From: Microcoleus sp. LEGE 07076
GTDB taxonomy: Bacteria > Cyanobacteriota > Cyanobacteriia > Cyanobacteriales > Microcoleaceae
NCBI RefSeq assembly: GCF_015207455.1
Contig: NZ_JADEWV010000056.1
Span: forward strand, 1-33,660
Direction: 5' to 3'
DNA: 33,660 nucleotides
The notes under the pieces were generated by a model. The model had not been told where the DNA came from, searched no databases, and was given only the letters and a program-made list of their open reading frames with translations. A program made the position numbers and the translations under genes. This document shows positions 1-33,660 of the stretch, piece after piece. Position 1 is the first letter of the stretch. Every line of letters starts with the position of its first letter.

Positions 1-1287
1 CAGTTTATTCAGGGGGATTACTGCGATCTTAAGACCAGGTGTGAAGCCTGTCCCTTGACCAGCTCTGTCAGCAAAAGTGGAGCTACAGGCAATCCCTGGA
101 AAGACTCAAAGCTTGACAAGGAAGGTAAGGTTAGAAATCCGCGCCGTAGTGCTGGCGATATTCAAATTACAGCATTACCAGAGTTGAAAGTTGCTAGACC
201 TTGGTACAGTGGGGTAGACTCAACAGTTTTACAGCAGAATGTTAAACGATTAGATACTGCTTACAAAAATTTCTTTGAAGGCAGAGGTTTCCCCAAGTTC
301 AAGAATCGCAGTAATTTTAAATCCTTCACCTGCGTGATGGGAATAAAATTGCAAGGTAATAAAATTTACTTACCCAAGCTGGGTTGGATTCGGTTTTACA
401 ACTCTCGCTCAATCCCAGATGGGTTTACTGTCAAGGCTTGCACAGTTAGAAAACGTCAGAATGGCTGGTATGTCTCCATCATAATTGAGGATAAATCCGT
501 ACCCGAATATAGCGTTCAACCTGTGGGAGAGCATCCCAAAGTAATAGGCTGTGACTTGGGAATTACTAAACTGGTTCATTTTTCTGATGGCTACCAAGTT
601 GAAAATCCCAAGTTTTCAACGAACAAAAAAGCTAAGCGGACTCTCAAAATCAGACAGAGACGAGTTAGCCGTAAAGTTAAGGGTAGTAAAAATCGCAAAA
701 AAGCGGCTGTCCGGGTTGGAAGGTTTCATCAAAAAGTTAGTGATAAGCGTCAAGCATATCAATGGAAAGTTGCCAATAAGATTGTGTCTCGCAACGTTGA
801 TGTAATTGCCCTAGAAGACTTAAATGTATCTGGAATGATGCGTCGTTGTCAAGTAAAAATCGACGGGAAAACAGGGAGATTCCTTAAGAATGGGCAATCA
901 AGAAAAAAGGGCTTAAACCGCTCTATCTCTGATGCAGGTTGGGGCGAGTTAATTTCAAAGGTTGAGTATCTAGCTGTGAAGCAGGGCCAAGCCGTAATTA
1001 AAGTTAATCCCAAGCACTCTAGCCAAGAATGCAGGAATTGTGGCCAGATCGAAAAATCAAACAGAGATGGCGAAAAGTTCATCTGTGTTGAATGTGGCTA
1101 TCACGAACACGCCGACATTGGTGCGGCTAAAACTATCAGAGATAGAGCTTTGGAAATAGTACGTGGGGACTCCGCAAAACTTGGCGCTAGTCGCCTAAAC
1201 GCCCAAAAGATATCAGTGCGCTCTACGAGCAAACGCACTGAGTTTGGGAACCCTAGAAATAGGGATATTAAGAAGGCAATTTCTTAA
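1..1287 (+). CDS. tnpB: IS200/IS605-family TnpB (OrfB), 5' end outside window
   Basis: This is the RNA-guided RuvC-type nuclease of the IS200/IS605 family. The reading frame is open from base 1, so the true start lies upstream; an in-frame TTG at 55 is not a convincing start. All three RuvC acidic residues are visible: Asp in CDLGITKL (codon at 553), Glu in ALEDLNVSG (codon at 814) and Asp in HADIGAAKT (codon at 1114). A zinc finger made of CRNCG and CVECG lies just before the last Asp. The N-terminal part has the usual FFEGRGFPKFK motif. Nothing visible is broken, so the nuclease may be functional. No tnpA is seen here, but it could lie to the left. The element's right end follows at once (1288-1320), and the sequence after that belongs to a disrupted histidine kinase. 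Identification is firm. Confidence 0.95.
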   Translation, partial: QFIQGDYCDLKTRCEACPLTSSVSKSGATGNPWKDSKLDKEGKVRNPRRSAGDIQITALPELKVARPWYSGVDSTVLQQNVKRLDTAYKNFFEGRGFPKFKNRSNFKSFTCVMGIKLQGNKIYLPKLGWIRFYNSRSIPDGFTVKACTVRKRQNGWYVSIIIEDKSVPEYSVQPVGEHPKVIGCDLGITKLVHFSDGYQVENPKFSTNKKAKRTLKIRQRRVSRKVKGSKNRKKAAVRVGRFHQKVSDKRQAYQWKVANKIVSRNVDVIALEDLNVSGMMRRCQVKIDGKTGRFLKNGQSRKKGLNRSISDAGWGELISKVEYLAVKQGQAVIKVNPKHSSQECRNCGQIEKSNRDGEKFICVECGYHEHADIGAAKTIRDRALEIVRGDSAKLGASRLNAQKISVRSTSKRTEFGNPRNRDIKKAIS

Positions 1288-1320
1288 GAATCTCAGTCGC
1301 TTCAGCGTTGAGAGTGTCAA
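1288..1320 (+). mobile_element. Right end of the IS200/IS605 element and probable omega-RNA scaffold end
   Basis: Just after the tnpB stop an imperfect hairpin is formed by CTCAGTCGC (1292-1300) and GCGTTGAG (1305-1312). It is followed by GTGTCAA, ending at 1320. In IS200/IS605 elements a subterminal hairpin and a TCAA-type cleavage tetranucleotide mark the right end, and the end of the omega-RNA scaffold coincides with it. The placement is supported by host-gene sequence (a kinase N-box) starting immediately after 1320. The exact cleavage point is inferred. Confidence 0.7.
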
Positions 1321-1531
1321 GAATATTTGTTCTAATGCGATTGATGCTTTAGAACAGATAGCGGTGCAGCAGCATTCAGTCAAAGACTGTTGGGGGAAAA
1401 ACTTACCCGATCGCTTGCAATATACCGATTGCTAACCGCTAAGAATTCGCATCCGCACGCTTGTGGTTGACGGCCAGTGGGTGCAGATTCACATTGCTGA
1501 TAATCGCAGCGGCATAGATGCTTACGATTAA
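1321..1531 (+). pseudogene. 3' remnant of a histidine kinase gene interrupted by the IS element
   Basis: Translated in the frame beginning near 1319, this stretch gives an N-box (NICSNAIDALEQ), then an in-frame TAA at 1433-1435. After that, still in the same frame, it gives IRIRTLVVDGQWVQIHIADNRSGI. That second part resembles the strand before the G1 box of a HATPase_c domain, but the usual DNGSGI reads DNRSGI. The frame ends at 1529-1531, with no F or G2 box. It therefore looks like the decayed catalytic-domain fragment of a cyanobacterial multi-sensor histidine kinase. Its upstream part should lie beyond the IS element, outside the window. The stop codon, the Gly-to-Arg change and the missing C-terminus all argue that it no longer works. 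Confidence 0.75.
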
Positions 1532-1703
1532 AATTCCCTTAAAATCAAAACCTCAGCCAGCAACTTGCTCTGAAAAATTTTTGGTAAAGCTGTAAAATTG
1601 GGAAGCTGCCGTTTTTGTAAATCAACTTCTGGAAAGGGCTCTCCGGCCCGCCCCACAAAAACAAGACGATCGTTCCATTTAGTATAATTTGCAACCAAAC
1701 ATT

Positions 1704-4700
1704 ATGTGGCAAATAGTCAAAGATATCTTTTCTCCCACTCAGTATATGCCGCACGGTCAGTGCTATCTGTGGCAAACGCCTTTGGTGTGGCTGCACGTAA
1801 CCGGCGACTTTTTAATTGCGATCGCCTACTATTCAATTCCGGCGATGCTGATTTATTTTGTTTTTAAGCGACGCGACGTTCCTTTTTTAGGAATATTTGG
1901 TTTATTTGGTGCATTTATTATTCTTTGCGGTACAGGTCACTTGCTAGAAATTTGGACGCTGTGGCATTCTGCTTATTGGCTGTCGGGGATTGAAAAAGCA
2001 ATTACTGCCCTCGTTTCCTGCTACACTGCCGGATCGATGGTAACGCTGCTACCCCAATTTTTATCCTTAAAAACTCCTGAAGAGTTAGAAGCAATTAATC
2101 TCAAGTTGCAGCGGGAAATTACCGTGCGTGAAGATGCAGAATTAGCTCTGCGCTGCGCGTATGAAGATTTAGAAATTAAAGTGCAAGAGCGTACCGCACA
2201 GTTGACAGAAACCAACAGTTGCTTAGAAAGGGAAGCTCGCGACCGCCAGCAAGCGGAGTTAAAATTGCGCTCAGTTACCGAGCGCTTGCAATATTTGTTG
2301 GCTACTACTCCTGCGGTTATTTTTAGTCGCCAATTAAAAGAAAATTATGAGGTAACATTTGTCAGCGAAAATATTGTTTCGCTGATTGGCTACGAAGCGC
2401 GAGAATTTGTTGATGGTTCCCTCGATTGGCACAGCATAATTCACCCCGAAGATCGAGAAAATGTAGATATTGCATTTGCTCAGATATTGGAAAAAGAATT
2501 GATTTCCTACGAATACCGCGAACTGCACAAAGACGGTAGTTATCGCTGGATTTACGATGAGGTAAAATTGGTCAAAAATGCTGTTGGCATACCTGTAGAG
2601 TGTGTTGGTTATGCAGTAGATATTACTGCTCGCAAACAGGCAGAAGCAGCTTTGATGCAGCAACTAAAAAGAGAGCGACTGGTGAATTCCATTCAAGAGC
2701 GGATTCGCTCTTCTCTCGATCTCGACGAAGTTCTGACAATGGCTGTTGAAGAAGTGCGCCTGTTTTTGTCAACTGACAGGACAGTTATTTACCGTTTCAA
2801 CCCTGATTGGAGCGGATTTGTGGCAGTCGAATCGGTAGCAGCAGGTGTGATGCCGATTGCGGGAATCGATATTAACGATCCTTGTTTTCGCGAAAGGTAT
2901 ATTTCTGTTTATCGGCAGGGTCGTGTTCGGGCGATGGACGATATTTACACTGCTGGTATTTCCGAGTGCCACATTAATTTACTCGCAGAATTGGAAATTA
3001 AAGCTAACCTCGTGGTTCCTATTTTGCAAGGGGAAAATTTATGGGGCTTGCTAATTGCTCATCACTGTCGCAGTCAAAAACATTGGAACTCTTCTGAGAT
3101 AGAATCTCTCAAGCAAATTTCTGTGCAGCTAGCAATTGCTATCCAGCAATGCACGCTATTTGAACAAGCCCAAACAGAAATTGCCGATCGCAAGTTGGCA
3201 GAAGCAGCGCTGCAAAAAGCTGTCGTGGTTGCCGATGCTGCTAACCTTGCCAAAAGCGAATTCCTATCTTCTATGAGCCACGAATTGCGGACTCCCCTGA
3301 ATGCTATTCTGGGATTTAGTCAGGTGATGGTGCGCGATTCATCCTTAAAAAATGAACACCAGCAACACCTAGAAATTATTAATCGCGCCGGAGAACATTT
3401 GCTTTCGCTAATTAATGATATTTTGGAAATGTCCAAAATTGAAGCTGGCAGAAGTCAGCTTAACGAAAGCAGTTTTAATTTGATTCGCCTGCTAGAAACT
3501 TTAGAAGAGATGTTCCGATTAAAAGCTAAATCTAAGAGATTGCAGCTCAAGTTTGAAGTAGCCCAGAGCGTTCCTCATTTTGTGAATGGAGATGAGGGTA
3601 AATTGCGCCAAGTTTTGATTAATATGGTAGGAAATGCCATTAAGTTTACAGAAAGGGGTAGCGTTACCTTGCGAGTGAAAAACAAGCTAGAAGAAAATTG
3701 GGCGGCTGAAAATGCAGAGTTGAGCAGCCAACAAACAAAAACCGCCGACTGGGGTTCGGAAAAGTCCGCGCCTGCTGATTTTGATTGTGTAGACACGAAT
3801 TCTATTCACCCGGTATCTTTACGCCTTCAGTTTGAAGTTCAAGATACTGGCGCGGGAATTGCCAAAGAAGAAATGAATAAGTTGTTTAAACCATTCGAGC
3901 AAACAAAATCAGGTTATAAATCGCAACAGGGTACTGGACTAGGTTTACCAATTAGTCGCAAATTTGTACAAATGATGGGAGGAGATATTGTTGTCTCCAG
4001 TACACCTGATTTGGGAAGTACGTTTTCATTTGATATTCAAATGTCCCTTGCTGCTGCCACCGAGATTCAAATGCTTAAACCGCATAAAAAAGTGATTGGT
4101 TTAGCACCAGATCAACCAGAATACCGGATTTTGGTGGTTGACGATCGCGCCGATAATTGTCTAGTCATAGATAGGTTACTGTCACCGTTAGGCATTTTAG
4201 TGCGAGAAGCTAGAAATGGTCAAGAAGCTATTGCTGTATGGGAGGATTGGCAACCGCACTTGATTTGGATGGATATGCAGATGCCTGTGATGAATGGTTA
4301 TGAAGCAACCAGACAAATCAAATCTCGTCCTCTCGGAAAAGAAACGGTAATTGTGGCTCTGACTGCTAGCGCTTTTGAAGAGGAAAGAGCAACTATTTTA
4401 GCGGCAGGATGCGATGATTTTATGCGTAAACCGTTTGAGGCAAAAATGTTGTTCGCTGTTATAGAGAAATATTTAGGGGTGCGCTATATTTACGAGGAAC
4501 CTGTTGATACAATCCTCGAAAATGAAAGCGAGTTGAGTGGAGTGGCTAGCTGTCCATCGGTAGAAATACAAATGGGTAAAATGCCTAGTGAGTGGCTAGA
4601 TAATATCAATGAGGCTGCTCATGAATGCTACGACGATAAAATTCTGCGGTTGATTGAGGAAATGCCTGGGGAGTTTGCTGGGGCTGCAAAAGTTTTAACT

Positions 4701-4775
4701 GATTTAGCACATGATTTCCTGTTTGATGATATTATAGAGCTAGCAAAATCGGCGGTTACGGCACGTGTGTGTTAG
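1704..4775 (+). CDS. Hybrid histidine kinase with ethylene-binding-like membrane domain, PAS, DXCF cyanobacteriochrome GAF, HisKA/HATPase and receiver
   Basis: A membrane sensor kinase of about 1023 residues. The N-terminus has three hydrophobic segments and keeps Asp35, Tyr42, Pro46, Cys75 and His79. Their spacing is the same as D25, Y32, P36, C65 and H69 of the plant ethylene receptor ETR1. A PAS domain (about 2290-2635) follows. The GAF domain (about 2670-3155) has DPCF (Cys394) and, 28 residues on, the CH pair Cys422-His423; these are the two cysteines expected in a DXCF cyanobacteriochrome. Then come HisKA (SHELRTPLN, His526), HATPase_c (N-box, DTGAGI, GTGLGLPIS) and a receiver with phospho-acceptor Asp857 in WMDMQMP. 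A tail of about 90 residues resembles tails of other cyanobacterial hybrid kinases; no HPt motif is seen. Order up to the kinase matches Synechocystis Slr1212 (SynEtr1/UirS), which binds ethylene and senses UV; the added receiver is a difference. ATG 1704 was chosen over TTG 1689; neither has a clear ribosome site. The next gene starts 38 bp downstream. Confidence 0.93.
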   Translation: MWQIVKDIFSPTQYMPHGQCYLWQTPLVWLHVTGDFLIAIAYYSIPAMLIYFVFKRRDVPFLGIFGLFGAFIILCGTGHLLEIWTLWHSAYWLSGIEKAITALVSCYTAGSMVTLLPQFLSLKTPEELEAINLKLQREITVREDAELALRCAYEDLEIKVQERTAQLTETNSCLEREARDRQQAELKLRSVTERLQYLLATTPAVIFSRQLKENYEVTFVSENIVSLIGYEAREFVDGSLDWHSIIHPEDRENVDIAFAQILEKELISYEYRELHKDGSYRWIYDEVKLVKNAVGIPVECVGYAVDITARKQAEAALMQQLKRERLVNSIQERIRSSLDLDEVLTMAVEEVRLFLSTDRTVIYRFNPDWSGFVAVESVAAGVMPIAGIDINDPCFRERYISVYRQGRVRAMDDIYTAGISECHINLLAELEIKANLVVPILQGENLWGLLIAHHCRSQKHWNSSEIESLKQISVQLAIAIQQCTLFEQAQTEIADRKLAEAALQKAVVVADAANLAKSEFLSSMSHELRTPLNAILGFSQVMVRDSSLKNEHQQHLEIINRAGEHLLSLINDILEMSKIEAGRSQLNESSFNLIRLLETLEEMFRLKAKSKRLQLKFEVAQSVPHFVNGDEGKLRQVLINMVGNAIKFTERGSVTLRVKNKLEENWAAENAELSSQQTKTADWGSEKSAPADFDCVDTNSIHPVSLRLQFEVQDTGAGIAKEEMNKLFKPFEQTKSGYKSQQGTGLGLPISRKFVQMMGGDIVVSSTPDLGSTFSFDIQMSLAAATEIQMLKPHKKVIGLAPDQPEYRILVVDDRADNCLVIDRLLSPLGILVREARNGQEAIAVWEDWQPHLIWMDMQMPVMNGYEATRQIKSRPLGKETVIVALTASAFEEERATILAAGCDDFMRKPFEAKMLFAVIEKYLGVRYIYEEPVDTILENESELSGVASCPSVEIQMGKMPSEWLDNINEAAHECYDDKILRLIEEMPGEFAGAAKVLTDLAHDFLFDDIIELAKSAVTARVC

Positions 4776-4813
4776 TTATTGTATCTTAAAAAAAATATTG
4801 CCTAAAAAATACC

Positions 4814-6043
4814 GTGAGCGATCGCATGAACATCAATCAGCCCCCTACAATTTCAGCCACGATTTTAGTAGTTGACGATCTACCAGATAACGTGCGGCTT
4901 CTATCTACAATCCTAACTGAAAACGGCTATCAGGTTCGCAAAGCGTTGAACGGAAAAAGAGCTCTGGCGACGGTGCAGGAGTTTCCGCCGGCTCTAATTC
5001 TGTTGGACGTAATGATGCCAGATATGAATGGATATGAGGTGTGTACACAGTTGAAAGCTTCACCAAAAACCAGTTTGATTCCAGTAATTTTTTTAAGCGC
5101 ATTAGATGATGCTTCAGATAAGGTGAAGGCTTTCGATGTGGGAGCTGTTGATTATATTACTAAACCTTTTCAAGGTAAAGAAGTATTGGCACGAGTGGCA
5201 AATCAGTTAATCATTCAAAATCAGCAACGACTGCTGCAAGAGCAAACGAAGCAATTAGAACAGTTTGTTGAGCGATTGCAAAACGAAATTCAAGAGCGGC
5301 AGGGGGTTGAGTTGGCTTTACGGCTGGCTCAAAAAAAATCGGATCATTTATTGCTGAATATTTTACCGGCTGCGATTGTTGAGAAGTTGAAAAAAGGCGA
5401 GGCTTCTGTTGCTGAGAGATTTGAGTCAGCAACAGTCCTCTTTGCTGATATTGTGGATTTTACGTCTCTTGCTGCGAGAATTTCACCGCTAGAATTGGTG
5501 AATTTTCTAAATAAGATTTTTTCAAAGTTTGACGAATTAACTGAAAAACACGGTTTGGAAAAAATTAAAACAATTGGAGATGCTTATATGGTAGCGGGGG
5601 GCTTGCCTGTGCCGAGGGCAGATCATGCAGAGGCGATCGCGAATATGGCTTTGGATATGCAAAATGCGATCGTTAATTTTCAAACAGACATGGGCGAACT
5701 ATTTCAAATTCGGATTGGCATTAATACAGGCCCAGTAGTTGCTGGCGTAATTGGCACTAAAAAATTTAGCTATGACTTGTGGGGAGATACTGTTAATGTT
5801 GCTTCTAGGATGGAATTGCAGGGATTGCCGGGATATATTCAAGTGACTGCTGCTATTTACGAGCAGTTAAAAGATCGGTATGTGTTTGAGGAAAGAGGTG
5901 CGATCGCGGTTAAAGGTAAAGGAGAGATTATTACCTATTGGCTCAAGGCTAAAAAAGATGGTGCGGCGGTTGAAACCGATTTTTGTCAAGCGAATTCCAC
6001 TCATAGCGAACGAAGAGATTACCCAAATACCTCACTTTTTTAA
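4814..6043 (+). CDS. Receiver domain-class III adenylate cyclase response regulator
   Basis: A soluble protein of about 409 residues. An N-terminal receiver has the acidic pair VVDD and acceptor Asp in LILLDVMMPDMNGYE. A short coiled-coil linker (about 5215-5335) leads to a class III cyclase domain (about 5420-5955). Both metal-binding Asp residues are present: Asp212 in LFADIVDFT and Asp256 in TIGDAY. The base-selecting positions are Lys252 (KTIGD) and the Asp of YDLWGDTVN, the Lys/Asp pair of adenylate cyclases; guanylate cyclases have Glu/Cys there. Transition-state Asn and Arg are also present (TVNVASR). It should make cAMP under control of phosphorylation. It lies 38 bp behind the hybrid kinase in the same direction, so that kinase is the obvious phosphodonor; this is inference. 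The start is GTG 4814, or possibly ATG 4826; neither has a clear ribosome site. Confidence 0.93.
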   Translation: MSDRMNINQPPTISATILVVDDLPDNVRLLSTILTENGYQVRKALNGKRALATVQEFPPALILLDVMMPDMNGYEVCTQLKASPKTSLIPVIFLSALDDASDKVKAFDVGAVDYITKPFQGKEVLARVANQLIIQNQQRLLQEQTKQLEQFVERLQNEIQERQGVELALRLAQKKSDHLLLNILPAAIVEKLKKGEASVAERFESATVLFADIVDFTSLAARISPLELVNFLNKIFSKFDELTEKHGLEKIKTIGDAYMVAGGLPVPRADHAEAIANMALDMQNAIVNFQTDMGELFQIRIGINTGPVVAGVIGTKKFSYDLWGDTVNVASRMELQGLPGYIQVTAAIYEQLKDRYVFEERGAIAVKGKGEIITYWLKAKKDGAAVETDFCQANSTHSERRDYPNTSLF

Positions 6044-6092
6044 GAAGTCGGGCATCTAACTCAGCAGCTACTGATGAACCTCGAAGTAAGCC

Positions 6093-7373
6093 TTAAAAAA
6101 TGAAAATAATTTGCAGTTGCCAATTTGTATTTTCCCGGATGATTTCAATGCGCTCGATAAACTCGCGAAAGTAGAACCTGCGTTCGGATTCTGATAAATC
6201 CAGCCAAAATTGGGGAAGAGAAACTGTTTGGGCTATTTCTCGCAAATTTACTGGGGGGAGTTGCGCTAATTTGCTTTGCTGTTCGGCAATTTCGGTGCGA
6301 ATTTTGTAGGCTCTCAATTCGGCCGTTTCGGTGTCGAAAATGCCGCTTTCAATCAGGGCTGGAAGTTGATCTATGATTTCTTGTTTCGAGGCGATCGCCC
6401 TGACAATTCCTGCTTTAATTCCGTTCATGTCCGGCATCTGCAACCGCGCTACGGCATCGGGCAAATCCCGACAAATTCCGGCGATGGTTAATTGCAATAC
6501 TTCATCGTAGGAAATGCCGCTGCATTTAGGTTGAGACAGACAGTTAATCGGTCGCAAATAAAGGTATTCTTTTTGTTTGCGGTAGGAGGTGACTTTGGCA
6601 ACTGTCATGGGGGATTTGCACTCGGCACAAATTGCTAAACCTGCGAGGGAACGCGGGGCGCTGGCGCTGCGGGGAGAAAGGCGGCGGTTGCGACGCAGCA
6701 ACCGATCTATTTGGGCGGCTTCTTCTCTGGAAATAATCGGGATGTGGGTGTTAGAAATTACTTGGCCGTTTTGATATTCTAAATCGCCTCGGTAGGCGGG
6801 ATTTGTCAGCCAGCGGCGGGCTGTGCTCACGGAGATTTTTTTGTTGTATTTTTTGGCTAAATGACGCACGGAACCGCGCAGGGAACCGTAGATTAGAAAG
6901 TGTTCAAAAAAGTCTTTGACGGCGGGGGAAGCGGTTTTATCGATCGTATATTTGTCTTTGCCGCGCCGGTAGCCGTAGGGGGCTTTTCCGGGAGGGGGAA
7001 GGGATTTGATGCGGTTGCGGGCGTGTCCTTTGCAAATGCTGCGGCTGTGTTGGCTGCGCTGGACTTCTGCGAGGATTTGCAGTAAGTTTTTGCGGTTTGG
7101 CGGTTCTGTTTCTGCTTGTACGATGATTTCGACACCGAGGGTTTCGAGTTGGGCGAGGTGCGCGCACACTTGCTGGAGTGTGTCGCCGAGTTCTTCAAAG
7201 CGCTGAATTAATAAGTATTTGACTGGTTGTGTTTGGCAGTCTTTTAGGAGTTGTTGCAGTTGTTGTCGCCCTCCTAAGTCTTGATAGATGCGATCGACCT
7301 CCCGGCCCCAAATTTCGGCTGCTGGCGCTGGTTCTAGCAGCGGTTCGCTGTAAGAGTAGGCGATGATTTGCAT
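6093..7373 (-). CDS. Serine-recombinase-family protein (cyanobacterial XisF-like), N-terminal catalytic region atypical
   Basis: A protein of 426 residues. The middle is a Recombinase domain (GKAPYGYRRGKDKYTID, then RRWLTNPAYRGDL), followed by a zinc ribbon (CAECKSP ... CLSQPKC) and a C-terminal helical part. This is the layout of large serine recombinases such as XisF, which excises the fdxN element in heterocyst formers. The N-terminus reads IIAYSYSEPLLEP where resolvases have Tyr-x-Arg-x-Ser. The Arg is Tyr, and the Ser position is Glu, with a Ser one residue earlier. I recall the same N-terminus in homologues across cyanobacteria, so this may be a conserved non-canonical group and not a broken gene. 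It begins 3 bp after the stop of the VOC-fold gene, which suggests co-transcription. Function is not established. Confidence 0.8.
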   Translation of the reverse strand: MQIIAYSYSEPLLEPAPAAEIWGREVDRIYQDLGGRQQLQQLLKDCQTQPVKYLLIQRFEELGDTLQQVCAHLAQLETLGVEIIVQAETEPPNRKNLLQILAEVQRSQHSRSICKGHARNRIKSLPPPGKAPYGYRRGKDKYTIDKTASPAVKDFFEHFLIYGSLRGSVRHLAKKYNKKISVSTARRWLTNPAYRGDLEYQNGQVISNTHIPIISREEAAQIDRLLRRNRRLSPRSASAPRSLAGLAICAECKSPMTVAKVTSYRKQKEYLYLRPINCLSQPKCSGISYDEVLQLTIAGICRDLPDAVARLQMPDMNGIKAGIVRAIASKQEIIDQLPALIESGIFDTETAELRAYKIRTEIAEQQSKLAQLPPVNLREIAQTVSLPQFWLDLSESERRFYFREFIERIEIIRENTNWQLQIIFIF

Positions 7374-7376
7374 CTG

Positions 7377-7736
7377 TTACTCGCTGAGTTCGATGATGTT
7401 ACCGTCGGGGTCTTGGGTAAATAATGCCGATCGACCTGACGCGCTCATTTGTACCGGACAATTGTTGGCTGCTAATTGTTGTTTTGCTTGCTCTAAGTTT
7501 GCCACAGAAAACGCTAAATGTCGGTTGCGCCCCAATTTGTCACAGTCTACGGCATCTGGTATAATTTCGGCTGCTAAAATTAGGTGAAGTTGGAATTGGC
7601 CGATTTGATACCAGATTCCGGGAAATTTTAATTTTCTGTCTATTTTTGGCAGTCCTAAAACTTTGCTGTAAAAGTGTTCTGATTTTTCGATGTTGGAAAC
7701 GAGTATGGCAGAGTGGAGGGCTTGAGTAATTTGCAT
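7377..7736 (-). CDS. VOC-superfamily (glyoxalase/dioxygenase-like) protein
   Basis: A single-domain protein of 119 residues with the beta-alpha-beta-beta-beta pattern of the vicinal oxygen chelate fold. It opens with ALHSAILVSNIEKSEHFYSKVLGL, and has HLAFSVANLEQAKQQL in the middle and DPDGNIIEL at the end. Possible metal ligands are the His in ALHS, the His in QLHLI, the His in RHLAF and the Glu in IIEL. That gives enough ligands for a metal site, but the substrate cannot be told from sequence. Family members include lactoylglutathione lyases, extradiol dioxygenases and antibiotic-binding proteins. It is the first gene of a likely two-gene unit with the recombinase-like gene, whose start lies 3 bp after this stop. 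Confidence 0.85.
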   Translation of the reverse strand: MQITQALHSAILVSNIEKSEHFYSKVLGLPKIDRKLKFPGIWYQIGQFQLHLILAAEIIPDAVDCDKLGRNRHLAFSVANLEQAKQQLAANNCPVQMSASGRSALFTQDPDGNIIELSE

Positions 7737-7816
7737 TTTTTATTTTTTTATTTTAATCTTTTATTTTAACCGCTGATGCAGGCAGATTTGTTGATGTTTT
7801 TTGAGTTTTTGATATG

Positions 7817-7925
7817 ATAAGCTGTGGCGCAAATAAACATTGCATATTCAGGTCGGGCTCTCCGGCACACCCCACTCATTGTTTTATTGTTTTTTGACAT
7901 ACAGTCTAAATGCAGAACATCTTAT
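7817..7925. repeat. Palindromic dispersed element, copy A (about 109 bp)
   Basis: Bounded by ATAAG (7817) and CTTAT (7925). Read on the minus strand it closely matches the element at 13196-13308: both contain CTGCATTTAGACTGTATGTC, a run of A, CAATGAGTGGGGTG and ATATGCAATGTTTATTTGCGC. A more diverged relative lies at 12843-12975. A short piece of the same sequence (GGGCTCTCCGGC...CCCCAC) occurs at 1636-1655. The element has no coding capacity. Confidence 0.75.
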
Positions 7926-8179
7926 AGCCGAGTGTCAGTAACATGAGTTACCAGACCTGCATCGGGCCTAAAAGCATACCTCACAACGCGATCGAACTGC
8001 TATATGATCCCAATTTATGCAGCAGTAATGCGTGATTTTTCACCACAATTTACACTGGCGGGACGCCCATGCTACAATTAACGACTTGGGTATTCAAAGT
8101 TTGAGCGAGACCAAAGTCTCGGCGGCCAACCCGCTAGTGCTACAGTTAAAACAGATAAATTGGGGTATTTGTAAATTGC
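7926..8179. other. Intergenic stretch with no gene recognised
   Basis: No convincing coding sequence. It holds GGCGGGACGCCC near 8053, a small hairpin motif also seen in the element at 12843-12975. It also has the hairpin CGAGAC-caaa-GTCTCG (8106-8121). The hairpin lies downstream of the minus-strand histidine kinase and could act as its terminator, but no T-run follows it, so that is weak. Confidence 0.4.
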
Positions 8180-9598
8180 TTAAATTTGGTGAACCGGCAG
8201 TTCAATGATAAACTCGGTTCCCGAACCGGGTTCAGATTCGCACCTGAGCGTTCCTCGGTGATTTTCTACTAAGATTTTGTAGACGATAGACAATCCTAAA
8301 CCGGTACCTCTACCGATCGCCTTGGTGGTAAAAAACTGCTCGAACATTCGTTCTTTTACCTCTGCTGTCATTCCCACTCCCGTGTCAGCTATCCGCACTC
8401 TTACGCGATCGATTCCAGCTACTTCTGTGCGGATAGAAATTTTTAACGCAGCATTGGGCTGATTTTGTGATGCCTCGTCCAAAGCATCGATCGCGTTGCT
8501 AATTAGATTCATAAATACTTGATTTAGCTGTCCGGCATAGCACTCTACACCAGGCAATTTTTCATAATTTTTAACTATTTCAATTTCGGGACGGTCTTTT
8601 TTAGAATTGAGACGGCTTCGCAAAATCAAGATTGTGCTGTCGATGCTGTCGTGCAAGTTGCACTGTGTCATTTGACTGTTATCTGTTCGCGAAAAAGTGC
8701 CCATAGATTTGACAATTTCGCGAATGCGTTCGGCACCCATTTGCATGGAAGACATAACTTTAGGTAAGTCGTCAACTATAAATTCAAGTTCGCTCTCTTC
8801 GATTTGCTCTTTAATTTCGGCACAGGGATTGGGATAGTATTTTTGATAGAGAAGCAGCAGGTCTAACAAATCTTCTGTATAAATTTTGACATGGCTCAAG
8901 TTGCCGTAAATAAAACTAACTGGGTTATTAATTTCGTGGCCGATGCTGGCCATTAGGGATCCTAGCGAGGACATTTTTTCGCTGTGCATCAGTTTGGCTT
9001 GAGTTTTTTTGAGTTCGCAAAGTGCGCGATCGATCTCGGCGGCTTGAGCTTCGGCTTTTGAGGCTGCAGCACAGCTTTCTTGATACAGTTCAACCTGTTT
9101 GAGGTCGATTTCAAATTGTTCGATTTCGCTTTCTTGCTGGTATTGACTCACTACGGCATCGAATGCTGATAGCAATTCGCCGCCCGCTGCTCGGACAATG
9201 TATAGGAGGTGGGGATTGTCGGGTCTGAGTTGGGCATCGGGCACTTGCGCCAATGTTTTTGTTCGATCGATATATTCGCGCACTTGCTTGTCTAGGTACA
9301 GCGGTGCCTCAAAATACATTGCTTTGACGGTGGATGAAGGGGGACTCAATAAGTTGCTGCTGCTGTCAGTATTAATTAAGTCGCTGTGCGATTTTTCCAT
9401 AAGATCGATCGCCTCTAGCAAATGTTCCCGCAGTTTTGCTCTTTCTGCGGCATTTTCCGAGCAAACTAACCTCATGCAAAAAAAAGCCGAGCGCTGGGAA
9501 AGCATTCGCTGGCGGCCGCTGATGTTAATTACCGCAGCACTAACTTTTCTGGCTGTCGTAATTTCTTCCAGATTAAAGTAATTGCTGAGCACCGCCAT
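8180..9598 (-). CDS. Soluble histidine kinase with PilJ/NIT-like N-terminal domain
   Basis: The N-terminus carries INISGRQRMLSQR, the signature of the PilJ/NarX-type all-helical sensor domain. No transmembrane segment is visible, although such domains are normally periplasmic. A coiled coil (about 9000-9150) leads to a kinase core: H-box SIGHEINNPVSF with His221, N-box NLISNAIDALDEA, G1 box DTGVGM and G2 box GRGTGLGLSIV. There is no receiver, so a partner regulator must lie elsewhere. The start was moved from ATG 9661 to ATG 9598. Only the latter has a strong ribosome site, GGAGGT at 9606-9611 on the minus strand, 7 bases away. That gives 472 residues. The gene has no close same-strand neighbour that would name its pathway. 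Confidence 0.9.
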   Translation of the reverse strand: MAVLSNYFNLEEITTARKVSAAVINISGRQRMLSQRSAFFCMRLVCSENAAERAKLREHLLEAIDLMEKSHSDLINTDSSSNLLSPPSSTVKAMYFEAPLYLDKQVREYIDRTKTLAQVPDAQLRPDNPHLLYIVRAAGGELLSAFDAVVSQYQQESEIEQFEIDLKQVELYQESCAAASKAEAQAAEIDRALCELKKTQAKLMHSEKMSSLGSLMASIGHEINNPVSFIYGNLSHVKIYTEDLLDLLLLYQKYYPNPCAEIKEQIEESELEFIVDDLPKVMSSMQMGAERIREIVKSMGTFSRTDNSQMTQCNLHDSIDSTILILRSRLNSKKDRPEIEIVKNYEKLPGVECYAGQLNQVFMNLISNAIDALDEASQNQPNAALKISIRTEVAGIDRVRVRIADTGVGMTAEVKERMFEQFFTTKAIGRGTGLGLSIVYKILVENHRGTLRCESEPGSGTEFIIELPVHQI

Positions 9599-9605
9599 TC
9601 GCAAT

Positions 9606-9611
9606 ACCTCC
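9606..9611 (-). promoter_or_regulatory. Ribosome binding site fixing the start of the PilJ-like kinase
   Basis: On the minus strand, GGAGGT stands 7 bases before the ATG at 9598. The longer candidate start at 9661 is preceded only by an A-rich stretch with no Shine-Dalgarno match. This decides in favour of the shorter protein. Confidence 0.7.
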
Positions 9612-9783
9612 GACTCAACTAAATTTCCGTAGCTCGTCCTAACACAAGATTTTAGCGCCATAATTTTTTTTTGTACAATACTACCAATATATTCTGTATT
9701 TTTTATACTGTTAGTATCCTAGGTTACATTTATTGTTGTAAATGATCGTAGTTTTTACAATTAGTCTGATTGCACAGTTTTTC

Positions 9784-10614
9784 TTAATTATTCAAAAATT
9801 TGCCAATCAACTTCGCCATGACTTGAGCTTGATTTTGCGGCAATCCGTGACCGGCATTGGGAATAATTGCTAACTCCGCTCCCGGTATCTCGTTGGCGTA
9901 GGTTTGACAGTGCCACAAAGGAATTGTTTCGTCGCTATCTGCTGCGATGACTAAGGTGGGAATTTGTAATTTGTGAATTTCTTTTTCTACTGTATCAACT
10001 GCGTCTTCCGGCCGCATTCGGCTGATTAAAAATGACCGGGCTACTGGTTGAGCCATTAACTCGCGCCGCCACCCGGAAATTTGCTGCAATTTGTTACTTT
10101 TTCCCGCTAAACTGGCAAAAGGTTTTGCCAACTGCAATGCCCAATCAACCGCTGGGGTTTGCCACAGCAGCGGCCGCAAAGCATCGTATTGACCGCAAAA
10201 ACTGTCGTCCCGAATTCCGGCAGGTGCTGCTAATACTAAACTGCTGACTGAATTAGGATATTTTAGGGCATAGGCAGATGCTACCCAACCGCCAAAAGAA
10301 TGCCCGACAATGCAGCAGGGTTCGATGTTTAGTTGTTCTGCAACTTGTCGCACAAAGGCAACTTCTACAGCTACGCTGTATTGGATTTGTGGTTGGCTGG
10401 ATTCTCCAAAACCCAACATATCTAAACTGATGCACCGAAACTGAGATTGCAGTAATTCAATTAAGGGCAGCCAGCAAGTCTTTTCTCCGAAGAAACCGTG
10501 CAACAGCAATAAGGGTGGGCCGCTGCCGATGTCGAGGTAGGCGGCTGTTTGGCTGCTGCTGTTGATAACTGTAGTTAATGCGTGCTTGTGTGTTGATACT
10601 TCTGTGGACTGCAT
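9784..10614 (-). CDS. Alpha/beta hydrolase
   Basis: A protein of 276 residues with the complete alpha/beta hydrolase signature. It has the oxyanion-hole motif LLHGFFGE, the nucleophile elbow VGHSFGGW (Ser), an acidic residue in AADSDETIP and the His in NAGHGLP. It looks soluble, without a signal peptide. The cap region (about 10020-10210) is variable and does not reveal the substrate. Esterases, C-C hydrolases and lipases of this shape are common in cyanobacteria. An ATG at 10677 would add 21 residues; I prefer ATG 10614 because the sequence before it is unlike the family and a GGGAG lies upstream. It is a lone gene, tail-to-head with the kinase gene on the same strand, with about 190 bp between them. 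Confidence 0.88.
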   Translation of the reverse strand: MQSTEVSTHKHALTTVINSSSQTAAYLDIGSGPPLLLLHGFFGEKTCWLPLIELLQSQFRCISLDMLGFGESSQPQIQYSVAVEVAFVRQVAEQLNIEPCCIVGHSFGGWVASAYALKYPNSVSSLVLAAPAGIRDDSFCGQYDALRPLLWQTPAVDWALQLAKPFASLAGKSNKLQQISGWRRELMAQPVARSFLISRMRPEDAVDTVEKEIHKLQIPTLVIAADSDETIPLWHCQTYANEIPGAELAIIPNAGHGLPQNQAQVMAKLIGKFLNN

Positions 10615-10762
10615 TGCCGATCGACTCCCGATATTTAAGAAGGATTTGTAAACAATTGTAACAAAACAGCAGTCCAAAGGTTAAACTTCATTGCGGAGTA
10701 CACAATTAGAAGTAGACCGTGATAATCTCTAATATTATTAGAAAACACTGCCAACTCAAAGC

Positions 10763-10767
10763 AGGAG
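10763..10767 (+). promoter_or_regulatory. Ribosome binding site supporting a TTG start
   Basis: AGGAG, 6 bases ahead of TTG 10774. No ATG in the frame lies close to it, so the TTG is the likely start of the small gene. Confidence 0.6.
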
Positions 10768-10773
10768 AACACT

Positions 10774-10974
10774 TTGAACTCTACTTTAAAACGTTACCCG
10801 GCTTGCTCCCTGCGCGAAGATGTCAGTGAGTACGTAGCACACCTACAGCTTCACATGACTTTACAAGCTCGCAATTTGCTCCCGAGCATTACTACCGCTA
10901 AGGACAGTCGCGAACAACTGTTACAGCAGACTCAGGCTCATTTTGAGAAACGTGTTTCCAGGCAATCTCTTTAA
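10774..10974 (+). CDS. Small conserved-looking protein of unknown function
   Basis: A 66-residue reading frame that starts with TTG at 10774. An exact AGGAG (10763-10767) stands 6 bases upstream, which is better than most ribosome sites in this window. The protein is mainly hydrophilic and probably helical (YVAHLQLHMTLQARNLLPSI, then EQLLQQTQAHFEKRV), with no membrane segment, signal peptide or cysteine pair. A terminator-like hairpin follows at 11029-11064, consistent with a short single-gene transcript. I do not recognise the family. The ribosome site and terminator make it more credible than a chance frame. Confidence 0.6.
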   Translation: MNSTLKRYPACSLREDVSEYVAHLQLHMTLQARNLLPSITTAKDSREQLLQQTQAHFEKRVSRQSL

Positions 10975-11028
10975 ATAAATTTTCGGCTTCCCCAAAAGAT
11001 CGATCTTTTGCCAAATTTCATCATCGCA

Positions 11029-11064
11029 GAAACCCGGTATCTTCAAAAACACCGGGTTTCTTTT
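11029..11064 (+). terminator. Intrinsic terminator-like hairpin after the small gene
   Basis: GAAACCCGGT (11029-11038) pairs perfectly with ACCGGGTTTC (11051-11060), with a 12-base loop, and TTTT follows. The stem belongs to the GAAACCGGGTTTC repeat family that is also found at 24686-24833, so it may be both a dispersed repeat and a terminator. Confidence 0.55.
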
Positions 11065-11130
11065 CGGCTAATTAGCCACTTCTGCCCGGTTTTGGGTAAG
11101 ATGCGTTGAGTATAGTTGAGTTTGATATTT

Positions 11131-12828
11131 ATGCGAATTCCAATTATTGTATTTTTGGCTTGGGCGCAGGTGGCTGGCGGTGAATTGGCGGCGCGGGCGA
11201 TCGATCGGGATTTGCCGGCATCCAACGGGCAAGATGCCCGTTCCACAACAGATGCCCGTTCCACAACAGATGAATTTTTGGGTGGAACAGGCATCTTGCC
11301 TGTTCACACACAGCTTATTGAGAATGGTGCAACCTCTCGGGGCAACGGGCAAGATGCCCGTTCCACAACAGATGAATTTTTGGGTGGAACAGGCATCTTG
11401 CCTGTTCACACACAGCTTATTGAGAATGGTGCGGCGGTCGCCACTATTGCCGAAATCCCGGAAGCAGTAAACAGCAACGCCCGACAGCTAGGCGGTACTC
11501 TACAAATCAGTCAAGCGGGCAATGCTGAGGGCGTTTACGTGGCTGAGGTGAAAATTCGCTTTGTCAATTCTAGAGGCGAAGCAGTTGATAAAAAAGGGAA
11601 CCCGATTCAGGGCCGAATTTCGGAAGATTTTATCCGCGGCGAACTCAAACTCAAGGCGGGGGATAATTACAGCCAGCAAGTTGTTCGATCGGACTTGCAG
11701 CAGTTGCAGCAGTTGGGATTGTTTGACAAGGTGACGGTTTCTACTCAAGAAGTTGGCACGGATATTAATGTAATTTACAATGTCCAAGAGCGATCGGCTC
11801 GTTCTTTTGGTGCGAGTGTTACTCTGAGTGACGATGTTGGTGTTGCTGTTCCTCTTTCCTATGTCGATCGAACTTTCGGCACCATCCCGCAGCGACTGTC
11901 AGTAGAACTTCAGCCCAGCCTCCGAGGTATCCAGTACGATGTCCAGTTTGTCAGCCCTTACGTTGCCGCCGAAGACCGTTTGGGATACAGTGTGAGAGCT
12001 TTTGGCGATCGCAGAATCTCCGAAATTTTCAACAAGGATATCGATTTGCCCAACGGCGAGCGAGTTCGGGAACTTCGCATCGGCGGAAATCTCTCAGTTA
12101 CCCGACCTTTGGGCGATTGGCGCGGAACTTTAGGATTGAATTATACCAATATCAGCACGCGCGATCGCAACTTAAATATTGCCCGCCGCGACGAAGGGGG
12201 CAACCCTCTCACATTCAGCGGTTCCGGCGTCGATGAATTATACACTGTTTCTTTTGGCGCGACGCGCGATCGGCGCAACAATCCCTTCAACCCCACCAGC
12301 GGCTCAATTCTTAGCCTCAGCACCGAGCAGTCAATACCTCTGGGGCGAGGTAACATTGTGAGCAACCGTCTGCTAGCAAACTATATACATTATGTACCAC
12401 TCACTTGGCTCGGCATCAGCGAGTCCCAAAACCTGCCAGAAATGCTAGCTTTTAACTTGCAAGCCGGCACTGTAATCGGAGATTTGCCCCCAACAGAAGC
12501 CTTTCGCCTCGGCGGCCGCAATTCCGTGCGCGGTTACGATAGCGGAGATATTGGTAGCGGGCGGAGTTATTTTTTGGCTTCCGGCGAGTATCGGTTTCCC
12601 GTCGGTAGGGATGTCGGCGGCGTGATATTTGTTGATTTTGCTTCGGATTTGGGAACGGGTGACAGCGTGTTGGGAAAACCGGCTTCGGTGAGGGATAAAC
12701 CCGGGACTGGGGCGGCTGTCGGTTTGGGTGTCAGGGTGCGATCGCCCTTTGGATTAATTCGCTTAGATGTAGGTATTGGCGACTCTGGCGAAACTAAATT
12801 TGTCCTCGGTACAAAGCAGCGATTTTAA
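11131..12828 (+). CDS. Omp85/BamA-family outer membrane beta-barrel protein
   Basis: A protein of 565 residues. A short hydrophobic N-terminus (MRIPIIVFLAWAQVAGG) could be a signal peptide. Next is a stretch made of duplicated NGQDARSTTD...GTGILPVHT units (about residues 32-101), then a POTRA-like segment (about 11515-11790: GVYVAEVKIRFVN, LQQLQQLGLFDKVTV). The rest is an Omp85 barrel with the lid-loop motif LGGRNSVRGYDSGDIG and a terminal strand ending in Phe. Family members insert or export proteins at the outer membrane; with about one POTRA this one is shorter than BamA/Toc75 proteins. The repeat-derived segment is not part of the family fold. ATG 11131 was chosen over an upstream TTG at 11116. 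Elements at 12843 onward separate it from the giant gene. Confidence 0.9.
   Translation: MRIPIIVFLAWAQVAGGELAARAIDRDLPASNGQDARSTTDARSTTDEFLGGTGILPVHTQLIENGATSRGNGQDARSTTDEFLGGTGILPVHTQLIENGAAVATIAEIPEAVNSNARQLGGTLQISQAGNAEGVYVAEVKIRFVNSRGEAVDKKGNPIQGRISEDFIRGELKLKAGDNYSQQVVRSDLQQLQQLGLFDKVTVSTQEVGTDINVIYNVQERSARSFGASVTLSDDVGVAVPLSYVDRTFGTIPQRLSVELQPSLRGIQYDVQFVSPYVAAEDRLGYSVRAFGDRRISEIFNKDIDLPNGERVRELRIGGNLSVTRPLGDWRGTLGLNYTNISTRDRNLNIARRDEGGNPLTFSGSGVDELYTVSFGATRDRRNNPFNPTSGSILSLSTEQSIPLGRGNIVSNRLLANYIHYVPLTWLGISESQNLPEMLAFNLQAGTVIGDLPPTEAFRLGGRNSVRGYDSGDIGSGRSYFLASGEYRFPVGRDVGGVIFVDFASDLGTGDSVLGKPASVRDKPGTGAAVGLGVRVRSPFGLIRLDVGIGDSGETKFVLGTKQRF
11223..11432 (+). repeat. Two perfect 90-bp palindrome-bearing repeats inside the Omp85 gene
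   Basis: Unit 1 is 11223-11330 and unit 2 is 11343-11432. They are identical except that unit 1 carries an extra internal 18-bp tandem duplication (ATGCCCGTTCCACAACAG). Each unit contains GGCAAGATGCC and, further on, GGCATCTTGCC, flanked by GTTCCAC and GTGGAAC, so it can fold into a hairpin. Lengths of 90, 18 and 12 bp (spacer) are all multiples of three, so the frame is kept. The translated unit reads NGQDARSTTD...GTGILPV, a string that I recall recurring in Oscillatoriales genomes. Confidence 0.9.
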
Positions 12829-12842
12829 TAACCAGCAGTGCA

Positions 12843-12975
12843 ATAAGCTGTTGCGGCATTTAAATTGTATGTCAAAAAAACGATCGATAACTGGGGCGGG
12901 CGGGACGCCCAACCCCTACTTCCCACAGCAGTGAAAGTTTATTTGACCGTGCAATTTAAATGCGGATTAGCTTAT
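12843..12975. repeat. Palindromic dispersed element, copy B (about 133 bp)
   Basis: The ends are imperfect inverted repeats of about 34 bp: ATAAGCTGTTGCGGCATTTA onward at 12843, and the complement of TGCGGATTAGCTTAT ending at 12975. Inside are TGTATGTCAAAAAAA and the hairpin motif GGCGGGACGCCC. It is a diverged relative of copies A (7817-7925) and C (13196-13308). It starts 15 bp after the Omp85 stop and could also serve as that gene's terminator. Confidence 0.7.
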
Positions 12976-13136
12976 AGCAATCCTCGCATCATTGGGAACC
13001 ACACAAATTAAGGACACAACATTCTTCGTTAGTGTCACCAATCGCCTAAAACCCTTTAAAAAACTTGCTTTTGTCCGATCGCCGATCGCCCTGGCCTACC
13101 CCCTAGGGCGTGTTTTCAAATTACTCATTTAGATCC

Positions 13137-13545
13137 AGATTCCCCTCGCATCCCCCTTAAAAATACCCACTTTAAGAGCATTTTTCCCCCCTTATTAAGC
13201 TATAGCGGTTCTGCATTTAGACTGTATGTCAAAAAACAATAAAGCAATGAGTGGGGTGGGCACGAGAGCGGGCCCTGAATATGCAATGTTTATTTGCGCG
13301 ACAGCTTAGCTGTTCTCACATATTTTGTAACACTCTTCAAACCCTTGTTTGACAAAGCTTTTAAGCTCGATTCCAGCCACAGCCCCAAACAATGAAACAA
13401 TTATGTTTGTTGAGAACAACTTTAGTTTATTGATAACAGGTTATGGCAGATTCAGAGTTCGATCGCTCCTGTGCGATCGATCGGGAAATGTTAAGAAAGA
13501 TGTGAGTAACGCATAGCTTAAGAAGAGGGGTTAGGGGGGATCTAG
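13137..13545. mobile_element. MITE-like element, left copy, with palindromic copy C nested in it
   Basis: The core 13313-13545 matches, in inverted orientation, the element at 22138-22415. Shared stretches include TCACATATTTTGTAACA, a long block around TTTGACAAAGCTTTTAAGCT, and GATGTGAGTAACGCATAGCT. By eye, identity is roughly 85-90 percent over about 215 bp. The inner end is GCATAGCTTAAGAAGAGG followed by GGGGGGATC. The outer end is a C-rich GATTCCCC...CCCCCCTTATTAAGCTATA block (13137-13206), related to the terminal repeats of the other copy. Copy C interrupts it near its outer end. No transposase is encoded. Confidence 0.7.
13196..13308. repeat. Palindromic dispersed element, copy C (about 113 bp), nested
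   Basis: Matches copy A (7817-7925) read on the other strand. The flanks resemble a small duplicated target: TAGCGGTTCT on the left and TAGCTGTTCT on the right. It sits between the terminal block and the body of the larger MITE-like element, as expected if it inserted there later. Confidence 0.65.
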
Positions 13546-13561
13546 ACTTCGATAAAAACAA

Positions 13562-13618
13562 GGGGCGGGTTTTACCAGAAATAATTGCCTAAGACCCATA
13601 ATCTCATAAACCCGCCCC
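13562..13618. other. Perfect 11-bp inverted repeat upstream of the giant gene
   Basis: GGGGCGGGTTT (13562-13572) and AAACCCGCCCC (13608-13618) are exact complements separated by 35 bases. The position, just inside the left MITE-like element and about 290 bp before the giant gene's start, would allow a terminator that insulates the gene, a leader hairpin, or the end of another element. No T-run follows. Confidence 0.6.
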
Positions 13619-13907
13619 GATCGCACATATATATTAAAAATACGATATTAATACCTAAGTATAATTACACTGGCAATTCATTGATTTTGTGTTGAATTAT
13701 CAAATTCGTGCTGGCTGTTACGCAATATTACTTAATTAATTTTTGTATCTTTATCAAACCTTTAATAATTTAGTGTTTTTCTAGAAAAAAGTTTATATAT
13801 ATTCTCTAAAAAACTGTTATGGTTGCTACAAGCTTCAAAAATAGTTTCGGATGCAAGTCGCGAAACCGGGGAATTGTTGTCTTTTTTTACCCCCAATCAG
13901 GTGTATT
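13619..13907 (+). promoter_or_regulatory. AT-rich leader/promoter region of the giant gene
   Basis: A low-GC stretch with no coding signal, containing TATAAT at 13660-13665 and TATATATT near 13793-13801. No good -35 hexamer is seen at the expected distance from either. One of them probably drives the giant gene, but the start site cannot be fixed from sequence. If the first is used, the leader is about 235 bases. Confidence 0.35.
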
Positions 13908-16900
13908 ATGCCCAATTTAAATAATCGAGTTTCAGTAAGTGCGATCGCCTTTATCGACACTAAAGTACCAAACTATCAAAGTTTGATTGCCGGAGTGAAA
14001 CCGGGTACGGAAGTAGTGGTTTTGGATGGGAACCAAGATGCGATCGACCAAATTACTGCAGTTTTACGCGATCGAACCAATATAGACAGCATTCACATCG
14101 TTTCTCACGGTGCTCCCGGTAGCCTGCAACTGGGCGGCGGTAGCTTGAGTTTAGATGATATTGAGGGCGATCGGCATTCTCTACAGAAGTGGTTTGCGCC
14201 ACCAACTGAGTCGATCGGTCAAAATCGACCTAATATCCTACTCTACGGGTGCTCAGTAGCAGCAGGCGAGACAGGTAAAGCATTTGTCAAACGCTTGAGT
14301 GAGTTAACTGGCGCTAGTGTTGCCGCATCCAAAAACCTCACCGGAAGCGCGGCAAAAGGCGGCGACTGGGAACTAGAAATCAGAACAGGAGAAATCAAAA
14401 CACCGTTAGTCTTTGAACCCGAAGTATTGGCAGGTTACGAGTACGTTTTGAATAGTTTTGGTGCGGCGACTAATTTTGGTGCGGGGACAAGTCCTGCGGG
14501 CATCGCTACGGGGGATTTTGACTTCGATGGCAAACCCGATCTAGCTGTAACAAACCAAGGGTCTAATAATGTTTCTATCCTGTTAGGAAATGGTACAGGG
14601 GGTTTTGGGACAGCCACCAACTTTGCCGTAGGTTCAAGTCCGCGTTTCGTCACATCTGGACTGTTCAACAACGATAATTTCCCCGACTTAGCAGTAGTAA
14701 ATAGTAGTAATATCTCAATTCTGTTAGGAAATAGCACTGGCGGTTTCGGTGCAGCTACCAATTTCAATGTGGGTAACACTCCACTTTCAATAGGTGTCGG
14801 AAACTTCAACGCCGACAATTTCCTCGATTTAGCAGTGGTAAATGGGAACCCTCAAGGTGCTTCTGGTAGCGTCTCAATTTTGCTCGGAAATGGTGCTGGC
14901 AGCTTTAGTGCTGCCACTAATTTCAATGTTGGTTCGATTCCGGCTGCCGTTGTTGTCGGCCACTTTAACGCTGACAATTACCTAGACTTAGCCGTTGCCA
15001 ACAGCCTCTCTAGTAATGTCTCGATTCTGCTAGGAAATAGCACCGGCGGATTTGGTGCAGCTACTAATTTTGGGGCTGGGCAAAATCCAAATTCGATCGC
15101 CACTGGGGACTTTAACGGAGACAATCTCCTCGACTTAGCCACAGCTAACAACGGTTCTAACAATGTCTCAATTCTATTAGGAAATGGCACTGGTGGCTTT
15201 GGCGCGGCCACTGGGTTTAGCGCGGGGACAGGGCTTTCCGGCATTGTCGCGAAAGACTTAAACGGAGACGGGAAACTGGACTTAGCAGTAGGAGGTACCA
15301 GCGGCGCTGCAATTTTAGTAGGCAACGGCACTGGCGGTTTTAGTGCACCCATTAACTTTGCTGCGGGGACAAGTCCAACTTCCATTATTTCAGGCAACTT
15401 TAATGCTGACACTCTCCCAGATTTGGCAGTAACGAATAACGGTTCAGGCAATGTTTCAATTCTGCTAAATACACCTAATACGGTAAGTTTTGACACTTCC
15501 AAATACAGCAATAGCGTAGGTGTTAATGAAGAGGCTACCGACACAGTAATTAATGTCACCCTGAGTCTGGGCGGCGGCACTCCCCTCAGCGATGTAGTTG
15601 TACCAATTGTCATCGATCCCAGCAGCACTGCTACTCAAGGTGCCGATTACACAATTTCACCTACTACTGTTACTTTCCCCGCCGGTGCGACTGGTGCTGC
15701 ACTCACTCAAACTGTGGCAGTAACTATCAAAGCTGACAATATCGTTGACAGTAACGAACAGTTAATTCTCAATTTAGGACAGATTACTGGCGGTGTTGCG
15801 GGCGGCACGAGTAAAGTGGTATTGTCAATCTTGGACAGGAATAGTTCTTATACTATTGCCACCAATACTCCCACCGTTACCGAAGGTAATTCTGGCGCTA
15901 CTCCCGCCTCATTTACGATTACTCGCAACGGTAGCACGGAACTTTGGAGTACGGTAGATTATGCCATTACTGGCACTGCGACCAACGGCACTGATTACAA
16001 CAATATAGGCGGCACTTCTGGGGCAAATGCTGCTACTGGCAAAATCAGTTTTGCAGCGGGCGAAACATCTAAAACTATTACTTTGGATGTGTTGGGAGAT
16101 GGCAGTATAGAACCGAATGAAACTGTTGCCATTACTTTATCAAATCCTGTTTCACCGGGCGGCGCGCCGATAATTACTACGGCTACCGCTACCACAACGA
16201 TTACTAATGATGACACTGCCGGCTTTACGGTAAATCCCACAGCATTATCAACCACAGAAACAGGTGGCACAGCAGAATTCACAGTCAAACTCAACGCTCA
16301 ACCAACTGCTAACGTTACTATTGCTTTGAGCAGTGACAATGTTGCCGAAGGAACTGTTTCAACTAATAGCTTAACTTTCACACCCGCTAACTACAATCAA
16401 CCGCAAACAATCACAGTGAGTGGTGTTGACGATTTGGTAGCTGATGGCCCTCAACCTTACAAAATAGTCACGGCTGCTGCTGTCAGTACCGATGCTAATT
16501 TCAATAACCTCGATCCTGATGATGTCGCCGTCACCAACAACGACAATGAAACTCCGGGAATTACGGTGAATCCGACGGCGGGCTTGACTACGGGCGAAGA
16601 TGGCAGTAAGGCTAACTTTACTGTGGTTCTGAATACTCAGCCGACTGCTAATGTGACTATCGGTTTGAACAGTGACAATGTTGCTGAGGGAACAGTTTCG
16701 ACTAATAGTTTAACATTCACTGCTGCTAACTGGAATGTGCCGCAACCGGTGACAGTAACTGGAGTTAATGACAGTATTGCTGACGGCGATATTGAGTACA
16801 AAATTGTCACGGCTGCTGCTGTTAGTACAGATGCGAATTACAGCAACCGACAGGTAGCGGATGTTGGTATTACCAATCAGGACAATGATACGGTTGGTGT

Positions 16901-19900
16901 TTCTGTTAGTGTTGCCGAAACGACTGCGACAGAAGGCGGTGCAAACGGTACGTACACTTTAGCGCTGAAATCGCAGCCGATCGCCCCTGTAACTCTCACT
17001 CTCACAACAGATAACCAGATAGGGGCGATCGCCCCTATCACTTTCACACCCAATAATTGGAATGTCGCTCAACCCGTTACTGTGATAGCTGTTGACGATG
17101 CGGTTGTCGAAGGTTCACACAGCGGGAAAATTACTCACAGTGCGAGCAGCACTGATGCTAAGTATAATGTGCTGGTGGTTCCAGGGGTGACAGTGGCGAT
17201 CGCAGATAACGATGTAGCGCCACCGCCGCCAACTCCGACTCCGACAACATCTGTCACTCCGACTCCAACTCCGACAACATCTGTCACTCCGACTCCCACT
17301 CCGACGACATCTGTCACTCCGACTCCGACTCCAACTCCGACGCCCATATCTCCGATATTTGACAACTCTGGGAAACGTAGCGCTCGACCGATATCGATCG
17401 ATCGACCCCTATCGATCGATCTGCCGCTAGGTAACGGAACTGTCGATCGAATTACTGATCTTAACGATCCCACGATAAGTTTTTCCCAAGCTACTTACCA
17501 AGTCAAGGAAAGTGCCACAGAAGTCGTTAAGCAAGAAATTACTCTCACTCGCACCGGGGATCTAAGCAAAACTTCCAGGGCGTACCTACAACCTGTTACT
17601 GGTGGTTCAGCGACTGTGGGAAAAGATTGGAACTTTGCCTCCAATTACTCTGGTCAACTTACCTTTAACCCAGGCGAAGATACCAAAACTTTCACAGTTG
17701 ATATCTTATCGGATGGTGAAGCTGAGGGAACAGAAGAAATCGCGTTTCGGATCGCTAGTGCGGATAATGCGAATATTGGCACTCAAAGCTCAGCCACGTT
17801 GCAAATTTTGGATAAAGTTTTCACCAACGAACTCGCCGATCTGAAGATACCTGGTTTTGTCGGCCCTAATGCCTGGGGAGACTTCGACAATGACGGCGAT
17901 TTGGATCTGTTGGTGATGGAAGGAGGTAGTGTACAAAACAACTCATTTTCTTTTCCCCGATCGCAATACATCCCGAAAGTGTACAGCAACGAAGGTGATC
18001 AAGGCTTTAAACCAGTTGATATAGGCCTGCCTATCGTTTACGGAGGTGTCTTTAATGAAAATGGGAAGGAGCATAATGCCAAACCTTCTGCTACATGGGG
18101 AGACAGCGACAATGATGGCGACCTCGATATCTTGCTCACAGGCGTAATTGATACTCCTGCACCAGACCCTTTCTCCATCCCCCCTGAACCCTACGTCCCC
18201 AGTTTGCCTTACACCCCCATCACTAGACTGTACCGGAACCAAAGGACTGATAGCACTCTTCCCTATTACCCAACCTCGATCGACCCCACTAAATTTACTC
18301 TAGACAGGAGGGTAAAGCTGCCTGGTATTTTCAACGGTTCCGCAGCTTGGGGAGACTACAACAACGATGGCAGAAAGGATCTCGTACTCACAGGTGACAC
18401 GAGTTCAGGCTACATCGCCAAAGTGTTCCGCAACGACCTCACTGCCTTTAACTCCGGCAGTATCTTGTACTACGCCCTTACCTTTGAGGAGGAGACTGGG
18501 GCTAGCTTGCCCGGTGTTATTGGCAATGCGGCCTGGGGAGACTACAACAACGACGGCCAACAGGACATCTTGCTGGCAGGCGATACCGGTTTAAAAAGCG
18601 ACAACGGTTCAGCAATTTACGTCGCAAAGTTGTATCGCAACACTGGCAATGGCTTTACTCAAGAAAGCAATTCACTGCTGCAAAATCCAAATTTCATAAT
18701 TGCTAACGAAGCTATTACTTACGGTGCATGGGGAGACTCCAACAGCGATGGCAAACTAGATATCTTGCTTACAGGTGGATCGTCGCGTCCAAATGAATGG
18801 AACTACGGCCGTACCAGATTGCTCGGAAACAATAGCTATGGGGATACTACTAGCTTTCAGGAAGCTTATTACCAATTCGGGTATGGTGGTAGTCCCGGTG
18901 CTTGGGGAGACTACGACAACAATGGCAAGCTGGATATCCTTGTGACAGAAGTGGGTGGTAATCCGGGTTCCAGTGTCGCCCAAGTTTACGAACAAAATGA
19001 TGCTGGCACCAATTTTGAACTCCTCAAGGATGCAGGGCTGCCTGATAATGTTGCCAGCCCGAGTTCTTCGGGAGACTACGACAAGGACGGCAGACTAGAT
19101 ATTGCACTCACGACAAGAGATAATTCACCCGGTAGCAGTGGCAGCTTTGTCAAAATCTACCGCAACAATACCCCTAATGCGAACACGCCACCCTCTGCAC
19201 CTCAAGGTTCCAATTACCCTTGGATTACTCCCGAAGGAGTTATCTTAAGTTTGCCCGGAGGACAGGGGAATCCGATCGACGCTCAAACTCCAAATCAGGG
19301 TTTAAGCTATAACCTACAAGTTTGGACTACTCGTCCCAATCCCTCCTACGGTGGCGACCCTATTAAAGAGTACATTGTTGGCCCGATGTCCCTGGATGAT
19401 GGAACTCGGCAAGTAGTGCAGTTGGGAAATGTCCATCAAGCCAACCCCAACAGCCCCAGCAATTCCTACTCGCCTGGTTGGCTGTTAAAACCAGATTACT
19501 TAATCCCTGGACAAACTTATAACTGGAGTGTACAGGCGATCGACGGTGCTTGGGCGGGTTCACCGTTTGTTGAAGGACAAAGTTTTGTCGCCCCCTATAT
19601 CCAACCAACCCTCACTATCACTGCTACAGATCCCAATGCGGCCGAAACAAGTTGGGATGAACCCCCAAATCCAGGAAAATTCACCATTACCCGTACTGGT
19701 GGCAACCTAGCTGATCCGCAGGATGTTTACTACAGGTTCAAGGGGTTCGATGTGTCAGATGGATCGTATAGTAATCAAAACAACCTTGCTCTACCAGGTC
19801 CTGATTACGAATTAGTTTCAGATTCCGAACCCCCTCAGTTATTACCCACTAACCCGTCCTACGGCTATAACAACTTTGTCACCATTCCAGCGGGTCAACG

Positions 19901-21881
19901 CAGCGTCAACATGGTTGTTAATGTCCGCGATGACAGCCAAGTAGAGGGCGACGAAAAAGTAGTTATCACCTTAGAAAATACTCCCTACCCCCAAAAGATA
20001 GGCGAGTCATCTACTGCTACTGTGACGATCGCAGACAACGACCCCAACAACCCGCCGAAAATCAACTACGGCCCCGATACAACCCCGTGGCATCACGAGT
20101 TCAAGACAGTAAGCAATAACCCATTAACATTCGAGTACCAATTTCCGTCGAACACTTTCACTGACCCCGATCCAGGTGACACGCTTACCTACACAGCAAC
20201 TCTGATGGACGGAAGTCCCCTGCCAAGTTGGCTTACCTTCAATCCAGATACCCGTACACTCAGTGGCACAAGTCCCATACCGCAGGAGTTCAGGATTAAG
20301 TTAACAGCAACAGACAGGGCTGGCGCTACTGTCAGTGACGACGATACGGGTCCATATGAGGGTAAGGGTATGTTGCTGCAATTTAGCAGCACCGGCGTAG
20401 TCATTGACGGCTACATCTCCGGTGCAACCCTCTTCCTAGACGCCAACAAAAACGGTATCCTCGATACCAACGAACCATCCACAATTACCGATACAGGCGG
20501 TAAATTCGATCTCAACATCCCCTTCGAGATTTTCGACACCAACAAAAACGGAGAAATCGACCCATCAGAAGGCAATATAGTAGCCACAGGAGGCACTGAC
20601 ACCGCCACCGGCTTACCCCTAGAAACACCAGTCACCGCACCGCCAGATTCCACAGTTGTCACCCTCCTAACCAGCTTAGTCGCCGACTTAACCGACAAAG
20701 GAACTGCACCAGAATCAGCACAATCTTTAGTCAAAGCCGCCCTTGGACTCCCCGCTGATATTGACCTAACTAGCTTAGATCCGATCGCAGCCACCAACCA
20801 AAATTTACCAGGCGGAGTCCAAGTCTTATCCGCAATGGTGAAAGTCCAAAACTTCATCACCCAAACCAGCGCTTTGATTGACGGCGCTTCCAGTGCACTC
20901 AATACCGATATTGTCAAAGCTGTTGTCAGTTCAATTACCGATCGAATTCAATCCAGTACAATCTTAAACCTCAGCAACGCAGCAGCCTTAGAACCAATCA
21001 TTCAGCAAGCAGCCGCAAAAATTCAGCAAATAGACCCCAGTTTCAACAGTCAACAAATCACCCAAATTACCTCGCAAGCCGCGACAGTAATGGCTACCGC
21101 AAATCAACGCATTGATAGCGCTGTTTCCAACCCAACAGCAACATCAATTCCTGAATCAGTTGCCCGCGTTCAACAAGTAGCCTTGGGCCCGACAACTCAA
21201 GATTTCAAAGCAGTTGGTACGGGAAACAAACCAATTTCCCTGGTAGTTGCTGAAAATACCGGTGCTGCTTTAGATAGCCGAATTCAAGCAGTAGTTTTAC
21301 CAGTTGGCCTTGCGACTCCCGTTCTCACCGGCGATGCAGATTTGGGCAGCAATTCCCCGAATGCAATTCTCGGTACAAATGGCGACGATATCCTGATTGG
21401 CGACAGCGCGGATAATGTGTTGATGGGCATGAGGGGCAATGATTCCCTCGATGGAACTCTCGGAAATGACACTGTTTTCGGCGGCAAAGGTAGCGATACT
21501 TTGCTCGGAAGTGGCGGTGATGATGCCTTGTTTGGCAATCGCGGCGCTGACATTTTGAACGGTGATGATGGCAACGATCTGCTTTACGGAGGTAAGGGAG
21601 ATGATTTGCTGAATGGCGGTTTGGGAAGTGATACTTTGACGGGAGGAATGGGAGTAGATAAATTCTTGCTTTCTGTCAATTCCGGTACTGATACGATCGC
21701 AGATTTTGAACTCGGTCAAGACTTGTTAGTATTGGGTAGCGGGCTGGATTTCTCGCAGTTGGCAATTAGTCAAGATAGCGGGGCAACTTTAATCCGGTTT
21801 GCCCAAACTGGGGAGATTTTAGCTTCTCTGGGCGGTGTTTCTGCTATCCGTATTAGCGCTGCTAATTTCGGATTAATTTAA
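13908..21881 (+). CDS. Giant secreted adhesin-like protein: DUF4347, two FG-GAP propellers, Calx-beta repeats, RTX C-terminus
   Basis: About 2657 residues. In order: DUF4347 (13930-14430) with [10 protein letters not shown] (His67) and LLYGCSVA (Cys115); seven FG-GAP/VCBS repeats (14456-15470, e.g. [14 protein letters not shown]); five Calx-beta or related Ig-like repeats (15480-17215), the third and fourth nearly alike (NPTA...[24 protein letters not shown]); a Thr-Pro linker (17218-17352); a sixth Calx-beta (17470-17815); seven more FG-GAP repeats of the form AWGDYNNDG (17830-19170); an Ig/FN3-like region; a seventh Calx-beta (19601-20040); a cadherin-like Ig domain (20050-20340); an SdrD-like segment with DANKNGILD (20395-20590); a helical stretch; and 11 in-register RTX nonapeptides (21350-21665) before a type-I-secretion-like tail. 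Two sets of seven blades fit two beta-propellers. It is probably a calcium-dependent surface or matrix adhesin; no transporter genes are nearby. ATG 13908 was chosen over ATG 13851, whose 19 extra residues do not fit the DUF4347 start. Confidence 0.93.
17231..17343 (+). repeat. In-frame 30-bp tandem repeats encoding a Thr-Pro linker
   Basis: Three near-identical 30-bp units, each ending ACATCTGTC, encode the ten-residue unit [10 protein letters not shown], and a degenerate fourth follows. They separate the first Calx-beta block from the second half of the giant protein. Such arrays change length easily by slippage. Just after, 17391-17422 has runs of GATC overlapping repeats. Confidence 0.85.
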
Positions 21882-21891
21882 GATTGAATGC

Positions 21892-21941
21892 GCCGGGGGA
21901 GGAATCCCTTATCCCCCGGCTTCTCGGCGGTTGAAACCGCC
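21892..21941 (+). terminator. Tandem hairpins after the giant gene
   Basis: GCCGGGGGA (21892-21900) pairs perfectly with TCCCCCGGC (21912-21920), followed by TTCTC. A second hairpin, GGCGGT-TGAA-ACCGCC (21926-21941), comes next. It starts 10 bp after the stop codon, the right place for a terminator, although the T-run is poor. GCGGTTGAAACCGC-type hairpins are also common dispersed motifs in cyanobacteria, and a similar CGGTTTCAACCG lies near 22124. Confidence 0.5.
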
Positions 21942-22137
21942 AGAAAGTCAAACGATGTCGGCCTGCGCCGACTAAGAAATTAAGCAACTAGCAAGTGCGT
22001 AGGGTGCGTCAGATCATCCAAACCTGTTGCAATCGAAATAATCAATTTCTCACGAATCCTACAAATTAATTTAACTCTTGAATCCGCGCCGGCGGATTTT
22101 GTCTGACAAGACGCGGTTTCAACCGCTGACTATCAAA

Positions 22138-22415
22138 GCCTCGATCCCCTTAATCCCCCCCCTTAAAAAAGCTATGCGTTACTCACATCTTTCTTAACAT
22201 TTGCCGATCGATCGCACAAGAGCGATCGAACTCTGATTCTGCCACAACCTGTTCTCAATAAACTCAATCTGTTCTCAACAAACATAATTGTTCAATTGTC
22301 AAGGGCTGTGGCTGGAATCGAGCTTAAAAGCTTTGTCAAAGAAGGGTTTGAAGAGTGTTACAAAATATGTGACCAAGGCATAGCTTCTTAAGGGGGGTTG
22401 GGGGATCTAAGAGGC
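22138..22415. mobile_element. MITE-like element, right copy (about 278 bp)
   Basis: Terminal inverted repeats of roughly 35-40 bp: GATCCCCTTAATCCCC...CTTAAAAAAGCTATGC at the left (22142-22177), and GCATAGCTTCTTAAGGGGGG...GGGGGATC at the right (22379-22406). The body is the inverted counterpart of 13313-13545. It encodes no protein, as expected of a miniature inverted-repeat transposable element mobilised in trans. Together with 13137-13545 it brackets the giant gene. Confidence 0.72.
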
Positions 22416-22497
22416 AAGAAAACACGCCCTACTCCCCCTAATTGTTCGGGAGTAGAGGTTGACTTATAGCCTTTCTCACAAAGATGAGGTGCTCTCG

Positions 22498-22671
22498 CGG
22501 GCATCGGGCATCGGGCATCAGGCATCGGGCATCGGGCTTGCGGTCAACAGCCAACAGTTAACACTAGGGGCGGTGCCTGTGAGTGCCCGCCCTCAAGCGT
22601 CAACAGACAACAGTAATCAGTCAACAGTAATCAGTCAACATACAACAGTAATCAGTCAACAGTTTTTGACC
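22498..22671. repeat. Two short tandem-repeat tracts
   Basis: 22501-22539 consists of about five copies of the heptamer GGGCATC (one as AGGCATC). 22617-22671 has repeated CAACAGTAATCAGT units. Short heptamer-type tandem repeats of this kind are typical of cyanobacterial intergenic DNA. A 145-residue open frame on the plus strand runs through them, but it owes its length to the repeats and to overlap with the minus-strand gene, so I do not call it. Confidence 0.8.
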
Positions 22672-22725
22672 TGTTTGTTGACAGCAACCAACATTCTTGT
22701 GTCCCTACAATGTTCCAGTAAATTA

Positions 22726-24072
22726 TTAATCCTTTGGTTTTTGGAGATCGAGAATTTTCGGTTTCACATCCGCAGCGGGCGGATAAAACTTAAACTTATT
22801 GATCGCCGCACTTGCCGCCACCGCCACAGCGCTATCTGTATCTCGCAAAGCTTTTTCCAACAGCGGAATTACTTTTTCCGACTTAATCATTGCTAGTGCT
22901 TCCACAGCAGCTTCGCGCACTTCCGGCTGAAAATCTCCAGCTAATTTTCCCAAGGTTTCTATTGCTCGCTGAGTGTCGGTTCTCAGAGCATTGGCAGCAG
23001 CCATTTGACCTAAAGCAGACGCTGCAAACTTGCGGGTTTCTGTGTCCTGACTTTGAACGAATCCCATCAACTGCGCCACCGAATAGGTTGGTGATTGTCT
23101 GGCTGTTTGAGGCTGTTGTTCGACTTCAGCTTGTCGCTCTAAATCAATTGATTGCGGTTCCAAAAAATCTGTGTTATTTAAATCTTGTTCAACTTCTGTT
23201 TGATTTAACTCGCTTGACTGTTCTTGCCAAACTTCTGGTTGCGGTAAATATTCTCCAACTTCTGTTTGATTTAACTCGCTTGACTGCTGCGGCGGAACTT
23301 CTTGTTGTTGGACGTTATTCTCGTACTGCTGTTGCAAAGACATGATAGTAGCTTGCATCTGAGCTTCGTGAGCTTGCAACTGCTCGTTAGCTGCTTGCAA
23401 CTGACTTTCGTACTGCTCTTGCAAAGCCTCTATACTTAACTGCATCTCAACCTCGCGGTTCTCGTATTCCTCGGCAGTTTGTCTCAATCTAATTTCGTGT
23501 TCGTTTTGCAAGTTTTGCAAATGTTCTTCGATTTGAGCTTGATAATTGTAATGCAATTCGTCAGCAACTCTGAGTAAATGATGTTCGTGTTCTGCTTGCA
23601 AAGATTGCAGACTTTCTTGCAGCCTAGCATTGTGAGCAGCCTCTAATTCCTGGCTGACTTGTCGGAGCTGATTTTCGTGTGCGCCAGTAACTTGTTGAAG
23701 CTGACTGTCGCGTTCGGCCAAAACTTGTTGGAGTTGATTTTCGTGTTGAGCTGCAATTTGTTGCAGCTGATTTTCGTATTGGTTTGTAACTTGTCTGAGT
23801 AAATTTTCGTGTTCGACAGTGGCTTTTCTGTGCCTATCTTCCCCTTCTGTGTCCTGAGAATCGGCATTTTGTTGCATCCGAGATATCTGAGCTAGTTCTA
23901 TATCCTGAGCTATTCTGCGGCTTTGCTGCAAGTATTCTTGCTTTTGTTTTTTTAACCGTTTTTCCACTAACGAGTAAGCAACTGCTACCCCTGCCAAAAA
24001 ACCTACGATCGCTCCTATGATACCCACGATTGAGTTCCTCCCGACAATATAGTGATGCTGGACTTTGTACAT
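22726..24072 (-). CDS. Membrane-anchored coiled-coil protein with C-terminal HEAT-like repeats
   Basis: A 448-residue protein. An N-terminal hydrophobic helix (SIVGIIGAIVGFLAGVAVAYS) is followed by a long, Gln/Glu-rich coiled coil with repeated units of the form HENQLQQV (about 23330-23900). Next is a low-complexity spacer in which SSELNQTEV occurs twice. The C-terminus has HEAT/PBS-lyase-like helical repeats (AQLMGFVQSQDTETRKFAASALGQM; EVREAAVEALAMI; ALRDTDSAVAVAASAAI). It probably works as a scaffold at the membrane; its partner is unknown. The start codon follows the CPBP gene's stop directly, and an AGGAGG lies in the last codons of that gene, so translation of the two is probably coupled. 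Confidence 0.85.
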   Translation of the reverse strand: MYKVQHHYIVGRNSIVGIIGAIVGFLAGVAVAYSLVEKRLKKQKQEYLQQSRRIAQDIELAQISRMQQNADSQDTEGEDRHRKATVEHENLLRQVTNQYENQLQQIAAQHENQLQQVLAERDSQLQQVTGAHENQLRQVSQELEAAHNARLQESLQSLQAEHEHHLLRVADELHYNYQAQIEEHLQNLQNEHEIRLRQTAEEYENREVEMQLSIEALQEQYESQLQAANEQLQAHEAQMQATIMSLQQQYENNVQQQEVPPQQSSELNQTEVGEYLPQPEVWQEQSSELNQTEVEQDLNNTDFLEPQSIDLERQAEVEQQPQTARQSPTYSVAQLMGFVQSQDTETRKFAASALGQMAAANALRTDTQRAIETLGKLAGDFQPEVREAAVEALAMIKSEKVIPLLEKALRDTDSAVAVAASAAINKFKFYPPAADVKPKILDLQKPKD

Positions 24073-24639
24073 TTAACCATACAGCCTCCTGTAACCGCCC
24101 AATAGCAGCAGCCAAGCTGTAACAGCCACCCAGTGAACCGCCACCGCAGGCCAGATGGAACCGCTTTGCAGGTATGCGAGGGAGCACGCTACTCCCAAAA
24201 TTGCCGCCAGCAGCAAAAACACCGGATTCATGAAGGTCGATCGACCGATCGGGTAAAAAGTCAGCGCGTTCAGCGGGTGGTAAACTACAAACAGCGCCAA
24301 ACTCGCCCATCCCCAAAACCACAGCATTAACCCCGAAGCATTTTCTCCCGGGTGCGGCAGCATTAACACGCGGAAAAATACTTCCTCGCTCAGCCCCGGA
24401 GTCAACAAACACCCCGCGAGCACTGCCGCCACGGTACGCCGACAGGTTTGCACGTCTACTTTCAGAAATCCCGACCCAAAACCTACGGGAAGCGCGATCG
24501 CAGTGTAAACTAGCGCCAGCATAGCTGCAACCAGCCAGTCGGTGAAATCGGGAATAGTTGAAACAGCTAGGGTGACGCGGCGCGCCAGCAAGTCCAGCAG
24601 CCCGATCGCACTAAAATTTAACATAATCAAATTTAACAT
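24073..24639 (-). CDS. CPBP-family intramembrane protease
   Basis: A polytopic membrane protein of 188 residues. The motifs of the CPBP (Abi/Rce1-like) glutamate protease family are present: LSEEVFFRVLM (Glu-Glu and Arg), FVVYHPLNAL (His) and SIWPAVAVHWVAVTAW (His). All proposed catalytic and metal-contacting residues are therefore kept. The peptide substrate is unknown; cyanobacterial members have been linked to protein processing or to bacteriocin immunity in other groups. ATG 24639 or ATG 24624 (five residues shorter) could be the start; neither has a clear ribosome site. Its last codons contain the AGGAGG used by the downstream coiled-coil gene, so the two form an operon. Confidence 0.88.
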   Translation of the reverse strand: MLNLIMLNFSAIGLLDLLARRVTLAVSTIPDFTDWLVAAMLALVYTAIALPVGFGSGFLKVDVQTCRRTVAAVLAGCLLTPGLSEEVFFRVLMLPHPGENASGLMLWFWGWASLALFVVYHPLNALTFYPIGRSTFMNPVFLLLAAILGVACSLAYLQSGSIWPAVAVHWVAVTAWLLLLGGYRRLYG

Positions 24640-25078
24640 TAAAAGTTTTAAAGATATATTAGTAGTCGGAATAAGGCCTTGTCATTACCCGATTTCTTGG
24701 ATGTGTGCGGGGAATCAGAAACCGGGTTTCTTCCTCGATCTTGGTGAGGATGCGTAAATTATCACAGAAACCCGGTTTCTTTGAAGGTCGCGCCTGCTTT
24801 TCGAGAGACGGGCGATCGAGAAACCGAGTTTTTGAATTGCGGTGCGCGAGTAAACTGAGCAGACGAGCAATTGCCAAAATCGGAAAATACCCTGAAATTA
24901 TTTGCGTCAATCTGTGTTTGTCTGCCCGATATCTGCGGTTAAAAGATCGAGATAAGAGTTTTGCAATTCAAGTCTAGTAGAGCAGAATCAAAAGCACAAA
25001 GTGTGTTCTTAAAATTAGCTTTTTCTCAATTACTAATTATCAATATACCTTTGGCAAAAGTCCTTTTAATCAAATTTC
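24640..25078. other. Intergenic region with GAAACCGGGTTTC-type palindromes
   Basis: No gene recognised; the open frames here run through repeats. Four related motifs occur: ACCCGATTTCTT near 24687, AGAAACCGGGTTTCTT at 24717-24732, AGAAACCCGGTTTCTTT at 24766-24782, and GAGAAACCGAGTTTTT at 24818-24833. The stem of the hairpin at 11029-11064 belongs to the same family. The remainder is AT-rich and featureless to me. Confidence 0.6.
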
Positions 25079-25144
25079 AGGACGATGCTCAAAGCCATCC
25101 CACAAAAATCTTTTTTCTGGTGGGATGGCTTTGAGCATCGTCCT
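25079..25144. terminator. Long perfect hairpin downstream of trpF
   Basis: A 25-bp arm beginning AGGACGATGCTCAAAGCC (25079-25103) is followed by a 16-base loop and its exact complement (25120-25144). This lies 20 bp after the trpF stop on the minus strand. It can end transcripts in either direction, but it is longer and more perfect than most terminators, so a small mobile element or RNA-level control is possible. Confidence 0.55.
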
Positions 25145-25164
25145 AACTATTTTTGCAATTACGT

Positions 25165-25812
25165 CTAATGATTAGCAATTTGAGTTAAGTTAGCAAACAA
25201 CTGAGCAACTTTAGTCAAATCTTTATCTCCCGGCGCTATTTCTACGCCGCTAGAAAGGTCAATACCGCTGAAATTATTGCCCCTGGCACTATCAATTGCA
25301 TTTAAAACATTATCCGCTGTTAAACCGCCCGCCAGCAGCCAAGGACAAGGTGGTTTAAAATCTGCTAACATCATCCAGTCTATAGTTTTGCCCGTACCGC
25401 CGAGTTGAGTTTGATGGTAAGCATCGAGCAGTAAAGTATCGACACGAAGGGCATAAATAGCAGCGGCGGCTAAAGTTTCAGGAGTCTTAACTCTCAGGGC
25501 TTTGATAATTTCAATTCCCGGCAAAAACTCCCGCAGCGCGGTGCAATATTCCGCTGTTTCATCTCCGTGCAACTGCACCCCGCTTAGATTTGACTCTACC
25601 GCTACTTGACAGATGTTTTCTATTGTGGTGTTAGCAAAAACGCCGATGCGATCGACATTTTGGGGCAACTGCTCGACAATCAGGCGAATAGTTTGGGGGC
25701 TGACATAGCGCGGGGAAGCGGGCACGCAGATAAACCCTAAAGCATCAGCTCCCAAACGGGCGATCGCCATTCCCTGGTCTAATTTGGTGATTCCGCAAAT
25801 TTTCACCCGCAC
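25165..25812 (-). CDS. trpF: Phosphoribosylanthranilate isomerase
   Basis: TrpF converts N-(5'-phosphoribosyl)anthranilate to the carboxyphenylamino-deoxyribulose phosphate in tryptophan synthesis. The 215 residues form a TIM barrel with the family motifs: VKICGIT (general-base Cys), [14 protein letters not shown] (general-acid Asp), [14 protein letters not shown] and GIDLSSGVE. The start is GTG 25812. AAGGAGG (25820-25826 on the minus strand) stands 7 bases before it, whereas the longer frame from ATG 25842 would have that ribosome site inside the protein. The gene stands alone, without other trp genes, as is usual in cyanobacteria. Confidence 0.96.
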
Positions 25813-25819
25813 TTTTTTT

Positions 25820-25826
25820 CCTCCTT
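25820..25826 (-). promoter_or_regulatory. Ribosome binding site fixing a GTG start for trpF
   Basis: AAGGAGG on the minus strand, 7 bases before GTG 25812. It excludes the upstream ATG at 25842 as the main start. Confidence 0.8.
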
Positions 25827-25899
25827 GTTGAATTTGTATCAAAATATAAACGAATTGTTAACTATTAAAACAAATCTTAGTTTAAGGCAAAATGCTTTT

Positions 25900-25905
25900 T
25901 ATAAT
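25900..25905 (+). promoter_or_regulatory. Possible -10 element for psaK
   Basis: A TATAAT hexamer 45 bp upstream of the psaK start. The region 17-18 bp before it (around TTAGTT) is only a weak -35. Placement suits a short leader, but there is no second line of evidence. Confidence 0.35.
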
Positions 25906-25949
25906 TCTGTAACCATGAATATTATCTGTGAAATCAGGAAGATTAAAAC

Positions 25950-26234
25950 ATGATTAACTCATCTTTACTGTTAGCGGTACAATCTACGGCTCCGTCAACG
26001 CCGGAGTGGTCGCCAATGGTAGGACTGACAATGATTTTATGCAATTTGCTCGCGCTCGCGATCGGCTACTACGGCATCAACAAGCAAAACCGAGGCAAAG
26101 GCCCAGCTTTACCCGTTGCAGTCCCTGGAATGTTCAAAGGATTCGGCATCCCGGAATTGCTAGCAACAACCAGCTTCGGCCACTTGCTCGGGGCTGGAGT
26201 AATCTTGGGCTTGGGTAACGCCGGAGTTCTGTAG
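25950..26234 (+). CDS. psaK: Photosystem I reaction centre subunit PsaK
   Basis: A 94-residue thylakoid protein with two transmembrane helices, at the edge of the photosystem I core. The family pattern is clear: PEWSPMVGLTMILCNLLALAIG (first helix), a positively charged loop (INKQNRGKG), FGIPELLATTSFGHLLGAGVILGL (second helix) and the terminal NAGVL. The start ATG has AGGAAG (25936-25941) 8 bases upstream. It helps bind antenna chlorophyll and, in cyanobacteria, PsaK forms respond to light intensity. It is probably a single-gene transcript, with its own TATAAT at 25900. Confidence 0.97.
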   Translation: MINSSLLLAVQSTAPSTPEWSPMVGLTMILCNLLALAIGYYGINKQNRGKGPALPVAVPGMFKGFGIPELLATTSFGHLLGAGVILGLGNAGVL

Positions 26235-26271
26235 AAATCACGGTAAGGGGAAAGGCAAGGAGAAGAACAGA

Positions 26272-26277
26272 TATAAT
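26272..26277 (+). promoter_or_regulatory. Possible -10 element for the site-2 protease gene
   Basis: TATAAT lies 38 bp before the ATG at 26316. No -35 match is visible at the usual distance, so this is tentative. Confidence 0.25.
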
Positions 26278-26315
26278 AGAAACTCTTTGTTGCTCTCCTT
26301 TCCCAAGAAAATTTC

Positions 26316-27512
26316 ATGCAGACAGCTTGGCGAATCGGCTCTTTATTTGGCATCCCCCTACTTATAGATTATTCGTGGTTGATAATTTTAGCTCTAGCAA
26401 CCCGCGAATATGCCAGCAGTTACCGCTTGTGGGGGCCTGCGCTTTCCTGGAGTGCCGGGTTGGCCTTAGCTCTGCTGCTGTTTGCTTCGGTGCTGCTGCA
26501 CGAACTCGGACACAGCTTGGCTGCCATATCGCAAGGCATTAAAGTTAATTCTATTACTCTATTCCTATTTGGCGGAGTTGCATCGATCGACTCGGAATCA
26601 AAAACTCCCGGTCAAGCTTTTCAAGTAGCCATCGCCGGCCCTCTCGTCAGCTTCGCGCTGTTTTTAATCCTCGGTTTGGGCTCTCAAGTTCTGCCTCAAA
26701 CAAGTTTGATTGCTATTGTCATAGAGAGGGTAGCAGAAATAAATTTAGTTTTGGGATTATTTAACTTAATTCCCGGCTTGCCTTTGGACGGAGGACAAGT
26801 CTTAAAATCAGCAATTTGGAAAATCACCGGCTCTCGATTTGCGGGCATTCGCTGGGCGGCAAAAACAGGACAAGTTTTGGGTTGGTTGGCGGTTGTTTTT
26901 GGTGTAAGTGTATGTTTGTTAGCGCGCCAGTACGGCGGCTTGTGGATTGCGCTGATCGGGTGGTTTGCGATTCGCAATGCCACAGCCTACAGCGACTTTG
27001 CTTCGCTGCAAGAAGCCCTGCTCAAAACTAAAGCCGGTGATGCAATGAGCCGCGAGTTTCGAGTTGTAGATGCAGATTTGAGTCTGCGAGAATTTGCCGA
27101 TCGCTATTTGTTAGAAGTCAACCCGTTTCCATTTTACATTGCTGCGACCAACGGGCGAGATTTGGGCTTAGTGTCGATCGACGATATCCGCTTGACAGAA
27201 CGCAGTCAGTGGCAAATTCAGACTTTACACAACATTTTGCAACCCCTGGCAAAAACTCCCACAGTCTCAGAAAAAGCATCCATCGCAGAAGTGATTAACA
27301 CAATGGAAGCCCGTCAACTCCCCCGAATCATCGTCCTCTCGCCCATTGGTTCAGTTGTAGGGACGATCGATCGGGGCGACGCAGTTAAAGTTTTGGCAAA
27401 ATACCTCAAACCCAAAATTTCCGAAGCCGACATCAAGCGCTGCAAGGAAGAAAACATTTATCCCATGGGATTGCAGTTAAATGCGATCGCCAAAACAGCA
27501 CAGGAAAATTAA
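26316..27512 (+). CDS. Site-2-protease-family intramembrane zinc protease with C-terminal CBS-like region
   Basis: A 398-residue M50-family membrane protease. The zinc site LLHELGHSLA (HExxH) lies in an early helix and the third-ligand motif NLIPGLPLDGGQV in a later one, with five to six hydrophobic segments overall. After about residue 235 (nt 27020) a soluble part resembles a CBS pair (DAMSREFRVVDADLSLREFADRYLL; LPRIIVLSPIGSVVGTIDRGDAV), which often senses adenine nucleotides. Such proteins (like Synechocystis Slr0643-type proteases) cut membrane-bound regulators; the substrate here is unknown. All catalytic residues are present, so it should be active. It follows psaK by 81 bp, but a TATAAT in the gap suggests separate transcription. 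Confidence 0.92.
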   Translation: MQTAWRIGSLFGIPLLIDYSWLIILALATREYASSYRLWGPALSWSAGLALALLLFASVLLHELGHSLAAISQGIKVNSITLFLFGGVASIDSESKTPGQAFQVAIAGPLVSFALFLILGLGSQVLPQTSLIAIVIERVAEINLVLGLFNLIPGLPLDGGQVLKSAIWKITGSRFAGIRWAAKTGQVLGWLAVVFGVSVCLLARQYGGLWIALIGWFAIRNATAYSDFASLQEALLKTKAGDAMSREFRVVDADLSLREFADRYLLEVNPFPFYIAATNGRDLGLVSIDDIRLTERSQWQIQTLHNILQPLAKTPTVSEKASIAEVINTMEARQLPRIIVLSPIGSVVGTIDRGDAVKVLAKYLKPKISEADIKRCKEENIYPMGLQLNAIAKTAQEN

Positions 27513-27696
27513 AAATGGGGCATCAATAATCGGCATTATTGACAAGTTAAGATGCAAGTAGACGTGCATAAATAAACGGTTAAACCTGAAAAGCTAATTT
27601 CCTTGCTGTAAGGAACTTATGGCAGATCGTATTATTCTTTTAATTATGACCGCCTCGTAGCACGCTTTGTCCAATAAGGTTGAAAAAAGAATTATC

Positions 27697-29655
27697 ATGC
27701 CCAAATTCTTTAAGAAATTTCATCAATTGGGAGAGAAACCTTGGAGTTGGAAAAACTTAACTAATTCCTTCCCCTTCGCTGACTTGCAACCTCTGGCGAT
27801 TACCTGGATCGTCGTGACAGGAACTCTTTTAGGAGTGAGGCATTTAGGTTGGTTGCAGCCATTGGAATTAAAGGCTTTTGACGTGATGGTGCAGTTGCGC
27901 CCCGATGCAGGTGCTGACCCTAGATTACTGGTAGTAAAAATCACAGAACAGGACATTCGGACTTTTAATAAATGGCCAATTTCCGATCGCGTTTTAGCAA
28001 AAGCGATCGCCGAATTAGCGCGTCTGGAACCCGCCGTTATCGGTCTGGATATCATTCGCGATATCCCCTACGAACCGGGAAATGCAGAATTGACCGCTCA
28101 ATTCAAAAACCCCAAAGTTATCGCCATTACCTCCATCGGTGACTCGGAGCGCGAGCGAGCTGGGCCGCCTCCCAACATACCCAAAAAACAGATAGGATTT
28201 AGCGATTTGATCCTCGATCCAGACGGCATAGTTCGCCGCAATTTTATTTTTACTTTTCATGAAAACTCGACTCTGAATTCATGGGCAATGCGGTTGGCAT
28301 ATAACTATTTTGACACCAAGAAAATAGAAACAATAATTACCGAAAACAACGAAATAAAAATTGGAAATACTGTTTTCCCGCGGCTGCGGCCGCACTCGGG
28401 TGGGTATCAGACAATTAATACTCAAGGCTATCAAATCGTGCTGAATTACCGAGGGCCTGAAAATGTCGCAAATACCGTGACACTAACTCAAGTTTTGTCG
28501 GGAAAACTTGACCCCAAATTGGTGAAAGATAAAATAGTCTTGATCGGGGTGAGTGCCCCAACAGTAAAAGATATCTTTTCTACTCCTTACAGCGCTACTG
28601 TCAGCGGAAACCGCCTGATGCCTGGAGTATTGATTCACGCCAGCGCAACTAGCCAAATTATCAGCGCAGTTTTAGACGGTAAAGGGCTATTTTGGTTTTG
28701 GGATGAATGGCAAGAAATGCTTTGGATTGCTGTTTGGGGAGGAGTTGGCGGCTGTTTAGCTTGGCGGTTAGAAAATACGCTCAGTTTCACGGTTAGCGCG
28801 ATCGCACTTGGCGGCATATTGTGGGGATTCACATTTTTTCTATTCACTCAACAGGGGTGGATACCTGTGACAGGGCCGACTCTAGCATTGGCGATCGTCC
28901 CAGCAGTTGTCATCACATACAAGTACCAACAGTCAAGACAGCAGCAAGAAATTGTAATGAAACTTTTAGGACAGCAAACTTCACCGGCGATCGCCAATGC
29001 TTTGTGGAAAGAGCGCGTCCATCTCCTGCAGTCCGGGCTATTGCCAGGGCAAAGAGTAACTGCTACAATGATCGTGACTGACTTGCAAGGTTTTAGCACA
29101 ATTTCTGAAAAATTACCCCCAGAAGTGGTAATGCCTTGGTTAAATGAATATTTATCAGCAATGGCCGAGGAAGTGCAAAAATATCAAGGCGTGATTAATA
29201 AATTTACAGGAGATGGAATGCTGGCAGTATTTGGCGTGCCAATTCCCCGCACAACTCCCGCAGAAATTGCCCAAGATGCTCGCATGGCAGTGTCTTGCTG
29301 TCTAGCTATAAAATCGCGCTTGCCAGCACTGAATCAAAGTTGGATCGATCGCGGTTTACCGCAGGCAAAAATGCGAGTCGGAATTTTTACAGGGCCGATC
29401 GTGGTGGGTAGTTTGGGTGGCAAAACCCGTTTAGAATATGGAGTAATCGGCGATAGTGTAAATATCGCTTCTCGCCTAGAAAGCTGCGAAAAACATCGGC
29501 AAGAAGACACCTGCCGGATCTTGATCGGCGAAGAAACTTTGGTGCATCTTGAAGGAAAATTTGAGGTAGAATCTTGGGGAGCTTTACCTCTAAAAGGCAG
29601 AGAGCAAAAAGTAAATGTATACCGCGTATTGGGAGAAAAAATCTTGGGAAAGTAA
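27697..29655 (+). CDS. CHASE2-domain class III nucleotide cyclase
   Basis: A 652-residue membrane protein. After one N-terminal transmembrane helix comes a CHASE2 extracytoplasmic sensor (about 27870-28650; FDVMVQLRP, then LVVKITEQDIRTFNKWPISDRVLAKAI). Three helices follow (about 28680-28920), then a class III cyclase domain (about 29050-29630). Metal-binding Asp residues are in MIVTDLQGFS and KFTGDGM. The Lys of NKFTGD is the adenine-selecting one. The second selecting position is Gly (EYGVIGDSVN), where Thr or Asp is usual. Transition-state Asn and Arg are present (SVNIASR). It is most likely an adenylate cyclase that responds to an external cue. ATG 27697 was preferred to TTG 27667. The DUF928 gene follows after 39 bp, a neighbourhood I recall from other cyanobacteria. 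Confidence 0.9.
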   Translation: MPKFFKKFHQLGEKPWSWKNLTNSFPFADLQPLAITWIVVTGTLLGVRHLGWLQPLELKAFDVMVQLRPDAGADPRLLVVKITEQDIRTFNKWPISDRVLAKAIAELARLEPAVIGLDIIRDIPYEPGNAELTAQFKNPKVIAITSIGDSERERAGPPPNIPKKQIGFSDLILDPDGIVRRNFIFTFHENSTLNSWAMRLAYNYFDTKKIETIITENNEIKIGNTVFPRLRPHSGGYQTINTQGYQIVLNYRGPENVANTVTLTQVLSGKLDPKLVKDKIVLIGVSAPTVKDIFSTPYSATVSGNRLMPGVLIHASATSQIISAVLDGKGLFWFWDEWQEMLWIAVWGGVGGCLAWRLENTLSFTVSAIALGGILWGFTFFLFTQQGWIPVTGPTLALAIVPAVVITYKYQQSRQQQEIVMKLLGQQTSPAIANALWKERVHLLQSGLLPGQRVTATMIVTDLQGFSTISEKLPPEVVMPWLNEYLSAMAEEVQKYQGVINKFTGDGMLAVFGVPIPRTTPAEIAQDARMAVSCCLAIKSRLPALNQSWIDRGLPQAKMRVGIFTGPIVVGSLGGKTRLEYGVIGDSVNIASRLESCEKHRQEDTCRILIGEETLVHLEGKFEVESWGALPLKGREQKVNVYRVLGEKILGK

Positions 29656-29694
29656 ACAGCGACAATATATATTAAAAAGAAATCGGCAACTGTT

Positions 29695-30501
29695 ATGCAA
29701 AAAAATAGTAATTTTCGGCTCAACTCGATCGCCTTTGGTGCCATATTATTGATAGCAGCATTTAACGCTGGTCAATTGGCAAGTCTGGCACAGCCAATGC
29801 CGAGGGAAGATCCCGGCAAGCCGCGGACTCAATCGGGAGGGCCGCGCTTCGTTCAGCCTCGTGAAGATATAGATATGCAGTTGAATCGACCTGCAACACC
29901 AGGAGGTACGCGCGGTGGCTGCGCGATCGACCCCCAGCTAAATCCAATAAATCTCACAGCCTTAGCCCCTCAAAATAAAATCTCGCGGACTGTTTCCGAC
30001 TATCCAACATTCTTTTTCTACTTGCCTCCAACAAGGGCAAAATTAGCCGAATTTATGCTACAAGACCCCAGCGGCAAGGAGATTTACAAACAGACTCTGG
30101 CAATTAGCAATGTATCAGGGACGATCGGTGTTAGTATCCCCGCTAATAAAAATGTGCCGCCCTTGGAAGCAGGCAAAACTTACCGTTGGAGTTTTACAGT
30201 GATTTGCGACTCTCAAGACAGATCGGGCGATATGCTCGAAACCGGTACTGTGCTGCGAGTTGAACTCAGTGCAGATATCCGCAGTCAATTAGAAAAGGCA
30301 GATCCGCGCCAGAAAAGCTTTATTTATGCTAAAAACGGGATTTGGCAAGATGCCCTCAGCATCCTAGCAGCAGCTTTGCAGGCTCAGCCTAACAATCCAG
30401 CCCTCAAGACTGATTGGGAAAGCTTGCTCGATTCAGTGAACTTGGGCAAAATTGCTCAAAAACCGATCGTCCAAACTGAAGAATCTCAACCAGAACCTTA
30501 G
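29695..30501 (+). CDS. DUF928 exported protein
   Basis: A protein of 268 residues with an N-terminal signal peptide (SIAFGAILLIAAFNAGQLASLAQ). A Pro/Gly/Arg-rich spacer leads to the DUF928 domain: LNPINLTALAPQNKISRTVSDYPTFFFYLP, then GKTYRWSFTVICD and DALSILAAALQAQPNNPALKTDWESLL. The last part looks like a single TPR-type helical pair. The protein should act in the periplasm. Function is unknown, but the family is mostly cyanobacterial and often sits beside CHASE2 proteins. Here it lies 39 bp after a CHASE2 cyclase, so it may modulate or serve that sensor. This is inference from position only. Confidence 0.85.
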   Translation: MQKNSNFRLNSIAFGAILLIAAFNAGQLASLAQPMPREDPGKPRTQSGGPRFVQPREDIDMQLNRPATPGGTRGGCAIDPQLNPINLTALAPQNKISRTVSDYPTFFFYLPPTRAKLAEFMLQDPSGKEIYKQTLAISNVSGTIGVSIPANKNVPPLEAGKTYRWSFTVICDSQDRSGDMLETGTVLRVELSADIRSQLEKADPRQKSFIYAKNGIWQDALSILAAALQAQPNNPALKTDWESLLDSVNLGKIAQKPIVQTEESQPEP

Positions 30502-30835
30502 AGTAGTTGAAGACGAGCAAATTCGACCGTCAAAATATTCAAAATAACTCAGAAAAGGCTCCGGCGGTAAGTCAAGCCCGGGAACATCTGGGTTTGGGAT
30601 GTATTATAGTGCGAGCTCTTGAGGTGTTCCCACGCTTTGTAAAAAATGCTTGTTTCAAAAATGATATCATACCCGGTCGATCGCCATCACAAAAACCGTT
30701 CCGCTCGTAGTCCGCACTACGAACCTTACTGAAAAATCTTACCGCTGCAAAAGTACCGGGGAATCACTGGTGTTTCTTGACTCAACCGAAAACTTTCAAT
30801 CAAACTGTGGCAAAATTTTTAGAGGGGGCGAGATA
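30502..30835. other. Intergenic stretch with no gene recognised
   Basis: A 67-codon open frame from TTG 30507 has no ribosome site and no recognisable protein features, so I do not call it. A weak long-range hairpin is possible between GGGAACATC (30579-30587) and GGTGTTCCC (30623-30631). TATTAT near 30603 could be a -10 element for the gene starting at 30836, though it is far upstream. Confidence 0.4.
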
Positions 30836-31549
30836 GTGAATATAGAAATTATCGCACATCGGGGATTTTCGGCGATCGCCCCTGAGAACACTTTAGCAGC
30901 TTTTGAACTGGCGATCGCCCGCAAAGCTAATTCGATCGAATTTGACATCCAGCTATCCGCCGACAGCGTACCGGTGATTTTTCACGACGCAACATTAGAT
31001 AGAATCACAGGAGTTTCTGGTAAAGTCAGGGAAACAACCCTGTCTCAATTGCAAACACTCAATGCCGGTAAATGGTTTAGCGATGAATTTTCACAAGAAA
31101 AAATTCCTACTTTAAAAGAATCATTAGCTATCCTCAAAAATATTGACAAATTTCTTTACTTTGATGTCAAGCCGCACTCCGAATGGTCGGATTCAGAAGT
31201 TGCGGATTTTGTCAATACTTTGCAGGGCGAAGACATCCCAGACAAATGCGTTATTACCTCTTTTAATGATAAATTTTTGGCACAAGTGCGGCGGCTGTCT
31301 GGCGATTTGGCGATCGGACACATTGTTGCTAATTTAGAAACATACAAAACTCAATTAGCTCGAGCCGTGACGCAGGGCGATAACTTGATTAGCAGCCAGT
31401 ACCGCGTTTTGCTAGAAAATCCCGCACTGATTCAAGAAAGCCGCAGTCAGGGAGTTGACATTGTGGCGTGGACGGTGGACGATCCAAAAGATAGGCAAAA
31501 GTTAATTGATTTGGGTATCACTCGGATAGTCACTAATTGTTTGATATGA
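30836..31549 (+). CDS. Glycerophosphodiester phosphodiesterase
   Basis: A 237-residue GDPD-family TIM barrel that hydrolyses glycerophosphodiesters to glycerol-3-phosphate and an alcohol. The signature is complete: IIAHRGFSAIAPENTLAAF, then IEFDIQLSADSVPVIFHD (Glu and Asp metal ligands, second His), FDVKPH, and AWTVDDP near the end. No signal peptide is visible, so it is probably cytoplasmic. GTG 30836 was chosen: GAGGGGG lies a short distance upstream and the conserved domain begins at once. A longer frame from 30770 would add 22 unrelated residues. It is followed after 44 bp by hisC on the same strand. Confidence 0.93.
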   Translation: MNIEIIAHRGFSAIAPENTLAAFELAIARKANSIEFDIQLSADSVPVIFHDATLDRITGVSGKVRETTLSQLQTLNAGKWFSDEFSQEKIPTLKESLAILKNIDKFLYFDVKPHSEWSDSEVADFVNTLQGEDIPDKCVITSFNDKFLAQVRRLSGDLAIGHIVANLETYKTQLARAVTQGDNLISSQYRVLLENPALIQESRSQGVDIVAWTVDDPKDRQKLIDLGITRIVTNCLI

Positions 31550-31593
31550 TTTTTTTGAACCGCAAATTAACGCAAGTTAACGCTAGATAATAG

Positions 31594-32640
31594 ATGAATT
31601 ACTTTCGCCAAAACATCCATGAAATGTCGGGTTACGTGCCGGGAGAACAGCCACCCGCAGGCACAAAAATCATTAAACTAAATTCTAATGAAAATCCCTA
31701 TCCGCCTTCTCCCAAAGCCTTAAAAGTGCTTCAGGAAATAGACGGAGAAATGCTGCGGCGCTATCCAGATCCAACGGGCAAAAATTTTCGCGTCGCTGCT
31801 AGTAAAGTTTTGGGAGTTGCTGACGATTGGATTGCCGTAGGTAACGGCAGCGACGATTTATTAAACTTGATAGTTCGCGCTGCGGGCGAACCGGGAAAAC
31901 AGATTGTTTGTCCTGCGCCCACCTATGTATTGTACCGCACTTTGGCACAAATTCAAGATGCACAATTTGTCGAAGTTCCTTATCCCGACGATTACCAGTT
32001 ACCCGTCGATTTGCTAATAGCAGCCAGAGGTGCTGTGACATTTGTAGCTTCCCCAAACAGTCCATCGGGAACAGCTATTTCTGTGGCTGATTTGGAGAAA
32101 CTGGCTCAAGAGTTATCGGGTATTCTTGTCATCGATGAAGCTTATGTAGATTTCGCAGAAGATAATGCTTTGGAGTTGACAAAAAAGTACAATAATGTTA
32201 TAGTTTTAAGAACGCTTTCAAAAGGTTATTCCCTAGCAGGATTGAGGTTGGGTTTTGCTATAGCAAATCCGCTGCTCCTGGCTGAATTAAATAAAATTAA
32301 AGACAGCTACAATGTTGATGCTGTAGCCTATGCAGTGGCGGCGAGTGCGATCGCAGATTCAGAACACAAAACAGCCAACGCCCAAAAAATTAAGGCCTCG
32401 CGAGCAAAACTAGCCCTCAGTTTCCAGGAATTAGGCTTTAAAGTTTGGCCCTCACGAACCAACTTTTTGTTAGTTAGACCGCTGGGCGGCGATGCAGAAA
32501 GAATTTATCAAACACTGAAAGAACGGGGAATATTGATTCGATACTTCAATCAGCCGCGGCTTGAAGATAAATTGCGGATTACTGTCGGTACGGAGGAACA
32601 GAATCAAATATTAGTTAAAACTTTAAAAGAAATCCTCTAA
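31594..32640 (+). CDS. hisC: Histidinol-phosphate aminotransferase
   Basis: A 348-residue fold-type-I PLP enzyme of histidine synthesis, which converts imidazole-acetol phosphate to histidinol phosphate. Features seen are KLNSNENPYPPSPKAL (N-terminal substrate-binding motif), VGNGSDDLLNLIVRA (cofactor phosphate loop), SPNSPSG, VIDEAYVDF (Asp and Tyr contacting PLP), RTLSKGYSLAGLRLGF (Schiff-base Lys) and the C-terminal Arg in LRITVG. Length is normal for the family. It may be read together with the phosphodiesterase gene 44 bp upstream. A short hairpin follows at 32684-32697. Confidence 0.95.
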   Translation: MNYFRQNIHEMSGYVPGEQPPAGTKIIKLNSNENPYPPSPKALKVLQEIDGEMLRRYPDPTGKNFRVAASKVLGVADDWIAVGNGSDDLLNLIVRAAGEPGKQIVCPAPTYVLYRTLAQIQDAQFVEVPYPDDYQLPVDLLIAARGAVTFVASPNSPSGTAISVADLEKLAQELSGILVIDEAYVDFAEDNALELTKKYNNVIVLRTLSKGYSLAGLRLGFAIANPLLLAELNKIKDSYNVDAVAYAVAASAIADSEHKTANAQKIKASRAKLALSFQELGFKVWPSRTNFLLVRPLGGDAERIYQTLKERGILIRYFNQPRLEDKLRITVGTEEQNQILVKTLKEIL

Positions 32641-32683
32641 ATAGCGATCGCACTAAAATTAGTTTGTAATTTAGTTTGTAATG

Positions 32684-32697
32684 AGGACTTTAGTCCT
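32684..32697. terminator. Small hairpin between convergent hisC and PIN-toxin genes
   Basis: AGGACT-TT-AGTCCT, with ATAATTTTT just after on the plus strand. The stem is only 6 bp, so termination would be weak; the same motif is a common dispersed sequence in cyanobacteria. Upstream, TTAGTTTGTAA occurs twice in tandem. Confidence 0.35.
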
Positions 32698-32741
32698 ATA
32701 ATTTTTATGAACACTTGCATCCCTCACTAGAAACAGCTTGA

Positions 32742-33215
32742 TTACGGATAATTCTTAGGATTATCAATAGCCAACCCTTCTGAATGAGCAATATCCAGCA
32801 ATCTCTTGTCCGCCGAAACAAAAACCAGTTGAGTATCTGGCACGAAAAAACTAACGAGAGTAGATTGAACCCGCAAAGCAGCCGCCAATTGCACAGCATG
32901 ATAAGCCCGCAGCGGGTTTTGCATCACCAGTGTACCCGCTGTTTCTATCAAAGTGCGATCGACTTCAAGAACTTCATACTGGTTGTCAAAATCCGTGAGA
33001 AAATCTCCCATAAGTTGGTTAACCTCATCGAAAGATAGACTACCCTCTCGTTGACGGCGTGAAAAAGCGCTGCATACCTCCACCCAAGTAATCCGAGAAA
33101 TCGCGAGAAAGTTACCTGCTACTGGAACAGTAATTGATTGAATCCAATTACTTCCGAATTCAGGCACATACCGTTTAACCAAAGCGCTGGTGTCTAAGAA
33201 ATAGGCATTTACCAC
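32742..33215 (-). CDS. PIN-domain (VapC-like) toxin
   Basis: A 157-residue PIN-fold protein, expected to be an RNase toxin. It has FLDTSALVKRYV (Asp8), WVEVCSAF (Glu46) and VSADKRLLDIA near the C-terminus. The third conserved acidic position, normally LRAYDAVQLA, reads LRAYHAVQLA (His106), which could weaken metal binding. The start is GTG 33215, which overlaps the end of the antitoxin gene by 7 bases, the usual coupled arrangement of such pairs. The partner is a DUF104 protein. Confidence 0.88.
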   Translation of the reverse strand: MVNAYFLDTSALVKRYVPEFGSNWIQSITVPVAGNFLAISRITWVEVCSAFSRRQREGSLSFDEVNQLMGDFLTDFDNQYEVLEVDRTLIETAGTLVMQNPLRAYHAVQLAAALRVQSTLVSFFVPDTQLVFVSADKRLLDIAHSEGLAIDNPKNYP

Positions 33216-33499
33216 GGGCCGCGATCCTCAATAACGATTTCAGAAAGAGGTTTCCCCACTCTTCCCTTCAGTTTTTCAAACAGTTCGCGCCGCTTTTGTT
33301 CTGCGGCGGCATCTAGCTTAAACTGTTTTGTTGGAAAAGGCACCAATTGCCCTTCTGTCATCATCTTAATCATCGACTTTTGGCGCTGCGACACTTCCGC
33401 TACAATTGTGATTTCCACAGTTTCCCCATCATTCAATGACAAAGGACTCAGGGGACGAAAAACCCCGTTTTCGTACACAGCAGTAATAGTTTCTGGCAT
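33209..33499 (-). CDS. DUF104 (AF2212-like) antitoxin
   Basis: A 96-residue protein opening with the DUF104 strand pattern ITAVYENGVFRPLSPLSL, then GETVEITIV. A charged helical C-terminus follows (EQKRRELFEKLKGRVGKPLSEIV) that probably wraps the toxin. The start is ATG 33499, with AAGAGG a few bases upstream on the minus strand. A longer frame from 33589 adds 30 residues of unrelated sequence. It precedes the PIN-domain gene and overlaps its start, so the two are co-translated. Antitoxins of this sort neutralise the RNase and may repress their own promoter. Confidence 0.88.
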   Translation of the reverse strand: MPETITAVYENGVFRPLSPLSLNDGETVEITIVAEVSQRQKSMIKMMTEGQLVPFPTKQFKLDAAAEQKRRELFEKLKGRVGKPLSEIVIEDRGPW

Positions 33500-33604
33500 A
33501 ATTAGCCTCTTAATTAAATGCTTAGACTTATTGTATAGAACCCATTTGACATCTTTTACGTTGTTGTGATAACGTGACCGCAAAAGCATTATCCAGCAGC
33601 AGCC

Positions 33605-33660
33605 ATGCCTTATTGTAGCAGTCTAACGGATTCAGAATGGGAAATAATTGAACCCATACT
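33605..33660 (+). CDS. IS5-like transposase, first codons only (runs off the window)
   Basis: ATG 33605 opens MPYCSSLTDSEWEIIEPIL, the typical beginning of IS4/IS5-superfamily (DUF4096) transposases. Only 18 to 19 codons are inside the window, so the family and integrity cannot be judged. The left end of the insertion sequence should lie between 33500 and 33604, close behind the antitoxin gene; I could not identify its terminal repeat. Confidence 0.75.
   Translation, partial: MPYCSSLTDSEWEIIEPI

Follow-up and report, generated by a model that had tools for sequence, protein, structure and literature searches.

A predicted ethylene- and light-sensing hybrid histidine kinase encoded next to a putative receiver-adenylate cyclase in Microcoleus sp. 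LEGE 07076

Background

Responses to ethylene have been worked out for few bacterial receptors. The plant receptor ETR1 combines a kinase with a receiver and is not known to possess a photosensory GAF domain or a cyclase partner. The cyclase CyaC of Anabaena PCC 7120 has additional domains of its own. According to the text cited, this cyclase is purportedly phosphorylated and activated by the phytochrome-like kinase AphC, in a far-red system for which an ethylene domain is not mentioned there (PMC4284465). SynEtr1/UirS (Slr1212) of Synechocystis PCC 6803 is described as an ethylene domain, a cyanobacteriochrome, and a C-terminal histidine kinase; it binds ethylene and photoconverts between UV and green, and the descriptions cited mention no fused receiver and name UirR and LsiR (a PATAN-CheY protein) as its partners (PMC5812497, PMC6682694). 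GeiEtr2 of Geitlerinema sp. PCC 7105, reported in 2019, consists of an ethylene domain, PAS, PAC, GAF, kinase, and receiver (1025 amino acids) and is reported to retain the seven ethylene residues; the genes described as grouped with it are for a protein with a diguanylate cyclase domain and for a starch phosphorylase, none being for an adenylate cyclase (PMC6682694). In Azospirillum brasilense, the gene of the functional ethylene receptor AzoEtr1 slightly overlaps a response-regulator gene just 3' of it, the regulator (135 amino acids) having no recognised output domain; light sensing is not mentioned in that account (PMC11819568).

The window analyzed here is a complete contig (C14) of 33,660 bases from the 6.8-Mb genome of Microcoleus sp. 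LEGE 07076, and its nearest relatives in the database carry the labels Microcoleus and Tychonema. It encodes a hybrid sensor kinase of 1023 amino acids, followed by a receiver-cyclase. Compared by description, the kinase resembles SynEtr1/UirS in its ethylene domain, cyanobacteriochrome, and histidine kinase, but it carries a fused receiver (residues 809-920) and the next gene encodes a receiver-cyclase instead of UirR and LsiR. It shares its domain order, near-identical length, and the seven ethylene residues with GeiEtr2, which differs in its grouped genes. As in AzoEtr1, a receiver gene lies just 3', here with an output domain. The proposal made below resembles AphC-CyaC in that a kinase would act on a cyclase through phosphorylation. 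A preliminary description of the window, made from the sequence, had presented the kinase as Slr1212 with a C-terminal receiver added. The receiver is real, but as a novelty the architecture is ruled out, both by GeiEtr2 and by a search for the same order in other genomes, which returned many proteins with the same Pfam set, some carrying an extra GAF domain, among the best 120 of 5513 homologues (8000 candidates scored). The interesting part of the locus is the receiver-cyclase next door, which the preliminary description had overlooked. No ethylene receptor with an adenylate cyclase was found in the literature covered, namely titles, the starts of abstracts, and parts of six articles (PMC6682694, PMC6944256, PMC4284465, PMC5812497, PMC11819568, PMC7700396).

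Results and discussion

Organization of the hybrid kinase

The kinase open reading frame (1704..4775, + strand) starts with an ATG, from which residues are numbered; on this count, the residue numbers of the preliminary description are right. An in-frame TTG is located at 1689; the ATG is supported by several orthologues (e.g. L056, L059, L060, and L073), in which the equivalent codon is the first in-frame start. Pfam searches returned, in this order, ETR1_N, PAS_3, GAF, HisKA, HATPase_c, and Response_reg. These correspond to a predicted ethylene-binding membrane domain (PF25487; residues 27-122, 1782..2069; E 3.3e-39), a PAS_3 domain (residues 218-303, 2355..2612), a GAF domain of the DXCF cyanobacteriochrome type (residues 339-480, 2718..3143), a histidine kinase core (3249..4040) with HisKA (residues 516-582; H526, codon 3279-3281), HATPase (residues 707-779), and N-box residue N644, and a fused receiver (4128..4463; D857, codon 4272-4274), all on the + strand. 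The C-terminal tail (residues 935-1023, 4506..4772, + strand) had no Pfam match over the cut-off and was helical in an AlphaFold2 model of receiver plus tail (28 sequences; mean pLDDT 84.1, pTM 0.57). No conserved histidine was found in a comparison of 28 tails, and Hpt was absent among the Pfam families matched by these tails at E 1. When this model was compared by fold, it was the receiver that was covered. By sequence, the best PDB match of the tail (E 0.023) was to a designed protein, none being convincing.

Ethylene domains matched at E 1e-20 in 56 of 61 family genomes. Orthologues were delimited in 24 other genomes (identity of 81-94% from residue 1 or 2 up to residue 139) and in G007 (85% over residues 1-88), so that comparisons cover 26 loci, i.e. 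the window and all 25 orthologous loci from the 61 genomes. Throughout these 26 loci, the key residues of kinase, receiver, and cyclase were conserved wherever readable. Two orthologues are damaged, one having its ethylene domain in a separate short open reading frame (L080, in G007), the other containing an internal stop codon and an open reading frame that begins past the first residues, ahead of the site (L070, in G012).

The predicted ethylene-binding domain

The ETR1_N profile scored 133.5 bits, versus a Pfam cut-off of 27. In a pairwise alignment with the N-terminus of plant ETR1, 45 of 92 aligned residues of the membrane domain were identical (score 203 versus at most 58 in 200 shuffles). 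Residues D35, Y42, I45, P46, I72, C75, and H79 aligned with D25, Y32, I35, P36, I62, C65, and H69 of ETR1, the seven residues required for ethylene binding. The stretch from D35 to H79 was gapless, confirming the spacing that the preliminary description had read from D35, Y42, P46, C75, and H79 and the equivalence of these residues; K98 matched ETR1 K91 beyond a three-residue gap. Of the aligned residues, Asp25, Cys65, and His69 constitute the copper site of ETR1 according to the text cited (PMC12643061). A sequence search for a solved structure of the membrane domain returned none, apart from one light-harvesting match at E 0.075.

The membrane domain might instead serve copper or another small hydrocarbon, or be a plain anchor for the light sensor, in line with the full set of photosensor residues borne by the same kinase. 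This is improbable, however, as all seven site residues are intact in 24 of the 25 orthologue rows having the domain (Pro is replaced by Ala in L072), and as the numbers D35, C75, H79, and K98 are identical to those given for AzoEtr1 (PMC11819568). K98 was likewise kept in 24 of 25 rows (Gln in L076). In addition, binding of ethylene is reported for SynEtr1 and for Geitlerinema cells (PMC6682694). An ETR1-type site that would bind ethylene is hence retained below as the preferred reading.

The predicted light-sensing GAF domain

In the GAF domain, C394 (DPCF; codon 2883-2885, + strand) and C422 (ECH; codon 2967-2969, + strand) are separated by 28 residues, a spacing that had been likened to that of TePixJ-type DXCF photoreceptors. 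This was borne out by alignment with TePixJ (3vv4; GAF piece residues 18-164, E 4.9e-34), in which both cysteines aligned without gaps. The top PDB match by score was 6oap, which has a Tyr at the position of the DXCF Cys. The canonical Cys was present in all 26 orthologues and its His in 25. The exception, L076, whose GAF domain has diverged, is also the one orthologue in which the DXCF Cys is missing.

That same orthologue nevertheless retains the gene pair, and, among the 80 best named loci with an ethylene domain, just 15 have the DXCF...CH pair at the same spacing (nine window-type loci, the fragment L130, and five more, namely L129, L151, L158, L162, and L189), as might be expected if the GAF domain were a photosensor in name only, or sensed something else, leaving an ethylene-only cAMP system. 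With both cysteines in 25 of 26 orthologues and a gapless fit to TePixJ, such a reading is very improbable. Rather, conservation of the site residues across the orthologues speaks against a chance origin of the ethylene and light sites, and a GAF domain that would bind a bilin is preferred. Since L076 lost both the DXCF Cys and K98 yet kept its cyclase partner, the inputs are separable from the output.

TePixJ is a blue/green photoreceptor. The colour sensed by the window's GAF domain is not readable from its DXCF class, as the likewise dual-linked UirS is described as UV/green (PMC5812497). As to the dual gas and violet/blue sensor put forward in the preliminary description, the predicted dual gas/light sensing is well supported by the conserved sites and the precedent of SynEtr1/UirS, whereas violet/blue was a class-level guess.

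The adjacent receiver-cyclase gene

The receiver-cyclase gene (4814..6043, + strand) starts 38 bp past the kinase stop. Its product consists of a receiver (PF00072; residues 17-128, D65) and a class III nucleotide cyclase domain (PF00211; residues 200-378, 223.7 bits), the latter aligned with a solved adenylate cyclase (adenylate cyclase 9). It contains D212 and D256, K252 and D321, N328, and R332, an adenylate-cyclase set made up of the two metal Asp residues, the Lys/Asp substrate pair, and the catalytic Asn and Arg, respectively. These residues were kept in all 25 rows with letters at these positions, the twenty-sixth (L065) ending at a contig end; L080 has Thr in place of one more Lys (369). 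The product is predicted to be an adenylate cyclase producing cAMP. The changed output that the preliminary description had attributed to the C-terminal receiver is thus likely right as such, but on account of this adjacent gene.

A receiver-cyclase gene lies directly 3' of the kinase gene, on the same strand, in all 26 loci (gap of -7 to 183 bp). The pair also occurs in named records of Microcoleus, Tychonema, and Kamptonema. Outside the 26, it was absent from the less similar family loci L081-L086, L091, and L092. L128 and L129, two of the named loci, encode proteins of another build without an adjoining receiver gene, although their ethylene domains share 85-86% identity with that of the window.

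The predicted dual ethylene/light hybrid kinase probably sets cAMP via this adjacent receiver-cyclase. A single histidine kinase would be under the joint control of a bilin-carrying GAF domain and an ETR1-type (copper) ethylene site, and its phosphate would pass from H526 to D857 of the fused receiver and/or to D65 of the receiver-adenylate cyclase, such that ethylene and light together would raise or lower cAMP. As no Hpt domain was recognised in the kinase tail, direct transfer from H526 to D65 is favoured over transfer through a separate Hpt protein; the fused receiver may then be a gate or a sink. The genome contains 13 matches to cNMP-binding domains, which are possible readers of cAMP. 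Besides the conserved sites and gene pair, this reading draws on the related receiver genes next to 37 of 47 hybrid ethylene kinases, the further kinase and receiver-output pairs of the own genome, and the direct fusions, all described below, and on the precedent of AphC and CyaC. Against it count the ten of 47 hybrid ethylene kinases that lack such a neighbour, the predominance of kinase over cyclase outputs, and the L076 orthologue.

Fused receivers are frequently a sign of a multistep relay, which counts in favour of a dual sensor with another main target, such as a separate Hpt protein or a free response regulator, e.g. one steering pili, the cyclase being a neighbour under its own control. 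The genome itself contains 222 matches to the window kinase and 43 receiver matches at E 1e-18, including the cyclase receiver itself, the ten nearest others being 55-65% identical; given this crowd of kinases and similar receivers, cross-talk is plausible. Moreover, UirS of Synechocystis is described as working via UirR and LsiR, with no cyclase named (PMC5812497). However, the kinase and cyclase genes were paired in 26 of 26 loci, mostly with short junctions and with overlap in two, and related receivers adjoin ethylene hybrid kinases in other families too. Another main target is, therefore, unlikely, and control of the adjacent cyclase remains the preferred reading.

A third gene upstream

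An additional ethylene-domain protein, complete and 513-551 amino acids long, is encoded 50-109 bp upstream in 12 of 25 relatives; kinase domains were present in that of L073, the sole one scanned. L066 has an ethylene-domain piece at a contig end, and some other contigs end too early to judge. In the window, a decayed 3' remnant of such a tandem ethylene-domain kinase gene was found (1316..1592, + strand). Compared with the upstream protein of L073, its identity is 81-84% over residues 371-441 and 91% over residues 492-513, and it contains an in-frame TAA. The remnant abuts a TnpB-type gene (55..1287, + strand; Pfam OrfB_IS605 and Cas12f1-like_TNB) at the contig edge, with a frame open to base 1. 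The intact upstream genes and this remnant indicate that part of the clade has a three-gene unit of which the window's lineage lost the first gene.

Exchange of outputs among ethylene hybrid kinases

The genomic context of ethylene hybrid kinases was surveyed in the 80 best named ethylene-domain loci, with domains assigned by BLAST against reference domains; the named loci are in part the same records as the family genomes, and related, so that counts do not represent independent events. Nine loci had no downstream sequence, and 47 were hybrid kinases with readable downstream sequence. A related receiver gene was present within 250 bp downstream in 37 of these 47, and in 28 of 38 when the nine loci of the window's type were omitted, versus 5 of 24 non-hybrid ones with context. 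The commonest output was not a cyclase (11, namely the nine window-type loci, L157, and L171) but a histidine kinase (15), next to GGDEF (6), a receiver alone (5), and no receiver gene (10). Hence, a cyclase accompanying every ethylene hybrid kinase is ruled out. Ten chosen receiver proteins were scanned with Pfam, nine of them direct neighbours and that of L160 encoded by the second gene downstream; five had a HATPase (kinase) as output, three had GGDEF-EAL, and two had a cyclase. L152 and L154 have a receiver-cyclase gene after a gene for a receiver alone.

Similarly, the own genome contains more pairs of a hybrid kinase and a receiver-output gene, with a cyclase output in L233 and the second pair of L234 and a kinase output in the first pair of L234, L236, and L241; in L235, a receiver-kinase-receiver gene abuts a receiver-kinase gene. 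The cyclase receiver of the window shared 64% identity with a cyclase receiver from the own genome and at most 62-63% with receivers of GGDEF or kinase partners elsewhere. In a receiver tree of 45 rows, which has one very long branch and weak inner support and includes near-copies, outputs were interspersed, with 12 label changes (minimum 3, shuffled mean 20.6). At least four changes of the AC label were forced by starred branches, ruling out a single origin of the cyclase output. Exchange of outputs is thus repeated but not free, the labels being more clustered than in the shuffles.

Direct fusions of ethylene domains

In G056 (L086:7007-8269), a 420-amino-acid protein consists of ETR1_N and a cyclase domain only. 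Among the best 120 of 3330 matches, a database cluster (P0121; 415 amino acids) was 93% identical to this fusion, with the same two domains; with these two as the instances seen, a widespread occurrence of the fusion is not supported. None of the matches listed for 386 genomes of the phylum extended from the ethylene-domain start through the cyclase. L083-L085, from three relatives, have a cyclase gene 419-538 bp downstream of the gene for an ethylene-domain protein of 876-879 amino acids; L144, a named counterpart, has a cyclase with 82% identity to that of the fusion. As cyclases of the fusion and L083-L085 type are only approximately 30% identical to the window cyclase, ethylene domains are linked to at least two kinds of cyclase. 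Furthermore, ethylene domains are fused to GGDEF-EAL in L172 and L182.

Conclusions

The gene pair suggests a possible direct route from light and a plant-hormone gas to the classic messenger cAMP. Tentatively, and with somewhat less than even confidence in the whole, filamentous cyanobacteria may integrate ethylene and short-wavelength light on one kinase to set cAMP, and signalling from ethylene to cyclic nucleotides may have been assembled more than once, i.e. in the Microcoleus group as a kinase with a receiver-cyclase, in other groups with other cyclases, and by direct fusion, the output enzyme being repeatedly exchanged while input and receiver stayed constant. Being compact, the direct fusion would be convenient for studying how a catalytic domain is moved by ethylene binding. 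If the proposal is true, a conserved two-gene unit with a measurable cAMP output would allow the pathway to be studied in vitro and in Microcoleus, Tychonema, and Kamptonema strains. Light colour and a plant-hormone gas would then be connected with gliding motility, an effect of cAMP on motility being reported for several cyanobacteria (PMC4284465).

Genomic neighbourhood and C-terminal tail of the kinase

The tandem ethylene-domain kinase gene that lies upstream of the window-type kinase gene was whole in 12 of the 25 fetched relatives, whereas the window contained only a decayed 3' remnant of it (positions 1316-1592), adjoining a TnpB gene (55-1287) that lies at the edge of the contig. A conserved convergent neighbour was the gene coding for a recombinase of 426 aa (6093-7373, reverse strand), counterparts of which were present in 18 of the 25 fetched family loci as ORFs of 426-427 aa that were 82-91% identical. 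The window further encoded a protein of 2676 aa (13851-21881, forward strand) that is probably exposed at the surface or secreted, carrying DUF4347, FG-GAP, Calx-beta, and RTX calcium-binding repeats. A CHASE2-cyclase protein encoded at 27667-29655 (forward strand) was the second class III cyclase of the window. The kinase itself ended in a helical tail of about 90 residues (residues 935-1023), common to the 28 aligned cyanobacterial hybrid kinases, for which no Pfam family scored above the cut-off.

Other ethylene-domain proteins and signalling clusters

Direct fusion of an ethylene domain to a class III cyclase was found in a protein of 420 aa from a family genome (L086:7007-8269, reverse strand) and, among the protein database matches listed, in one more cluster (P0121). 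An ethylene domain, a PAS domain, and a GGDEF-EAL output were combined in single proteins at two loci (L172:7001-10960 and L182:5710-8001). The genome harbouring the window encoded another ethylene-domain protein of 938 aa (locus L088, contig G000:C264), situated amid receiver and kinase genes, and a class III cyclase gene on the opposite strand adjoined the end of this cluster. Elsewhere in the same genome, genes coding for a hybrid kinase, a receiver-kinase-receiver protein, and a receiver-kinase protein were arranged in a row (L235:2002-9489); this array may constitute a longer relay.
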